A stretch of 64,000 bases of DNA from Nitrospinaceae bacterium (GTDB taxonomy: Bacteria; Nitrospinota; Nitrospinia; Nitrospinales; VA-1): contig BQJC01000003.1 in assembly GCA_021604505.1 (NCBI GenBank), positions 310,001-374,000 of the forward strand. The letters are read 5' to 3'. The translations under genes and the position numbers were made by a program. The notes under the pieces were generated by a model. That model was not told where the DNA came from. It did no database searches and saw nothing but the letters and a program-made list of their open reading frames with translations. Positions 1-64,000 of the stretch are shown in pieces (within the stretch, counting starts at the first letter, position 1; the number at the start of each line of letters is the position of its first letter).

Positions 1-615
1 TCTGAGTACGACGGTCTGATATTCACCAGCGCCAACGGAGTGAAATTCTTCATGCAACGCCTGAAGGAAAAAAAGCAGGACATCCGCAATCTCAAGGGAG
101 TCAGAATCTACACCATCGGTCCAAAAACGGAGCATGCCCTCGCCGCCTTCGGCATGCAGGTCGATGTCGTTCCCGAAGATTTCGTCGCCGAATCCCTGCT
201 CGAAAGTCTTGGCCAGGAGAGCGTGAAGGGAAAGCGCTTCCTGATTCCTCGTGCGACCGTGGCGAGGGAGATTCTGCCTGATCAACTGCGGGATAGAGGA
301 GCCCAGGTCGAGGTGGTTCCCGCCTACCGGACCATACTGCCGAAAAGAAAAAACGAAGACTTCGTCCGGCGGTTGAAAGACGGCGCCATTTCGGTCATCA
401 CCTTCACCTCTTCTTCCACAGTCACTAACTTCCTCGATCTGTTGGATGCTGAGTCCAGACCGTATCTGGATAACGTGACCTTCGCCTGCATCGGCCCAAT
501 CACCGCCAAAACCGCCAAAGAGAGGGGATTAAAGGTAGAAATTGTCCCGAAGCAATACACCGTAGACGCTCTGGTCCAGGCAATCGAGGAGCATTTCTCC
601 GGCAAAACCGGCTGA
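1..615 (+). CDS. hemD: Uroporphyrinogen-III synthase (C-terminal part, cut by window edge)
   Basis: The reading frame is open from base 1 and gives 204 residues; the start lies outside the window. HemD closes and inverts ring D of hydroxymethylbilane to form uroporphyrinogen III, the branch point to haem, sirohaem and cobalamin. The visible part begins with the family's conserved 'IFTSANGV' strand-turn, continues through an alternating alpha/beta domain and ends with the typical 'ITFTSSSTVTNF' and 'IGPITAKTAKERGL' segments. Whether it is fused to a uroporphyrinogen methyltransferase upstream cannot be seen. It converges on fbpC with a gap of about 30 bases and no visible terminator. Confidence 0.9.
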   Translation, partial: SEYDGLIFTSANGVKFFMQRLKEKKQDIRNLKGVRIYTIGPKTEHALAAFGMQVDVVPEDFVAESLLESLGQESVKGKRFLIPRATVAREILPDQLRDRGAQVEVVPAYRTILPKRKNEDFVRRLKDGAISVITFTSSSTVTNFLDLLDAESRPYLDNVTFACIGPITAKTAKERGLKVEIVPKQYTVDALVQAIEEHFSGKTG

Positions 616-645
616 TGGCGGACCTGCTCTTACCAGCCATTCACA

Positions 646-1725
646 TCACTCGTCAACTCCCAACTGGGCCGCTGTATCGTCAAAATCATCGGGATCGGGA
701 AAAAGCACCACGTCATCCATTTCGAGACGAAACCGGATCTTCTCTCCCAGAGCATGGGTCTCATGGCTCTGCACCAGAACGAGCAATTTTTCGCCGCTGG
801 CAAGCTTAAGCGTATAGAGGATGTTGGGGCCGCGAAACTGTTTATCGGCGATCACCGCCTGCAACGCACCGGCCTCGTCGATCATAATATCTTCCGGCCG
901 CACCAGAACCTTTAACTGTTTTTCCTTTGGAAGACCGGAATCCACCTTGAGCTTTCCCAACGCACAGGAAACCGTTCCGTTCCCCGACGGGGTTCCGTGA
1001 ATCAAAACACCTTCGCCCACAAATTTCGCCACCGCCGCGGTGGCGGGGCGGTGGTAAATTCCGTAGGGAGTGTCCCACTGTTCCATCACTCCGTCGGAAA
1101 TAACGCCGACCCGGTCGGCCATCGCAAAGGCTTCCGTCTGATTGTGTGTGACCAGAAGCGCGGTGATGGAGAACCGCTTCAGGATGGTGCGTATTTCCAC
1201 CGAAAGCGATTCGCGAAGTTCCACGTCGAGGTTGGAAAAAGGCTCATCCAGAAGGATTAATTGTGGTTCGGGAGCCAGTGCACGGGCCAGCGCGACACGC
1301 TGCTGTTGTCCACCGGACAATTCATGCGGGTATTTTCCTTCCTTTTCCGCCAGCCCCACGGTGTTTAAAAGATTACGAACGATGTTCCTCTTGTCGGCGC
1401 GGGTGCGGTGCTTCAGGCCAAACGCAACGTTGCCCGCCACCGTCAGATGCGGGAATAAAGCGTTATCCTGAAACACCATGCCCATGCGCCGGCGCTCTGG
1501 AGCCACGTAGTTACGGCCGCTGACTTCGCGCCCGTCGACAGAAATACTGCCGGAAGTTAGCGGCTCGAAGCCCGCAATACAGCGCAACAGGGTCGTTTTA
1601 CCGCAACCGCTGGGTCCGAGCAGACAGCCAATGTCGCCTTTTTCCAGAACAAAGGAAATTCCTTTGACCACATGATGGTCTCCATAGTGTTTGTGCAATG
1701 TGTTGACTCTAAGGATTTCAGCCAT
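646..1725 (-). CDS. fbpC: Ferric-iron ABC transporter ATP-binding protein
   Basis: This 359-residue ATPase should energise ferric-iron import through FbpB. It has Walker A GPSGCGKTT at residues 37-45, the signature LSGGQQQR at 136-143, Walker B LILLDEP at 156-162, and a C-terminal TOBE-like region (about 270-350) with the 'VRPED' motif typical of FbpC/PotA-type subunits. Its ATG overlaps the fbpB stop codon by one base (TAATG), so translational coupling is likely. It is the last gene of the reverse-strand fbpABC operon. Substrate is inferred from the whole operon and its Fur-like box; sulfate or thiosulfate ATPases share this architecture. Confidence 0.9.
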   Translation of the reverse strand: MAEILRVNTLHKHYGDHHVVKGISFVLEKGDIGCLLGPSGCGKTTLLRCIAGFEPLTSGSISVDGREVSGRNYVAPERRRMGMVFQDNALFPHLTVAGNVAFGLKHRTRADKRNIVRNLLNTVGLAEKEGKYPHELSGGQQQRVALARALAPEPQLILLDEPFSNLDVELRESLSVEIRTILKRFSITALLVTHNQTEAFAMADRVGVISDGVMEQWDTPYGIYHRPATAAVAKFVGEGVLIHGTPSGNGTVSCALGKLKVDSGLPKEKQLKVLVRPEDIMIDEAGALQAVIADKQFRGPNILYTLKLASGEKLLVLVQSHETHALGEKIRFRLEMDDVVLFPDPDDFDDTAAQLGVDE

Positions 1726-3401
1726 TACTTAATAGATTCCGACCTTTGTGTTAGCAACAGGACAGGGAGCAAACCCGTCAGAATCAAACCAACGGCAGGC
1801 AACGCGGCCAACTCCCATTCCCCCTCTGAAGTGTATTCGAAAATTTTGACCGCGAGAGTATCCCAATTGAAGGGACGCATCATGAGCGTGATGGGCATCT
1901 CCTTCATCACGTCCACAAGCACGAAAATCGCGGCGGTGAAAACGCCGGTTCGAGTCATTGGCAGATAGATGCGTTTTAATAACGCGGTGCCCCTTGTCCC
2001 CATAGAGCGCGCCGCCTCAACGATGGACGGCGTGATGCGCTGCATTGCGCTGTCCACCGAACCAAAACCGGCAGCCATGAAACGGATAGCGTAAGCGACG
2101 ATCAGGAGTCCCAGCGAACCTTGGATGAAAATTTCCGCTTTGATACCTGTTAATTCTCCGAGCGTGTTCAGCAATCTGTTGTCGAGCCAGGCGGCTGGAA
2201 TAAAAACACCCACGGCCAGCACCGTTCCAGGAAGTGCGTACCCAAGTGTCGCCAGTCGCGAAGCCCAACGCATCACCGGACCGGGGTTACTGCTTTTCGA
2301 ATAAGCAATCACAATGGCGATCGCAGTGGTGACCACCGCCGTGACCATACCCAACAACAAAGTATTAAGCGCATGCTCGAGATGACGCAGGGCATCCACA
2401 TTGAGGCTGTTCCAGGCCCACAGCCCCAACTGCGAGCAGGGCAGCGCAAATGCCAGCAGGAATAGGGTCAACGAAGCCGTGAACGCCAACCATTTCGAAA
2501 CACCGGTCAACTTCAGGCGCCTATCCGGCGCGGAAACGGCACCCGTTTCGTGGAAACGCAACCGCTGGCGAAAACGCTGCTCGAGAACCAGAACTGTCAG
2601 TACGAAGACGACCAGAATAGATGAAAGCTGCAACGCCGCATTCAGAGAAAACATGCCGAACCAGGCCTTGTATATGGCCGTGGTAAACGTATCGTAGTTG
2701 AAGATGGCAACAGCGCCGAAATCAGCCAGCGTTTCCATGGCGACAAGCAAAAGTCCCGCGGCAACCCAGGGACGCGCCATCGGAAGCGCGACGCGGAAGA
2801 AAGCTCCCACAGGCGACTGACCCAGGGTTCGGGCCGCTTCCATGGTACTGGGACCCTGACTGAGAAAGGCGCTACGGCTCATCAGATAAACGTAGGGGTA
2901 GAAGGCCAGAGACAAAATTAAAGAAACACCGGCGGTATTGCGGATGTCGATAAAGCCTATCGCGGGAAATACATCGCGGATAACCCCCTGCACCGGACCA
3001 CTGAAATCAAAAATTCCCAGATAAACAAAGGCAAACACATAAGGAGGGATTGCGAACGGAAGGACCAACGCCCAGGAAAAAAATCGGCGCCCCGGATACT
3101 CACAGCCCGCCGTGAGCCACCCCATGGAAATTCCCAACACGGCCGTGAGCGGGATCACACAAAACAACAGCTTGAGGGTATTAAGGATAAGACCCCCAAG
3201 GACATTGTCAGCAAGGTGCTGCCAGATATCTGCTTCAGGAGCTAGAAACGAACCTAGAACCACCAGCACCGGTGTCGCCACAACAATCGCGATGAGCAAC
3301 GACGTGACGAACCAACCCGGGGCATTCAATCGGAGGGAAATGCGGGGAAGAGCATCGGTGCTCTTTCCTGCAGCCTGTGTAATTCTATTTGTAACCGACA
3401 C
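1725..3401 (-). CDS. fbpB: Ferric-iron ABC transporter permease (fused two-domain)
   Basis: Inner-membrane permease with about twelve hydrophobic segments in two homologous halves, as in FbpB/SfuB-type permeases. Each half has an EAA loop that contacts the ATPase: 'EAARTLGQSPVGAFFRVALP' in the first and 'EAARSMGTRGTALLKRIYLP' in the second. The open frame runs up to 3449, but starting there would overlap fbpA by 65 bases. The GTG at 3401 overlaps the fbpA stop by 17 bases and is preferred, although no convincing Shine-Dalgarno sequence precedes it. Length is about 558 residues, usual for the family. Confidence 0.88.
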   Translation of the reverse strand: MSVTNRITQAAGKSTDALPRISLRLNAPGWFVTSLLIAIVVATPVLVVLGSFLAPEADIWQHLADNVLGGLILNTLKLLFCVIPLTAVLGISMGWLTAGCEYPGRRFFSWALVLPFAIPPYVFAFVYLGIFDFSGPVQGVIRDVFPAIGFIDIRNTAGVSLILSLAFYPYVYLMSRSAFLSQGPSTMEAARTLGQSPVGAFFRVALPMARPWVAAGLLLVAMETLADFGAVAIFNYDTFTTAIYKAWFGMFSLNAALQLSSILVVFVLTVLVLEQRFRQRLRFHETGAVSAPDRRLKLTGVSKWLAFTASLTLFLLAFALPCSQLGLWAWNSLNVDALRHLEHALNTLLLGMVTAVVTTAIAIVIAYSKSSNPGPVMRWASRLATLGYALPGTVLAVGVFIPAAWLDNRLLNTLGELTGIKAEIFIQGSLGLLIVAYAIRFMAAGFGSVDSAMQRITPSIVEAARSMGTRGTALLKRIYLPMTRTGVFTAAIFVLVDVMKEMPITLMMRPFNWDTLAVKIFEYTSEGEWELAALPAVGLILTGLLPVLLLTQRSESIK

Positions 3402-4386
3402 GGTCCATGAGCTTGATCGCCTGCGCCTGGTACTTTCCATACCTGGCAACGTTCATCGGATTGCCCTTGAATTCGCCCCAGCTGGCAACCAGAGGATCCG
3501 ATTTGACCGTCGAATTGACAGGATACTCCAGGTTCAGCGAAGCAAACGTTTCCTGAGCTTCCGCAGTGGACAGCCATTCCAAAAGTTTCACCGCCTGGTC
3601 CCGTCGCTTACTGTGCCGGGTCACACCGGCGCCGGACACATTCATATGCACTCCCGAGCCGCCCTGATCAGGCCAGAAAATGGCTAAAGGAATTTCGGGA
3701 TCTTTCTTCAATAGACGGCCAAAATAATAGGTGTTGACTACGGTCACATCGCCGACTCCAGCGATTACGGCCTCAAGAGCTTTGGTATCGCTTGAAAACG
3801 GTTCAACTGGGAGATTGGCAATCCAAGAGGCAACGACCTTTTCCGCTGTTGCTTCGCCTTTTTCCGCAATGAGAGAAGCCACCAGCGACTGGTTGTATAC
3901 TTTCTTCGACGTGCGCAGTAACAAGCGCCCTTTCCATTTCGAATCGCCCAATGAAGTGTAATTACTCAGGTCCGATGGTGAAACCTTTTTCTTATTATAG
4001 ACAATTGTGCGGGCCCGCACCGACAAACCAAACCAGCGATTTTCAGGATCGTGCAGATGAGTGGGAACGTTGGCCTTGAGCGTTGCCGATTCCACTGGCT
4101 GCAGGACCCCTTCTTCTGCGGCCTTCCACAGGTTGCCGGCATCAACAGTGATAAACAGGTCGGCGGGAGTCCTGGAACCTTCAGCCTTTAAACGTTCGAG
4201 AAGAGCGCCGGCTTTGCCGGTGATATACTTAATTGGAATGCCCGTTTTGGCGGTGTAGGCGTCGAAAAGCGGTTTGATGAGATATTCCTTGCGCGCCGAG
4301 TAGACCACTAATTCGTCTGCATATGAGGAAGCCACATTGCCTCCCGCAAATACCGCAAGGATGAAAGTGAGAAGGGCTTTATTCAT
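3385..4386 (-). CDS. fbpA: Periplasmic ferric-iron binding protein
   Basis: A 333-residue extracellular solute-binding protein (FbpA/FutA type) that captures Fe(III) in the periplasm. The chosen ATG at 4386 gives a clean signal peptide (MNKALLTFILAVFAGG...) and the mature part opens with 'ELVVYSARKE', the usual family start. A GAAAGGTG Shine-Dalgarno lies 7 bases upstream. The conserved iron-binding tyrosine pair is visible in 'VVNTYYFGRLLKKDPE'. The longer frame to 4458 would read through the Fur-like operator and is not credible. First gene of the fbpABC operon; iron-repressed expression is expected. Confidence 0.92.
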   Translation of the reverse strand: MNKALLTFILAVFAGGNVASSYADELVVYSARKEYLIKPLFDAYTAKTGIPIKYITGKAGALLERLKAEGSRTPADLFITVDAGNLWKAAEEGVLQPVESATLKANVPTHLHDPENRWFGLSVRARTIVYNKKKVSPSDLSNYTSLGDSKWKGRLLLRTSKKVYNQSLVASLIAEKGEATAEKVVASWIANLPVEPFSSDTKALEAVIAGVGDVTVVNTYYFGRLLKKDPEIPLAIFWPDQGGSGVHMNVSGAGVTRHSKRRDQAVKLLEWLSTAEAQETFASLNLEYPVNSTVKSDPLVASWGEFKGNPMNVARYGKYQAQAIKLMDRVGYK

Positions 4387-4420
4387 GCCGAACACCTTTC
4401 TAAAAAACAGTTGAAAATAA

Positions 4421-4443
4421 TAACTGATTATCATTATCATAAT
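4421..4443 (-). promoter_or_regulatory. Fur-box-like operator upstream of fbpA
   Basis: On the minus strand the stretch contains two near-repeats of the GATAAT hexamer of the classical Fur box (ATGATAATGATAATCAGTTA), sitting 35-57 bases before the fbpA start codon. It lies within an A+T-rich promoter region. Match to the Fur consensus is by eye; position and gene content (ferric uptake) agree with Fur repression under iron sufficiency. Confidence 0.75.
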
Positions 4444-4639
4444 ATAAAATACAAACAAAAAAAGCTAAAAAGTTTTGAATTTTGCAAAAGATCCCGCCTC
4501 CGTACGGTAGCTTTGCTCCCGTCGGCAAGGTTTTCAATTTCGGATTCGATGTTCCTCCTGCGGGGCCGCCGGGACAATTTTTTTGGACAGCCAAAATCAT
4601 CTATGCTAAAAGTATTGTCCCGTTACACTTTGAATCACA

Positions 4640-5461
4640 ATGAATATCCCTCCTAATTCGATGGAATACGGATCAGAAGAACATAAAGAGCTGTTTTGCC
4701 GGTTTTTTATCGACAGCCACAAACCGTTCACCCCGGAAGAACTCCCCTGGCCGGAATTGAGTGAAGAAACCGTTCAGAAATTAGCCAAGTTTCCCATCTG
4801 GGATCACGCGGTTTTCACCGAACGGCAGGTATTCAACAAACTGAAGGCCTATTCCGAGGAAATCACCGACCCGCTTCTCAAAGAAGCTATGGCCCTGCAG
4901 GGCTACGAGGAAGGCCGGCACGCCGATCTGCTTAAATATTTCCTCAAGCGCTACAACATCCCCCTCAATGAAAAACCGGACAACCCCCTGCCGGACGACC
5001 TGGAACTGTGTTTTTTGCGTACCGGGGCGGGAGAGTGCATCGACTCGTTTTTCGCTTTCGGGTTCCTGGAAATCTCCAAATCAACGAAAGATTACCCAAT
5101 CGAGCTCATTGAGGTGATGGAACCCATCGTCCAGGAGGAGGCGCGCCACATCCTTTTCATCGCCAACTGGGTGCTTTATCAACGCATGCAGAGACCGCTT
5201 TTGCTTCAGCCCTGGCACGAGTTGCAAACCCTATGGGCTTTCTGGGACGCCGGCTGGTCACGGCTCATGGATTTAAAAAATCTTGGCGGATCGTCGTTCA
5301 CCATCCAGGCCCGGAAACACGAAAAATCCTCTCTATCGCCCAAAAGTTTCATTCAGCTGTGCCTCAGGGAAAACAAACGCCGGCTCGGCGAATACGACCC
5401 CCGCCTGGCCCGCCCCAAGCTGATTCCCCGCCTCATGAGCGGCGTCAGTTTTCTGCTCTGA
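4640..5461 (+). CDS. Ferritin-like diiron-domain protein
   Basis: A 273-residue protein without signal peptide, mostly helical. It shows a complete set of candidate diiron ligands in the order expected for a four-helix ferritin-like bundle: Glu61, Glu91-x2-His94, Glu132 and Glu167-x2-His170. This suggests an oxidase, monooxygenase or iron-handling protein; the substrate cannot be told from sequence. It is transcribed divergently from the iron-uptake operon (about 250 bases between the start codons), so a role linked to iron is possible, but no Fur-like site is seen on its own side. The C-terminal ~80 residues (basic, 'RENKRRLGEYDPRLARPKL') lie outside the bundle. Confidence 0.7.
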   Translation: MNIPPNSMEYGSEEHKELFCRFFIDSHKPFTPEELPWPELSEETVQKLAKFPIWDHAVFTERQVFNKLKAYSEEITDPLLKEAMALQGYEEGRHADLLKYFLKRYNIPLNEKPDNPLPDDLELCFLRTGAGECIDSFFAFGFLEISKSTKDYPIELIEVMEPIVQEEARHILFIANWVLYQRMQRPLLLQPWHELQTLWAFWDAGWSRLMDLKNLGGSSFTIQARKHEKSSLSPKSFIQLCLRENKRRLGEYDPRLARPKLIPRLMSGVSFLL

Positions 5462-5595
5462 AACCGGCTTCCCCGCAGTCTCAAAATTGCTTGTATATTT
5501 CCGCAAAACCGCTACAATTTAAGCTCATACAGCTTTTAAAACCATGATATTCGCTCCGTCCTCTCAGCGCGAAAGTCAATTTAATCGATATCCTT

Positions 5596-5961
5596 ATGAG
5601 ATCTCTTCAATTAAGCCACATTGTGTTGACCACCCAGGACGTTGCCGACGTCCTTATGGAACACCTGAAATCCTATGACAACTACGAGCATTTGATGAAA
5701 GTCTTCGCAAAATCAGCCAAAAAATACAGCGCCTGCGGCTCGCGCAACAAGGGGGGCGATCTGGGGACTCTGGAAGTGCACACCTCCGCTCCCGAACTGT
5801 ATGAAGCCGCCATGAAAGCCCCGGTGCGCAAACTTCAGGGGCCGGTCAAAACCAAATTCGGGTATCATATCTTCATCATCACCGATGAGGAGGCAATGGG
5901 AGATACCGGGATGGACGGCATCAACGTTCCGTCCTTGGGTGCCGGAGACGGTACTCTCTAA
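5596..5961 (+). CDS. Parvulin-type (PpiC) peptidyl-prolyl isomerase
   Basis: A 121-residue single-domain protein that should catalyse cis-trans isomerisation of peptidyl-proline bonds. The parvulin hallmarks are all present: an opening 'LSHIVLTT' strand, 'YSACGSRNKGGDLGTL' in the middle, and 'GPVKTKFGYHIFIITDE' at the end of the fold. No signal peptide, so it is probably cytoplasmic, unlike SurA or PpiD. The last ~25 residues (Met/Gly-rich) are a nonconserved tail. It lies 12 bases before the VOC gene and is likely cotranscribed with it and mqnC. Confidence 0.85.
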   Translation: MRSLQLSHIVLTTQDVADVLMEHLKSYDNYEHLMKVFAKSAKKYSACGSRNKGGDLGTLEVHTSAPELYEAAMKAPVRKLQGPVKTKFGYHIFIITDEEAMGDTGMDGINVPSLGAGDGTL

Positions 5962-5973
5962 AAATTATCAACC

Positions 5974-6360
5974 ATGAAACTCGACGGAATTCACCACATC
6001 GCCCTCAATGTCAAAGATCTGGACCGCGCCGAACGGTTTTACACAGAAGTTCTCGGATTCAAGGTCACGCACCGCTTTTCAAAAGGATTGCGGCACCTGA
6101 TGCTGGACACGGGAAACGCCGCTATCGCCCTGTTTGAAGCCCCCGATCTGGACGTTAAAGAAGCGATGGACCAACTGAGCGAAAAAGGGTATCTCCATCT
6201 GGCCTTTAAAATTCACCGCGACCGGTTTCCGTCCATCATCGAAGAGTTGAAAAAAAATAACGTCGTGATCGACGGCGGCCCGGTAAAACGCGGCGACGGC
6301 GAATCGATTTACTTCAACGACCCGGATCACAATCATCTCGAAATTCATTGCGACCACTGA
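5974..6360 (+). CDS. VOC-family (glyoxalase/dioxygenase fold) protein
   Basis: A 128-residue protein of the vicinal oxygen chelate fold, with two beta-alpha-beta-beta-beta modules: 'IHHIALNVKDLDRAERFYTE' at the start and 'ESIYFNDPDHNHLEIHCDH' at the end. Likely metal ligands are the early His of 'HHIAL', the His in 'YLHLAFKI' and the Glu of 'LEIH'. Such proteins include glyoxalases, fosfomycin-resistance enzymes and extradiol dioxygenases; the substrate is unknown. It ends one base before mqnC. Confidence 0.8.
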   Translation: MKLDGIHHIALNVKDLDRAERFYTEVLGFKVTHRFSKGLRHLMLDTGNAAIALFEAPDLDVKEAMDQLSEKGYLHLAFKIHRDRFPSIIEELKKNNVVIDGGPVKRGDGESIYFNDPDHNHLEIHCDH

Positions 6361-6361
6361 C

Positions 6362-7429
6362 ATGGTAGAAGCTATTCTGAAAAAAGCCCTCGATGGAGAA
6401 AGAATCGATGGCAAAGAGGCGCTGGAACTGTTTTCCACGCACGACAACCTTCTTTTGGGGAACGTGGCCTCCCGGCTGGCCCGCAAGAAAAGCCAGGATC
6501 GGATCATCACCTACATCGTCGACCGCAATATCAACTACACCAACATCTGCGTCACCGATTGCGCCTTCTGCGCCTTCTACCGCAAAGAGCAGGACGAAGA
6601 CGCCTATGTCCTTCCCTTTGAAACCATCGCCGCAAAAATCGAAGAAACCATGGCGCTGGGAGGGCGGCAGATCCTCCTGCAAGGGGGGCATAACATCCAC
6701 CTGCGCATCGATTATTTCGAGGATCTTTTCCGCCGGATTAAGGAAAAATATGACATCCACCTGCACGCTCTTTCCCCGCCGGAAATCGTTCACACCAGCA
6801 AGATCTCCAAACTATCCATCGATGAAACCATCAAACGATTACACGCCGCAGGGCTGGACTCCATTCCCGGCGGCGGCGCGGAGATTCTGGTCGACCGGGT
6901 GCGCGGTAAAACCAGCCCGTTAAAATGCTCGACCGACGAATGGCTGGACGTGATGGGCAAAGCGCATGGCATGGGCATCCCCACCACCGCCACCATGATG
7001 TTCGGTCATGTCGAAACTCTGGAAGACCGGGTGGAGCATTTACTGCGCGTTCGCGAGCAACAGGATAAAACCGCAGGATTCACCGCCTTCATCCCCTGGC
7101 CCTTTCAGCCGGGAAACACCGAACTCAGTCTCGACATGGGAATAAAATCCGCCGTCAGCGGTCTGGATTATTTAAAGACCCTGGCCGTCAGCCGCATCGT
7201 TCTGGACAATTTTGACAACATCCAGTCGTCCTGGGTGACGCAGGGACCCAAGATCGGCCAAGTGGCGTTGTATTACGGTGCGAATGACATGGGAAGCACC
7301 ATGCTGGAAGAAAACGTCGTCCGTGCTGCAGGGACGGTTCATTGCCTCAACGAAAGCGATATCCGGCGGCTCATCGCCGATGGCGGCTTCACCCCGCAGA
7401 AACGCAACATGCGCTACGAGTTCGTTTGA
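6362..7429 (+). CDS. mqnC: Dehypoxanthine futalosine cyclase (radical SAM)
   Basis: MqnC performs the radical cyclisation of dehypoxanthine futalosine in the futalosine pathway of menaquinone synthesis. The 355-residue length is usual. The radical-SAM cluster motif C-x3-C-x2-C is at Cys63, Cys67 and Cys70 within 'NYTNICVTDCAFCAFYR', the MqnC/MqnE/CofH-type context; 'GIPTTATMMFGHVET' and 'WPFQPGNTEL' further mark MqnC. No other mqn gene is in the window. The gene shows that this organism makes menaquinone by the futalosine route rather than MenA-H. Confidence 0.93.
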   Translation: MVEAILKKALDGERIDGKEALELFSTHDNLLLGNVASRLARKKSQDRIITYIVDRNINYTNICVTDCAFCAFYRKEQDEDAYVLPFETIAAKIEETMALGGRQILLQGGHNIHLRIDYFEDLFRRIKEKYDIHLHALSPPEIVHTSKISKLSIDETIKRLHAAGLDSIPGGGAEILVDRVRGKTSPLKCSTDEWLDVMGKAHGMGIPTTATMMFGHVETLEDRVEHLLRVREQQDKTAGFTAFIPWPFQPGNTELSLDMGIKSAVSGLDYLKTLAVSRIVLDNFDNIQSSWVTQGPKIGQVALYYGANDMGSTMLEENVVRAAGTVHCLNESDIRRLIADGGFTPQKRNMRYEFV

Positions 7430-7462
7430 CCCATCTGCCATGCATTGGGTCAAAATCTTTCG

Positions 7463-8866
7463 ATGAATCGACTGGCACAATTTATTTTTCTGCTAGCTAC
7501 CCTTGTTTTTGTCTATCCCGCGAAATGTTTTGGCAATGCTTTAAGCATCCCTTCCCGGACTCTGATTCAAAACGCCTCGTTAACCATTACCATGGACCCC
7601 AGCCTGGGCGAAGGAAAGCTGGGACTCGTAAAAAACTCCGATCTTCTTTTCGACACAAAAATCCTTTCCATAGGAAAAAACCTTCCTGCAGGCGAAGCTA
7701 AAATTATTAATGGGAAAGGCAAACTAATTTTGCCGGGTTTCGTGGACGTCCATAATCACCTTTGGCAATCCTTGATCCGGGGATGCGGAGCGGACAAGGA
7801 GTTGATGGGCTGGCTCAAAGAATGCGTGAGTTCCATGAAGGGCACGGTGATCGACGAAGAAGCCGCTTATGCAGGAGTCCGGATCAGCACCCTGGACCTT
7901 TTATCCACGGGCGTCACCACAGTAGTGGATAATTCGCATGGCTTTACCCCTCAATTCGTTCGAGGCAATCTTCGGGCTTTGGAAGATTCCAGGTTAAGAT
8001 ATGTTATTGCCCTCTGTGGCAAGGACAAAGAAAGCTCCATACAAAATATATTGAAGGTCAAATCGGAAATCATCGATAAAAATCACCTGGCATCCCTGCA
8101 GATTTGTTCTCACCCGGCGCCCAAATCACTTTCCAATCTCAAAGCCATGAGCCGTTTATCCAGAGAATTGAATGTTCCGTTTAACGTGCATTTACTGGAA
8201 AGCCGGAGCCAGATTCAGGAAAAACCCCTTGCGCTTTTGCAACAGGCAGATGCTCTGAACCCCCGATTGTTTGTCAACCACGCCGTTCACGTAAACGAAG
8301 AAGAAATTTCACTTCTGTCTGAACATCGCGTGTCTATTGCCCACAATCCATTGAGCAATATGAGACTGGGCTCCGGGATCACGCCGCTTCCAAAACTTCA
8401 TTCCGCGGGACTAAAAATCGGTTTGGGTTTGGATGGGGGAACCAACGACACCAGCGATATGTTTGGAAATATGAGGGCCGCTGTAGGATTGCAGCGCATT
8501 CGCGCAATGAATGGGACGGTTTATCCACAGGTCGAAGATATTTTAAGGATTGCCACTTTGGGAGGAGCAGAGGCTTTGCATATGGAAAATGAAATCGGCT
8601 CTCTCTCACCAGGGAAAGCGGCCGATATTGTCGTGATGGACGCTTTGGAATTTAATTTCGCCCCCGAATGGGATGTGGTGAACCAAATTGTATTCAACGG
8701 TCAACCGCGCAACGTTAAAACCGTGTTTGTCGAGGGAAAAGCGCTATGGGTTGAGGGCCAGCCGGTTCTAAAAGAAACCACCCGGCAACATCTGATAGCG
8801 AAAGCTCAAAAAGCCGTAGAGCGGATCAAACAAAGGCTGAGCCTCATACCTCAAGACAAAAATTGA
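7463..8866 (+). CDS. Exported amidohydrolase (SAH/guanine-deaminase-like)
   Basis: A metal-dependent hydrolase of the amidohydrolase superfamily, about 467 residues. Metal ligands are visible: His97-x-His99 in 'GFVDVHNHLWQ', His243/Glu246 in 'HLLES', His273/His276, His294 in 'SIAHNPLSN' and Asp324 in 'GLGLDGGTND'. The order resembles S-adenosylhomocysteine, aminodeoxyfutalosine or chlorohydrolase-type deaminases. The ATG at 7463 gives a signal peptide (MNRLAQFIFLLATLVFV...), so the enzyme appears exported; a TTG at 7445 in frame would add six residues and is less likely. It follows mqnC by about 30 bases, which invites a link to futalosine metabolism, but an exported enzyme would not meet that cytoplasmic substrate. 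Confidence 0.75.
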   Translation: MNRLAQFIFLLATLVFVYPAKCFGNALSIPSRTLIQNASLTITMDPSLGEGKLGLVKNSDLLFDTKILSIGKNLPAGEAKIINGKGKLILPGFVDVHNHLWQSLIRGCGADKELMGWLKECVSSMKGTVIDEEAAYAGVRISTLDLLSTGVTTVVDNSHGFTPQFVRGNLRALEDSRLRYVIALCGKDKESSIQNILKVKSEIIDKNHLASLQICSHPAPKSLSNLKAMSRLSRELNVPFNVHLLESRSQIQEKPLALLQQADALNPRLFVNHAVHVNEEEISLLSEHRVSIAHNPLSNMRLGSGITPLPKLHSAGLKIGLGLDGGTNDTSDMFGNMRAAVGLQRIRAMNGTVYPQVEDILRIATLGGAEALHMENEIGSLSPGKAADIVVMDALEFNFAPEWDVVNQIVFNGQPRNVKTVFVEGKALWVEGQPVLKETTRQHLIAKAQKAVERIKQRLSLIPQDKN

Positions 8867-8945
8867 AGTCTCTCGGCGAGTGGTCCCTACAACATGGACC
8901 AATCCGCGATGTTCTTTGTGAACAAACCCGCCTTACGTGAAGAGC

Positions 8946-9755
8946 CTAAACCGCCCCTTGCACCGGCATCGCGCGGCGCAGACCGAGCAGGGTTTTCACC
9001 ACTTTCGGAGGGTTGCCGTTTTTCAACATGAACGCCCCGAACGAATGACGCAGGGAATGAGGAGTCACCGGCTTGTCCACCCCGGAAACTTCCAGGGCCG
9101 CCTTGAAAAATTTCGCCACCGCCCGTGTCGTTAGGGCTCCTCCCCGTTCACTGGGAAAAAGCAGACCCTCCGGGTCTTTGTTGCCGACCTGCCTGGCCAA
9201 CGCATCGCGGATACTGCCGGAGAAAATCGTCGTCCGTCCCTCACCCTCATTCTCTTGTTCGGGAACAAATAATTTGAGGTTTGCCAGATCCAGATGTTTG
9301 ACCTTCACGGCAACCACTTCCGACACGCGCAACCCGGCCGTATAGGCAAGCTCAATCATCAGCCGGTGTTTGGGGTTTTCTGCCGAAATGGCGATTTTTT
9401 TCACTTCGTCCAAGGTCAAGAGGACGGGCTGAACCTTTTTCTTGGCCGGTCTTCGAAACCCATCCAGGTTTAAAGGCTGGTTCAGCGTGGATTTTGAGAA
9501 AAAGTCCAGGGCGTTCACCGCCTGATCGATCGTGGAGCGGGATAGATTGCCTTCAACCAGTTGATCGAGATAGCCGCGTATTTCCTCCGCGGTCACCGTA
9601 TAGGGTTCCTGCGGATTGATATGGCGAAAAAAAATTTTCAACTGGCCCAAATAGGCTTTTATGGTTTGAGCGCTGTAATTTCCCGATTCCAGTTTGGAAC
9701 GGACGCTGATCAATACGTTGGTGGTCGACAGGGGATGAGAAACCATTTTGTTCAT
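8946..9755 (-). CDS. Tyrosine recombinase, active site incomplete (likely degenerate)
   Basis: A 269-residue XerC/D- or phage-integrase-like protein. The N-terminal SAM-like core-binding domain (about residues 10-95) is intact. The catalytic domain retains Arg143 ('AGLRVSE') and His233-x2-Arg236 ('HSLRHSF'), but the beta-hairpin Lys is not visible (the segment reads 'PEQENEGEGRTTIF'), 'LLGH' is replaced by LLGL at 256-259, and there is no Tyr after residue 138, so the nucleophile is missing. The last 11 residues are unlike the family. Reading the next bases in the other two frames did not recover a normal C-terminus, so it looks like a 3' truncation rather than a simple frameshift. It stands alone, with no attachment site recognised. 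Confidence 0.75.
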   Translation of the reverse strand: MNKMVSHPLSTTNVLISVRSKLESGNYSAQTIKAYLGQLKIFFRHINPQEPYTVTAEEIRGYLDQLVEGNLSRSTIDQAVNALDFFSKSTLNQPLNLDGFRRPAKKKVQPVLLTLDEVKKIAISAENPKHRLMIELAYTAGLRVSEVVAVKVKHLDLANLKLFVPEQENEGEGRTTIFSGSIRDALARQVGNKDPEGLLFPSERGGALTTRAVAKFFKAALEVSGVDKPVTPHSLRHSFGAFMLKNGNPPKVVKTLLGLRRAMPVQGAV

Positions 9756-9989
9756 AAACTATCTCCTGGAAAGGAGGAGGGCGGGAAGGCAAACCCTCTT
9801 CGGTTATGTATGAACGCCTGGGAGGAAACTTCGATCGGTTACAGGCATTTTAAAATCTGAAGAAAAACCCGGGTAAGATAAAAATACCGCTAATTCATCT
9901 TACTTTAAGGTAAATATAGGAAAATTAAGCCCGCCGGTCAAGTAAAATCATGCCGTCAATGGGATGATATCTCCTTGAAAATAAGTTTA

Positions 9990-11072
9990 CTACGTCTTTG
10001 GCTCTGAACTGAACAGGGAAGACTTTTTGTATTGCAAAATTCCCCGGCGGATCAAAACATTGAGCACCGCAACCACCGGAACGCCAAGAATAATTCCCAC
10101 CAGGCCAAACAACTCGGCGCCCAGCAGGACCGCAAATATAACGGCGACGGGATGCAGGCCGATATTCTCTCCCAGCACCCTGGGTGTGATGACCATGCCT
10201 TCCAGCATCTGCACCACGCCAAACACCCCCACCACCCATAAAACCGGAAGCCATTCCTGAACCTGCAAGTAGGTCAAAAGAGCGGCGGGGAAGAAGCCGA
10301 CAATGACCCCCAGATAAGGAACCAGGTTTGCCAACCCGGCTACCAGACCTATGAAAAGGCTCATGGGAGTGCCGATCAAAAAAAGCCCCAGCGAATAAAG
10401 CAAGCCCATCAACAACCCCACCATCAACTGACCGCGGACAAAACTGGCAAGCACCCGGTCGATCTCTCGCACCGTCTCCACCGTTTTCTCCTTATAACGG
10501 GGTGGAATCAGAGCCAGGATTTTTTCGTTGATCTTGTCGAAATCCCGCAAAAGATAAAACATGACCACCGGAATGATCACCAGATTGGCCACCATCAGAA
10601 TGACGCTGAACAGGCTGGACAAAGAATCCCAGAGAAACGAGGTGGTGAAACTCAGAATTTTCAAGGGCAGCTCGCCAAAGCGGGCCATGCCTTCATTCAG
10701 AATTTCCTGAATCTTCTGCTGGTCCAGGCCGGCGATTTTCTCCAAAAACGGACGCAGCCAATCCTGCACCACGTCAATGTATTTCGGTAAATTCCGGGTC
10801 AGATTTTCCGCCTGTATTCTAAGAAGCGGGAAGATTAAAAGACAGGCGCCCAGGATCGACGCGAAGAAAACCAACAACAGGGAACTGACCGACAAAGTGC
10901 GCGACAGTTTCCATGTTTCCAGCCGGTCCACCAGCGGGTCCAGCAAATAGGCCAGGGCGAAGGCCACAAAAAACGGCATGATCACCCGGCGCGAATAATA
11001 GAGAAAAATAGTGAGCGCGACCGCAACCGCCAGCGCCAGAAAGAAAGCCTGAGTATTCGGTTTCCGGTCCAT
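9990..11072 (-). CDS. AI-2E family (PerM/YhhT-like) membrane transporter
   Basis: A 360-residue polytopic inner-membrane protein with about eight hydrophobic segments and the family's long central amphipathic region ('LPKYIDVVQDWLRPFLEKIAGLDQ'). The C-terminal half carries the conserved 'GLVAGLANLVPYLGVIVG' and 'PRVLGENIGLHPVAVIFAVL' segments of this family. Characterised members export autoinducer-2 or act as Na+/H+ antiporters; which applies cannot be told. ATG at 11072 is two bases past the stop of the secreted-protein gene, so the two form an operon. The longer frame to 11156 overlaps that gene and adds no conserved sequence. Confidence 0.82.
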   Translation of the reverse strand: MDRKPNTQAFFLALAVAVALTIFLYYSRRVIMPFFVAFALAYLLDPLVDRLETWKLSRTLSVSSLLLVFFASILGACLLIFPLLRIQAENLTRNLPKYIDVVQDWLRPFLEKIAGLDQQKIQEILNEGMARFGELPLKILSFTTSFLWDSLSSLFSVILMVANLVIIPVVMFYLLRDFDKINEKILALIPPRYKEKTVETVREIDRVLASFVRGQLMVGLLMGLLYSLGLFLIGTPMSLFIGLVAGLANLVPYLGVIVGFFPAALLTYLQVQEWLPVLWVVGVFGVVQMLEGMVITPRVLGENIGLHPVAVIFAVLLGAELFGLVGIILGVPVVAVLNVLIRRGILQYKKSSLFSSEPKT

Positions 11073-11074
11073 TG

Positions 11075-12067
11075 TTAAAGGTCTTCCAGAGGTAAAGGTG
11101 CCGCCGGTGCCGGAGAGGACGGCTTGAACTCCTGAGAGGCCAGAGGGGCTTCCCAATAGCGGCTGAGCGAACTCAATAAAAAAACCGACAGCTTGCGGCT
11201 CACTTCGCCAAACGCCTCCAGTTCACCGGCCAGTTCGTCTTGATTCCGGGCGGTGGCAAAATCGCTCTTCGCGGCGACAACTTCCGATTTTAAAGCCGAT
11301 ATCACCCGAACGCTGATATTGGTCTGAATCGTCGATTCCCCGGACCCACTTTCACGGGCCAGTTTTCTGGATACGGCATTGCCCAGGATAACGATGTCGA
11401 CCCCGGACTTTAAGCCGATTTGCACGGCATCGTTGACATTCCCCTTAACGGCATTCCACACGGTTTCTTCAGGCACGTTATTCAGGATCGAGTCTCGGGG
11501 AACCACTCTCACTCCGGCTTCGGTAAAGTTTTGCACCAGAGCGGCCCCGGAAATGGGCGTCGTTTCCCAAAAATCCTCCTCCCCCTCGGAGGTGATGCTG
11601 TTTTCAGAAATCAGGATGACGACATTTTTCAAGTTTTCCGGTTTGGTGACCACTCCAATGTGGCTTAGGGATTTTCCCAGGGCATCCGGAAACAAAGTCA
11701 CCTCCAGAATCACTTCGCTGGTTTTTTCCAGGGGATCATCCACAGCTTCGATAAACCGGTAACTTTGCACATAGCGATCGGCGTGCGTCAGAATTTTGGA
11801 AAATTCTTTTTGGCTGGCTTCAAAACTCTCTTCTCCCATGAAACCGCGCAGAGCTTTCTCGAGGGCGGACTGAAACCCCAGAGCCACCGCCTGCTTTCGG
11901 GCGTTGACAAAATTGTTGCCCTTCACGGGAGCGATGGCGGTCACCTGATGGGTCAGTTGAACCTGCCCCTGAGCATGAACCGCGATTTGCAAAACAAACA
12001 GCCAGCCCGGCACCCAAAGAAGGGTGATGAGCGCCTGAAGGGTTTTATTTGTCTGCAAGGTTTTCAA
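11075..12067 (-). CDS. Secreted protein of unknown function (FlgT-like fold possible)
   Basis: A 330-residue protein with an N-terminal signal peptide (hydrophobic core ALITLLWVPGWLFVLQIAV, cleavage near 'VHAQG'). The mature part has a conserved-looking helix 'NARKQAVALGFQSALEKAL' followed by strands, reminiscent of the N-terminal domain of FlgT-like outer-membrane-associated proteins, and a second alpha/beta domain with 'NVVILISENSI' and 'GVDIVILGNAV'. The C-terminus is Pro/Ala-rich. I do not recognise a specific function. It is translationally close to the downstream AI-2E permease, so the pair may act together at the envelope. Confidence 0.6.
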   Translation of the reverse strand: MKTLQTNKTLQALITLLWVPGWLFVLQIAVHAQGQVQLTHQVTAIAPVKGNNFVNARKQAVALGFQSALEKALRGFMGEESFEASQKEFSKILTHADRYVQSYRFIEAVDDPLEKTSEVILEVTLFPDALGKSLSHIGVVTKPENLKNVVILISENSITSEGEEDFWETTPISGAALVQNFTEAGVRVVPRDSILNNVPEETVWNAVKGNVNDAVQIGLKSGVDIVILGNAVSRKLARESGSGESTIQTNISVRVISALKSEVVAAKSDFATARNQDELAGELEAFGEVSRKLSVFLLSSLSRYWEAPLASQEFKPSSPAPAAPLPLEDL

Positions 12068-12126
12068 TGAAATGTTGTTGGAGTTGAAAATAATGAAACC
12101 GGATAGCCGTTAAAAATTTTGCATGT

Positions 12127-12858
12127 TCAGGCACTCTGGCTGACGACGCTGTACAACCCTTTGATCTCTCTTGGCGAAAGGAAACGAAAACTGCCAAGCG
12201 GCAGCCCCGTCAAGTTGAGCTTGCCGAAATGCGTTCTTTTCAACTTGACGACGGGGTGACCCACCACTTCGCAAATCCGTTTGATGTGGCGGTTTTTCCC
12301 CTCGGTCAGGTTCATGACCAGCACACAGTTTTTACCGCTGACTCTCAGCACCTTGACCTTCACAGGAGCCGTGGGAATATTGTCCAGCCGGATTCCCTTT
12401 CGAATCCGGTTCAGCTTCTTTTCATCGGGAACCCCCCGGACTTTGACCTGATAGGTGCGCTCCAGCTGGTATTTTGGCTCGAGTAATTTTTTGGCGAGAC
12501 CACCGTCGTTGGTGAACAGTAAAATCCCCTGCGTGTTGTAATCCAACCGGCCCACCGGAAAGACCCTGCCAGGCACCTGTTTGACGAAATCCATCACCGT
12601 GCGCCGGCCGCGTGATTCATCCTTCATGGTGGTCAAACAACTGGGGGGTTTGTTGAGAATGAGAAAGGTTTTTTCCTGGGACTTGGGAAGCGGTTTGCCC
12701 TTCACCGCAATCTTATCCACAGCGGGATCGGCAAGCGACCCCAATTGCATCACAACCTGGCCGTTGACCTTGACCTGGCCGTCTTCAATCCATCGTTCCG
12801 CTTCCCGGCGGGAGGCAAGCCCCGCGTCGGCGATGATTTTTTGCAGGCGCTTTTTCAT
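12127..12858 (-). CDS. rluB: rRNA pseudouridine synthase, RsuA/RluB family
   Basis: A 243-residue enzyme that isomerises specific uridines in rRNA (RluB: 23S U2605; RsuA: 16S U516). An S4 RNA-binding domain occupies residues 1-60 ('RLQKIIADAGLASRREAERWI'-like opening), followed by the catalytic domain with the family motif GRLDYNTQG, where Asp106 is the catalytic aspartate. RluB rather than RsuA is favoured by the overall pattern and by the neighbouring scpB, a common pairing in many bacteria. The scpB gene lies about 30 bases upstream on the same strand. Confidence 0.85.
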   Translation of the reverse strand: MKKRLQKIIADAGLASRREAERWIEDGQVKVNGQVVMQLGSLADPAVDKIAVKGKPLPKSQEKTFLILNKPPSCLTTMKDESRGRRTVMDFVKQVPGRVFPVGRLDYNTQGILLFTNDGGLAKKLLEPKYQLERTYQVKVRGVPDEKKLNRIRKGIRLDNIPTAPVKVKVLRVSGKNCVLVMNLTEGKNRHIKRICEVVGHPVVKLKRTHFGKLNLTGLPLGSFRFLSPREIKGLYSVVSQSA

Positions 12859-12888
12859 ATCAAAAACTTTCCTTACGGCACAGCGCCT

Positions 12889-13620
12889 TCAAACCCGTGG
12901 GTCCGGATCTTCCGCTGAGGAGGAAGCCGCAACTTCACCCTCGGACTGAGAGGTTTCCTCTTTAGAAACTAATGGATCGGCCGGCTCATCGCTTTCCGGC
13001 AGGCCGGGACCGGAATGCTCCTCTTCCGGCGCAGCTTCCCCGGCAAGAGCAGGATCAAAAGTCATCTCCGTTTGACCGCTGTCGTCCGCGTCGCCTGAGA
13101 GTTCTTCCCGTATGTCCTCGAGTGTCGGCAGATCGCTCAAATCCTTCAACCCGAAGTATTCGAGAAACTTGCGGGTCGTGCGATACATGATGGGCCGTCC
13201 GGGGACTTTTTTTCTTCCGGCAGGTCCGATGATTTTCTTGTCCAGGAGCGTCCTCACCACACCACTGGAATCGACGCCGCGAATATCTTCCACTTCCTGC
13301 CGGGTGAGCGGCTGTTTGTAAGCGATGATTGACAACGTGTCGAGGCTCGGCTGGGATAATTTGGTGGTTTTGTCGAGTTTCAAAAATTTCCGCACCCAAT
13401 CGGAGTATTCATGGCGGGTGCTCAACTGGTAGCCTTCCGCCACCACTTCGATCTGCAGGTTCCTGGACCGGTACTCCTCCTGCAATTCCTCCAGAACGGA
13501 CCTGAGCGCCGCCTTTTCCGTGCCGTTCATGATGGTTTTTTGCAGATCGTCCGCCGTGACCGGCTGGTCGGAAGCCAGAAGGATATTCTCGACAATGGCT
13601 TTTAGGTCTTCTCGTTCCAA
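12889..13620 (-). CDS. scpB: Segregation and condensation protein B
   Basis: ScpB is the winged-helix kite subunit of the SMC-ScpAB condensin that compacts and segregates the chromosome. The 243-residue protein has two winged-helix domains within about residues 1-165 ('TLSIIAYKQPLTRQEVEDIRGVDSSGVVRTLLDKKII' is diagnostic in content) and an acidic, Ser/Pro-rich tail (about 170-243) that is longer than usual. The start is a TTG with a GGGGAAGAG Shine-Dalgarno just upstream. scpA, its usual neighbour, is not next to it; a dCTP deaminase is instead. Confidence 0.88.
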   Translation of the reverse strand: MEREDLKAIVENILLASDQPVTADDLQKTIMNGTEKAALRSVLEELQEEYRSRNLQIEVVAEGYQLSTRHEYSDWVRKFLKLDKTTKLSQPSLDTLSIIAYKQPLTRQEVEDIRGVDSSGVVRTLLDKKIIGPAGRKKVPGRPIMYRTTRKFLEYFGLKDLSDLPTLEDIREELSGDADDSGQTEMTFDPALAGEAAPEEEHSGPGLPESDEPADPLVSKEETSQSEGEVAASSSAEDPDPRV

Positions 13621-13690
13621 GTGCTCTTCCCCGAAGGTTACTGGTTCATTCTATTACAGAAAGTTCACACCGCAAAAAACAATTCCGGTT

Positions 13691-14866
13691 TCATTTCTTG
13701 AAATACTTGCTGAGCGCCAAACCCTGCGAGTGGTAATTGGACTTAATTTCCTTCCCATATATCTTTTTGGGGGTTGCAATGACCTTGTCGAACTTCAACC
13801 GGCAAAACGTTTGCCCATCCTCCACCATGAAGGGAACGTCATGCGGACGCACCTCCATCACCGCGGGGGTTCCAAGGTTCAGGGAAGGTTCGTCTTCCGC
13901 CCAGCCAAAGCCGGGATCGAAAAAACCGGCGTAGTGAGTCCGCAATTCGCCGCTGTTGGGTTCATAGGCCACCATTTCCGCGAGCAGGTTGGGGGCGATA
14001 CAGATTTTTTCTTTCGACATCATGATGTAAAAACATTCCGGCTCCAGAATCAAACGGTCATTGCGGGTCCGGTAAATGGGCTCCCAGAAATCTTCTGCGC
14101 GGTAATGGTTGATTTTTGACAAATCAATAACACTGGAATTGGTTTTCGCTTTGTAGGCAATGACATTCTCGCCTTTGCCCGACAACTCGACGCTGATATA
14201 AATCCCCTCTTTGATTTTTATCAAATTATAGGGAATGGCAAACCCGTTGCCATCGAACAGGATGGGATTATTTTTGTATTCCGGTTCCAGGCCCTGGTTT
14301 CCCAGCGTCGCCGAGGCGACATACCCGATTCTCAACTGATTGAGCGTCAGCCCGGCTTTCACCTTGACGGGAAACGAGCGGGGAATGATCTCAAGATACA
14401 GTTTCCCTTTGTACTCTTTGCGGATTTCATCGAAACGGTGCCCGTGGTCGATGATGACGCGGGTGAACATGTCGAGCCGCCCGGTGGAGCTTTTCGGGTT
14501 AGCCAGCCCGAACATGGCGGACGGGAAATTCAGTGCCTCCATGAGCGGAATCAAGTAAATCGCGCCTTTTTCGAGGATGCCGCCGTCGCCGGAAATATCG
14601 AACTCATAGAGCTTCACATCCTTCAGCTTCTCTTCAACCGTATCGTTCTCAGGCAGAAAACTGCATTGGATGCGGTACGCCTTGGGTCCAAGCCGCAGAT
14701 CGAGACTCACCGGCTGCAACTGCGATGGAGCGATCGGCACCTCAGAATGTATGTATCCCTGCTGGCAGGCCGCTTCAATCATCTGATAAGGCAGATATCC
14801 CCGTTTGCCCTTCAAATCATCCAGAAGGCCTTTTGAGGCGGGCATATTCGTTGTCAGTGGCTCCAT
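13691..14866 (-). CDS. dcd: 2'-deoxycytidine 5'-triphosphate deaminase, long form
   Basis: Converts dCTP to dUTP for thymidylate synthesis. The protein is about 391 residues, roughly twice the classical ~190-residue Dcd, matching the long two-domain form annotated in alphaproteobacteria and relatives. The first half has the trimeric dUTPase/Dcd strands ('PVSLDLRLGPKAYRI', 'NPKSSTGRLDMFTRVIIDHG'); the Ser-Ser/Arg of 'KSSTGRLD' is the usual nucleotide-binding turn. The second half repeats the fold ('CIAPNLLAEMVAYEP', 'HYAGFFDPGFGW'). ATG at 14866 is preferred; the frame extends to 14953 but the extra residues are not conserved in look. Gene symbol given by family, not by tested function. Confidence 0.8.
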   Translation of the reverse strand: MEPLTTNMPASKGLLDDLKGKRGYLPYQMIEAACQQGYIHSEVPIAPSQLQPVSLDLRLGPKAYRIQCSFLPENDTVEEKLKDVKLYEFDISGDGGILEKGAIYLIPLMEALNFPSAMFGLANPKSSTGRLDMFTRVIIDHGHRFDEIRKEYKGKLYLEIIPRSFPVKVKAGLTLNQLRIGYVASATLGNQGLEPEYKNNPILFDGNGFAIPYNLIKIKEGIYISVELSGKGENVIAYKAKTNSSVIDLSKINHYRAEDFWEPIYRTRNDRLILEPECFYIMMSKEKICIAPNLLAEMVAYEPNSGELRTHYAGFFDPGFGWAEDEPSLNLGTPAVMEVRPHDVPFMVEDGQTFCRLKFDKVIATPKKIYGKEIKSNYHSQGLALSKYFKK

Positions 14867-15036
14867 ATTTCGATCCAGGGAATGAAAAATATATCTGTGG
14901 CGAACAGGTGTGTTTTCGGTCGAGCGGGGCAAGCCCAAGGACTGTAAAATCAATTGACAGGCCGTTTACGGCTATGATTTAATCCTAATATCCAACATTT
15001 TTCAACCGGATAATTGAACGGGGTCCCAGAAAGTTT

Positions 15037-15288
15037 ATGCCTTTGTACGAATATTATTGTGAGGATTGCCAGAAAGAGTTCACGCTTTTACAACCTGCCA
15101 GTGTCAATAAAGAGGATACCACCTGCTCTGAGTGCGGGTCCTCAAAGGTGAACCACAAATTTTCCACCTTCACCTCCAAAATCCAGGGCGTTTCAAAGGC
15201 CAGCAGTAAAAAACCCGTGACCGAGGACGATTACCCCAACAAAGATGTTTTTAAATTGCCCATTCCCCGGCTGAGATCAGAACTATAA
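15037..15288 (+). CDS. FmdB-type zinc-ribbon protein
   Basis: An 83-residue small protein opening with 'MPLYEYYCEDCQKEF', the signature start of the FmdB/CxxC_CxxC_SSSS regulatory-protein family. Two Cys pairs (Cys8/Cys11 and Cys30/Cys33) can bind one zinc ion. The second half is polar and probably disordered. Members are found near many housekeeping genes and their role is not established. It precedes the TPR-cupredoxin gene by about 90 bases on the same strand. Confidence 0.85.
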   Translation: MPLYEYYCEDCQKEFTLLQPASVNKEDTTCSECGSSKVNHKFSTFTSKIQGVSKASSKKPVTEDDYPNKDVFKLPIPRLRSEL

Positions 15289-15375
15289 ATCCAAATCCGG
15301 GAATATTTTACCGTTCAAAGGATCTACCTCTGATACGCCCCAAACAACCGTAATTAAAGGAAATAATCTCTCGAA

Positions 15376-17379
15376 ATGAGCGCAAAAAAACATAAAAGAA
15401 AAAAAATATCCGCCCCAAACGCAGATGAAATGCACCACTCGACCTCCGCGGTGAAACGATTCGGCGTCCCCGTGGTGTGGGTCGCAGTCGTTGGTGTGGG
15501 CCTTTGGGCCTTGATGAACTTTTCAACCCCGTCCAGCAACCTGGTGCCCTATGACCAGATAAAACAAGCCAAAAATGAGGAGTCAAAAAAACCTGCAACC
15601 TCACCGGACCTCGAGACCGTGTCCACCGACCTCGACGAAGATGCATCTAAATTGGTGAAGCAGGCTTCCGACACTCCCGAACCGCAAGCCCGTCTGCCAC
15701 GGGAAACCCTGGAGCATATCGCCAAGGGAATGGAATTGACCGAGCAGGGAAAATACAACCAGGCCAACATCGAATTTGAAAAAGCCGCAAAAATCAGTCC
15801 CGGCTCGCACGAAGTGTATTCCATTTGGGGTGTGGCTTTCAAGATGCAGAAAAAGTACAAGGGCGCCAACAAAAAATTCGCCAAGGCCCACGAACTGGCT
15901 CCCAACGACTCGGAGATCGTTTTCAACTGGGCGATGTCGACCCTGGAACAACGGGATTCCGACGAAGCCATCCGCCTGTTCAAAAAATCCGTGGAAATGG
16001 AACCCAGCAACTACCTGGCCTACAATTACATGGGCAAAGCCTACGGACAGAAAAAATTCTACGACGAGGAAATAGCCAGCTACCGAAAAGCCATCTCCAT
16101 GAACCCCGGATTTGCCCCGGCGCATTTCAATCTCGGCGTGATCCTCAGCATCAAAAAGAAATTTGAAGAAGCCGCCCCACATTTTGAAAAAGCCATAGAA
16201 ATCGACAAGAGTTTTGAAAAGCCCTTTGTCGTGCAAATGCTGACCGCCCTGGGCCGCTACAACGCAGGTAATTCCCAACCCGGTAAAACGCCCGCAAAAA
16301 CAGAAGAGAAGAAACCAAAACCCACTAAAGAAGCGAAAGTGAACGCAGATGCCGGTCTAAAAACGGTCGGCGAAGAGAAATCCGAAGGCTCCGACCACAA
16401 GATGGAAGGGTCCAAAAACGTCAAGGAAACCACAAACCTGAAAGGCAGAGTCCTGGTCAACGGCAAACCGCTTTCGACTCTGGGCGTGGTATTTCTGGAA
16501 ACCAAATCCAAGTTGCGGGTTCCCGAACAAAAATTTCTCGACCTGACCATCCGGCAAACCGGCCTGCAGTTTTTCCCGAAACATAACGTCGTTCCGATCG
16601 GGTCCAAAATCACTTTTTCCAACGAAGACCGCGAGGTCCACAACATTTATTCCAAATCGCAAAACAACCAGTTCAACCTGGGAGCGATGGCGGCAGGCTC
16701 GATCAAGACCATCACGTTGGATCAGCCGGGTCCCGTCATCCTGCGTTGCAATATGCACAAAGGCATGATCGGCACCATTTTCGTCGTGCCCAACGGTTAC
16801 TACACCCATCCCAACGAAAAAGGCGACTACGCCTTCACCGGCGTGAAAAGCCAGGGGTATCTCCTGCAATACTGGCATCCGCAACTGATCCCGGCGGAAG
16901 TTGAAACCCACATGAAACAGGTGGATTTGAAAGGCGTGGATCAAACCGCCGACTTTGATGTGAAATCAGCGTCTCGGCCGGGAGAAATACACGATCTCGT
17001 CGACCCCACGGATTACAACGCCATCGTCGACAATATCGAAAAGGAAATACTTCAGGCCATTCAGGACTGGAAGGCGGGGAAAAAGTCCATCCCCAGGAAA
17101 CGCATGTTGATGGCCATCACCAAACATTACGATGGCGAAGGGCTGAAAGGCGCCCTCGCCAAGAGTTTCAGCCAGAAACGAAGCATGGGCCTGGAAAAGA
17201 AATTGGATGAAATCCGCAAGGCCATCTCCGGGATTGGCGTTTCCAAGGGCGAAGTCACCGAGGAGTCGCTCACCACGAAAGCCAAGCTGGTCATCAGCCA
17301 ACTGCGCACCAACGTGCAGGAACTCGAAGCCCGGCTGAATCCGGATTTTAACAAGAAAGAGAACTCGCAAGAAAATTGA
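15376..17379 (+). CDS. TPR-cupredoxin membrane-anchored protein
   Basis: A 667-residue multidomain protein. A basic N-terminus is followed by one membrane segment (about residues 30-49, 'FGVPVVWVAVVGVGLWALM'), which should place the rest in the periplasm. About five TPR repeats run from 110 to 285, then a Lys/Glu/Pro-rich linker (300-350). Residues 355-475 form a cupredoxin-like domain with apparent type-1 copper ligands His422, Cys458, His461 and Met464 ('LRCNMHKGM'). A carboxypeptidase-regulatory-like strand region and a helical C-terminal domain (about 530-660) follow. The arrangement suggests a scaffold that binds partners by TPRs and carries a copper site for electron transfer or copper handling. 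No named family fits the whole protein. Confidence 0.7.
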   Translation: MSAKKHKRKKISAPNADEMHHSTSAVKRFGVPVVWVAVVGVGLWALMNFSTPSSNLVPYDQIKQAKNEESKKPATSPDLETVSTDLDEDASKLVKQASDTPEPQARLPRETLEHIAKGMELTEQGKYNQANIEFEKAAKISPGSHEVYSIWGVAFKMQKKYKGANKKFAKAHELAPNDSEIVFNWAMSTLEQRDSDEAIRLFKKSVEMEPSNYLAYNYMGKAYGQKKFYDEEIASYRKAISMNPGFAPAHFNLGVILSIKKKFEEAAPHFEKAIEIDKSFEKPFVVQMLTALGRYNAGNSQPGKTPAKTEEKKPKPTKEAKVNADAGLKTVGEEKSEGSDHKMEGSKNVKETTNLKGRVLVNGKPLSTLGVVFLETKSKLRVPEQKFLDLTIRQTGLQFFPKHNVVPIGSKITFSNEDREVHNIYSKSQNNQFNLGAMAAGSIKTITLDQPGPVILRCNMHKGMIGTIFVVPNGYYTHPNEKGDYAFTGVKSQGYLLQYWHPQLIPAEVETHMKQVDLKGVDQTADFDVKSASRPGEIHDLVDPTDYNAIVDNIEKEILQAIQDWKAGKKSIPRKRMLMAITKHYDGEGLKGALAKSFSQKRSMGLEKKLDEIRKAISGIGVSKGEVTEESLTTKAKLVISQLRTNVQELEARLNPDFNKKENSQEN

Positions 17380-17574
17380 TACCCCTCACTCTGCCTGGGT
17401 TCCTCTCCCGCTTTATTATGAGAGCTTTGCAGGTAAGCATGCGCCTCGCGTCCCAAACGGTCACCCTGTCGGCACTCCCCAAAACGGAGAAGAATTTTCT
17501 TCCTCTCCCCTGGGAAAAGGATCGAAAAGAGCTTTTTTTGACTTTGCCGTTTGCTGAATGATAATTTGACCTCT

Positions 17575-19008
17575 ATGAGCCTGCGTGTATTCAATTCATT
17601 GACCCGGAAAAAAGAGGAGTTTGTCCCCCACAGAGAAGACCGCGTGGGCATGTATGTCTGCGGCGTGACCGTTTACGATTATTGCCATGTAGGGCACGCC
17701 CGGTCCGCGGCGGTCTTTGACACCATTTTCAGATACTTGAAGCATCTTGGCTATCAAGTGGCCTATGCGCGCAATTTCACCGATATCGACGATAAAATCA
17801 TCAAGCGGGCCAAGGAGGAAAACCTCCCCTGGCAGGAAGTCACCAGGAAATACATCCAGGCGTTTTATGACGACATGGGCAAACTCAATATCGAGATGCC
17901 CACCATCGAACCCAAAGCCACGGATCATATTCCCGAGATGATCACCATGATTTCATCTCTCATCGACAATAAAAAAGCTTACGAAGCCGACGGCGATGTT
18001 TTTTATTCCGTCCTGTCGTTCACTGGTTACGGCCAGCTCTCCGGAAAAAACACCGACGACCTGCTCTCGGGAGCCCGCGTCGAAGTCAACGAAAGCAAAC
18101 GCAATCCGCTGGATTTCGCGCTGTGGAAAAAAAGCAAGCCGGATGAGCCGGCGTGGGAAAGTCCCTGGGGGCCGGGACGCCCAGGATGGCATATCGAATG
18201 TTCCGCCATGGGCACGCGCTACCTGGGAGAAACCTTCGACATTCACGGCGGCGGCAAGGACCTGATCTTTCCGCACCACGAAAACGAGATCGCCCAATCC
18301 TGCGGAGCCTCCGGCAAAGCCCCGGTCAAATACTGGATTCACAACGGCTTCGTCAATATCGACAAAGAGAAAATGTCCAAATCCCTGGGCAATTTTTTCA
18401 CCCTCCGGGATATCTACAAACGCCATCATCCGGAGGTATTGCGGCTGTTTTTAATCAGCAGTCATTACCGCAACCCCATCGATTTTTCCGAAAAAAATAT
18501 CGAAGACGCGGAAAAAGTCCTGATCCGTTTTTACCAAGCGATTGAAGCGGCGGAAGGGGTTCTCGTCGATAAAAAAATTACCGGATTGGAAAAACCGGGC
18601 CCGTTGATTAAAAAATTTGAAGAAGCCATGAACGACGACTTCAACACCGCCGTCGCCCTGGCTCACATGAACGAAGAGTTGCGAAATTTGAACCGCTTGC
18701 TTATTGAGGCAAAAAATAATCCCGATGCATTAAAGGACCTGAAAACCAGTGTCGCTGCCCTAAAACAAGCGGGGAACGTGCTCGGCCTGCTTTTCAGAAT
18801 ACCCAAAGAGTTCCAAGCGGAAATTTTTCAGCTGAAAAATAAGGAGCTGGGTTTGGACACGGAAAAAATCGAAGCGTTGATCGCCGCCAGAAACTCAGCC
18901 CGCCAAGCCAAGGACTGGGGCAAGGCCGATCAATGCCGGGATGACCTCACCGCCATGGGCGTGGTCATTGAGGACACCCCCAACGGCACCGAGTGGAAAA
19001 TAAAATGA
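17575..19008 (+). CDS. cysS: Cysteinyl-tRNA synthetase
   Basis: Charges tRNA-Cys with cysteine. The class I signature appears as 'CHVGHARS' (HIGH) and 'EKMSKSLGNF' (KMSKS). The zinc-binding cysteine is in 'MYVCGVTVYDYC' and the downstream ligands in 'HIECSAMGTRYLG' and 'HHENEIAQSCGAS'. Length is 477 residues, as usual. ATG at 17575 (MSLRVFNSLTRKKEEF) matches the family start; an upstream in-frame TTG at 17551 is not needed. Its TGA overlaps the ATG of the DUF2851 gene (ATGA), so the two are coupled. Confidence 0.95.
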   Translation: MSLRVFNSLTRKKEEFVPHREDRVGMYVCGVTVYDYCHVGHARSAAVFDTIFRYLKHLGYQVAYARNFTDIDDKIIKRAKEENLPWQEVTRKYIQAFYDDMGKLNIEMPTIEPKATDHIPEMITMISSLIDNKKAYEADGDVFYSVLSFTGYGQLSGKNTDDLLSGARVEVNESKRNPLDFALWKKSKPDEPAWESPWGPGRPGWHIECSAMGTRYLGETFDIHGGGKDLIFPHHENEIAQSCGASGKAPVKYWIHNGFVNIDKEKMSKSLGNFFTLRDIYKRHHPEVLRLFLISSHYRNPIDFSEKNIEDAEKVLIRFYQAIEAAEGVLVDKKITGLEKPGPLIKKFEEAMNDDFNTAVALAHMNEELRNLNRLLIEAKNNPDALKDLKTSVAALKQAGNVLGLLFRIPKEFQAEIFQLKNKELGLDTEKIEALIAARNSARQAKDWGKADQCRDDLTAMGVVIEDTPNGTEWKIK

Positions 19009-20531
19009 ACGCTCTGCAAAATCTGTTCACCGATTCCTACAGCAAATTCACCCGCTGGGTCACCCAGGTTCAGGTCGACGAGCAGGCGTCCAGAGTCCAG
19101 GTGCCCGAGAAAACCATCCGCTGTGTCTGGAACGAACAACTTTTTAAAACCAGACAATTGCGCACCACCGGCGGCGAAGATCTCGAAATCATTTTTCCGG
19201 GACACTGGAATTTTGGCCCCGGACCGGACTTTAAAAACGCCGCCATTAAAGTGAACGGTAAAACCTTCGAAGGGGATGTCGCGCTTCATGTGTATTCTTC
19301 GGACTGGAAACCCCGGCGCTCGTCTGAAACCACCGAATACGGCAAGATCGTTCTCAACGTTTTTTTATGGAAGGACACCAGCGGCACACCCTCCGCTGAC
19401 GAGACCGCCCCGTTTGAACTGGAATTAAAAAGTTTTTTGACCAAAGGAATTTTCGAACTCAACGATGAACTGGATTTCGACAGTTATCCAGTTTTGCATC
19501 AGCACAACTACGGGCGCTGCCACCAGCCGCTGGCCCGCCTGTCCAAGGAAAAGCTGACGCATCTTTTAAACGCCGCCGGCGATGCCCGGATTCTGGTCAA
19601 AATCGAACGCTTCCACGACCGCACCATCATCAACGGTTATGAGCAGACGTTTTACGAAGGGGTCGCCGAAGCTCTGGGGTATCCCAACAACAAGGAGCCG
19701 TTTCAAAAACTGGCAGGCACTCTGCGCCTGAGCACACTGCAAGGGTTATTGCCCGAGAAAATCGACGAGGCGGAAAAAATCCTTCACATTCAGGCTCTGA
19801 TGTTCGGCGTCGCCGGTCTCGTCGAATTCAAATCGCTCGACACCGCCGCTCTGCCTGCGGATGACCAGAAATATTTCGCAAAGTTAAAAAACCTATGGGA
19901 AACGTACCGCGCCGACGTTCCGGACAGTAGATTGACCCGCAGCCAATGGAAATTTGGCGGTATCCGGCCCGCGAATTTTCCTTACCGGAGAATCGCGGCA
20001 TTGGCGCACATGATCGTCCGCCACGAAGAGAACGGAATGTTCGCCGATTACATGCATCAACTGCAAGCGTGCATTTCCGCTGGAAAAAACGAGGACTACA
20101 AAATCGCCATCCCCAACAAACTTTACGATTTTTTCTGTGTGGAAGCCGACGATTACTGGGCCGGGCATTACTCCCCTGGAGGAAAACAGCTTGCCAAAGC
20201 ACAGCTTCTGGTCGGACCGACGCGGTCCAGGGAGATCACCGTCAACATCGTGATTCCCATCGGGATGATTTACGCGCGCGCCAGTAAATCGGTCGCCCTG
20301 GAAACCGCCTTCAACGTGCTGTTTCAATCCGGCAAAAAGTCCGGCGACAACAAATTACTGCGTTTCATGCGCCATTACATCTTCGGAAATAAGGCGGACA
20401 TGATTCAAGTGCTGGAAAACGACAAACAGACACAAGGGCTGATGCAAATCTATCAGGACTTTTGCACACAAAACGGAAACAATTGTCTGCGCTGTCAATT
20501 TCCTGATGTTGTTGCCAAACACTTTTCATAA
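19005..20531 (+). CDS. DUF2851 family protein
   Basis: A 508-residue cytoplasmic-looking protein of the DUF2851 type, recognised by the opening 'QLFKTRQLRTTGGEDLEII' and 'GHWNFGPGPDFKNAAI', a composition seen across this family in Bacteroidetes and others. The 'GPGPDFKNA.I' and 'GDVALH' pieces resemble a nuclease-like beta core, but no function is established. Near the C-terminus four cysteines ('DFCTQNGNNCLRCQF') could bind a metal. ATG at 19005 overlaps the cysS stop by four bases; an in-frame ATG at 18993 lies inside cysS. Confidence 0.75.
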   Translation: MNALQNLFTDSYSKFTRWVTQVQVDEQASRVQVPEKTIRCVWNEQLFKTRQLRTTGGEDLEIIFPGHWNFGPGPDFKNAAIKVNGKTFEGDVALHVYSSDWKPRRSSETTEYGKIVLNVFLWKDTSGTPSADETAPFELELKSFLTKGIFELNDELDFDSYPVLHQHNYGRCHQPLARLSKEKLTHLLNAAGDARILVKIERFHDRTIINGYEQTFYEGVAEALGYPNNKEPFQKLAGTLRLSTLQGLLPEKIDEAEKILHIQALMFGVAGLVEFKSLDTAALPADDQKYFAKLKNLWETYRADVPDSRLTRSQWKFGGIRPANFPYRRIAALAHMIVRHEENGMFADYMHQLQACISAGKNEDYKIAIPNKLYDFFCVEADDYWAGHYSPGGKQLAKAQLLVGPTRSREITVNIVIPIGMIYARASKSVALETAFNVLFQSGKKSGDNKLLRFMRHYIFGNKADMIQVLENDKQTQGLMQIYQDFCTQNGNNCLRCQFPDVVAKHFS

Positions 20532-20752
20532 CCTGCTTCAAAAGCAGCCAAACGGCCTCCAGAAAAGTGTTTTCAAATCAGCCATTTAAGCCCGGTTTTC
20601 CGACCCTGGGTTTTTAACTGGGAAAAACTTGCGTTAAACCCGGTTCCCTATGTCTATAAAAAGAGCTTAAGACTTGCTTCCATCGCGACAACACGCTAAA
20701 GTGTCAATAATCCCATTGGTTTTTAACCTTTTATCAGGATAGCCGAAATACC

Positions 20753-21559
20753 ATGGATCATCTGGACGATCTGGAAAATCAAAGCATATTCATCCTCCGC
20801 GAGGCGTATAAAAATTTCAAAAACCTGGCCATGTTGTGGTCCATTGGCAAGGATTCCACCGTCATGGTCTGGCTGGCCCGCAAGGCTTTTTTCGGGGAAT
20901 GTCCCATCCCCCTGGTGCACATAGACACCAGCTACAAGATTCCCGCCATGATCGAATACCGCGACCGGGTGGCCAAAGAATGGGGATTGAACCTGGTGGT
21001 CGGCCAGAACAAAAAAGCCCTCGACGAAGGCATGAACCACGAAATGGGCCGCATGGTCTGCTGTGAGGCTTTAAAAACCCAGGGTTTGCAGCAGGTCATG
21101 GAAGCCAAAGGCTACACCGGCCTGATTCTGGGAATTCGCCGCGACGAAGAAGGCACCCGCGCCAAGGAACGCTATTTCTCGCCGCGCGACAAAAATTTCG
21201 AGTGGAACTTCAAGGACCAGCCGCCGGAACTCTGGGATCAGTTCAAAACCACGTTTAAAGAGGGAACCCACATCCGCATCCATCCTATTTTGCATTGGAC
21301 GGAACTCAACGTCTGGGAATACATCCAACGGGAAAAAATCCCCATCATCGACCTCTATTTTGCCAATAAAGAGGGCAGGCGCTACCGGTCTCTCGGTTGC
21401 GCCCCCTGCACCGGTTCCATAGAGTCCAATGCCAAAAACGTCGATGAGATCGTCTACGAGTTAAAACACAACATCACCACGGCGGAGCGATCGGGCCGGG
21501 CGCAGGATCAGGAAGACACCTACGCCATGCAGAAACTCCGCGCCAAAGGATACATGTAA
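20753..21559 (+). CDS. cysD: Sulfate adenylyltransferase subunit 2
   Basis: CysD makes adenosine 5'-phosphosulfate (APS) from ATP and sulfate, driven by GTP hydrolysis in CysN. The 268-residue protein has the PP-loop motif '[10 protein letters not shown]' near residue 30, the PAPS-reductase-like fold, '[15 protein letters not shown]', and '[13 protein letters not shown]', all characteristic of CysD. It ends immediately before the ATG of cysN, with which it forms the heterodimer. About 220 bases without a gene precede it and probably hold the promoter. Confidence 0.93.
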
Positions 21560-23392
21560 ATGAACGATAACGGCAACGTGCCCAATATTTCCGGCCGGCA
21601 AATGCGGCTGGTGATCGTGGGACATGTGGATCACGGAAAATCCACTCTGGTCGGACGATTGCTCTCCGACACCGGAAGCCTTCCGGAAGGCAAGCTGGAT
21701 TTCATCAAGGAAATTTGTGAACGACAGGGAAAAGCCTTCGAGTTTGCGTTTCTTCTCGACGCCCTGGAAGAAGAGCAGGACCAGGGAATCACCATCGACA
21801 CCTCACAGATTTTTTTCAAGACTCAGAAACGCCACTACGTCATCATCGACGCCCCTGGCCACAAGGAGTTTTTGAAGAACATGGTGACCGGCGCCGCCGA
21901 TGCGGAGTCCGCACTTCTCTTGATCGACGCTTACGAAGGGGTTCAGGAGCAATCCCGCCGCCACGGCTATATTTTGAAACTGCTGGGGCTCACACAGGTT
22001 GCCGTGGTCGTCAATAAAATGGATCTGGTCGGTTACGACCCGGAAGTTTTTTTCAAGATCAAAAGCGAATACACGGCCTTTCTCGATTCCATCGGCGTCA
22101 CCGCCGACGATTTCATTCCGGTTTCCGCAAAGCTCGGGGTCAACATCGCCAAGCGCGAAAACGAAATGCCCTGGTACAAGGGCCCGACCGTTCTGGAAAT
22201 GCTGGACCGCTTCGAGGAAAAAGCCCCGCCCAGCCATCTTCCGTTCCGCTTCCCGGTTCAGGACGTTTATAAATTTGACGCACGCCGGATCATCGCCGGA
22301 CGGGTGGAGTCGGGCCGCCTCAAAGTCGGCGACCACCTGACGTTTTCCCCGTCCAACAAAAAAGGCGTGGTCAAGTCCATCGAGGCCTGGAGCGTGCCCA
22401 AGCAGCCCACCGAAGCGCATGCATCGCAGTCCATCGGGTTCACGCTGGACGAACAGATTTTTGTGGAACGCGGGGATATCGCAAGCCTGGTCGAAGAATT
22501 GCCCATCGTGTCGACCACCTTTGACGTCAATTTATTCTGGATGGGAAAGCGTCATCTGGAAAAAGGCCGGACCTACACCCTGAAACTCACAACCCAAGAG
22601 GTCCCCTGCGAGGTCGTGCAGTTCAAAAAAGTGATCAACGCCTCCACCCTGGAAACCCTGTTGGACCAGGACTTCCTCGCCAAAAACGACGTCGCCGAAT
22701 TGACATTAAAAACCCGGAAACCCGTCGGTTTCGATCTATTCGGATCCATCGCGACAACCGGACGGTTTGTGTTGGTCGACGAATACGATGTTTGCGGCGG
22801 AGGCATCATCACCACCTACGCCCCCGCGAACATAGAAGATAAACTGCGGGACGAAGTCCGCTACCGGAATTTCAACTGGGTGCAAAGCGGAATCAAATCC
22901 GAGGAAAGGGCCTACCGCAACGGTCACCGGGCGGTGTTCCTTCTGATTTCCGGAGCCAGCGGCGTCGGCAAGGCCGATCTGGCCCAACATCTGGAAGAAA
23001 AACTGTTCAAGCTGAATTTTCAGAGCTATCTCCTGGACCGCAGGAATGTCCGGCTCGGGGTCTCGTACGATATCATCGAGGGCGATCCGGAGTTCTTTGA
23101 CGGAGAGACCGTGAGGCGGTTCGGGGAAGTGAGTAAATTGTTCCTCGATGCCGGTCACGTGGTCATTTCCACCTCCAACTCCTTCAATAAGGACCAGGAT
23201 GCGGACATTCGCCTGTTGGCCCAACCGCACCCGGTCGTCGACATTCTCATCTCCGACGATCCCAATTCCACGGGAAAGGCCGATATTGCGCTTTCTCTGG
23301 AAGAGGCCAAAAACCAGGTCGAAGCGGCGAATAAGATTTACCATTATTTAAAAGACCAGAAAATCCTGACCGGCCACAATTACTCCATTTAA
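21560..23392 (+). CDS. cysN: Sulfate adenylyltransferase subunit 1 fused to a degenerate APS-kinase-like domain
   Basis: Residues 1-435 are an EF-Tu-like GTPase: G1 GHVDHGKST (21-29), 'DAPGHKEF' (97-104), 'NKMD' (152-155), then two beta barrels, as in CysN. Residues 455-610 match the APS-kinase (CysC) fold, as in CysNC fusions, but key positions differ: the P-loop reads GASGVGKAD (Ala instead of Ser/Thr after Lys471), the expected 'DGDNVR' is DRRNVR (493-498), and the substrate-loop region reads 'SFNKDQDAD'. The kinase part is therefore probably inactive or changed. The ATP-sulfurylase GTPase role looks intact. Confidence 0.88.
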
Positions 23393-23480
23393 AGATTGAC
23401 TTTTTTTCATTCTGAGTCAGAATGAGCGGCTTGAAACCACCTGTTATATTGATGTAAACGACTAAAGGACCGTTTTCACC

Positions 23481-23789
23481 ATGCCCAAGATCACTGTCAT
23501 CAATACCGAAACCGATGAAACCAAAACCTTCAAGGCGGGTTACGGAGCCAATTTAAGAAAGGCCGCCGCTTATCAGGATGTGGAAATATACAAGGGCATG
23601 GCGAGAATGCTGAACTGCCGGGGAATGGGAGCATGCGGTACCTGTCTGATCGAAGTGGAACCCATGGACAATGTCGACCCCCACACGTTCATCGAAAAAC
23701 TGCACAAGGTGGCCCCGAACCAGAAACTAGGTTGCCGGGCCAAAGTTTACGGGGATATCACCATCAAAGCCGCCATCAAAGACCTGTAG
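23481..23789 (+). CDS. [2Fe-2S] ferredoxin, plant/cyanobacterial type
   Basis: A 102-residue soluble electron carrier. The cluster ligands are Cys46, Cys52, Cys55 and Cys85 (C-x5-C-x2-C-x29-C) in 'CRGMGACGTC' and 'LGCRAKV'. It differs slightly from the classical C-x4-C-x2-C spacing, a variation seen in some bacterial ferredoxins. It stands behind cysN with about 90 bases between; a role in supplying electrons to assimilatory sulfite reduction or another reductase is possible but unproven. Confidence 0.85.
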   Translation: MPKITVINTETDETKTFKAGYGANLRKAAAYQDVEIYKGMARMLNCRGMGACGTCLIEVEPMDNVDPHTFIEKLHKVAPNQKLGCRAKVYGDITIKAAIKDL

Positions 23790-23915
23790 TTCTCACGCCC
23801 CCGCGAGGATGAATCCGCCCTACCCTTAACATTCCTGAGCAGTAAATATCCAAGTTTATAAAGTCCCGGCTCTTGCGCATCGCGTATCTCTCCTGCCTTT
23901 CGGGATTTTAAATTT

Positions 23916-24662
23916 ATGAAACAAACATCGATACAGAAAATTCATTCAAAGGTTCACTTTTTTGGGTGGTTGCTGATTCTTACCATGACTCCAGGTTTCA
24001 GTTTTGCTGAGAAGGGGGACCACGTGGTGCTCTTGCATGGAATCGCACGTAGTAGCGCGTCCATGGAAAAAATTAAAGGTCGCCTGATAAAAACAGGCTA
24101 TAAAGTTTTAAATGTGGATTATCCTTCAACGGATTACGGCCTGGAGGCATTGGCAGAAAAAATCAACAAAGAAGTTTCTTCGTTCAACCCACCTTCGACC
24201 CGGCGGCTTCATTTTGTGACTTATTCGATGGGGGGACTGGTGGCCAGAGCCCTCATCAAAAAATATCGGCCAGGCAACCTCGGGCAGGTCGTTATGTTAG
24301 GTCCGCCCAATCAAGGAAGCGAGATGGCTGATTTCTTGAAAGATAATGTGTTATTTCAAAAGTTTTACGGCCCGGCGGGTCAAGAACTGGGAACCCATCA
24401 GGAGTCGATCCGAGCACTCCTGGGAGATGTGGATTTTAACCTGGGAGTGATTGCAGGGGACCGGTCGATCGATCCGATCGGTTCTTTCCTGATTCCCGGC
24501 TCGGACGATGGCAAAGTGTCTGTCGAGCACACCAAGCTAAAAGGTATGAAAGATCACATCATCATTCATGCGACCCATACCTTTATGATGAAAAATGAAG
24601 AAGTGATTTCTCAAATATTGCATTTTCTGGAGACGGGTCGCTTTAAACGAGAAAAACCATAA
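23916..24662 (+). CDS. Exported alpha/beta-hydrolase, lipase/esterase-like
   Basis: A 248-residue protein with an N-terminal signal peptide (hydrophobic core 'FFGWLLILTMTPGFSF', cleavage near 'FAEKG'). The mature part has the oxyanion 'LLHGIARS', the nucleophile elbow 'TYSMGG' with Ser104, an Asp in 'PGSDDGKV' and a His in 'HATHTFMM', that is a plausible Ser-Asp-His triad. The 'GPPNQGSEMADFL' loop is typical of PGAP1/triacylglycerol-lipase-like proteins. It probably acts on lipids or esters in the periplasm. Confidence 0.75.
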   Translation: MKQTSIQKIHSKVHFFGWLLILTMTPGFSFAEKGDHVVLLHGIARSSASMEKIKGRLIKTGYKVLNVDYPSTDYGLEALAEKINKEVSSFNPPSTRRLHFVTYSMGGLVARALIKKYRPGNLGQVVMLGPPNQGSEMADFLKDNVLFQKFYGPAGQELGTHQESIRALLGDVDFNLGVIAGDRSIDPIGSFLIPGSDDGKVSVEHTKLKGMKDHIIIHATHTFMMKNEEVISQILHFLETGRFKREKP

Positions 24663-24682
24663 AACATATTTAAAAACCCGCG

Positions 24683-25081
24683 CTAAAGCTGTAACAGGAC
24701 CAGCACCGGAAGAAGTGTCAAACCCACGATCGTGAAAAACGCATGCAGGAGGACATCCCATCGTATGCTGAGCGGAATGACTGTGATAAAGTATAGAAAA
24801 ATCAGCACTTCCCAAAGGCTGAGTCCGAAATGATTGTGCTGATTAACGAGGAATGCCAATAGAGAAACCAGAACCGCAATATACCCTGCCAGATGAAACC
24901 TCAACAACGGCTTCGTGCGCTTGATAAAACCCATATAGGCGCCGAGAAATACATTGATGATATGAAACCCAATCGCCGCGAACACCCAGGGTAAAGACGG
25001 AGAAGACGTGATTTTCGATATAATGACAGAGTCCACGGGGTATTGAAGGGATTCATTGGAAAAAAAACGGAATTGTAACAT
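24683..25081 (-). CDS. Small membrane protein of unknown function
   Basis: About 132 residues with four likely membrane segments ('LPWVFAAIGFHIINVFLGAY', 'LAGYIAVLVSLLAFLV', 'EVLIFLYFITVIPLSI', 'AFFTIVGLTLLPVLVLLQL'). I recognise no family. ATG at 25081 is in the CATG shared with the start of the divergent SDR gene; an internal GTG at 25036 is an alternative. Neither has a clear Shine-Dalgarno. The frame extends to 25285 in sequence that is the opposite strand of the SDR gene and is not credible. The gene converges on the lipase-like gene. Confidence 0.5.
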   Translation of the reverse strand: MLQFRFFSNESLQYPVDSVIISKITSSPSLPWVFAAIGFHIINVFLGAYMGFIKRTKPLLRFHLAGYIAVLVSLLAFLVNQHNHFGLSLWEVLIFLYFITVIPLSIRWDVLLHAFFTIVGLTLLPVLVLLQL

Positions 25082-25877
25082 GGATTTAAATCTTGCAGGA
25101 CGCAAAGTTTTGATCACCGGAGCGGGAGACGGCATCGGCCGCACCCTCGCTCTCGATTTCGCCGAAATGGGCGCACGCGTCGCCGGATGCGCCCGCAGTA
25201 AAGAGCGGCTGACCAGCCTGTCCAAGGAAATTTCCAGTACGGGACATTGTTTCCATGCCGTCGATTTGACACGCCCTGAAGACATTCAAAGGTTTCACGA
25301 TCAGGTCATGGAAGCGTTTGGCGGGTTGGATGTTTTGATCAACAACGCCGGATCGATCCTGAAACTCGGCGGCTTTTTTGATGTTTCCGATGACGACTGG
25401 CAGGATTCCTTCAATATCAATTTGATGTCCGCCGTCAGGCTTTGCCGGCTTTTCATTCCCACACTCAAGCATTCCGGAGCGCCCAGAATCATCAATATTT
25501 CCTCCATCGCCGGGTCACGCCCCGGTGAGATATTTCCGCACTACAGCGCCATCAAAGCCGCGCTTTCGAACTTCACCGTGTCTCTGGCGCAAACCCTGGC
25601 TCCAGAGAAGATCCTCGTCAACTCCGTATCACCAGGGCCGGTTTGGACCCGCTCCTGGGAACAGGAAGCCGCTCAAGCCAGTAAAAACTCAGGAAAGAGC
25701 CTTCACGACATTTCAGAAGACATCAAAACCCAGACTGCCCAGGGTGTTCTTTTAAAACGCATGGGCATGCCGGAAGATGTTTCCGGGATTGTCCAGTTCC
25801 TGGCATCCGACCGTTCGAACTGGATCACCGGCTCCAATTTTGTCATCGACGGAGGGGTCAATCTGAATCCGTACTAA
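25080..25877 (+). CDS. SDR-family oxidoreductase
   Basis: A 265-residue classical short-chain dehydrogenase. Cofactor motif TGAGDGIG lies near residues 13-20, 'NNAG' follows in 'VLINNAGSIL', the catalytic Ser is in 'INISSIAGS', and the catalytic Tyr/Lys are in 'HYSAIKAAL'. An Arg after strand 2 ('GCARSKERL') suggests NADP(H) preference. The substrate cannot be told; the 'NSVSPGPVWT' pattern is seen in 3-oxoacyl-ACP-reductase-like members. ATG at 25080 is preferred over an upstream in-frame ATG at 25056. Confidence 0.82.
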   Translation: MDLNLAGRKVLITGAGDGIGRTLALDFAEMGARVAGCARSKERLTSLSKEISSTGHCFHAVDLTRPEDIQRFHDQVMEAFGGLDVLINNAGSILKLGGFFDVSDDDWQDSFNINLMSAVRLCRLFIPTLKHSGAPRIINISSIAGSRPGEIFPHYSAIKAALSNFTVSLAQTLAPEKILVNSVSPGPVWTRSWEQEAAQASKNSGKSLHDISEDIKTQTAQGVLLKRMGMPEDVSGIVQFLASDRSNWITGSNFVIDGGVNLNPY

Positions 25878-25932
25878 AAATGATTAGGATGGTTACGCTC
25901 AATTTCATTACAAATCCAACTGGAAGCAACGA

Positions 25933-27228
25933 ATGATAAATCAACAAAGGTTCCACGCCCAGAATGGCCTGATTATTTTCACCCCTTATCTTTTAGTGTT
26001 TTTCGCCTTTGTTTTCAGCGGATGCACCGTCTCACCCAAACCCAAAGAATCCACCGAAACGCTCGTCAGCTCAGAGGCTCCTATTTTTGACAAGCGGTTC
26101 AAGGAAATATCGTTTGAGGATCTCAATCTCGATAATTTCTGGACCAAATTGAGCCCGCAGGCCGTCAGGGAACCGGTCCCAATCAACAACAATACCTTTG
26201 CGGACTTGACGGATAAGGTCAAGGAAGGGGTGGTGAATATCTACACCCTCCGTCTGGAAGAACGGGACGTAAAATTCGGACTGGCTCCCAACGATCTTCT
26301 GCCCATCAGAATTCCAGTGGTATCGACCCTGTTTGAAATCATTCCCTTCCAGGTTCCCATCGCTTTCAACACCCAGGGATTGAGTCTCGGGTCCGGGTTC
26401 ATTATCAACGAGCAGGGTTATATCCTCACCAACGCCCATGTCATTCAAAACGCCCTGGACATTCAGGTGCTCTTATCGGAAGGAAAAAAGGGCTATCCCG
26501 CGAAAATCATCGGCATCGACCGCCTCACGGACACCGCCCTCTTGAAAATAGAACCCGATCAACCGCTGACGACCTTGCCGCTTGGAGATTCAGATAGCTT
26601 GCGAATGGGCGAGATGGCGCTGGCGGTCGGAAACCCATTGGGACTCAGGCACACCGTGACTTCCGGTCTCATCAGCGCCAAGGAAAGGGGTTCCGCCCAA
26701 CCGAATGACAAATACGCGTATTTCATTCAGACCGACTCCGCCATCAACCCCGGAAGCAGTGGCGGCCCTCTCATCAACCTTTACGGCGAGGTGATCGGCA
26801 TCAACACCGCCATCGTTTCCGAAGCCCAGCTGATCGGCTTTGCAGTCCCAGTGAATACGGTGAAGGAGGTCATGCCCTTGCTGGTTTTGGGTCAGACCGA
26901 ACGCGGCTGGTTCGGGGCAAAAGCCGTTCCACTCAGTGTCGAACAAGCCGTCGGCCTGGACTATACAGGCAGTGAAGCCATGTTGGTGGAGGAAGTTGAA
27001 AAAGACAGCCCGGCGGAAAAATCCGGAATGCAACCCAATGACATCATTGTCAAATTCAACGGGCAACCGATCGAAAGTTTCCTTATTTTCCGCAGAAAAC
27101 TGCTGGGGCTGGCTCCGGGAAAGGAAATCCACGTGACGATTCTGAGAGACGGTGAGAAAAAGGAAATCACAAGCACACTGGTCCGGCGAACGATGAACGA
27201 ACCGTCAAACACATCGGAAGAGGAATGA
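25933..27228 (+). CDS. HtrA/DegP-like serine protease, lipoprotein
   Basis: A 431-residue trypsin-like protease with one PDZ domain. A lipobox 'VFSGC' (Cys31) predicts lipid anchoring, unusual for DegP/DegS, which use soluble or single-TM forms. The catalytic triad is visible: His169 ('LTNAHV'), Asp200 ('RLTDTALLKI') and Ser276 ('INPGSSGGPL'). A PDZ domain (about 325-420) follows with 'SPAEKSGMQPNDIIVKFNG'. Likely role: periplasmic protein quality control. The stop lies four bases before the convergent epimerase gene. Confidence 0.86.
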   Translation: MINQQRFHAQNGLIIFTPYLLVFFAFVFSGCTVSPKPKESTETLVSSEAPIFDKRFKEISFEDLNLDNFWTKLSPQAVREPVPINNNTFADLTDKVKEGVVNIYTLRLEERDVKFGLAPNDLLPIRIPVVSTLFEIIPFQVPIAFNTQGLSLGSGFIINEQGYILTNAHVIQNALDIQVLLSEGKKGYPAKIIGIDRLTDTALLKIEPDQPLTTLPLGDSDSLRMGEMALAVGNPLGLRHTVTSGLISAKERGSAQPNDKYAYFIQTDSAINPGSSGGPLINLYGEVIGINTAIVSEAQLIGFAVPVNTVKEVMPLLVLGQTERGWFGAKAVPLSVEQAVGLDYTGSEAMLVEEVEKDSPAEKSGMQPNDIIVKFNGQPIESFLIFRRKLLGLAPGKEIHVTILRDGEKKEITSTLVRRTMNEPSNTSEEE

Positions 27229-27232
27229 AGCC

Positions 27233-28294
27233 TTAAAAGCGTGCGCACAATCCCTGATGAATGTCTTGTAGAATACGTTTCATATCGTAGGTGGTGTCCC
27301 ATTCAGGATAATCGTTTTTAAAACGGCTGACATCGCTCACCCACCAGATGTGGTCTCCGGTTCGATTTTGCTCTGCATAAGACCATTGCAGCTTGTTCCC
27401 CGAGATTTCCTCGCAAAGCGCAATCGCTTCCAATACCGAGCAATGGCTGAAGCGTCCGCCGCCCATATTATAGACTTTCGCCATTGCGGGGTTTTTATAA
27501 AAGTGGTGCAAGGCGTTCACCAGGTCGTAACTGTGGATATTGTCCCGCACCTGTTTCCCCTGATACCCGAACACGGTATAAGGTTTTTTTTGAATCGTGC
27601 AGATCATCAAGTACGACAAAAAACCGTGAAGTTCCGCACCGGAATGCCCCGATCCCGTCAAACACCCCCCCCGGAAGCAGGCGGTCTTCATATTGAAATA
27701 ACGGCCATACTCCTGAACCAGTAGGTCCGCCGCGACTTTTGAAGCCCCGAACAAGCTGTGAGTTGTCTGGTCGATGCTCATCGACTCGTCGATCCCGTGT
27801 TCATGAAAGGGATGCCTGGCGTCCAATTCCCAGCGGGTTTCCAGTTCCACAAGCGGAAGAAAGTTTGGCGTGTCCCCGTAAACCTTATTGGTCGATAAGT
27901 AAATAAAAACCGCTTCGGGACAGTACTTCCGAGTCATCTCCAAAAGCACCAGGGTGCCGTTGGCATTCACCGTAAAATCCATCGCCGGATCATTCGCCGC
28001 CCAATCGTGAGACGGTTGCGCCGCGGCGTGAACGATGAGTTTCACATCCTTGTTAAATTCCGCAAACAACCGGTCCATCTCCTTTTCAGAGCGGATATCC
28101 AACGGATAATGACGATAATGACTGCATTCGCTTTCCAGAGCCTTCCGATTCCATTCGGTAGAAGCATCCTCGCCGAAAAACACCCGGCGCATGTCATTGT
28201 CCACACCCACGACCAGCATTCCCAGTCGATCGAAAAACCGGACCGCTTCCGATCCGATCAATCCCGCCGACCCTGTAACAATTACCGTATCCAA
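27233..28294 (-). CDS. NAD-dependent sugar epimerase/dehydratase (extended SDR)
   Basis: A 353-residue nucleotide-sugar-modifying enzyme of the extended SDR type, most like CDP-paratose 2-epimerases. Rossmann motif '[14 protein letters not shown]' opens the protein; '[10 protein letters not shown]' carries the catalytic Ser/Thr region, and '[19 protein letters not shown]' holds the catalytic Lys. The expected Tyr of Y-x3-K is Phe here, a feature also found in this clade as I remember it. First of three reverse-strand genes (downstream end) with a fused methyltransferase-glycosyltransferase and a B12/radical-SAM protein, a pattern of cell-surface glycan synthesis. Confidence 0.75.
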
Positions 28295-28319
28295 GATATT
28301 TCTCTTTATAAATTGAGTT

Positions 28320-29870
28320 TTACTTTGAAGAAAGCACGATGTCTTTGCCCAGCCATTTTCGCCACATCAGCTTAAACAACACGCGCAGATAGTTCGGACC
28401 CGTCTTGAACAGATTGAAACTTGAAAATCCCATGTCCACCGACCGGTTGATCCAGGAAATGGGCACCTCTTTGACATTGTATCCCAACAATATGGGTTGC
28501 AGCCCCGTCTCAGCGTTGGCGGCAAAATCGTCGGACTCCAGATGAATGTGATCGAGCACTTCCTTTTTCATCAGTTTGAGATTGTTGGTGGCATCGCGAA
28601 AATGTTTTCCCAAAAGCAGGTTGGCAATAATATGAAAACCTCTATTTGCCAGAATTTTTGTAAACGCATAGTTTAAAAGCACGCTGTTGCGCGAGAAACG
28701 GCTTCCGATGGCTACATCCGCACCCTCGGCAACCGCATCGAAAAGCCCTGTGAGTTCCGGCATGATGTGCTGAAAATCGCAATCCATCGTCAAAAGAAAA
28801 TCCCCCGAAACCGCGGAAAACCCGTCTCTCAGCGCCCGCCCCACCCCATTGGGCAAATCCCTGCGAATCAACTTGATACGGGGATCTGTTTTCTGCAGAT
28901 TGAGGATGACACCGGCGGTTGCGTCGCGGCTGTTGTCGTCCACCAGATGCACTTCATGAATGTAATCGCCGAAACAGGTTAACAGATTTTCAACCAGCGA
29001 CGGAATGTTGTCTTCCTCATTTCGGCAGGGAACCACAACGGACACTTTTCCTTTGAACATTTCATGGTGAGCCAGATTGGACGTTTTTTTCTGAACCCCT
29101 TCCGTATTGGGTTTGTGTGCAAAAATATAAAGCGAACCGGCAAAGTTTCTTAAAACCGGAAAATTCTCCAGTATCAAACTCAAATTCTGCATCGACCAGA
29201 GAAACACCCTGGGGATTGGCGGATACACAAAATCGTAAGGCAGAATTTTTATCCCGGTAAAACCCACCTCCGATAAAATTGTAAAAAGGTCGATCCGGTT
29301 GAGCGAACTGCCCTCTTCCCGGCTTTTTAAAAAAAATAAAACCACTCTCGAAAAGAAACGGCGAAGGATGTAATACGGATTCCAGGGATTGACATCGAAA
29401 AGCAAAATCTTTCCCCCGGGAGCAAGGAGTTTTTTCACCTCCAACAAAAACGAACCGCAATTATCGTCGGTCAACAGATTCCAGCCGACGATGGTGTCGA
29501 ACCGGCGGCCTTCCAGCAGCCCCGGAAACGCTTCCAACAAGACCGGTTCGATATTGTCCGGAACCGGGTCGTTTTTCATTTCCTCGTAACTTTTTTCATC
29601 AAATGTGGCGGCGCAGATTTTATTCTGATTGCCATTGGCCGCGGAAATTTTTCTCGCCCATTGCCCCGACGAACAACCTATTTCCAGAATGCTGTCTTCC
29701 GGAAAAAGGTGAAATAAATGGCGGGTCATTCTGGCCCGCCACTCCATTCTCTCTGGAAGAAAGTGATCCTTTTCTTTCCAGTATTGAGCCAGAAACCGCT
29801 CCTGATCCTTGAGGTTTTCCCCCAACTCCCGGCCACGCCGGGCGTTTATTTCTTTAAAAAGAGCGTCCAT
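28320..29870 (-). CDS. Fused SAM-methyltransferase and family-2 glycosyltransferase
   Basis: A 516-residue two-domain enzyme. Residues ~60-240 are a class I methyltransferase: '[18 protein letters not shown]' (motif I), '[13 protein letters not shown]', '[13 protein letters not shown]'. Residues ~274-490 are a GT-A glycosyltransferase of family 2 (dolichol-phosphate-mannose-synthase type): '[18 protein letters not shown]', '[12 protein letters not shown]', '[10 protein letters not shown]' (DxD-like). The two activities in one chain point to transfer of a sugar and methylation of the same or a neighbouring surface glycan. No polyprenol-binding membrane segments are obvious beyond one hydrophobic stretch. 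Likely operon with the epimerase. Confidence 0.75.
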
Positions 29871-30007
29871 CGCTGTCTTCTAAAAAAAGCAAACATCCAC
29901 GCGCCAATAGCCCGTGGCATCCACTGTATTTGTTTCGCCTGAAAATAATTTGACGGATTATATCACAGTCCGGAAACACTCTATTCAGCGGGGAAGGCTC
30001 TTCTGCT

Positions 30008-31540
30008 TCAAACCCGGATCAATTTGTTTTTCATCAAGGTAAGCGCTTCTTTAAGGAAGGACTTTGCCATTTTGGTGCTTTTGTTGCTGGAGGATTGGGA
30101 AAAAATATCGCTGAATAATTGTAGGATGCGGGTGGGTTTGCGCAAAAAATAAACGGAGTAAAACAGGCTCACCCCAAACAACACCAGAAAAGATAATTCC
30201 CAGTCGCCGAAATGTTTGTTGTACGACGTTTTCTTCGCGCCAAAATCCTGAAAGGTGAACAAACTCATAAGATAATCGTCGGAAAGCTCGGTGATCACTC
30301 CGTCTTCCCGCAATTGATTGAAGGATTCGGTATTCGGCTGCGGCGAGTAGGCATTCAGATTGACGTTGGTCAGCCCGATCCATCCGCATTTCACAATCAC
30401 GGCGTAGGTCCTGAAAATGCTTTTATAATCGTCTTCCGGAAATCCGATGATAAAAAAGCACCCCACATTGATCCCGGCGCGCAGGGCGGATTTTGCGGAT
30501 TCAAACATGGTCGGGAGATCGACCTTTTTCTTGATCGCTTTGAGAACCCTGGGGTCGCCGGATTCAGGGGCAAAGGCAAACTCATGGCACCCTGCGGCTT
30601 TTAGTTTTTTGGCGATTTCGTAATCGATGCCTTCGCTTCTTGTGCCCGACGGCAGTTGAAACGTGATCTTCATTCCCCGGACGATGATTTCATCGCAAAA
30701 ATCGGCGATCCACTGCTTCTTAACGATGGCCGTGAGGTCCTCGAACTGAAAGTCGGTGACGCCATACGCATCCTGATAATCCTGCATCTCGTCGACCACC
30801 AGCTTATGATTCCGGGGTTGCCATTCCGTCGTCCACATATTGGGGCTGGTGCAGAAGGTGCAGGAAAACGGGCATCCGCGCGTCGCCAGCATGGGCATGA
30901 ATTTGCCCTGCGACGCTCCATGCGGCTGATTGACTTCGTTGTATTTTTGAATATCGAATAATTCCCAGGCAGGCCGGGGAATCGAATCGATATCGCGGAT
31001 TCTCTGCCGGCGCGCGTTCACGCAAATCGCTCCCTCAGCGTTCCGATAAGCCACACCCGGAACCGCATCCAGCGGTTTTTGGTTTTCCAGGTGATCCAGC
31101 AATTCGACGATGGTTTCTTCTCCCTCACCCAGGACCACGGCATCGAGAGGCGCGCCTTCCAGCGAAAACTCCGGAAACCCGGTCACGTGTTCCCCGCCCA
31201 TGATCAGCAAAACATCGGGAAACGCCTGGCGGATTTCCTTCAGCAGACCGCGCACATACACCCAGTGCGAAGTGAACATGCACCCCAGTCCGATGACCTG
31301 CACATCGCTGGGGATCTGTTCCACGATTTCATCGTTGGTCAATCCCCGAACCCGGACATCATCGCTGAATTGGAAATAACTTCTCGGCGCGGAACCAGGT
31401 CCGTCCACCACGCTCACCTCATGGCCTGCTTCCTTAAGGGATGCGGCGATATAAGCCAGACCGAGAGGAGGCATACTGATGGTCGACACAAAGTTGGTCA
31501 GAGAAACAAATTTAGAGGGCTCGATCAAACAAACTTTCAT
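30008..31540 (-). CDS. B12-binding-domain radical SAM protein
   Basis: A 510-residue protein with an N-terminal cobalamin-binding-like Rossmann domain (about 1-190, 'PPLGLAYIAASLKEAGHEVSVVDGP' in character) and a radical-SAM core with the cluster motif Cys223-x3-Cys227-x2-Cys230 in 'TRGCPFSCTFC'. Proteins of this architecture carry out methylations, cyclisations or P-C/C-C modifications of unreactive carbons. The C-terminal ~100 residues include a hydrophobic segment ('LSFLVLFGVSLFYSVYF'), so it may be membrane-associated. Substrate unknown. It is upstream of the methyltransferase-GT2 gene on the same strand, 137 bases apart. Confidence 0.82.
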   Translation of the reverse strand: MKVCLIEPSKFVSLTNFVSTISMPPLGLAYIAASLKEAGHEVSVVDGPGSAPRSYFQFSDDVRVRGLTNDEIVEQIPSDVQVIGLGCMFTSHWVYVRGLLKEIRQAFPDVLLIMGGEHVTGFPEFSLEGAPLDAVVLGEGEETIVELLDHLENQKPLDAVPGVAYRNAEGAICVNARRQRIRDIDSIPRPAWELFDIQKYNEVNQPHGASQGKFMPMLATRGCPFSCTFCTSPNMWTTEWQPRNHKLVVDEMQDYQDAYGVTDFQFEDLTAIVKKQWIADFCDEIIVRGMKITFQLPSGTRSEGIDYEIAKKLKAAGCHEFAFAPESGDPRVLKAIKKKVDLPTMFESAKSALRAGINVGCFFIIGFPEDDYKSIFRTYAVIVKCGWIGLTNVNLNAYSPQPNTESFNQLREDGVITELSDDYLMSLFTFQDFGAKKTSYNKHFGDWELSFLVLFGVSLFYSVYFLRKPTRILQLFSDIFSQSSSNKSTKMAKSFLKEALTLMKNKLIRV

Positions 31541-31626
31541 GAAAAAAACCTTAATCTAAGGGAAATTCACAACTTTTCATCGTAACACACCAGACTGGCC
31601 ACCTCTAGCGATTTCCTATTTCCTCA

Positions 31627-31670
31627 CGCTTTTAAAGTTTTTCTTTTTTTGCGGAAATATTTTAAAAGCG
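31627..31670. repeat. Inverted repeat between divergent genes
   Basis: CGCTTTTAAA (31627-31636) and TTTAAAAGCG (31661-31670) are perfectly complementary, with a 24-base pyrimidine-rich loop. It lies in the 263-base gap between the radical-SAM gene (reverse) and the phosphomutase gene (forward). It could be an operator or a hairpin; nothing in the gap was identified as a gene. Confidence 0.5.
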
Positions 31671-31803
31671 ATTGAAAAACCGCCTGTGACTAAACCCATC
31701 CCCGGACAAGGAGCCAACAGGTAAAATCCCCGATTGCCATATCCCAATAGATGCCTTATCCTTTCCATTCAATAAAAAATTCACCTTCAAATTTTAACGG
31801 ACC

Positions 31804-33186
31804 ATGCAAAAGACCCTTAATCCCAACATATTTCGTGAGTACGACATTCGTGGAGTGGTCGGAGAAGACCTGACCGAGGAATCCGTGGAGTTGATCGGTA
31901 AAGCGATCGGCACCCATATTAAAAGAAGCGGCGGCAAAACCCTCACCGTGGGCCGCGATATGCGCCAGAGCTCGGTCGATTTCAGGGACGCCCTGACCCG
32001 GGGACTGCTTTCCACCGGTTGCGATGTCACCGACATCGGCATGGTACCGACCCCGGTTTCTTACTTTTCTCTACATCACCTCAACCCGGACGGCGGGGTC
32101 ATGATCACCGGCAGTCACAACCCGTCACATTTTAACGGTTTTAAAATCAGCCTCGGGCAACACAGCCTGTACGGAGAAAAAATTCAGCTTCTTCGCGATC
32201 TCATCGAACGGTCCGACTTTGAAAGCGGCCAGGGCAGAAAAGATCAAAAAGAAGTACTGGAAGCCTACATGGAGAAGGTGAAAAGCATCATCAAAATTTC
32301 CCGTCAGGTCAAAGTCGTGGTCGACGGCGGCAACGGTTGTTTCGGAATCACCGGACCGGAACTGCTCAAACGGATGGGAATGGATGTCGTGGAGCTTTAT
32401 TGCGAACCGGATGGAAGCTTTCCCAACCATCACCCGGACCCCACGGTTGCTGAAAACCTGACCGACCTGATCGCCAGGGTCAAATCAGAGAAAGCCGAAT
32501 TGGGCATCGGGTTCGACGGCGACGCCGACCGCATCGGCCTGGTGGATGAAAAAGGCAATATCATCTGGGGCGATCATTTGCTGATCCTCTTTGCGCGGGA
32601 TCTTTTGCAAAAACATCCCGGCGCCACGGTGGTCGGCGAAGTGAAATGCTCCCAGAACCTGTTTCAGGACATTGAAAAACACGGCGGCACCGCGGTGATG
32701 GCGCCTGCCGGCCATTCCCTGATCAAAAAGAAAATGCGCGAAACGGGCGCTCTCCTCGCCGGCGAAATGAGCGGGCACATCTGCTTCTCGGACAATTACT
32801 ACGGATATGACGACGCCATCTTCGCCGCCTGCCGGATTCTGGAGATCGTCGCTTCTTCGGATAAAAAACTTTCCGAAATGCTCGCCGACGTTCCGGTGAC
32901 CGCATACACGCCGGAGATTCGCATCGACTGTCCAGACGATAAAAAATTCAAAATCGTGGCGGAACTCACCGAGCATTTTCGGAAAAAATACGACGTGGTC
33001 GATATAGACGGCGTCCGCATCAATCTCGACGACGGCTGGGCTTTGATGCGCGCATCCAACACTCAGCCGGTGCTGGTTCTGCGATTTGAAGCCAATACAA
33101 AAGTTCGGCTCAAAGAGATCGTTCACATGGTTCAGGAGCAATTGAAACAATACGAACCTGTGGTTCAGTTCAGACCGGAACTATGA
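31804..33186 (+). CDS. manB: Phosphomannomutase/phosphoglucomutase
   Basis: A 460-residue alpha-D-phosphohexomutase. The phosphoserine loop is 'MITGSHNPSHFNG' with Ser104, the metal loop is 'GFDGDADRIG', the sugar-binding loop 'GEMSGHICFSD', and the phosphate-binding loop 'RASNTQPVLVLRFEA' is near the C-terminus, together giving a complete active site. It interconverts mannose- or glucose-6-phosphate with 1-phosphates, feeding surface-glycan precursors, which fits the neighbouring glycan-like cluster. Its stop overlaps the VOC gene start (ATGA). Confidence 0.9.
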   Translation: MQKTLNPNIFREYDIRGVVGEDLTEESVELIGKAIGTHIKRSGGKTLTVGRDMRQSSVDFRDALTRGLLSTGCDVTDIGMVPTPVSYFSLHHLNPDGGVMITGSHNPSHFNGFKISLGQHSLYGEKIQLLRDLIERSDFESGQGRKDQKEVLEAYMEKVKSIIKISRQVKVVVDGGNGCFGITGPELLKRMGMDVVELYCEPDGSFPNHHPDPTVAENLTDLIARVKSEKAELGIGFDGDADRIGLVDEKGNIIWGDHLLILFARDLLQKHPGATVVGEVKCSQNLFQDIEKHGGTAVMAPAGHSLIKKKMRETGALLAGEMSGHICFSDNYYGYDDAIFAACRILEIVASSDKKLSEMLADVPVTAYTPEIRIDCPDDKKFKIVAELTEHFRKKYDVVDIDGVRINLDDGWALMRASNTQPVLVLRFEANTKVRLKEIVHMVQEQLKQYEPVVQFRPEL

Positions 33187-33572
33187 TCAAGAAATACTTG
33201 CACACCCGCCTCAGGGTCAGCGACATGGATCAATCCATTCGTTTCTATTGCAAGATCCTGGGCCTGCAACTCCTCGAACGGAAAACCTCCCCCAGAGGGT
33301 CCGAGCTGGCTTTTTTACAAGCGCCGGGAACCAACAGTGAAATCGAACTTTGCGTGTACCCCGCCAGCGGCGAGGTCAAAGTTCCCGAGGACCTGGTGCA
33401 TCTGGCCTTTCAAGTGGAAGATATGGAGATGTGCATCAACCGGATGAAAAAAGCGGGGGTCCCGATCACCGAAGGCCCGGTAAAAACTTCCAGTGGATCG
33501 CTGTTTATTTTTACCGAAGACCCCGATAAATACGAAATCGAATTGATGGAATATCCGAAAGAAAAAAAATAA
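33183..33572 (+). CDS. VOC-family protein (lactoylglutathione-lyase-like)
   Basis: A 129-residue vicinal-oxygen-chelate protein, with His ('YLHTRLRVSDMDQSIRFYC') and Glu ('ELMEYP') as likely metal ligands, and 'LVHLAFQVED' in the second half. The sequence resembles glyoxalase I but is short; substrate not established. It overlaps the phosphomutase by four bases and so is probably translated with it. The product converges on the Memo gene with 13 bases between. Confidence 0.78.
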   Translation: MIKKYLHTRLRVSDMDQSIRFYCKILGLQLLERKTSPRGSELAFLQAPGTNSEIELCVYPASGEVKVPEDLVHLAFQVEDMEMCINRMKKAGVPITEGPVKTSSGSLFIFTEDPDKYEIELMEYPKEKK

Positions 33573-33585
33573 TCCGGGTTCTTCT

Positions 33586-34419
33586 TTAACGAACGATCAT
33601 CCCTGCATAACCCACCACCTGGTCAAAGTCCCCGGTCACGTCTCCGGAGGTCATGTATTTGATCAACTCCGAGCGGCTCGCTCCCATTTCATTGGCGTAA
33701 AGCAACATCACGGTGACAGGGTTGACTCCGCACATGGTGATGTGATTTTTTTCCACAGTGTGATACAACCCCTGCGCATCACGGTCCACGATCCGCTCAA
33801 TGGCTTGTTTGTCTTTTTGCGACGCGCTCTCATGCGATTCGTAATGGGTCATGTCGGAGCTGGCAACCATCAATACCTGCCGGCCCGTTTTTCGGCTGGC
33901 CATCAGTATCGCCCGGCTCACTTCTTCACAGTCCTTAAAAGAGATCGGTTTGAGGCAAATGGGAACGATTTTAAATTGCTTGCGAAAATACTGTAGAAAC
34001 GGCAACTGAGTTTCCAGAGAATGCTCGAACTGGTGCGCACTGGAATCCGCATGGACTCTGGAGGACGCGTCACAAATCGATTCCGCTAATTCGCGATCAA
34101 CCTGAAGATCGCCAAAAGGCATGGACCAGGTCCCCTCGGTCATGACAGACACCGGCTGACCCCGGCCGGTATGGTTGGGACCGATCAAAACAACCGTCTC
34201 TGGAATTTCGATCCGGGAATAAACAGCGCCTGCCGCATCCCCGCAATACATGAAGCCGGCGTGCGGGGACACAATGCCGATCACACGGATTTTGTCGGAA
34301 CCTTCCACCGTATGTTTTTTTATCTCATCCTTCAGCCCATCGGAATCGGCGGGATAGAATTGCCCGGCCACCGCAGGCTTTCGAACCATCCATTCGTTCT
34401 CCATCTTAGAGTCCGTCAT
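33586..34419 (-). CDS. AmmeMemoRadiSam system protein B (Memo family)
   Basis: A 277-residue Memo-like protein with the conserved metal-site residues: His in 'VSPHAGFMYCG', His in 'GPNHTGRG', His in 'SSDMTHYES' and Cys in 'MCGVNPV'. Memo proteins are related to class III dioxygenases; in bacteria they occur with AMMECR1 and a radical-SAM partner in the AmmeMemoRadiSam system, whose function is not settled. The radical-SAM and AMMECR1 partners are not beside it here. Its start overlaps the stop of the upstream PIMT gene by four bases. Confidence 0.85.
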   Translation of the reverse strand: MTDSKMENEWMVRKPAVAGQFYPADSDGLKDEIKKHTVEGSDKIRVIGIVSPHAGFMYCGDAAGAVYSRIEIPETVVLIGPNHTGRGQPVSVMTEGTWSMPFGDLQVDRELAESICDASSRVHADSSAHQFEHSLETQLPFLQYFRKQFKIVPICLKPISFKDCEEVSRAILMASRKTGRQVLMVASSDMTHYESHESASQKDKQAIERIVDRDAQGLYHTVEKNHITMCGVNPVTVMLLYANEMGASRSELIKYMTSGDVTGDFDQVVGYAGMIVR

Positions 34420-35171
34420 CTTCTGATTTCTCCGGTCATGGGAACAAACACGACACCGGTGATGAATTCCTTCTCAAGCCCATTTTTATTTTTTGTGAAA
34501 ACCATCAGGTCCTGCGACAAACGCTGGTTCCCCAGCGGCATCACCAATCGTCCTCCAGGTTTCAACTGGTCCACCAGAGGCTGGGGAATTTCCGGGGCCG
34601 CCGCCGTGATGAGGATGGCATCGAAGGGACCGGCATCTTCCCAGCCCAGGTAGCCGTCACCGTGCCGGACATTCACATTTTCGTAACCAAGGCGGATCAA
34701 CCGCCTTTCAGCTTCTTTTGCCAGGGATTCGATGATCTCGATGGAATAGACCTCTGTCACGATTTCCGCCAGAACCGCCGCTTGGTAAGCCGAACCCGTG
34801 CCGACTTCCAGCACCCGGTCCCCCGGCTTTAGGTGCGCGCTTTGGGTCATCAGGGCGACGATATAGGGCTGGGAAATGGTCTGTTGCTTTTTAATAGGGA
34901 GAGCGGTGTCGCTATACGCCACATGCCGGTGACGGGATTCCACAAAATCGTGCCGGGGCACCCTCAACATCGCTTCCAAAACGGCGGGATCTGAAATGCC
35001 CCGTCCGCGGATGTCGATTTCGACCATCCGTTTACGCTGTTCGCTGAAATTTTCGCTGAAGACCGCCTCGGGCCAGGCCCAAAGCATAAGAGGTAAGGCA
35101 GTGGCTGCCAGGGAGAGAGAAAACCTTTTAGAGAATAAGGCCGTTTTTTTTGAGCCAGGTTTCAGTATCAA
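34416..35171 (-). CDS. pcm: Protein-L-isoaspartate O-methyltransferase, probably exported
   Basis: Methylates L-isoaspartyl residues of aged proteins so they can be repaired. The catalytic domain is complete: 'PRHDFVESRHRHVAYSDTALPI', 'QTISQPYIVALMTQ', 'VLEVGTGSAYQAAVLAEI' (SAM motif I) and 'VMPLGNQRLSQDLMVF'. The region before it holds a basic-hydrophobic stretch ('RFSLSLAATALPLMLWAWPEAVFS') that looks like a signal peptide. The start is uncertain: the frame is open to 35318 and includes an ATG at 35228; the TTG at 35171 is chosen because it gives a short N-terminus before the signal and overlaps the upstream gene by 44 bases. Another possibility is ATG at 35087. Confidence 0.8.
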   Translation of the reverse strand: MILKPGSKKTALFSKRFSLSLAATALPLMLWAWPEAVFSENFSEQRKRMVEIDIRGRGISDPAVLEAMLRVPRHDFVESRHRHVAYSDTALPIKKQQTISQPYIVALMTQSAHLKPGDRVLEVGTGSAYQAAVLAEIVTEVYSIEIIESLAKEAERRLIRLGYENVNVRHGDGYLGWEDAGPFDAILITAAAPEIPQPLVDQLKPGGRLVMPLGNQRLSQDLMVFTKNKNGLEKEFITGVVFVPMTGEIRR

Positions 35172-35505
35172 ACTTCTGGTTATTAAATTCCTGAAACTCA
35201 ATCTCTTTTTTCGAAAGTCGATTGCCATCGATATATTGAGGTTGCTCTTTGGATTTTTTCTTAGAGGCCTTCTTCTCAGGGGGGTTGTCCAAAAAGTCTT
35301 CCTCAACCTCCATTTCAAGGGATTCAGTTAAAACCTGCATTTTCAAAACAAGCACCATAAAACTTTGTGGGCAGATTTTTTCCTTTTTCTGGATCTGTGC
35401 GACAATCTTTTTGACCTTCTCGGAATTCATCACCGCGTCGGTGATCGCCTTGGACAACTTTTCAAAATCGCGCTCAGAACCTTCCGAATCATGCGCCTCG
35501 TTCAC
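35128..35505 (-). CDS. Hypothetical charged protein, 125 residues
   Basis: Begins with GTG preceded by a strong AGGGGGG Shine-Dalgarno, which supports reality. The protein is hydrophilic and helical, rich in Lys and Glu ('KVKKIVAQIQKKEKICPQSFM', 'PPEKKASKKKSKEQPQYIDG'), without membrane segment or known motif. It lies upstream of, and overlaps, the PIMT gene and is probably cotranscribed. I do not recognise a family. Confidence 0.6.
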   Translation of the reverse strand: MNEAHDSEGSERDFEKLSKAITDAVMNSEKVKKIVAQIQKKEKICPQSFMVLVLKMQVLTESLEMEVEEDFLDNPPEKKASKKKSKEQPQYIDGNRLSKKEIEFQEFNNQKFDTETWLKKNGLIL

Positions 35506-35738
35506 AAAACCCCCCTTTGTGTCTGTTTCTCATTAAAAACAAAAACTTTATCGACTATTTGTAACATAAACTTGCCACTGTGCATTGTCAAGCGGATTCA
35601 AGTTCCCGGCCCCCGGACCACGCTGAGCAAGCGTTTCACAATCTTTTGCGATTGATTTTTAAGGACTTGCAAAGGTGAGGCGAAGAAAGGCGGCAAGCCG
35701 GAAAACCGCTTTCGTTCCCATCTGCTTATAGAAAGAAT

Positions 35739-35756
35739 GGGAGCCCGAAGGCTCCC
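35739..35756 (-). terminator. Intrinsic terminator downstream of moeB
   Basis: On the minus strand a perfect seven-pair stem GGGAGCC / GGCTCCC is closed by a TTCG tetraloop and followed by ATTCTTTCT. It sits 19 bases past the moeB-like stop codon, the usual place for a Rho-independent terminator. The T tract is interrupted by C, so efficiency may be moderate. Confidence 0.7.
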
Positions 35757-35774
35757 GGATCAAACAGATCGCGA

Positions 35775-36929
35775 TCAATACCTGGGAACCGATGGGTCGA
35801 TTTTTTCGGACCATTCCGTGATCCCGCCGCGCATGCTGAGAACGTTGGAAAATCCCATTTTTATCAATGCATTTGCCGCTTTCAAACTGCGGACCCCGGC
35901 TTTGCAATGGAGAACGATCTCGTCCTCCTTTTTCAAACCGTTGAGCCGTGCCGGGTCCATCGCTTCAAATTCACCGAGAGGGATCAATGTGGCGCCGTCG
36001 ATTTTGCAAATCTGATATTCAGAAGGCTCGCGGACATCGATCAGTTTGAAGTTTTTGCCGCTGTCCAGCATTTTCTTGACCTCGGACACGTCGATCTCCA
36101 AAGGGTCGACGGCGGAAGATTCTTCCTGGGGCGCGATGCCGCAAAACTGTTCGTAATCGACGAGTTCCTTGATCGTGGGATTTTCCCCGCATATGGGGCA
36201 ATTCTTATCTTTTCTGAGCTTCAATTCCTTAAACTTCATTCCTAGAGCGTCAAAGAGGAGCAGACGGCCCACCAGAGTATCCCCTTTCCCCAGGATGAGC
36301 TTGAGAACCTCGTTGGCCTGAATCAACCCGACGATACCGCAAAGCACACCCAGAACTCCCCCTTCAGCGCAATTGGGAACCAAGCCCGGCGGCGGCGGTT
36401 CGGGATACAGACAACGGTAGCAGGGCCCTTCCTTGGCATAGAAAACCGAAGCCTGCCCGTCAAAACGCAGAATGCAACCGTAGATATAAGGTTTGCCCAA
36501 AAGGACGGCTGCGTCATTGGCCAGATACCGGGTGGGAAAGTTATCTGTTCCGTCAACAATGATGTCGTAATCTTTAAAGATTTCCAGTGCGTTTTCAGAG
36601 GTCAACCGGGTGTTGTGAGTGACCACATCGATGCTGGAATTCAGGTCTCCGATTCTCGCCTTGGCCGAATCCACCTTCAGTTTTCCCAGAGTCGATTCAC
36701 CGTGGATAACCTGCCGCTGGAGGTTGCTGAAATCGACCACATCGAAATCCACCATTCCCAGCTTGCCGACTCCAGCGGCGGCCAGATACAAACCCAAAGG
36801 CGCCCCCAGCCCTCCGGTTCCAATGCACAATACTTTGGCATTACAAATCTTTTCCTGTCCTTCCACGCCGACGTCCGGCAACAGTAAATGCCGGCTGTAG
36901 CGGTTGATTTGATCCTGAGTTAAAGCCAT
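35775..36929 (-). CDS. moeB: ThiF/MoeB-type adenylyltransferase with C-terminal rhodanese domain
   Basis: Residues 1-250 are an E1-like enzyme that adenylates the C-terminal Gly-Gly of MoaD or ThiS: 'CIGTGGLGAPLGLYLAAAGVGKLGMVDFD' (nucleotide site), 'LTSENALEIFKDYDIIVDGTDNF', and a zinc-like 'CPICGE' near 250. Residues ~270-384 are a rhodanese domain with active-site 'LHCKAGVRS'. The fusion supplies sulfur for molybdopterin, thiamin or tRNA thiolation (Uba4-like). ATG at 36929 is preferred to the longer frame at 36944. MoaB lies about 13 kb away. Confidence 0.86.
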   Translation of the reverse strand: MALTQDQINRYSRHLLLPDVGVEGQEKICNAKVLCIGTGGLGAPLGLYLAAAGVGKLGMVDFDVVDFSNLQRQVIHGESTLGKLKVDSAKARIGDLNSSIDVVTHNTRLTSENALEIFKDYDIIVDGTDNFPTRYLANDAAVLLGKPYIYGCILRFDGQASVFYAKEGPCYRCLYPEPPPPGLVPNCAEGGVLGVLCGIVGLIQANEVLKLILGKGDTLVGRLLLFDALGMKFKELKLRKDKNCPICGENPTIKELVDYEQFCGIAPQEESSAVDPLEIDVSEVKKMLDSGKNFKLIDVREPSEYQICKIDGATLIPLGEFEAMDPARLNGLKKEDEIVLHCKAGVRSLKAANALIKMGFSNVLSMRGGITEWSEKIDPSVPRY

Positions 36930-37027
36930 GACATGCCCTTCCAATTAATCATTTCAAAGTATTTCGTTCGTTTACTTAGGATACCATATCGGCAAAAAGG
37001 GTTCACACGGGCAAAAATTAATGCCTT

Positions 37028-38218
37028 TCACGCTTTACCTTCAGCCTCATGAAAAGCGCCTTCAAAGCCTGAAATCGAGCCTTCAATCACCGCATCCGGC
37101 AGGCAGTAGGACAGGCGGAAGTATCCCGCTGAGCCAAATCCCCTCCCTGGAACCACCAGAACCCGTTTGGAAGCGAGAATCCGCACAAATTCGATCTCAT
37201 CGGCGAGCGGCGATTTTGGAAAAAAATAAAACGCTCCCTGCGGCTTCACCACCGAATAGCCGATGCGCGTCAGTTCCCGGTACAAAAAATCGCGCTTTTG
37301 CTGATATTGCTTCACATCCACCATCGCTCCCTGAGCGTTTTTCACCGCCCGCTGGATCATCCCCGGTGCGTTGACAAACCCCAGCACCCGATTGCAGAAG
37401 ATCAAACCGGCCATCAGGTCTTTGGCACTTTCTGCACGAGGATGGACGACGACCATGCCGATCCGCTCTCCCGGCACCGCAAGGTCCTTGGAGTGCGAAG
37501 TGATGTAGATGCTGTTGTCATAAAATTCACAGATGTTCGGCGTCTCCACTCCGTCGAAGGCGATCTTTTTATACGGGTCGTCGGAAATCAAATAGACCGC
37601 GCGGCCCATCTCCCGGGATTGCTCTTTAAGACTGGCCGCTAAAGCTTCTAAAGACTGCCGGGAATACACCACTCCCGTCGGGTTGTTGGGAGAGTTGATG
37701 ATGACCGCCCGGGTTTTTTCAGTATATGCTTTTTTAAGAGCATCGAGATCGAGCGTGAAATCTGCGTTCGTCGCCACCGGGATCGCCTTGCCGCCATGAT
37801 TGTCGGCATAAAAAAGGTATTCCACAAAATAAGGCGAAAAAATGATGACTTCATCACCGGGGTCGAGCAGAGTCTTGAGGGTGATGTTCAATCCCCCCGC
37901 CGCGCCGCAGACCATGACAATGTCGTCGGCACTGAGCTTGACCTTACATTCCGGCGAGAGAGTATGTGCGAGGGTCTCACGAACATCCGGCAATCCGGCA
38001 TTGGGCATATAACGGTGCAACCCCCCAGTCGAGTCTTTGGCCGCGGCGATCAAGGCTTCTTTTAATTCCTCGGGCGGTTCGACCACGGGATTGCCGAGCG
38101 ACAAATCAAAGACCTTGTCTGCTCCGTATTCCTGCTTGAGGCGGATGCCTTCTTCAAACATTTTCCGGATCCAGGAAGATTTTTCCATGAACCCGCTGAT
38201 TTTCTGGGAAATCGCCAT
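37028..38218 (-). CDS. Class I/II aminotransferase (aspartate-aminotransferase-like)
   Basis: A 396-residue fold-type I PLP enzyme. The pyridoxal-phosphate Lys is in 'YITSHSKDLAVPGERIG', and the substrate-binding 'NSPNNPTGVVYS' and C-terminal Arg ('GYFRLSYCLPD') are conserved. It transfers amino groups among aspartate/alanine/glutamate-type substrates; specificity cannot be assigned. ATG at 38218 gives the usual N-terminus; the frame extends to 38299. It stands between the moeB-like gene and a 75-residue gene on the same strand. Confidence 0.85.
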   Translation of the reverse strand: MAISQKISGFMEKSSWIRKMFEEGIRLKQEYGADKVFDLSLGNPVVEPPEELKEALIAAAKDSTGGLHRYMPNAGLPDVRETLAHTLSPECKVKLSADDIVMVCGAAGGLNITLKTLLDPGDEVIIFSPYFVEYLFYADNHGGKAIPVATNADFTLDLDALKKAYTEKTRAVIINSPNNPTGVVYSRQSLEALAASLKEQSREMGRAVYLISDDPYKKIAFDGVETPNICEFYDNSIYITSHSKDLAVPGERIGMVVVHPRAESAKDLMAGLIFCNRVLGFVNAPGMIQRAVKNAQGAMVDVKQYQQKRDFLYRELTRIGYSVVKPQGAFYFFPKSPLADEIEFVRILASKRVLVVPGRGFGSAGYFRLSYCLPDAVIEGSISGFEGAFHEAEGKA

Positions 38219-38372
38219 GATCTGCCTTTTGGGAGGATTGAGAAAAGCCATTGAATAGCATAAAGCGCCCCTCGGTTCAATGGAGAGAAACGGGCGCAAT
38301 GCAAAAAGTTCAATTTTTGAGGGATGAAACCGAAGGTGGGGACAGGCGAAGAAATTCTCCCAGGTTTTTTTT

Positions 38373-38471
38373 AAGGGCGCCTCTAAAATTGGGTTCTTTT
38401 GGCTTTGGCAATTGCCCCCCTAACTTAAGGGATGGGCCGATTGTCCAGGTTCAGTTTTTAAAGGCGCCCTT
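38373..38471. repeat. Imperfect inverted repeat, 16-base arms
   Basis: Bases 38373-38388 and 38456-38471 are complementary at 15 of 16 positions (core AAGGGCGCCT / AGGCGCCCTT) with about 67 bases between. It sits between the aminotransferase start and the 75-residue gene. No T tract follows on either strand, so it does not look like a terminator. It could be a stable RNA element or a small repeat. Confidence 0.6.
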
Positions 38472-38480
38472 CCTAACGGT

Positions 38481-38708
38481 TTATCGGGAAACCCCGGCAT
38501 TCACAGAGAGGCCCTGCCGGGCTTTTTCTTCACTTTCAATCAACTCGCCAAGCTTTCTGATATCCAGAGAAAGGTTGTATTTATCAGGGTCGCCTGCGGC
38601 CTGGAATTTTTTATAAGAATGACGGACTCCGGGAGATTGTAGAATCGCTTTTTCAATCTCTATCCACAACGTTTCAGCCAATTGCCTTTGAGTTTGAGCA
38701 TCTGCCAT
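38481..38708 (-). CDS. Small hypothetical protein, 75 residues
   Basis: A short charged, helical protein ('QLAETLWIEIEKAILQSPGVRHS', 'KLGELIESEEKARQGLSV'). No family recognised. It ends about 260 bases upstream of the aminotransferase start on the same strand. Its length and codon-like usage make it plausible but not certain. Confidence 0.45.
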   Translation of the reverse strand: MADAQTQRQLAETLWIEIEKAILQSPGVRHSYKKFQAAGDPDKYNLSLDIRKLGELIESEEKARQGLSVNAGVSR

Positions 38709-38886
38709 TTTTTTATCCCCAAAGCATTAAGAAGTTAAAAAGCGATTGTACAGAGCCGATATTGCGACGGAGTCAATGAAGGGTCACAAAGCTGTCAATT
38801 GTGATGGCAGAACCGCCGAATTTGAGAAAAAAGCGCAATTATATTATCCTTCCATCTCGATTCTCACAGAACGGACCCTGTTTCAA

Positions 38887-39576
38887 ATGGCGGACAACTC
38901 TTCCACGGTCATAAAATTCAGCAAGGTCAGCAAATACTATATGGCGGGCGGCACTCGCGTCACCGCGCTCAAGAACGTGGATATGGAATTACACCTGGGA
39001 GACTTTGTCACCGTCATGGGACCGAGCGGCGGCGGCAAGACCACCCTGCTCAACTGCATCGGCGGGCTGGACGCACCGGACGAAGGCGAGATATTTCTCA
39101 ACGGCCGCCTGATCTCGAAAATGAGCGACCGCGAATTGACCCAGCTTCGCCGCCAGGAAATCGGGTTTGTGTTTCAGTTTTTCAATCTCATGCCCACGTT
39201 AACCCTCTGGGAAAATGTCGAGTTACCCCTTCTGCTGAGCCATTCCTCGAAAGCGGCTGACAAACGGATTCACACTTTGTTGGAATATGTTGGCCTTCAA
39301 GACCGGGCGCATTCTTTCCCGGCGGAGTTGTCCGGCGGGGAAATGCAACGAGTCGCCATCGCCAGGGCTCTGGTGCATCAACCGGCCATCATCCTTGCGG
39401 ATGAACCCACCGGCAACCTGGACTCGGAAAACGGAATCAAGATTCTGGAATTGATGAAGAAGGTATCGGTCGAATTTCAGACCACTCTCGTCGTGGTCAC
39501 CCACAACCCGCAAATCGCCGAGTACGGAAACTGTCACTTTGAAATCCGCGACGGGGAATTGACCCGCAAAGAATGA
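38887..39576 (+). CDS. lolD: LolD-like ABC transporter ATP-binding protein
   Basis: A 229-residue ABC ATPase with Walker A 'GPSGGGKTTLLN', signature 'LSGGEMQRVAIARAL' and Walker B 'IILADEPTGNLD'; the 'PTGNLDSENG' string is typical of the LolD/MacB/FtsE type. With the 859-residue permease downstream it forms a MacB/LolCDE-like exporter, possibly for lipoproteins or a surface molecule. ATG at 38887 is chosen; the in-frame sequence back to 38746 is unlike a protein. The stop overlaps the permease start (ATGA). Confidence 0.86.
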   Translation: MADNSSTVIKFSKVSKYYMAGGTRVTALKNVDMELHLGDFVTVMGPSGGGKTTLLNCIGGLDAPDEGEIFLNGRLISKMSDRELTQLRRQEIGFVFQFFNLMPTLTLWENVELPLLLSHSSKAADKRIHTLLEYVGLQDRAHSFPAELSGGEMQRVAIARALVHQPAIILADEPTGNLDSENGIKILELMKKVSVEFQTTLVVVTHNPQIAEYGNCHFEIRDGELTRKE

Positions 39577-42152
39577 ACTTTCTTTTTTATTTCAAGGACC
39601 TGTTCACGGCCCTCATCCTGCGTCCCCTGCTTCGCGACCCGTTTCGCACCGGCATCACCATTTTAGGCGTGGCCATCGGCGTCGCCGTATTCTTGAGCAT
39701 CCGGCTCACCAACGCGCAAACCATGCTTTCGTTTCAGGAAAGCGTCGATCTGGTGCTCGGAAAATCAAACGCCGTGATCCGTTCCGAAGGAATGAGTTTT
39801 GACGAACAACATTTCAAAAAGCTCCTCGCTCTCAGGGAATGGATCAAAGTCTATCCGGTGATCGAGGGCTACGGAGTGGAATCCAGCACCGGCGAAGTGG
39901 TGGAGATTCTGGGAACGGATCTTCTGCAGGACAGCGGCATTCGCGACTTCTCTTTAAAAACCGTAGAACCGGACCTCAAGGGGTTACTCCCGATCATCAT
40001 GGACCCCAAAGGCATCATCCTTCCAGAGAAGTTCATTCCCGGAACCAACTTTCAGCCGGGAGACACCATCGAATTTTTAGTCAACGGTCAGAAACAGGAA
40101 CTCACCATCACCGCTGTGCTGGAGAATAAAGGCATCGCCAAAGCACTGAACGGCAATTTCGCCATGATGGATATCGCCGCCGCGCAACTGGCTTTAAATA
40201 AATTGGGCAAACTCGACCGTATCGACGTGGAGTTTTTAAAAGACAAAGATTTTGACCGAATGAAGGAAAAGATCGGGGCGGTTCTTCCGGATTTTCTCAG
40301 CATCGAACGCCCGCAAAGAAAAAACCAACAGGTCGAAAAAATGCTCCGCGCGTTCCAGTACAACCTGACGGCGTTGAGTTTCGTGGCACTACTGGTCGCG
40401 CTTTATCTGATCTACAACATGATCGCCCTGTCCGTCGTCCGCCGCCGCATGGAAATCGGAACGCTGAGAGCTTTGGGAGCGACACCGGCGCTGGTGGCGG
40501 TCATCTTTTTTCTGGAGGCCGGCATCATCGGCACGCTGGGATCGTTTTTAGGAATCGGGCTGGGATATTATTTCGCCCAGTTTTCCCTGGACGCGGTCAC
40601 TCTCACGATCAACAACCTGTACGCGCCCAGCTACGTGACCCAGGTCGATTTCCACTGGGAAAGGATGTGGCCCTACATCATTCTGGGAATCGTGCTTTCT
40701 CTCATATCGGCGCTCATTCCCGCTTACGATGCGGCTAAAACACCGCCGACTTTGGTGATGCGCCGCGGCAGTTACGATCTCAAACTGTTTCGCGGCAACA
40801 AGAGACTCAATCAGTTGGCACTTTTGACGATCTTCATGGCCGCCGGGTGCACGCAGTTGCCGGCCATCAACAATTTCCCTTACTTCGGGTTTCTGTCGGT
40901 CTTTCTGCTCATTCTGGGACTGTCTCTGTTATCGCCTTCGGCCCTGCTATTGGCACGTCATCTGTTGCACGGCTCTTGCAAAAGAGTATTCGGCGGCGAG
41001 GGTCTCCTGGCAAGCATGAACCTTTCACAAAATGTCGGACGCAACTCCTTGGCGGTATCTTCCCTGGCCATCGCGTTTCTGATGGTCATCAGCATGTCGA
41101 TCATGGTGCACAGTTTTCGCACCACAGTCATCGTCTGGATCGGTCAGACCTTGAGAGCGGATCTGTTTGTCCGCATCGCCGGCGGGCGTGACATCGACTA
41201 TCAATACACCCTGCCTTCCGACCGCATAGAAAAACTCGATCAGATTCCGGGAGTCGCCGCAGTCGACCAGTTTCGAGCCATCGACATTTCATACAACGAT
41301 AAACCCGTGGTCCTGGCGACGGGCGATTTTTCGGTGCTTTCGCAATACGGAAACCTGGTGATTAAAACCGGACCGCAGGCGCAGGATCTTGACCAGTGGA
41401 TGGTGGGTCACAACCGGGCCATCATCTCCGAAGCGTTTTCACTCAAGCACAAGGTGAAAAAAGGCGACCGGTTGAACCTGAACACGCCCGGCGGTCCGCT
41501 GGAACTTGAAATCGTTGCGGTGTATTTCGATTACTCGCGGGAACGCGGTTACATCGTCGTCGACAGAACGACGTTTCTAAAATATTATCGGGACCCGGCA
41601 ATCAACAGTTTCATCATTTATCTTGCCGATAAAAACCAGCTCACCAAGGTTCGCCAAAATGTATTGAGTACGATCGGGCAGGATTATCAACTCATCATCC
41701 GATCTAACGCCGAACTGAAAAAAGACGTCCTCGAAGTGTTCGACAGGACCTTCGCCATCACCTACGCACTGGAAATCATCGCCATCGGCGTGGCCGTGCT
41801 GGGTTTGTTCAACACGTTGATCTCTCTTATTTTAGAACGCAAGCGGGAAGTCGGCATCCTGCGCTTTTTGGGCGCGTTTAAAGACCAGGTCAAACGGGTG
41901 GTGTTGATTGAGGCGGGAATTCTTGGTTTAATCGGATCTGGCATGGGTTTGATCGCGGGTGTCATCGTTTCTTACATCCTGATTTTTGTCATCAATAAGC
42001 AATCCTTTGGCTGGACCATTCAGATGCACTTTCCTTATCTGTTTATCCTTATCACCACTCTCGTTTTCTGGATCGTTTCCACATCTGCAGGGTTGTACCC
42101 TGCCCGCCTTGCCGCCAAACTAAACCCAAAAGAAGCTGTGCGGGTGGAGTAA
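39573..42152 (+). CDS. FtsX-like ABC permease (MacB/LolC type)
   Basis: An 859-residue inner-membrane permease with two FtsX cores: the first begins with an N-terminal segment 'PFRTGITILGVAIGVAVFLSI' and a large periplasmic region, the second at about 470 ('NVGRNSLAVSSLAIAFLMVISMSIM'). The C-terminal block has four membrane segments ('IIAIGVAVLGLFNTLISLI', 'AGILGLIGSGMGLIAGVIVS'). This duplicated form (unlike single-core LolC/E) suggests one chain serving as the whole permease. Partner ATPase lies immediately upstream. Confidence 0.84.
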   Translation: MNFLFYFKDLFTALILRPLLRDPFRTGITILGVAIGVAVFLSIRLTNAQTMLSFQESVDLVLGKSNAVIRSEGMSFDEQHFKKLLALREWIKVYPVIEGYGVESSTGEVVEILGTDLLQDSGIRDFSLKTVEPDLKGLLPIIMDPKGIILPEKFIPGTNFQPGDTIEFLVNGQKQELTITAVLENKGIAKALNGNFAMMDIAAAQLALNKLGKLDRIDVEFLKDKDFDRMKEKIGAVLPDFLSIERPQRKNQQVEKMLRAFQYNLTALSFVALLVALYLIYNMIALSVVRRRMEIGTLRALGATPALVAVIFFLEAGIIGTLGSFLGIGLGYYFAQFSLDAVTLTINNLYAPSYVTQVDFHWERMWPYIILGIVLSLISALIPAYDAAKTPPTLVMRRGSYDLKLFRGNKRLNQLALLTIFMAAGCTQLPAINNFPYFGFLSVFLLILGLSLLSPSALLLARHLLHGSCKRVFGGEGLLASMNLSQNVGRNSLAVSSLAIAFLMVISMSIMVHSFRTTVIVWIGQTLRADLFVRIAGGRDIDYQYTLPSDRIEKLDQIPGVAAVDQFRAIDISYNDKPVVLATGDFSVLSQYGNLVIKTGPQAQDLDQWMVGHNRAIISEAFSLKHKVKKGDRLNLNTPGGPLELEIVAVYFDYSRERGYIVVDRTTFLKYYRDPAINSFIIYLADKNQLTKVRQNVLSTIGQDYQLIIRSNAELKKDVLEVFDRTFAITYALEIIAIGVAVLGLFNTLISLILERKREVGILRFLGAFKDQVKRVVLIEAGILGLIGSGMGLIAGVIVSYILIFVINKQSFGWTIQMHFPYLFILITTLVFWIVSTSAGLYPARLAAKLNPKEAVRVE

Positions 42153-42219
42153 TAACTATCAGAGAAATATTAAGAAAAATATAATGAACCGACACCTTTA
42201 TCTATAGAAAATAAACAAC

Positions 42220-42852
42220 GTGCTTGATCATTCCGAATACTTAAAAATATTTATCGGCCTTTTTGCGATCATGAATCCGTTCGGAGCCGTCCCCCTCTTC
42301 ATCAGCATGACCGCCGGGCAAAAAGCGCATCAACGTCTCAAAACAATCGATCAGGTAGCAATCGGAGTGACCATTATACTCCTGTTGACATTGTTTTTCG
42401 GCAACCTGCTGTTACAATTTTTTGGAATCACCATCGACTCGTTCAGAGTGGGCGCTGGCATATTGATATTGCTCATGGCCATCGCGATGCTGAATGCAAA
42501 AACGAGCCCTGTCAGGCAAACCGATCAGAAAACGGACAAATCCGTTGAAAAGGAATCCGTCGCCATCGTTCCGTTGGCCATGCCCCTGCTGTCCGGGCCG
42601 GGCGCTATCAGCAACGTGATACTGGCGGCGCACAAGTCAAGCGGCATTCCTCATTATGCAGTGACCGCATTTGGTATTTTCATGCTGAGCCTGACGATTT
42701 GGGGAATTTTACGTCTGTCGCCATTGATCGAGAAACGTATGAGTGCAACCAGCATCAACGTTCTCACCCGTATCATGGGGTTGATACTGGCATCCATTGC
42801 CGTTGAGTTCATCGCCAACGGCCTCAAAGGCCTGTTTCCAGTGTTGGCTTAG
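42220..42852 (+). CDS. MarC/UPF0056-family integral membrane protein
   Basis: A 210-residue protein with six predicted membrane segments, starting at a GTG. The family motifs 'IMNPFGAVPLFISMT' near the N-terminus and 'PLAMPLLSGPGAISNVIL' in the middle are present. Molecular function of MarC proteins is unknown despite the historical name. It converges on the narK gene and overlaps its stop codon by four bases. Confidence 0.85.
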   Translation: MLDHSEYLKIFIGLFAIMNPFGAVPLFISMTAGQKAHQRLKTIDQVAIGVTIILLLTLFFGNLLLQFFGITIDSFRVGAGILILLMAIAMLNAKTSPVRQTDQKTDKSVEKESVAIVPLAMPLLSGPGAISNVILAAHKSSGIPHYAVTAFGIFMLSLTIWGILRLSPLIEKRMSATSINVLTRIMGLILASIAVEFIANGLKGLFPVLA

Positions 42853-44264
42853 CGAAAAGAAACATGTAAATTCCTGAACGACTTCAGAAGCAACAGACTC
42901 ACCCCCACCACCAGGGCATAGCCGCCGATAATTCTAAAAAAATCGGCATCGCTGACCAAGCTGTGGGCCGTTAAAAAGAAGACCGCCCCGACGTTTCCAT
43001 AAGCCCCTGCCATGCCCGCCATTTTTCCCGTCAGGTCCTTGCGGATGAGCGGCACCATTGCGTAACACGCGCCGCTTCCTGCTTGCAGAAACATCGAGCA
43101 TAACAAGGCCAGAGCGATCACCGCTCCTAGAGGCCAGCTTGCGTTTATTTGTCCCATGGCCAGAAAACCAGCCATCGCCCCCAGGACTACAATCGTCAAC
43201 GTCCGCCTCCTTCCCAAATAGTCGGACAACCAGCCCCCGGCGGGTCGGGCAACCAGATTCATGATCGCAAAACTGGAGCCTAGAATTCCCGCAACGGCAA
43301 CGGTCAGTTTATAGTTGGATTCCAGGAACTCTGGAAACATGGAAATGACCGCCAGATTCGATCCAAACGTCAGCGCATACACCAGGCTCAAAATAAATAT
43401 CTGACGAAATTCATAGTGCTGTTCTTGAGGAATGCCTGCTGAAAGTTTTGGCAAATTGACGCGGAAGGATTCCCTCACATTCAAAAAAAATATTCCGGCG
43501 ACACCGGCATAAAGCGACCAGGTGACAGCCATTGAAAATACCGGTGAGGACAACTCAGATAATTTCCACACCAGGACCAGAATGGAACCGTAAATGGGAA
43601 GCAGAAGAAGCACTTGCAAGAGAAGATCGCGGTAGGATGTCACCTCAATCGAATGAATGAGGTTGACCTGAAAACTGCGCCCCCGGTCCGGAATTTCCTG
43701 AGCCCGTTTCCAGTAAACCCCCGCCCAAATCAGGCACAACAGACCGGAAAACGCCGTGGCCGCCCGCCATCCGGTTTCCTCCGGAAACAACAGTGCGATG
43801 ACCGGTAAGGAAAACGCCGCGGCGGCGGCGCCAAAATTTCCCCACCCCCCATAAATCCCCTGCGCGATTCCCATTTTATCCGGAGGGAACCATTCGGCGA
43901 TCATCTTGATGCCGACCACAAAGCCCGCACCGACGATGCCCATCAAAAGACGGGCGATGAGAAACTCAAAAAATTCGCTGGAAACAGCAAAATAAAAACA
44001 AACAAAGGCGGCGAACAGCAGGAGACCGCAGAAGACCTTTCTAGGCCCGTGTCGGTCGACCAGAGCACCGATGACGATTCTTGCAGGGATCGTCAAAGCC
44101 ACATTGGCGATCATCAGAATTTCAATCTGGTCCAACGACAGGCCCGCATGCTCCATGATCGTGGTGTTGAACGGAGCCATGTTGAACCAGGCTACGAAGG
44201 TCAAAAAAAGAGCGACCCACGTCAAGTGCAGGGCGCTTTTCTGTTGATCACTGAATCCGAACAT
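42849..44264 (-). CDS. narK: NarK-type nitrate/nitrite transporter (MFS)
   Basis: A 471-residue major-facilitator protein with twelve likely helices. The NNP-family nitrate signature is seen in 'GIYGGWGNFGAAAAAF' (about residue 140) and the second-half counterpart near 'YAMVPLIRKDLTGKMAGMAGAYGNVGAVFF'. 'IPARIVIGALVDRHGPRK' matches the MFS loop. It should exchange nitrate and nitrite at the inner membrane; a NarK fits an organism with nitrite or nitrate respiration or nitrite oxidation. Direction cannot be told. No nitrate reductase is in the window. Confidence 0.88.
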   Translation of the reverse strand: MFGFSDQQKSALHLTWVALFLTFVAWFNMAPFNTTIMEHAGLSLDQIEILMIANVALTIPARIVIGALVDRHGPRKVFCGLLLFAAFVCFYFAVSSEFFEFLIARLLMGIVGAGFVVGIKMIAEWFPPDKMGIAQGIYGGWGNFGAAAAAFSLPVIALLFPEETGWRAATAFSGLLCLIWAGVYWKRAQEIPDRGRSFQVNLIHSIEVTSYRDLLLQVLLLLPIYGSILVLVWKLSELSSPVFSMAVTWSLYAGVAGIFFLNVRESFRVNLPKLSAGIPQEQHYEFRQIFILSLVYALTFGSNLAVISMFPEFLESNYKLTVAVAGILGSSFAIMNLVARPAGGWLSDYLGRRRTLTIVVLGAMAGFLAMGQINASWPLGAVIALALLCSMFLQAGSGACYAMVPLIRKDLTGKMAGMAGAYGNVGAVFFLTAHSLVSDADFFRIIGGYALVVGVSLLLLKSFRNLHVSFR

Positions 44265-44437
44265 AAGGACGCCTAAAAAAATTCAAACGGGTCAAGGAAC
44301 CCATTCCCAAAAAAGTCTCTTGGTAAAAGTGAAACAAATGATTCCTCAACAACCCATCGAACATAACTATTGGGTCCAGCGTCACGCTGGTATTTTTAGA
44401 GGTCTCTTTGTACGTTGGTGTCAGATGCGGGGCGGGA

Positions 44438-44758
44438 TCATCGGGAGGAGGATTGACTTTCCATGAATTGATGGGTTTCAACCACGCCGGAATCGTCGAA
44501 AACAATCACCATATCTTTGGATCGATCCGTTCCAATCAGTCGGTATTTATTGTATTCGTAAATCCAGATCTCCTTGCCATTCTGCGACCCTTTTTTGAAG
44601 GGATGGCCAAACAACGACTCCACTTCCTGTTGGGTGGTGTGGCCATTTTGAATGCTGTCATAAAGAACTTCATTAAATTCTTTGCCGCTGGTCCCGCAAC
44701 CGGCGACTGCAAGGCCGGCAATTAGAATTCCAAAAAATATTAAACGCTTCATGTTCAT
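44438..44758 (-). CDS. SmpA/OmlA-like lipoprotein
   Basis: A 106-residue lipoprotein with lipobox 'AVAGC' and a BLIP/SmpA-like fold ('EVLYDSIQNGHTTQQEVESLFGHPFKKGSQNGKEIWIYEYNKYR' in character, with 'Q..EV..LFG.P'). Such proteins assist outer-membrane protein assembly or act as inner-lipoprotein clients. ATG at 44758 is preferred because GGAGG lies just upstream; the longer frame at 44770 would use this Shine-Dalgarno as coding sequence. Confidence 0.75.
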   Translation of the reverse strand: MNMKRLIFFGILIAGLAVAGCGTSGKEFNEVLYDSIQNGHTTQQEVESLFGHPFKKGSQNGKEIWIYEYNKYRLIGTDRSKDMVIVFDDSGVVETHQFMESQSSSR

Positions 44759-44934
44759 CGATACCTCCATTTTCTAAAATCTTAACACGCAGGTGACCAA
44801 TAGAAGAAGTGATTTCCAGAGAATTTATTTAAGGTCGCGCCCCCGAAAAGGCGAACCGATGTTTCGATAAATTTTATGCCGGTTTTCATCGCGCTTCCGA
44901 ATCCTTTTAAAAACGGAAGTGGTCAAAGCCACGG

Positions 44935-46470
44935 TCAAGTGCCGGCAATCTTATATTTTTCCTGATGCATTTTTGGGTTGACCTGAAAAATGATTTCGAT
45001 TTTGTATTGCTCTTCGGTTTCTTCGATGAAGGAACTTTCCTCCTGAAACATCAGGTCATAGATAGCCGGATGGACCTCCACCTGGATTGCTTTGGGTCCT
45101 GAATTATGACTGGCCAGTTTCTGTATCTCCCGAATGATCTCATAACAAACCGTGGTCGGTGACTTGATGGTTCCTTTTCCTCCGCAATAAAAACAGGGAT
45201 CGCAAAGAGTCTGCACAAGGCTTTCCCGGACCCGTTTGCGGGTCATTTCGGCCAACCCCAGCTCTGAAATTTTAAGAATCCGCGTCCGCGACCGGTCCCC
45301 TTTAAGGGCCTGGGTCAACGCGTTCCAAACGATCTCCTTGCTTTCCTCCTTGGCCATATCGATGAAATCGACGATGATGATGCCGCCGATATTGCGTAAT
45401 CGCAATTGATAGACAATTTCCTTAACCGCCTCAAGGTTGGTTTTCAATATGGTTTCTTCCGGGTCCGTCTGTCCCACGAATTTTCCGGTATTCACATCGA
45501 TGGCAATCAGAGCCTCGGTCTGGTCGATAGTGATGAACCCTCCGGACTTGAGCCACACCTTACGGTCCAGAGCGCGGTTGATTTCTATTTCGATACCGTT
45601 GTGATGAAAAATCGGCGTGGGGTTGTCGTGGTATTCAAGTTTGTCGACCAAGTGGGGAAGGTAGTTGGAACAAAACTCGATGCATCTTTCGTGATCTTCC
45701 TTGGAATCGATCACCAGCCGCTTCACATCCTGCGTGAATAAGTCACGAATAGAACGGAATATGAGGTTGAGGTCCTCATAAAACAAGTGGCCGGACCCCA
45801 TACCGTTGTTCGAGTTGTTTTCCAGTTTATCCCAAAGCCGGTGCAGAAAACTGAGATCGGTTTCAAAGTCCTCTTTTTCACAGTTTTGTCCCGCGGTGCG
45901 GACAATATACCCCTGCCCCGGCCTGCCGATCTCCGTCATGAGAGCCCGAAGCCTGTCTTTTTCGGTTTCATCTTCGATTCGCCGGGAGACGCTGATGTGG
46001 TTCACCGTGGGCATATAGACCAGATACCGGCCGGGAAGGCTGATATAGGTGGTGATTCGGGCGCCCTTGGTTCCGAGCGGGTTTTTGGCCACCTGCACAA
46101 TAATTTCCTGACCCTCCCGCAAAAGATCCTGAATGGGGATGCCATGATTGAGCTGGCGCTGAGGTTTATCGTCGGATTCTTTTTCCCCTTGCCCGGTCAC
46201 GGGAATTCCATTGCCCTCCGACTCTTCGAGATCGAGCATGTCGAGAACATCGATGTCTCCGACATATAAAAAACCGGCTTTTTCCAATCCGATATCCACA
46301 AACGCCACTTGCATTCCGGGAAGGATTTTGGTGACCGTCCCCTTATAAATGTTGCCTACAATCCCCTTGTTGAACTTGTGCTCGATGAACAACTCGACGA
46401 GTTGGTTGTTCTCCATCAAGGCGACACGGATTTCGCGCGGATTGGAATTTATTATGATCTCGGAGTGCAT
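44935..46470 (-). CDS. rng: Ribonuclease G/E family endoribonuclease
   Basis: A 511-residue RNase G/E core with an S1 domain near residues 35-110 ('GNIYKGTVTKILPGMQVAFVDIG'), the catalytic aspartates in 'IAIDVNTGKFVG' and 'IIIVDFIDMAKEE', and the Zn-link cysteines in 'CDPCFYCGGKG'. It has no long C-terminal scaffold, so it is G-like in size. It should cut single-stranded rRNA and mRNA, including 5' 16S maturation. Confidence 0.92.
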   Translation of the reverse strand: MHSEIIINSNPREIRVALMENNQLVELFIEHKFNKGIVGNIYKGTVTKILPGMQVAFVDIGLEKAGFLYVGDIDVLDMLDLEESEGNGIPVTGQGEKESDDKPQRQLNHGIPIQDLLREGQEIIVQVAKNPLGTKGARITTYISLPGRYLVYMPTVNHISVSRRIEDETEKDRLRALMTEIGRPGQGYIVRTAGQNCEKEDFETDLSFLHRLWDKLENNSNNGMGSGHLFYEDLNLIFRSIRDLFTQDVKRLVIDSKEDHERCIEFCSNYLPHLVDKLEYHDNPTPIFHHNGIEIEINRALDRKVWLKSGGFITIDQTEALIAIDVNTGKFVGQTDPEETILKTNLEAVKEIVYQLRLRNIGGIIIVDFIDMAKEESKEIVWNALTQALKGDRSRTRILKISELGLAEMTRKRVRESLVQTLCDPCFYCGGKGTIKSPTTVCYEIIREIQKLASHNSGPKAIQVEVHPAIYDLMFQEESSFIEETEEQYKIEIIFQVNPKMHQEKYKIAGT

Positions 46471-46713
46471 GAACCCATTATTCCTAAAACAATTTTAAAT
46501 GCCGTTTGGAGAAATAGATTCATCCCTTCAAGGTGAGAAAGGGGAAATTCTTATCTCGTATATTTCTCCAAAACCCCGCTTGGGAAAAAGGGAATAAACA
46601 TGATTCAGGGTGCCAGATTATACCACGTAATTTCGGGTCTGAGTCTTGAAAGCTTGGAAAAACCTGAACCTGCCCAAGAATCAATTATTTTTTTGAAAAG
46701 AGAATGGGCCTGG

Positions 46714-47814
46714 TCAATGGATGGTCCGCCGCATCTCGATATTCAGCAACAACCCGACGGCAAAAAAATTGCTGATCAACGAAGACCCCCCGTAACTCAT
46801 CAAGGGGAGAGGAAGGCCCGTTACAGGAAACAAGCCGATGGTCATGCCAATGTTAAAAATGATGTAAAAGGTGAACGAACTGATCAATCCCAACGCCAGG
46901 AAAAAACCGAACCGGTCTGCAGCCCGGAACGCGATGTTCAATCCCTTCAAAATAATAAAAAGATACAAACCCAAAAGAATGGCAACCCCGACAAACCCCG
47001 TTTCTTCAGCAAAAACAGAAAAAATGAAATCGGTATGTTTTTCAGGCAGAAAATTAAGGCGGCTCTGCGTGCCCGCAAACAATCCCTTACCCCAGAACCC
47101 TCCTGACCCGATAGCGATTTTGGATTGAATCGTGTGGTAACCCGCACCCAAAGGGTCCAGTTCAGGGTTGAATAAAGTCAAAACCCGGGTCTTTTGATAG
47201 TCTTGCAGAAAAAACCAGAGAAGAGGAGCGGAGATCAAGCCTAAAACAGAAAGCTTCAACAAAGTGAAAAAATTAAATTCAATGGCGGCGATAAACACCA
47301 GGAAAATTAAAAACGTCATTATCGCCGTCCCCAGATCCGGTTGGCGGACAATGAGCCCGGCGATGACCAGAGTGAGAAAAGTCGGCAGAATCAAATCTTT
47401 GAACTGAAATTGCCCCTGAAGCTTTCCGGTCTCAAAATACTTGGCAAGAAAAATGATCAACGAAATTTTGGCAAACTCAGATATCTGAATGCTTAGCGGC
47501 CCCAAATGAATCCATCGCCTGGCCCCGGAGGCCACCGTTCCAAAAAATAGAACATACAGCAGAGCCAGAACCGTAAGACCATAAATTAAATAAGCATATC
47601 GGCTGAAAAACCGGTAATCGACAGCGATCGCCACGGACATGGCGATCAGGCCATAAACGATCCAGTAAATTTGTTTGATATAGAGGCTGCGGAAGAACGG
47701 TTCCGGACGGCCATGATTCGCGCTGTAAATAATCACAACACCAAGGATGGCCACGCCAAGGGTGATGATCAGAAACCACCAACTGAAATTTGTAGTCAGC
47801 CTTCGATCGATCAT
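46714..47814 (-). CDS. rodA: Rod-shape-determining protein RodA (SEDS glycosyltransferase)
   Basis: A 366-residue polytopic membrane protein of the SEDS family, about ten helices, with 'GPLSIQISEFAKISLIIFLA', 'RQPDLGTAIMTFLIF', 'GSGGFWGKGLFAGTQSRLNFLPEKHTDFIF' and 'FPVTGLPLPLMSYGGSS' conserved as in RodA (peptidoglycan polymerase working with PBP2). The usual mrdA partner is not next to it in this window. 243 bases downstream is rng, a neighbour seen in rod-shape clusters of many Gram-negatives. Confidence 0.9.
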   Translation of the reverse strand: MIDRRLTTNFSWWFLIITLGVAILGVVIIYSANHGRPEPFFRSLYIKQIYWIVYGLIAMSVAIAVDYRFFSRYAYLIYGLTVLALLYVLFFGTVASGARRWIHLGPLSIQISEFAKISLIIFLAKYFETGKLQGQFQFKDLILPTFLTLVIAGLIVRQPDLGTAIMTFLIFLVFIAAIEFNFFTLLKLSVLGLISAPLLWFFLQDYQKTRVLTLFNPELDPLGAGYHTIQSKIAIGSGGFWGKGLFAGTQSRLNFLPEKHTDFIFSVFAEETGFVGVAILLGLYLFIILKGLNIAFRAADRFGFFLALGLISSFTFYIIFNIGMTIGLFPVTGLPLPLMSYGGSSLISNFFAVGLLLNIEMRRTIH

Positions 47815-48744
47815 AATTGCGGCCTATAATATCATCATGGGGATAAAAGGCGAGAAAACTGAGCAGAAAAACGGTTGAAAGTTGGAAACTTTTTATTTTT
47901 CTTATGCCGCTGGAACATTCAAAGGCAAAATAAATTTTTCATCCGCCATTTTATATCGACAAACTCTCAAAACATGCCAGTCAATTAAAATTCAATAAGT
48001 TAAGACATCTGCACAGTTTCTAGTCGGTCCTGAGAAACCCCTCAAATCGTTCCCGTTAGAGGGTTTATCCCCTGAGTTTCCCACAGGTTTTACACATCTT
48101 CTGTGGATTAAAATATTTTAATCTTATGCTCTCCCGGCCCTGGCTCATAGCCTGAAATTCCAGTGAGCCAGCGGACCAGCCCTTTAGTTGCCGGGCGCAA
48201 GCTTACCAAACCATGGAAATCCTAAATTAAATTAAGGGTTTTCGCCCCAAACGCATTGAAAAATCGGTTTTCCATTGTCATGGCAACCGCTTCAAGACCT
48301 TCAAATTTTTGAACACTTGCAGACCCTTTATTTAAAAGAGATATCGACCTATTCAAACGAAAATGGATAAAAAAGTGCATAGGAACAGGGTCGCAGGCAA
48401 CGCCAATTTTTTGAACGTCGAAATCCCGCATAAAATCGGCCCAGAACTCCTCTTTCCCCTTTTCAGCTAAACGCTGTGGATAACTATAACCTGTCAAGAA
48501 TTTTTATTCCCTGCAAACGATTCTAAAAATAAAATATTTATAACTAATTGATTAATAGTAATTAATTTTACTTTTTCAGTATTTTTGACCGGAAATTTTG
48601 GGGGAAAAATTCGCCCGTTTTTTCCAGATTCTGGTTATTTTTCACAGCTTATTAACATCTGGAAAATGATTGGCGAGGAGCGAGGGAAGGCTTAAAATTC
48701 AGCGCGGGTTCGGCTCACCGATATTTTGACGGCCCTGGATACCG
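47815..48744. other. Long geneless stretch with DnaA-box-like sites (candidate oriC)
   Basis: This 930-base stretch between rodA and rluD holds no convincing gene. It contains one exact DnaA box TGTGGATAA (48475-48483), single-mismatch versions at 48102-48110 (TGTGGATTA) and 47838-47846 (TGGGGATAA), and looser ones around 48065-48100. A strongly A+T-rich block (about 48527-48585) lies next to the exact box, as a DNA unwinding element would. A hairpin-forming pair (AAACCCCTC / GAGGGTTT) sits at about 48035-48066. No dnaA or dnaN gene is in the window. Box matches are by eye; cumulative GC skew was not computed. Confidence 0.4.
48475..48483 (-). promoter_or_regulatory. Exact DnaA box
   Basis: The nine bases TGTGGATAA equal the reverse complement of the consensus TTATCCACA. 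They lie beside the A+T-rich block and within about 400 bases of single-mismatch versions. A single nine-base match is weak alone; the cluster raises its value. Confidence 0.45.
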
Positions 48745-49677
48745 TCAAAGCTTTTCCCCAAGAGATTCATGGCGTTTCAAATAAAGATCCAAATCCGTAG
48801 GCGGAGAAGAAACAAACGTTTTTTCTTCCCCCGAGACAGGATGGACGATTTCCAATCGATGAGCGTGCAGGGCCTGACGCGGCATTTTCATGTGTTTTTC
48901 ATCCAGTTTGCCCCCATAGGTCTTGTCTCCCAGAATGGGATGCCCAAGGGACGCCACATGCACTCGAATCTGATGCGTCCTTCCGGTTTTAGGAAACAGC
49001 CGCAAATAGGAAAAATGCGGATAACGGGCGATCACCTCATAGGCCGTGGTCGCCTCCCGGCCTCCCTGCTTTTGGGGCGCCATTTTCTTTCTGTGAATTT
49101 TGTGCCTGCCGATAGGAAGGTCGATGACCCCGCTGTCCGCCTTCACGATGCCCCGCACCAGCGCGAGATATATCTTTCGAATCGTCCTTTGTTTGAACTG
49201 CCGGGTGAGGGAGCGGTGGGCCGTCTCGTTTTTGGCCACCAGGACCAGACCGGAAGTGTCTTTGTCCAGGCGATGCACGATTCCCGGACGTTCCACCCCG
49301 CCGATTCCCGTCAGATCCGGGCAGTGATGCAACAACGCATTGACCAGCGTTCCCGTGAAATGACCGGGAGCCGGGTGAACCACCATGCCGGGCGGCTTGT
49401 CGACGACCACCATACAATCGTCCTCAAAGACGATATTCAAAGGGATGGCTTCCGCATGCAAGTCCAAGGGAACAGGCGGCGGGACATCGATCTCTATGAC
49501 ATCCCCCGGTTTCACCTTGTACTTGGCAGGCGCCAGCTCGCCGTTGACCGACACCTTCTTAAGCTCGATCAACCGCTTCACCTGCGAACGGCTGATCTCC
49601 CTCTGGACATTTGATAGAAACAGATCCAGACGCTTCCTGGACCCGGCGGGATCGACTTTATAGGTGAGTGGTTGCAT
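48745..49677 (-). CDS. rluD: 23S rRNA pseudouridine synthase RluD
   Basis: A 310-residue enzyme with an N-terminal S4 domain ('RKRLDLFLSNVQREISRSQVKRLI'-like, residues ~11-70) and catalytic 'HRLDKDTSGLVLVAKN' with the essential Asp near residue 139. RluD makes the pseudouridines in helix 69 of 23S rRNA. 'ARYPHFSYLRLFPKTGRTHQIRVH' is typical. Close homologues RluC/RluA share motifs, so the exact target is inferred. Confidence 0.9.
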   Translation of the reverse strand: MQPLTYKVDPAGSRKRLDLFLSNVQREISRSQVKRLIELKKVSVNGELAPAKYKVKPGDVIEIDVPPPVPLDLHAEAIPLNIVFEDDCMVVVDKPPGMVVHPAPGHFTGTLVNALLHHCPDLTGIGGVERPGIVHRLDKDTSGLVLVAKNETAHRSLTRQFKQRTIRKIYLALVRGIVKADSGVIDLPIGRHKIHRKKMAPQKQGGREATTAYEVIARYPHFSYLRLFPKTGRTHQIRVHVASLGHPILGDKTYGGKLDEKHMKMPRQALHAHRLEIVHPVSGEEKTFVSSPPTDLDLYLKRHESLGEKL

Positions 49678-49701
49678 GGTTTTCCCGCATTAAAGAAGAA
49701 A

Positions 49702-50223
49702 TCACTTTTCCATCAGGCGCGGCATCAGGTCCACCAGATTGCAGGGCGGGTTGTTGCTGTTCAGCTGATGAACCAGAATCCCGTCCCAGGCGTCCTTGCA
49801 GGCTCCCGTGGACCCGGGAAGCGCGAACAGAAAAGTGCCATTCGCCACCCCGCCCGTCGCCCTGGACTGCATGGTGGAGGTTTTGATATTCTCGTAGCTC
49901 AGCATGCGGAACAACTCGCCGAAGCCAGGGATCGGCTTATCGTAAAGCGCCTCAAACGCCTCCGGCGTTACATCGCGCCCGGTGACCCCCGTGCCGCCGG
50001 TGGCGATCACCACATCCACATCGTCGCGGCTAATCCATTCTTTTAAGCTTTTCTGAAGAAGCGGAATCTCGTCTTTCACGATACGCTTCTCGACGACGTT
50101 ATGTCCCGCCTTTTCGATGCGCTCCACCAGCGTTTTTCCCGACTTGTCATCCGCTTCCGTGCGCGTGTCGGAAACCGTGAGCACCGCGATATTGACCACC
50201 TTGGGTTTTACGTTGTCATTCAT
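49702..50223 (-). CDS. moaB: Molybdopterin adenylyltransferase-type protein MoaB
   Basis: A 173-residue MoaB/MogA-like protein with the conserved 'TVSDTRTEADDKSGKTL' and 'VIATGGTGVTGRDVTPEAF' motifs that bind molybdopterin and ATP. It should adenylate molybdopterin before metal insertion. It lies 24 bases past rluD on the same strand and is divergent from a pteridine-reductase-like SDR. No other moa gene is near. Confidence 0.88.
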   Translation of the reverse strand: MNDNVKPKVVNIAVLTVSDTRTEADDKSGKTLVERIEKAGHNVVEKRIVKDEIPLLQKSLKEWISRDDVDVVIATGGTGVTGRDVTPEAFEALYDKPIPGFGELFRMLSYENIKTSTMQSRATGGVANGTFLFALPGSTGACKDAWDGILVHQLNSNNPPCNLVDLMPRLMEK

Positions 50224-50357
50224 CCGTTCATCTCCACAATTTATAAATTAAAGAATCCATACTTTGAAACCATTGGATTTTAAAAGGCAATTGGAAAAAA
50301 CCACATCCTTTGCTATGGTTGAAAGAAGTATACCGACAAACATTGAGGGGTTCAACA

Positions 50358-51137
50358 ATGCCGACCGCCATCATCACCGGGGGAAGAATACGACTGGGAA
50401 GCGCCATGGCCCTGCACCTGGCCAAAAAAGGCTACGATATCGCCCTGCACCACAGAACCTCAGGCGAAAGCGCCGTAGGAACCATCGCCGAGATCCGCGC
50501 CGCCGGTGTCAAATGCGAACCCTTCGCCTGCGACTTCACCGACCTTGCCGCCGTGGAAAGCCTGATCGAAATGATCGTCTCCCGGTTCACCGATATCGAA
50601 CTGCTCGTCAACTCCGCCGCCAACTTCATTCAGGAAGACATCGAGCACACCACCACGAAAACCATGCTGGACACCTTTCATATCAATCTGTTGGCCCCCT
50701 ATCTGATGATGCGGGAATATAAAAAACACGTCAACCGCGGGATGATCGTGAACATCCTCGATGAACGCATCTCAAGAAACGTCCCGACCTTCGCCGCCTA
50801 TTCCGTCGCCAAAGTCGGGTTGGCGCATCTCACCCATCTTGCCTCCATCGAATGGGGAGCGACGGTCAGAGTCAACGGCATCGCGCCAGGGCTCATCCTG
50901 CCGCCTCAAGGAGGAGCCGAAGACTATCTGGCACGCGGCAAATCCCTGATCCCCACCCTGACCCACGGAACTGTAGAGGACATCTGCCGCGGACTCGATT
51001 ATTTGCTGGAAAGTTCCTTCGTGAACGGCGAGACCCTGTTCATCGACGGCGGCCAGTCCAAAGGCTGGGCGCGGAAGCAGAAAGGCGAAAAATCCACCCC
51101 ACCCGAAGACCCCTCCTGGCTTAATGGCGGGATTTAA
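50358..51137 (+). CDS. SDR oxidoreductase, FolM/pteridine-reductase-like
   Basis: A 259-residue SDR. Its cofactor motif 'TGGRIRLGSAMALHL' has the T-G-x3-R-x-G form used by pteridine reductases and FolM (dihydromonapterin reductase) instead of T-G-x3-G-x-G. Active-site Tyr/Lys are in 'AYSVAKVGL', and the acidic N-terminal end is usual. ATG at 50358 has a GAGGGG Shine-Dalgarno and is preferred to 50310. Adjacency to moaB is interesting since both handle pterins, but they point in opposite directions. Confidence 0.78.
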   Translation: MPTAIITGGRIRLGSAMALHLAKKGYDIALHHRTSGESAVGTIAEIRAAGVKCEPFACDFTDLAAVESLIEMIVSRFTDIELLVNSAANFIQEDIEHTTTKTMLDTFHINLLAPYLMMREYKKHVNRGMIVNILDERISRNVPTFAAYSVAKVGLAHLTHLASIEWGATVRVNGIAPGLILPPQGGAEDYLARGKSLIPTLTHGTVEDICRGLDYLLESSFVNGETLFIDGGQSKGWARKQKGEKSTPPEDPSWLNGGI

Positions 51138-51810
51138 ATGGTCACCCTGGGACGGCCTCATACCTCATCGCAAACCGCGAAGCGGTGTGGCCGTTATAAT
51201 ATGCCCAAGCTTTCGTGCCCCGCAGGGGTAGATCCAAAAAATCTGGATTGCTTCGTCACCGTTGGCTCCTCGCAATGACGACCTAGAGATTTTCACCTCA
51301 AAGACGCAAAGAGAACTTGCTCCTCCTTCTGTGAAGTACCCCTTCGGGGCATGAAGGGAAAGGTAAAATATCACAGGGGTTGGGAGGATTTTGAACCTCC
51401 CCTACCCCTTCCTTACAAGGAGGGGAATAAAAACTCATCTCCTTACCAAGGGGAGGCTGGGAGGGGTGATTTTTCACCACATGGGACGCGGAGAGAAAAA
51501 GGGTAAGATCGGAGTGCTACTGGCAAGAACTGGCTATGATTGAGCTGTGGGAGTGATACCTACCTTTTAAAGCCTGGAAACAGCGGTTTTACAATGATTC
51601 GGGGCGATGGTACCTTGCCAAAGTTTATGGTTATAAGGGGCAGAAAATGCAAACCAAGCAGAAAAAATAGCCCAAAAACCATATTCCTATTGCGTTTCCT
51701 TATTCAAAATGCGAAAATTTAAAAACATGGAAAAAGACATAATTTCCCGTAATCTGTGCGCATACGTTACATTCTTGTAATGAAATACTCATATATTACC
51801 GATACCAACT
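51138..51810. repeat. Geneless stretch with dispersed-repeat debris (left boundary of A+T-rich island)
   Basis: No protein gene was found in 672 bases. It contains pieces of widespread genomic repeats: 'GATTGCTTCGTCACC' / 'CTCCTCGCAATGACG' around 51247-51280, 'AAGACGCAAAGAGA' at 51301, a 31-base and a 17-base segment that recur in inverted orientation at 53554-53643, and several CCTCCCC/GGGGAGG palindromic bits at 51382-51470. The final 200 bases are A+T-rich and lead into the three-gene block. Confidence 0.7.
51325..51375 (+). repeat. Left arm of inverted repeat flanking the A+T-rich island
   Basis: Bases 51325-51355 match the complement of 53613-53643 at 29 of 31 positions, and 51359-51375 match the complement of 53554-53570 at all 17. 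In the left copy the two segments are separated by 3 bases, in the right copy by 42 bases, so one copy has an insertion or the other a deletion. This marks a decayed inverted repeat about 2.2 kb apart. Confidence 0.8.
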
Positions 51811-52191
51811 TTGGAACCTCAAAAGCCCTCTTACGATATTGATGATTTTATTTCCGAGTGTGCATCTGAGGCTCCAAGAGTGACGGTCGCATATGATGCC
51901 GAAATGTCAGCAAAAAATAATTTTAATTTACCTACAGATAAAGACCTCATTTCTTTTATTGGCAATGGGGGCCTGAATCCTCGCAAATTTAAAAATAGTA
52001 GTCCTCAAAGGCTGGAACTTGCGGGTAATAGGGGAAAAATGGTCGATGCATACCATTTTCGAATCGGCCAGAAAATCGGATACATTGCTTTCCTTTTTAA
52101 CGAGCAACAAAAAAAATGGCGGATAAAATCTTTTAAAAATAACACACAGCAGGTAAGTCCAAAATTGCGAAAAATGTTGGGGGTAAAATGA
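51811..52191 (+). CDS. Hypothetical protein, possible toxin of a TA-like pair
   Basis: A 126-residue basic protein from a TTG start, the only usable start after the in-frame stop at 51781; an ATG at 51901 would give 96 residues. The C-terminal half ('AYHFRIGQKIGYIAFLFNEQQKKWRIKSFKNN') alternates aromatic and basic residues with the look of a small RelE/MqsR-type RNase fold, but I cannot assign it. Codon use is A+T-rich, unlike the neighbouring genes. Its stop overlaps the next gene's ATG by four bases. Confidence 0.55.
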   Translation: MEPQKPSYDIDDFISECASEAPRVTVAYDAEMSAKNNFNLPTDKDLISFIGNGGLNPRKFKNSSPQRLELAGNRGKMVDAYHFRIGQKIGYIAFLFNEQQKKWRIKSFKNNTQQVSPKLRKMLGVK

Positions 52192-52820
52192 AAGAAAAAC
52201 TATCCTGTCCCGAGTGTGATTCTACCAGTATAAAAACAGAAAAAATCTGCGAAGCTGTCAATGTACCCTTTGGCAAAACCGGACAATATGAAAAGACGTT
52301 TCATGTCTGTGAAAATTGTGGTGAAAAGGGATCATTTTCCAACAAAATATCTGAAGAAAACCATGAAAAATATTATGCGGCTTTGAAGGAAACCAATAAA
52401 CTTTCTGTGGCAGATATTTCCCAACATCTTTCCGCACAGGGCGACTCCATGGCTCATATAGAAAGGTCATTGGGCTTGGCCCAAAGAACTCTCTCGCGAT
52501 GGAAAACACAGGGTGTCTCTGCTTCTGGTATGGCTTTAATGAGAATTATTCGTACTTACCCGTGGATACTAAATGTGGCTGATGAAAATTTTGATGAACA
52601 ATTTGCGAACAAAGAACTAGTTTCACAAGCAGCTAAGGTACTCACTAGATGTGCCCAAGAAAATAATATAACGATCGAGACACAAGTTATACAATCTGCA
52701 AACAAAGTAACGGTTATTGGGGACTTTCACGGACCTAGTAATTCAGAGGAACTCCAAATGGAAACTGATCAAACATCCCAATTGTTCAAATATGATCGTG
52801 TAGTTCCAGCTGGTGCATGA
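52188..52820 (+). CDS. MqsA-like zinc-ribbon/HTH protein, possible antitoxin-regulator
   Basis: A 210-residue protein with an N-terminal zinc site of Cys7-x2-Cys10 and Cys41-x2-Cys44 and a helix-turn-helix near residues 72-108 ('LSVADISQHLSAQG' to 'LSRWKTQG'), an order like the MqsA/YgiT-type antitoxins. The C-terminal ~90 residues are an extra region without recognised family. The four-base overlap with the preceding gene (toxin first, antitoxin second) also resembles mqsRA. A self-repressing regulator is a reasonable inference. A+T-rich. Confidence 0.6.
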   Translation: MKEKLSCPECDSTSIKTEKICEAVNVPFGKTGQYEKTFHVCENCGEKGSFSNKISEENHEKYYAALKETNKLSVADISQHLSAQGDSMAHIERSLGLAQRTLSRWKTQGVSASGMALMRIIRTYPWILNVADENFDEQFANKELVSQAAKVLTRCAQENNITIETQVIQSANKVTVIGDFHGPSNSEELQMETDQTSQLFKYDRVVPAGA

Positions 52821-52823
52821 AGA

Positions 52824-53309
52824 ATGAAATTATTAGATTTTATTGTTTGCGATGATATCCGTCGAGAGGAAGGGGGCAAGTTCACCCTTGTTGGAGTTTA
52901 TAATGATAAAGTGGAATTTATACCCCTTACACCGGAAGAAGTAAAATGGCCCCAAAATAAACAAATTGGTGTTTATTGTAGGCTTGTAGGAGAAAAATCA
53001 GATTTTAATTTTGAAAAAGTTGTTATCATATTTAGCGATAATAATAAAGAAGTGGCGATAAGACTCGAGGGAAATATAGAGGAGCAATTGGAACAAAAGC
53101 CAAAAAAGATATTGGTTTTTTCTTTTGTATTTGGTATTTCTATTCCAAAACCTGCGACTTTATATCCAAAATTACAATTTATAAACGATGATCAAGTTAT
53201 AAATGAAATTTTGCCAGGTACAACATTATCATTTATAGCAAGGGAACTAAGTACAGGCAATAAACTCGGCACCCCTTCCCTCTCTCCACCCGAGAAAACC
53301 CAAAGTTGA
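52824..53309 (+). CDS. Hypothetical protein resembling DUF6941
   Basis: A 161-residue protein opening 'LLDFIVCDDIRREEGGKFTLVGVYND', which resembles the DUF6941 pattern of 'CDD.R...GGK.SL.GVY'. It is predicted all-beta rich with no signal or membrane segment, and its C-terminus is Ser/Pro-rich. It begins three bases after the preceding gene, so the three genes form one operon. No function is established. Confidence 0.55.
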   Translation: MKLLDFIVCDDIRREEGGKFTLVGVYNDKVEFIPLTPEEVKWPQNKQIGVYCRLVGEKSDFNFEKVVIIFSDNNKEVAIRLEGNIEEQLEQKPKKILVFSFVFGISIPKPATLYPKLQFINDDQVINEILPGTTLSFIARELSTGNKLGTPSLSPPEKTQS

Positions 53310-53717
53310 GCGTCCGAGGCAGTTGGTTTTTGCCAGCCACCTTAGTTTGCTAAAAGGTTTTTCTAAGCTCCTTTGATTGATTATGCTCCGTAGGGTCAAA
53401 GCTGTGGTCCTAACCATTCTTTGACTTCACCACTTCATTCCCAGCAGAACACTCCTTTCAAGCAATCCATTCGTTCCTTCATTTTTATTCTTGAAGAGTT
53501 TTCAAGTTTTTCTCTGCGTCCTTTGCGTCTTTGCGGTAAAATCCCCCCGCCCTTGTGATATTTTACCTTTGTTTTATGCCCGGCACGGGTATGTGGTATT
53601 CCTTCTTTAAAATTCATGCCCCAAAGGGGTACTTCACGGAAGGGGGATTTTCTTTTCATCGTGTCCAATGTTTTTCTTTACTTCACCCGATACCCCACGG
53701 CGTCCTCAAATTTAAAC
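53310..53717. repeat. Geneless stretch with repeat debris (right boundary of A+T-rich island)
   Basis: No convincing gene in 408 bases. Bases 53511-53540 hold the common repeat piece 'CTCTGCGTCCTTTGCGTC' followed by TTTGCGG, in inverted sense to 'AAGACGCAAAGAGA' at 51301. Bases 53554-53643 form the right arm of the inverted repeat. A 77-residue frame at 53435-53668 is composed of repeat translation and is not believed. Confidence 0.65.
53554..53643 (-). repeat. Right arm of inverted repeat flanking the A+T-rich island
   Basis: Contains the 17-base (53554-53570) and 31-base (53613-53643) matches to the left arm in reverse complement, separated by a 42-base block absent from the left copy. See the left arm entry for match counts. 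Confidence 0.8.
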
Positions 53718-54677
53718 CTAGCTAATATGCGTTCTCTTGACCGGGTTCTCGACTTCCACACGGCCTGTTTTGATGGAATGATAGATGTGGTTGAACACCT
53801 TCCCCGGTTTATCTTTTCCGTCGTCCAGAAAATAGGAATGTCCTTTGAGCCGGTCGTATTTCGTATTCACATCGTCGCAGTCGATGGAAAAAACATTTCT
53901 GGGGATCAGCTCGAGGTTCTCCGGTCCGGAATGACCCAAACGCCTTGAGGCCACTTTGTTTTTAAGGTTGGAGGCTTTACTGGCCCTAAGTGCGAGATCG
54001 TCGCTGGCGTAATACACCGAAACGTTTCTCGATGCCTCACAAATAAAAGTTCCTGGCTTGCCCCGCTCCAAAGACTCGTTGACGATGTCCGCCGCTACCA
54101 GAAAAGAGTTCCTGAAAATGAGCGGAACCTTCCAATGGCGGTCGTACTTGGCCCAGTTGCCAAGCGTTTCGCGGAATACCCGGTTGCCCATGGAATGCGC
54201 CAGAACGTTGATCCGTTTCATACAGGGCGGCTCGTCCGCCGGGTGTTTATCCCGCCATGTCATATACATCTCGAGAACTCGCGCGAAGGCAAAAGAACTG
54301 GCATCGGCAGTTTTCTGGTCGTCCCAATAATCCTTGATAATGCCTTTGTCGTTATCGCAGGGCCAGATGAGCGGAACGACTTGCACAAAGTTTTTTTTAA
54401 ACATCTTTTGCAGGGCTTGCGCTCTCGGAAAAATGTCCGGCTCGGGAAGATTCGAGAAACCGTGAATAAAAAATAATATATGTTCGGCCTTACATTCTCT
54501 CAATTCGTTTAAAAATTGATCACTTCCGATCTCCTGATAGGATTCCTTGCCCGTTCGTTCGCAAAAATAGACGGAATGACCGGCCTGGTTATCGTTCAGA
54601 TCAAAACTGATTTTTCGAGCGGTTTTTATTTTGCTTTTTGGAACTTCATTGATGGTCCGGTTCGTGATAAACAGCAT
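53718..54677 (-). CDS. Alpha/beta hydrolase, DUF900 type
   Basis: A 319-residue protein whose 'HILFFIHGFSN' and 'VLAHSMGNRVFRETL' give the oxyanion and nucleophile (Ser) elements of the DUF900 alpha/beta-hydrolase family; 'GHSYFLDD' near the end carries a likely catalytic His. No signal peptide is seen, so it should be cytosolic. ATG at 54677 has GGAGGG nine bases before it and is preferred to the frame start at 54695. It is on the opposite strand to the island genes and may predate them. Confidence 0.72.
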   Translation of the reverse strand: MLFITNRTINEVPKSKIKTARKISFDLNDNQAGHSVYFCERTGKESYQEIGSDQFLNELRECKAEHILFFIHGFSNLPEPDIFPRAQALQKMFKKNFVQVVPLIWPCDNDKGIIKDYWDDQKTADASSFAFARVLEMYMTWRDKHPADEPPCMKRINVLAHSMGNRVFRETLGNWAKYDRHWKVPLIFRNSFLVAADIVNESLERGKPGTFICEASRNVSVYYASDDLALRASKASNLKNKVASRRLGHSGPENLELIPRNVFSIDCDDVNTKYDRLKGHSYFLDDGKDKPGKVFNHIYHSIKTGRVEVENPVKRTHIS

Positions 54678-54889
54678 TTCGATGCCCTCCTCCACTCGGG
54701 GGTTTCATTCAACGCCAACCCCTTCGGTTCAGAAAATAGGCCCATTAGAGCGTATGTGTATTTTCAATATAGGGTGCTTTTTAAAACTTTCAAGAGGAAG
54801 GAAATGGGGAGTTCAACCGCCTGAGGGTAAAAACGATGAAAAACCCAATATAGGGGAGAAATTATTGAGTAAAAAATTATCCGGAAGGG

Positions 54890-55579
54890 TTACAAGGGCC
54901 GATACTTCACCGGGTCTTTGACGCCCGCTTCCTTGAATCCCTTGAGCCGTAGTTGACAACTGTCGCAGACGCCGCAGGCTCTGGCCTCATCATCCGGGTC
55001 GTAACAGGAATGGGTCAATCCATAGTCCACACCCAGTTCCAGCCCTTTTAGAATGATCTGGGCTTTGGTGAGGTCGATCAGCGGCGTGTGGATTTTTAAC
55101 GATTCTCCGTCAACTCCGGCTTTGGTGGCGAGATTCGCCATTTTCTCGAATGCCGCAATATATTCAGTCCGGCAGTCGGGGTAACCGCTGTAATCTATGG
55201 CGTTGACGCCGATGAAAATGTCACAGGCTCCCTGCACCTCGGCAAAAGCCAGAGCGTAGGACAGAAAAATCGTGTTGCGCGCCGGAACGTAGGTGACGGG
55301 AATCCCGGAGGCCATCTCGGCATCCTCGCGGTTTTTAGGGACGTCGATCTGATCGGTCAAGGCCGATCCGCCGAACTGCTTTAAATCGATATCCACCACC
55401 CGGTGCCCCGAAGCGCCCAGGCGCTCGGCAAGGCCCTTCGCCCGGTCGAGTTCGATGCGGTGCCGTTGCCCGTAGTCGAAACTCAGGGTAAAGGTCTGAA
55501 ATCCCTGATCTTGGGCGATCGCCAGGGTGGTGGCCGAGTCCAATCCGCCGCTCAATAAAACAATGGCTTTGGGGGTCAT
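54890..55579 (-). CDS. queC: 7-cyano-7-deazaguanine synthase
   Basis: QueC converts carboxydeazaguanine to preQ0 on the path to queuosine. The 229-residue protein has the PP-loop '[13 protein letters not shown]' near the N-terminus, '[15 protein letters not shown]', '[14 protein letters not shown]', and C-terminal zinc ligands in '[20 protein letters not shown]'. Length is usual. It is divergent from ffh with 106 bases between the start codons; no other que gene is in the window. Confidence 0.93.
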
Positions 55580-55598
55580 GAAGTTTTGGGGAAGATTC

Positions 55599-55626
55599 TT
55601 GACATTACAAGGGGTTATTATATACT
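55599..55626 (+). promoter_or_regulatory. Sigma-70-type promoter for ffh operon
   Basis: TTGACA (55599-55604) and TATACT (55621-55626), both near-consensus, are separated by 16 bases. The ffh ATG lies at 55686, 60 bases downstream of the -10 box. This is the best promoter match noticed in the window and should drive ffh-rpsP-khpA-rimM-trmD and perhaps more. Confidence 0.75.
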
Positions 55627-55685
55627 AGCCAATTTTCAAATGACCCACATTTCCTGAAAAATTAAACCCTTTTTACACCCCAGAC

Positions 55686-57032
55686 ATGTTCGAAAGCCTG
55701 TCCAATCGCCTGGAGGCGATCTATAAAAACCTGAAAGGCCGTGGGCTTCTAAAAGAGGCCGATGTCGATGCCGCCCTGCGCGAAATCCGCATCGCCCTGA
55801 TCGAAGCGGATGTCAGTCTGCCCGTCATTAAGGGTTTCCTGGAAGAGATCCGCGAAAAAGCCATCGGCCAGGAAGTGTTGAAAAGTCTGACCCCCGGTCA
55901 CCAGATGGTCAAGGTGGTCAACGACCATCTCACCCAGCTTCTGGGCGACGATTTCACCGATATCGAGTTCGCCTCGAAACCGCCGACCATCATTTTGATG
56001 GCTGGACTGCAGGGGTCAGGAAAAACCACCACCGTCGGCAAACTGGCTAAACGCTTCAAAGAAAAGGGCAAAAGATGTCTGCTGGTGCCTGCGGACGTTT
56101 ACCGTCCGGCGGCGATCGAGCAATTGAATATTTTAGGACGCGATCTGGAGATCGACGTCTACCAGGCAGGGGAAGAAAATGACCCGGTAAAAATCTGCTC
56201 CGGCGCGGTCGAGGAAGCCGCGCGCAACCTGACGCAGGTCGTGATTCTCGACACCGCGGGACGCACGCAGATCGACGACGATTTGATGGACGAGCTTAAG
56301 CGCATCAAGGAAAAAGTCGAGCCGCATGAAGTGCTGTTCGTCGCCGACGCCATGATGGGCCAACAGGCCGCCAGCGTCGCCGGGACCTTTCACGAAACCG
56401 TGGGCATCGACGGGGTGATTCTCAGCAAAATGGACGGTGACACCCGTGGCGGCGCCGCGCTCTCGGTAAAGGGCGTGACCGGCAAGCCCATCCGCTTCAT
56501 CGGAACCGGGGAAAAACTCGATGCTCTGGAGCCGTTTTACCCGGATCGCATCGTGTCCCGCATTCTGGGCATGGGCGATGTGATGTCGCTGGTGGAAAAG
56601 GCCGAACAGGCGTATGATACCGAAGAGCAGGAGGCGCTGGAAAAAAAGCTCCGCAAAAATGCCTTCACGCTGGAAGACTTCAGGGATCAACTTCAGCAAA
56701 TGCAGAAGATGGGATCGATCCAGCAACTCATCGGCATGATTCCCGGCGGCAACAAACTCAAGGGACTCAAGATCGATGAAAAAGCCTTCACCCGCGTTGA
56801 GGCGATTATCAACTCGATGACGCCGGGGGAGCGGGCGAAGCACAATATCATCAACAGCAGCCGCAAACGGCGCATCGCTCAAGGAAGCGGCACCAACGTG
56901 AACGAGATCAACAAACTGTTAAAACAGTTCGCGCAAATGCAAAAAATGATGAAAAAATTCAATATGGGGAAAATGAAAGGCGGACTCAATCTCGGAAGTC
57001 TCATGGGCGGACGGGGCCGGATGCCTTTTTAA
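55686..57032 (+). CDS. ffh: Signal recognition particle GTPase Ffh
   Basis: Ffh (SRP54) binds signal sequences on ribosomes and targets them to FtsY. A 448-residue protein with N domain (1-85), G domain ('GLQGSGKTTTVGKLAKRF', 'DTAGRTQIDDDLM', 'LSKMDGDTRGGAALS') and Met-rich M domain at the C-terminus ('QLQQMQKMGSIQQL', 'KQFAQMQKMMKKFNMGKMKGG'). Length is usual. It opens the classical translation operon. Confidence 0.96.
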   Translation: MFESLSNRLEAIYKNLKGRGLLKEADVDAALREIRIALIEADVSLPVIKGFLEEIREKAIGQEVLKSLTPGHQMVKVVNDHLTQLLGDDFTDIEFASKPPTIILMAGLQGSGKTTTVGKLAKRFKEKGKRCLLVPADVYRPAAIEQLNILGRDLEIDVYQAGEENDPVKICSGAVEEAARNLTQVVILDTAGRTQIDDDLMDELKRIKEKVEPHEVLFVADAMMGQQAASVAGTFHETVGIDGVILSKMDGDTRGGAALSVKGVTGKPIRFIGTGEKLDALEPFYPDRIVSRILGMGDVMSLVEKAEQAYDTEEQEALEKKLRKNAFTLEDFRDQLQQMQKMGSIQQLIGMIPGGNKLKGLKIDEKAFTRVEAIINSMTPGERAKHNIINSSRKRRIAQGSGTNVNEINKLLKQFAQMQKMMKKFNMGKMKGGLNLGSLMGGRGRMPF

Positions 57033-57116
57033 GTTTCGGATGACGAAACCCCCCTGATTATTTACTGTTTCATATATTTCAACACAAACCTATATTGTTC
57101 ATGAAAGGAGGCCAGA

Positions 57117-57362
57117 TTGGCTGTTGTTATTCGATTGACCCGGCGGGGCGCCAAAAAGAGGCCCTTTTACCGAATTGTTGCGGCGGACTCAAGATTTCCC
57201 CGTGATGGCCGGTTTCTGGAAATTCTGGGAACCTTCGATCCACTGAAGGAAGAAGACCAATGCAAACTCGATACGGAAAAAGCTTCCGCTTGGATCGCCA
57301 AAGGGGCCCGGCCCAGCAAAACGGTGGCAACTCTTTTGAAAAAAGCAGGCGTCGGGCAATAA
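57117..57362 (+). CDS. rpsP: 30S ribosomal protein bS16
   Basis: An 81-residue bS16 from a TTG start preceded by an AAAGGAGG Shine-Dalgarno. '[24 protein letters not shown]' is the family opening. It helps assemble the 5' domain of 16S rRNA. It follows ffh by 84 bases. Confidence 0.95.
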
Positions 57363-57473
57363 TCAGTTTGCTTTAATCAGAGCATTTTTCAGCTTTACTT
57401 CTTAGTTGATTGAGAGCGCAAAGAAATTCTCCCGCATGCAGTTGCATTTGCGTTACTGTTCCAGGAGGGCGTT

Positions 57474-57704
57474 ATGAAAGAGCTGATTATGATCATCGCC
57501 AAGTCTTTAGTGGATAAACCTGAGGAAGTCATTTTAAGGGAAGTGGAGGGCGATAAGACCACGGTATTTGAACTTCATGTTGCAAAGGAAGATCTCGGGA
57601 AAGTGATTGGCAAGCAAGGAAAAACCGCCCGCGCCATCCGCATTATTTTGAACGCGACCGCGACCAAGCTGAAAAAAAGGGCGGTATTGGAAATAGTCGA
57701 GTGA
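57474..57704 (+). CDS. khpA: KH-domain RNA-binding protein KhpA
   Basis: A 76-residue single KH domain with the GXXG loop '[15 protein letters not shown]' (GKQG). KhpA binds RNA, in some bacteria with KhpB/Jag, and affects cell division. ATG follows a 'CAGGAGGGCGTT' Shine-Dalgarno. Position between rpsP and rimM is the conserved one. Confidence 0.92.
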
Positions 57705-57708
57705 CTCA

Positions 57709-58227
57709 ATGAAATGGGTTCCGGTCGGAAAACTTTCCCGGACGCACGGGTTAAAAGGAGAACTTAAGTTTCAGTCCTTCTTCCCCGACTCCGAGTCCTT
57801 AAAGAGCCTGCACCGCTTGCTCCTAAAAGGCACCGGGGGACAGAAAAGCGAGCTGGAATTTGAATCGCTTCGCGGCCATTCCTCCAGCCTCATCATTAAA
57901 TTGAAGGGCATCGACTCCGTTGACGACGCAAAAGCCCTGACCGGGCGGAATGTGTTTGCGCTTGAGGATGAATTTCCCAGGCTCCCGGAGGGTGAATATT
58001 ACCGTTTCCAGATTAAAGGCTTGAAAGCCTACGACCGGGAAGGCCGTTATTACGGCCAGGTAGAGGACATCATCGAGACGGGCAGCAACGATGTCTACGT
58101 GGTCCGCGATGGGAAAAAAGAAATTTTGATCCCCATGATCGATTGGGTGGTAAAGAGCATCGACATGAATGAGAATAAACTTGTATTCGATAATGTGGAG
58201 GGCTTGATTGAGGACTCTCCGGTTTGA
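57709..58227 (+). CDS. rimM: 16S rRNA processing protein RimM
   Basis: A 172-residue ribosome maturation factor binding bS19/uS19 during 30S assembly. N-terminal RimM domain '[19 protein letters not shown]' and C-terminal PRC barrel ('[24 protein letters not shown]', '[15 protein letters not shown]') are complete. The stop overlaps trmD by 20 bases. Confidence 0.93.
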
Positions 58228-58945
58228 CATCATCACGATTTTCCCCGAGATGTTTGAGTCTCCTTTCAACGAGAGCATTCTCAAACGGGCGCGGGACCAG
58301 GGATTGCTGGATCTCCGCATTCATAATTTGCGGGACTATTCTCTGAACAAACATAAAAAGGTGGATGACTATCCTTTCGGTGGCGGGGTGGGACTGGTGA
58401 TGAACGTGGAACCGATCTCCCGGGCCATTGAAGAGATCAAAAAAACAAACTCCGATTCCCGGACGATTTTGATGTCGCCCAGCGGTGCGCCGTTCACGCA
58501 GGAAAAGGCCAGAGAGCTATCCGCCGGGCAAAATTTGATTCTGGTGTGCGGTCGTTATGAAGGGGTGGATGAAAGAGTCCGCCTGCATTACGTCGATGAA
58601 GAGATATCCATCGGTGATTACGTATTATCCGGAGGCGAAATTCCGGCGATGGCGGTCGTCGATGCGGTCGCCCGATTGGTTCCGGGTGTTCTGGGCGATG
58701 AAAATTCCGTCGTGGAGGAGTCCTTTTCGGAGGCGCTTCTGGAATATCCACAATACACTCGGCCCAGGGATTTTCAGGGACATCAGGTTCCCGAAGTGCT
58801 CGTCTCCGGCAACCATAAAGAAATAAGGGACTGGCAACGGAAGGAAGCTTTGAAAAAAACCGCCGAAGTGAGACCGGATCTGCTGGACAAACTTGCGCTT
58901 TCGGATGAAGAACGGGCCACCCTGAAAGAACTGAACATTGGCTGA
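58208..58945 (+). CDS. trmD: tRNA (guanine-N1-)-methyltransferase
   Basis: Methylates G37 N1 of tRNAs. A 245-residue SPOUT protein with '[20 protein letters not shown]', '[13 protein letters not shown]', the trefoil-knot '[16 protein letters not shown]' and '[16 protein letters not shown]'. Start is TTG at 58208; this overlaps rimM by 20 bases. Confidence 0.95.
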
Positions 58946-59513
58946 GGGGGTCGATTCAAATATTCATCTGGCGCTGGTGCATTTTCCCGTCTACAACAAA
59001 GCCGGGGAAATTGTGGTTTCATCGGTCACCACGCTGGACGTGCACGATTCATCGCGAATCTGCCGCACTTACGGGATCGGGAGGTTGTACATCGTCACTC
59101 CCCTGAAAACCCAGCAGGAACTGGTGGACCGGATGATCGACCACTGGAAAACGGGTTTTGGAGCGACGTACAACCCGACGCGCAAGGAAGCGTTGCTCAA
59201 GACCCAGGTCAAAAATTCTTTGAAGGATGTCGTTTTAGACATCACCGGGCGTTCCCGGCAAAAGCCCCGGATCGTCGTCACCGATGCCAGGAAATTTCCA
59301 AAAAACATCGGCTACGACCAAATGCGGGAAGAATTTAAAAAAGGCGAACCAACCCTTTTGGTTTTTGGGACCGGATGGGGGCTGGAAAAGAATATCATTG
59401 AAAACGCGGATTTTGTATTGAGCCCCGTCGAAGGACCGGAAGAATACAACCATTTACCGGTACGGGCGGCCATTGCCGTTATTCTCGACCGCCTGCTTGG
59501 AGTTCGCCGCTGA
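58938..59513 (+). CDS. SPOUT-type RNA methyltransferase (Methyltrn_RNA_4 type)
   Basis: A 191-residue protein from a TTG start. The opening '[27 protein letters not shown]' and the knot-like '[15 protein letters not shown]' match the small SPOUT family placed beside trmD in Aquificales and deltaproteobacteria; the name Methyltrn_RNA_4 is recalled. Target base is unknown. It overlaps trmD by eight bases and precedes rplS. Confidence 0.8.
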
Positions 59514-59613
59514 CGATGGACTGAATTTTTTATCAAAAACTAAATGGATTGTTCTAAATAAAAAAACGTATTTTTCTTAAACATAGATCATTTCGCAAAG
59601 AGGAGTGGGGTCG

Positions 59614-60021
59614 ATGAACCTGATTGATCAAATTGAAGCCAAGGAATTAAAAAAGGAAGTCGCCGATGTTCACATCGGCGACACGGTAAAAGTGCACATG
59701 CGGATCGTCGAGGGAGAAAAAGAACGCATCCAGGTGATCGAAGGAGTCGTGATCAAGATGCACGGCGGCGGCGCGCGCAAAACACTCACGGTCCGGAAGA
59801 TTTCTTTCGGCGTCGGTGTCGAACGCATCTTCCCGGTGCATTCCCCGCGTGTGGAAAAAATTGAAATCGTCAAACGCGCCAAGGTCCGGCAGGCGAAACT
59901 GTATTATTTGCGGGAACTGCGAGGTAAGGCCGCCCGGTTGAAAGAAGTCCGGCCCAAAAAAACCGGGAAAGCGTCCAAGCCAAAGGCTAAAAAGAGCAAA
60001 GCAAAAACCGCCAAATCCTAA
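59614..60021 (+). CDS. rplS: 50S ribosomal protein bL19
   Basis: A 135-residue bL19 with '[25 protein letters not shown]' and '[23 protein letters not shown]' conserved. The C-terminal ~30 residues are an unusually Lys/Ala/Pro-rich tail. ATG at 59614 has GAGGAG upstream and is preferred to the in-frame GTG at 59605. Ends the translation operon. Confidence 0.93.
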
Positions 60022-60054
60022 AAAAATTGCAGGGCATTCAATAATGCTCTGCAA
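60020..60054 (-). terminator. Intrinsic terminator for the M48 protease gene
   Basis: On the minus strand a 12-pair stem (60027-60038 with 60043-60054, one G-U pair) and a four-base loop are followed by seven Ts (60026-60020). It lies 47 bases past the M48 stop codon. Its T tract overlaps the rplS stop codon. Confidence 0.8.
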
Positions 60055-60061
60055 TGGAGAT

Positions 60062-60099
60062 TAAAGCCGGCCCCCGATTTGGGAGTTGGCTTTATTTTT
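60062..60099 (+). terminator. Intrinsic terminator for rplS
   Basis: TAAAGCC (60062-60068) pairs with GGCTTTA (60088-60094), with a further imperfect G+C-rich stem inside, followed by TTTTT. It lies 41 bases past the rplS stop. Confidence 0.7.
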
Positions 60100-60100
60100 G

Positions 60101-60895
60101 TTAAAACGTTTCCCCAAGTCCATATTTAGTCTTCGCCATTTTGTATTCGGCAAGCGCTCTCGGCATGAATCTTTTTAAATTGGCGATTCGGGTGGCGTCC
60201 GCAGGATGGGTGGAAAGAAACTCCGGAGGCTGCGCGCCCTGTTTCATCTGGCTGAACCGGGTCCAGAATCGAACCGCCTCGTTAGGATCGTACCCCGCCC
60301 TTGCCATGTAGACCAAACCGATCTGATCCGCTTCGGCCTCGTTGTCTCTGCTGAAAGGCAGTTGAATGCCATACTGCACCCCGAGTCCCAAAGCTCCAAG
60401 AATCAAAGCACGATTGTCTTTATTCGCAAGCGAGATACTGGCCGCTGAAATCGCAGTCGACACCACTATTTGTTGCGTCATGCGTTGCGCCCCGTGACGG
60501 GCGGTCACATGCGCGATTTCGTGTCCCATCACCGCCGCCAGAGCCGCTTCATTTTCACAGACCTTCAAGAGTCCCGTATAGGCCGCCGTTTTACCGCCCG
60601 GCAAGGCAAACGCATTCATCTGCTCCGACTCAAACAATTTAAACTCCCATTCCAGATCCGGCATGGTGGTTTCCTTCGCCAGGCGTTCCCCCACGCGCCG
60701 GGTGATTCCCACCAACCGCGCATCCGTAGATTCCTTTTCCTTTTGCAGGATTTCCCCAAAAGCCTGTTTTCCCAGGGTCGCTTCCTGAGACAAAGGAATC
60801 ATGATGAACGCCTGCTTCCCGGATTCAGGGGTGGTGACGCAGGCCGCAACCAGAACAAGTAAGACAAATACGAGTGCTTTAATTTTTGTTTTCAT
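60101..60895 (-). CDS. M48-family metallopeptidase, lipoprotein
   Basis: A 264-residue zinc protease like BepA/LoiP. Lipobox with Cys19 ('LVAAC'), zinc motif His125-E-I-A-His129, and a third ligand Glu in 'NEAEADQIGLVYMARAGYDP'. Probably cleaves or folds outer-membrane proteins. It lies on the opposite strand between rplS and rnhB, interrupting the usual operon order. Confidence 0.87.
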   Translation of the reverse strand: MKTKIKALVFVLLVLVAACVTTPESGKQAFIMIPLSQEATLGKQAFGEILQKEKESTDARLVGITRRVGERLAKETTMPDLEWEFKLFESEQMNAFALPGGKTAAYTGLLKVCENEAALAAVMGHEIAHVTARHGAQRMTQQIVVSTAISAASISLANKDNRALILGALGLGVQYGIQLPFSRDNEAEADQIGLVYMARAGYDPNEAVRFWTRFSQMKQGAQPPEFLSTHPADATRIANLKRFMPRALAEYKMAKTKYGLGETF

Positions 60896-61027
60896 AGTTT
60901 TAAATTATATGTTTGATCGTCCTTGTTTTGCAACGACAATTATAATCACCCAAAAATCACCCACGGTATTTTTAAGTTGCCTGATGGTTCGGGATGAAAT
61001 ATGATTTCCCAGGAAGGAGACTTAAGG

Positions 61028-61657
61028 ATGTTGAAATATGAAACCGAAGCCGCGAATCAAGGCTATCGCTTCGTACTGGGTGTCGATGAGGCGGGGCGCG
61101 GACCGCTTGCAGGCCCGGTAGTAGCGGCGGCGGTGCTCTTTCCTCCTCAGGTTTCACTCGACGGTCTGGACGACAGCAAAAAACTTTCTCCCCGGTCCAG
61201 GGAGACATTTTATTCCCAGATCATTGAAATCGCTTTAAGCTACGGCCTGGGAGTCGTCTCCGTAGAAGAAATTGACCGAATCAATATTCTACAAGCGTCT
61301 CTTTGGGCAATGAAAGAGGCCGTCCTAAAGTGCAACGCACCTGCCGATCTTCTTCTCATCGACGGCAACCAGCGCATCGATCATCAAGCCGATCAATGGA
61401 CCATCGTCGGAGGGGACGGGAAAAGTCAATCCATCGCCGCGGCGTCTGTCTTGGCGAAAGTAACCCGAGACCGCCTCATGCAGGATTATCACCGGGATTA
61501 CCCGCACTATGAATTCGACCGTCACAAAGGATATGGCACCAAACGGCATCGGGAAAAAATTCAGGAATTCGGCCCGTGTCCCATCCATCGTAAAACTTTT
61601 AAAGGAGTGAAAGAATTTTTATCGCTAAAGAATAAAATATTGGCAAACTCCTTTTAA
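61028..61657 (+). CDS. rnhB: Ribonuclease HII
   Basis: A 209-residue RNase HII that removes ribonucleotides from DNA and RNA-DNA hybrids. Catalytic acids are in 'LGVDEAGRGPLAGPV' and 'DLLLIDGN', with Asp in 'VTRDRLM'. ATG at 61028 follows GGAGACTTAAGG; the frame upstream to 61001 is not needed. Downstream of rplS in the classical order, separated by the M48 gene. Confidence 0.94.
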   Translation: MLKYETEAANQGYRFVLGVDEAGRGPLAGPVVAAAVLFPPQVSLDGLDDSKKLSPRSRETFYSQIIEIALSYGLGVVSVEEIDRINILQASLWAMKEAVLKCNAPADLLLIDGNQRIDHQADQWTIVGGDGKSQSIAAASVLAKVTRDRLMQDYHRDYPHYEFDRHKGYGTKRHREKIQEFGPCPIHRKTFKGVKEFLSLKNKILANSF

Positions 61658-61689
61658 TCCATCACGCCTCATTCCTAATCCGGTCCATC

Positions 61690-63438
61690 ATGATTTCCCT
61701 GCTCCATAAAACCTGGCACCTTCAAACCCCGGAACAAGACCTCGTCAAAGCCCTGGCAAAAGACCTCAAGATACCGGAAGTCCTCGCCGCACTCCTCGTC
61801 AACCGCAAAGTGACCACCCTGAATGAGGCCCGGTCCTTTGTGGATGCCAATCTCAGCCAATTGCACGACCCGTTTTTAATGACCGGAATGCAAAAAGCCG
61901 TCGACCGAGTTGTAAAAGCCATCGAGGCTCATGAAAAAATCACCGTCTTTTGCGATTACGATGTGGACGGTGTCTCCTCCGCCGCTTTTTTGATCCACTT
62001 TTTTCGCGACCTCAATGTCACCGTCGACTATTACCTTCCAGAACGCATGGCCGAAGGCTATGGACTCAACGAAGAGGCCGTAAGGAAAATCCGCGCCGGC
62101 GGCAGTGCACTGATGATCACCGCCGACTGCGGCATCACCGGCAACCTGGAAGTGAAAACCGCCAACGAAATAGGATTGGATGTGATCGTGACCGATCACC
62201 ATCAAGTCGGCGCCGATGGTCTGCCGGACAGCGTCGCGGTATTGAATCCGCATCAACCCGACTGCAAATATCCGTTTCGTTTTTTGAGCGGGGTGGGCAT
62301 CGTGTTCAAACTGGCCACGGCGGTTCGCTCGGCGTTGCATCATCAATCGGGGTGGGAGAAAACCCGACTTCCCAATTTGAAAAAACATCTCGACCTGTTC
62401 ACGCTCGGCACCATCGCCGATGTCGCGCCCCTGACCGGCGAAAATCATATTTTGTGTTCGCACGGACTGGAGGTCATGGCCACATCCCTCAAACCGGGAA
62501 TGGTGGCGCTCAAATCGGTTGCCGGGGCCGATGAAACAATCAATGCCCGAACCGTCGGGTTCGCTCTCGGCCCCCGACTAAACGCCGCCGGCAGATTGGG
62601 CAAGGCCGACGCCGGGCTTCATCTTTTAACTTCCACCAAACTGGAGGAAGCGATGGCCATGGCGAAAGACATCGACGATATTAATACCGAGCGCAAAAAG
62701 ATTCAACAATGGACCCTGGAAGAAGCCGAGTACCTGATCGACCGCGAAATCGACCTGGACAACGACCGGGTCATCGTTTTAGCTTCCGATAATTTTCATG
62801 CCGGCGTGATCGGCATCGTCGCCTCGCGCATCGTGGAAAAATATTTCCGCCCCACCGTTCTCATCGCGCTGGCGGACGGCGCCGGCAAGGGTTCCGGAAG
62901 GAGCATCCCGAAATTCAATTTGTTCAAAGCGTTTTCAGATTGCTCGGAACATTTCATTCAATTCGGCGGCCACGCCTACGCCGCCGGCCTCCACATCGAA
63001 GAGAACCATATCGAACCCTTCCGGCAAGCCATCAACGCCGTTGGCCACCGGTTTTTGAAGAAAGACGATTTGATTCCGGAGTTAAGGATCGACGCCTGCC
63101 TGAACCTGGACGCCATCGACCGCAATTTATTGCGCGGCATTCAGCGGCTGGAGCCGTTTGGCGCGGAAAATCCCATGCCGGTCTTCATGGCAAGGGGGGT
63201 GCGCATACAGAATCTCCGCACCATGGGAAAAGAAGAAAACCACATCCGCTTTCGCGCAGTCCAGGACAAAGGCAAAATCGACGTGATCGGGTTTGGCATG
63301 GCGGAGGCCGCCGCCTCCATTGACACCGTCACCGACTCGGTCGACATCGCCTACGAAATTCACCTCAACACCTGGAACGGTCAAAACAAGGTCGAACTGC
63401 AATTAAAGGACATTCGCCATAGCGGGAGCGACGATTAA
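61690..63438 (+). CDS. recJ: Single-stranded-DNA-specific exonuclease RecJ
   Basis: A 582-residue 5'-3' ssDNA exonuclease. Motif I DYDVDG at 89-94, DHH at 169-171 ('VTDHHQVG'), and DHHA1 with 'GGHAYAAGLHI' at the C-terminal half are all present. Length is usual. It follows rnhB by 32 bases. Confidence 0.94.
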   Translation: MISLLHKTWHLQTPEQDLVKALAKDLKIPEVLAALLVNRKVTTLNEARSFVDANLSQLHDPFLMTGMQKAVDRVVKAIEAHEKITVFCDYDVDGVSSAAFLIHFFRDLNVTVDYYLPERMAEGYGLNEEAVRKIRAGGSALMITADCGITGNLEVKTANEIGLDVIVTDHHQVGADGLPDSVAVLNPHQPDCKYPFRFLSGVGIVFKLATAVRSALHHQSGWEKTRLPNLKKHLDLFTLGTIADVAPLTGENHILCSHGLEVMATSLKPGMVALKSVAGADETINARTVGFALGPRLNAAGRLGKADAGLHLLTSTKLEEAMAMAKDIDDINTERKKIQQWTLEEAEYLIDREIDLDNDRVIVLASDNFHAGVIGIVASRIVEKYFRPTVLIALADGAGKGSGRSIPKFNLFKAFSDCSEHFIQFGGHAYAAGLHIEENHIEPFRQAINAVGHRFLKKDDLIPELRIDACLNLDAIDRNLLRGIQRLEPFGAENPMPVFMARGVRIQNLRTMGKEENHIRFRAVQDKGKIDVIGFGMAEAAASIDTVTDSVDIAYEIHLNTWNGQNKVELQLKDIRHSGSDD

Positions 63439-63476
63439 AGTTTCCCCCTTGGCTAATAATTGAAAGACACTCTCGC

Positions 63477-64000
63477 GTGAACAGACGTGTCAAAACAGGC
63501 ATCATACTTTTTATAGCCGTGGCCGGGATTTTCATCACCTTCACCTTCCCGCCGGTTCCGCAGGATCAGGACTATTTTCACTTTGCAGACAACCGGTCCC
63601 TGTGGGGCATTCCGAACTTTGGCGATGTCATGTCCAATATTCCCTTCCTGTTAGTCGGCGCTCCTGGGTTACTCGCTCTCGGGAAATACTGCAAAGACAG
63701 TTCCCGGTTCATCCATCCACTCGAAGCTCTTCCTTTCTTCGTCGCGTTTGTGGGCCTCATACTTTTAGCCCCATGCTCCGCTTATTTTCACTGGGCGCCT
63801 TCCAATGAAACCCTGGTCTGGGATCGACTGCCGATGACCCTCGTCTTCATGGCTTTTTTTTCAACCATAATAACGGAACGAATTCACCTGAAATTCGGAT
63901 TGATCTTTCTGCCGATTTTATTGGCGGTGGGAATCGGCAGCGTTATCTACTGGAGCGTCACCGAATCCCAAGGCCACGGCGATCTTCGGCCCTACGCACT
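63477..64000 (+). CDS. Ceramidase-like (alkaline phytoceramidase family) membrane protein, 5' part
   Basis: The frame opens at a GTG (63477) and runs off the window end, 174 codons visible. Four or more membrane segments are visible, and 'SAYFHWAPSNETLVWDRLPMTL' and 'ESQGHGDLRPYA' carry the His/Asp/Ser pattern of the alkaline ceramidase (aPHC, CREST) superfamily, which uses zinc and hydrolyses amide lipids or is a membrane receptor. Function in this bacterium is unknown. The start codon is uncertain. Confidence 0.7.
   Translation, partial: MNRRVKTGIILFIAVAGIFITFTFPPVPQDQDYFHFADNRSLWGIPNFGDVMSNIPFLLVGAPGLLALGKYCKDSSRFIHPLEALPFFVAFVGLILLAPCSAYFHWAPSNETLVWDRLPMTLVFMAFFSTIITERIHLKFGLIFLPILLAVGIGSVIYWSVTESQGHGDLRPYA

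Follow-up and report, generated by a model that had tools for sequence, protein, structure and literature searches.

A predicted membrane-anchored TPR-cupredoxin protein conserved in the order Nitrospinales

Type-1 copper sites serve electron transfer. A published analysis of N. gracilis suggested a copper-carrier role for cupredoxin-like proteins of the lineage examined here (PMC3578206). Nitrospinae are described in another report as the most abundant known nitrite oxidizers in the oceans, and two cultured representatives are described there as being without a canonical heme-copper oxidase (PMC8026999). The electron route after nitrite oxidation is therefore not settled in this lineage, and a tethered copper protein found across the order would be a concrete candidate for Nitrospinales electron transport.

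The candidate described below was found in a 64,000-nucleotide stretch of DNA from a Nitrospinaceae bacterium (hereafter the window). Its chain joins a membrane segment, tetratricopeptide repeats (TPRs), a cupredoxin, and a helical domain. A literature search by title or by the start of the abstract, whose coverage excluded most subscription journals, found no description of this architecture.

Gene and domain architecture

The gene occupies positions 15376..17379 on the + strand of the window. This open reading frame is complete, with 667 codons between the ATG start and the stop, and all overlapping reading frames in a mechanically produced list, on both strands, are shorter. Full-length relatives with 70–79% identity are present in all four other genomes of the genus. 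This is a genuine gene, and its 667-amino acid product consists, from the N to the C terminus, of a membrane segment, five TPRs, a charged linker, a cupredoxin core with an adjoining CarboxypepD_reg-like sequence, and a helical domain. The whole chain is covered by no Pfam model, nor by any of the 25 NCBIfam models listed. It is therefore a new architecture composed of known parts and one helical domain not assigned to a family. An earlier note on this DNA had stated that no family has this full order, which holds for the whole chain by these two model sets. However, the cupredoxin part is of a known kind, and a second fusion of TPRs with a cupredoxin-like domain is encoded in the same genome.

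A single membrane segment is predicted at residues 29–47 (15460..15516, + strand) from hydropathy and charge bias, and the N terminus is probably cytoplasmic. This is the only strongly hydrophobic stretch (Kyte–Doolittle mean of 2.14 over 19 residues), and no segment past residue 80 of the window protein reaches a value of 1.6. The preceding residues 1–28 are basic. An N-terminal hydrophobic segment scoring at least 1.6 is present in 44 of 46 full-length sequences, with values of 1.59 and 1.54 in the remaining two, and the N-terminal side of the anchor carries more positive charge in 45 of the 46. This topology supports the earlier suggestion of a membrane-anchored scaffold that faces the periplasm.

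Five TPRs and a capping helix span residues 109–291 (15700..16248, + strand). The Pfam TPR_2 model matches in five stretches with 84 bits (cut-off 27), and residues 109–276 of the full-length AF2 model form five helix pairs, in addition to the capping helix, with block pLDDT values of 73–95 over residues 111–290. The best Foldseek matches of this model are consensus TPR proteins, OGT, and MamA. A charged, poorly conserved linker follows at residues 297–351 (16264..16428, + strand), where 5% of positions are invariant and pLDDT is under 50. The anchor, the approximately five TPRs, and the charged linker read from the sequence in the earlier note are thus borne out by hydropathy, the TPR_2 matches, and the predicted helices. 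Overall, the mean pLDDT is 52.4 for the whole chain and 45.4 for residues 351–667.

Residues 538–657 (16987..17346, + strand) are predicted to be helical, as the earlier note had proposed, and have AF2 block pLDDT values of about 44–80. Sequence, PDB, Pfam, and structure comparisons assigned this C-terminal domain to no family. Weak PDB sequence hits, the best with an E value of 5e-4 summed over low-scoring segments, were to apolipoprotein A-IV and coiled coils and were judged to reflect helical composition. Pfam matches are scattered, each of the families listed (25 of 32) appearing in 1–4 of the 22 members, and none of these families was assigned. The M75 family (EfeO-like cupredoxin plus M75 imelysin) is weakly matched in this domain by two of 22 sequences, with a best E value of 0.054. 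When the low-confidence model was compared with known structures, the matches included a FAT domain (Z 10.1, rmsd 4.4, 117 aligned), TLNRD1 (Z 9.9, rmsd 3.2, 109 aligned), and FliS (Z 9.3, rmsd 3.7, 104 aligned). The matches are four-helix bundles of many unrelated kinds, and their Z scores lie below the helical-bundle level of the tool (about 13).

A likeness by eye to the periplasmic helical domain associated with FTR1 was rejected as unsupported, given an hhalign probability of at most 1.5% against four alignments. By eye, the translations at two loci (L067 and L057) include FTR1-type permeases (frames of 403 and 427 amino acids) that are shorter than the FTR1 proteins in other genomes, the longer ones having a CxxCH segment as well.

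The cupredoxin module and its predicted copper site

Pfam matches define a composite module at residues 352–530 (16429..16965, + strand). Its cupredoxin core, residues 390–470 (16543..16785, + strand), matches PF00127 with an E value of 3.6e-5 and 24.5 bits when a 191-amino acid piece is used and with 21.6 bits when the whole protein is used (cut-off 21.2). After the core comes a CarboxypepD_reg-like sequence, which makes the domain composite and corrects its description in the earlier note. Among the 22 of 46 full-length sequences whose module was scanned with Pfam, all 22, including the window protein, match PF00127 at E values up to 1. PF13620 (CarboxypepD_reg) is matched at the same threshold by 19 of them, with a best E value of 4e-5 and values of 0.2–0.23 for the window protein.

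Four residues are predicted to bind copper: His422 (16639..16641, + strand) and the C-x2-H-x2-M residues Cys458, His461, and Met464 (16747..16767, + strand). None of the four varies among the 46 full-length sequences. A PDB search with a profile of the 22 sequences matched the C-terminal cupredoxin of 9cck at an E value of 1.1e-4, and plastocyanins, 5fc9, amicyanins, and others at 0.025–0.23. When aligned with amicyanin, the His422 column falls on the HN motif and the Cys458, His461, and Met464 columns fall on C-x2-H-x2-M; in amicyanin these residues bind the copper. In the 5fc9 sequence alignment, the residue opposite Met464 is not a Met. Invariant positions are most frequent in the cupredoxin segment (31%), followed by the C-terminal domain (22%), the TPRs (14%), the linker, and the anchor (0%). 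In 41 of the 46 sequences the chain contains no cysteine other than Cys458, and the CxxCH heme motif is absent from all of them.

Both AlphaFold models have block pLDDT values of about 23–55 across the cupredoxin region, which is too poor to show ligand geometry. A Foldseek search with the model of the piece was set aside as cupredoxin evidence: 5fc9 and 9cck appeared at E values of about 0.1 among many von Hippel–Lindau chains, and no match reached 0.001 or better. The residues named in the earlier note as the ligands of a cupredoxin-like domain are at the positions given there, in a domain that scores above the PF00127 cut-off, and their invariance together with the amicyanin alignment supports the type-1 copper ligand set that was suggested. 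Judging from the sequence, the chain is probably a blue-copper (type-1) protein.

If copper were no longer needed by the cupredoxin fold, the chain could be a structural envelope protein. Some relatives have replaced ligands: A leucine takes the place of the axial Met in the second TPR and cupredoxin-like protein of the same genome, and an asparagine that of the first His in a standalone relative linked to a kinase. These replacements indicate that the copper sites of this group do drift. However, the retention of all four ligands in every TPR-cupredoxin sequence makes a purely structural role very improbable for this protein.

Conservation in the order and gene neighborhood

The C-terminal domain was used as the marker of the protein. 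At an E value of 0.01 it is present in 61 of the 77 phylum genomes examined; all 61 are among the 64 genomes of the order Nitrospinales, and none is among the 13 outside it. There is one match per genome, except for two in G017. The two copies in that genome (L075 and L076) both adjoin dcd and fmdB, and the assembly may be mixed. In one order genome that lacks a C-terminal match (G027), residues 27–161 are matched at a contig end adjoining fmdB and dcd, and the miss is therefore attributed to an assembly gap. The other two (G031 and G037) have neither a cysS match (E value of 1e-50) nor a dcd match (E value of 1e-20), so the whole locus appears to be missing from both assemblies. A scan of contigs, which requires near-exact short peptides, added three loci (compared with 61 genomes in the profile search), all in records titled Nitrospinaceae, order Nitrospinales. 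This agrees with the nitrogen-oxidizing lineage proposed from the sequence. No relative was found on viral contigs, and among 65 plasmid records matched by the whole protein, the five that were listed show alignments confined to residues 73–299. The gene is thus conserved through the order and is not a local oddity. The earlier note had the anatomy right but missed this conservation and the composite, known module.

The neighborhood was compared at 23 loci from 22 genomes (20 selected loci and the three from the contig scan). The usual order is dcd, fmdB, the TPR-cupredoxin gene, and cysS. The dcd gene lies upstream at all 23 loci, fmdB lies upstream at 22, and cysS lies downstream at 19, indicating that the pairing with fmdB is more constant than that with cysS. 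In the window, the FmdB-family zinc-ribbon gene is located at 15037..15288 on the same (+) strand (TIGR02605, 51.3 bits, cut-off 31.3; Zn_ribbon_8), and this family is the most constant same-strand neighbor. Further neighbors include DUF2851 and cysD/cysNC-like genes. None of the constant neighbors points to a partner protein.

Four loci lack cysS. At L079 the next gene is a convergent TPR/LapA-domain gene, and at L087 a 91-amino acid ORF without a family and a glutamate dehydrogenase gene follow, both convergent. The other two (L082:1-6245 and L084:8152-13999), from two genomes of one genus, carry an efflux set on the same strand: a 172- to 174-amino acid ORF without a family, then OEP, adaptor, and CusA/CzcA-family RND genes. 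The RND genes score 1114.6 and 877 bits with TIGR00914 (cut-off 701.45).

This set suggests a role in copper handling or assembly, in which the TPRs would retain a cuproenzyme, cytochrome, or efflux component as their client and the site would bind, load, or protect copper. Finding the set raised our estimate for such a role, which it places third among the explanations considered, and lowered those for electron transfer and for sensing. A weak TPR_CcmH_CycH match, under its cut-off, points in the same direction. However, the two loci come from one genus and probably represent one event, and no efflux genes are present at the other loci among the ORFs examined. For the adaptor, divalent-metal models also give better scores than CusB does, and none of these models reaches its cut-off. 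Moreover, the protein has the full four-ligand type-1 set, which is typical of electron carriers rather than of copper donors. A copper-handling factor is therefore unlikely.

Relatives of the module and a proposed role

The module matches 14 plasmid records, and in nine of these the matched region is annotated as "methylamine utilization protein", with identities of 26–30%. Eleven standalone relatives were examined. Seven were taken from a list of 37 weaker matches, two from the plasmid records, and two from the genome of the window. Eight of the 11, including the closest, adjoin membrane signaling genes. The other three, including the two most distant, adjoin redox-enzyme genes.

The signaling genes are of several kinds. 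At five loci in the order (L093, L094, L095, L096, and L099), a cupredoxin module of about 204 amino acids is followed by an ORF of 235–277 amino acids and then by a protein of 636–645 amino acids. Pfam identifies HAMP and adenylate/guanylate cyclase domains in the last of these at two loci, and the other three are 47–59% identical to those. From its sequence, this cassette could be a copper- or redox-linked second-messenger system. A standalone protein from outside the order but within the same class precedes a HAMP histidine kinase with a receiver domain and a second kinase; this is the relative whose first His ligand is Asn. The two plasmid proteins precede genes for EAL-domain proteins, one with dCache, HAMP, GGDEF, and EAL domains by Pfam (L068) and one with EAL by annotation (L069).

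This signaling company of the closest standalone relatives makes an adaptor for redox or copper sensing the main rival to electron transfer. The site would report the copper or redox state of the envelope, and the TPR and helical domains would relay it by binding a signaling protein encoded elsewhere. In a 23-row tree, the TPR-cupredoxin sequences form one clade (100/99) that lies nearer, with modest support (80/84, an open fork), to the signaling-linked standalones than to the remaining cupredoxin-like proteins encoded in the genome of the window (94/85 between). Copper binding in vitro is reported for a P. aeruginosa GGDEF-EAL protein with a CHASE4 domain (PMC13277305); the text consulted there makes no mention of a cupredoxin. 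However, the tree carries long-branch warnings that make it unsure, the role of the standalones is unproven, and the one linked to a kinase has an altered ligand. The TPR-cupredoxin protein would also have a cytoplasmic tail of only about 28 residues, and at the loci examined its gene adjoins no signaling gene; what lies downstream is cysS or, at the four remaining loci, non-signaling genes or ORFs without a family. We consider a sensing adaptor possible but rather doubtful.

The redox genes lie near more distant relatives. One standalone (L098) adjoins an ORF that, judged by eye, is a putative twin-arginine molybdoenzyme. In the genome of the window, two standalone cupredoxin-like proteins of 292 and 229 amino acids (L014:3427-7024, contig C8) lie beside a 665-amino acid triheme c and EB_dh (ethylbenzene-dehydrogenase-type) protein, and by coordinates an orthologue of it is located about 1.0–1.2 kb away from 15 of the 37 weaker matches. 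A Type II DMSO reductase profile, tried as a marker for NXR, matched two of 77 genomes at an E value of 1e-100, neither of them in the order. Because it missed all order genomes, this profile is unfit to mark nitrite oxidizers, and the 665-amino acid triheme protein was used instead. The latter reaches E values of 1e-130 or better in order genomes only (best outside, 9.4e-88), a pattern confounded by descent, as is any co-occurrence with nitrite oxidation at the level of the order.

Tentatively, and with somewhat less than even confidence, we favor an inner-membrane-anchored periplasmic type-1 copper protein that passes electrons between docked redox partners. The short N terminus would remain in the cytoplasm and one helix would anchor the chain. 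Partner proteins would dock on the TPR array and on the C-terminal helical domain, and the copper of the cupredoxin core would pass single electrons between these partners in the periplasm. The four invariant ligands and their profile alignment with amicyanin, plastocyanin, and 9cck support this proposal, as do the solitary Cys458 of most sequences, the high conservation of the cupredoxin segment, and the single membrane segment with its positive N-terminal side. Further support comes from the presence of the protein in nearly all order genomes, with the misses attributed to a contig break and to two assemblies that appear to be without the locus, and from the distant standalone relatives near redox genes. 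Against it, the loci examined show no gene for respiration or nitrite oxidation adjoining the TPR-cupredoxin gene, and most standalone relatives, the closest included, lie beside signaling genes.

A more specific form of the electron-transfer proposal, to which we give still less credence than to copper handling, is a lineage-specific periplasmic hub in which the tethered protein wires nitrite oxidation to the membrane in Nitrospinales. If this were true, copper, and not cytochrome c, would link periplasmic nitrite oxidation to the membrane. The protein also offers a way into the study of further copper proteins whose genes, in several genomes, adjoin second-messenger and kinase genes.

Among known proteins, the standalone cupredoxin and CarboxypepD_reg proteins annotated for methylamine utilization share the same composite module with its H, C, H, and M set. 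Those of Caballeronia sp. Sq4a plasmid p1 and Comamonas aquatica plasmid p1_SCLZS63 are 28.0% and 29.6% identical to the window protein over 88% and 74% of residues 351–541, respectively. In contrast to the window protein, which has both a TPR array and a C-terminal helical domain, these are secreted proteins of about 200 amino acids with neither, encoded before an EAL-domain gene. A signaling neighbor of this sort is not seen at the 23 TPR-cupredoxin loci, and three of the 11 standalones also have none. Amicyanin and plastocyanin (PF00127) have the ligand set in common with the window protein, and amicyanin also its C-x2-H-x2-M spacing, but they are single soluble domains, whereas this cupredoxin lies inside an anchored chain.

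Two comparisons can be made within the lineage. The second fusion in the genome of the window (L013:7237-8598, contig C5) likewise places its TPRs ahead of a module that contains CarboxypepD_reg-like sequence and a CxxH motif. It differs in its length of 453 amino acids, in its Leu at the axial position, in having no C-terminal helical domain that could be seen, and in its very distant place in the tree. The cupredoxin-like proteins of the N. gracilis NXR cluster (PMC3578206) are copper proteins of the same lineage, and the 292- and 229-amino acid proteins are likely to be their counterparts. In contrast to the TPR-cupredoxin protein, these likely counterparts are standalone, lie beside the triheme and EB_dh protein, and fall outside the TPR-cupredoxin group in the tree, on long branches. 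The cupredoxin part of the window protein belongs to a known, poorly described group, and the parts of the chain are mostly familiar; their combination is new.
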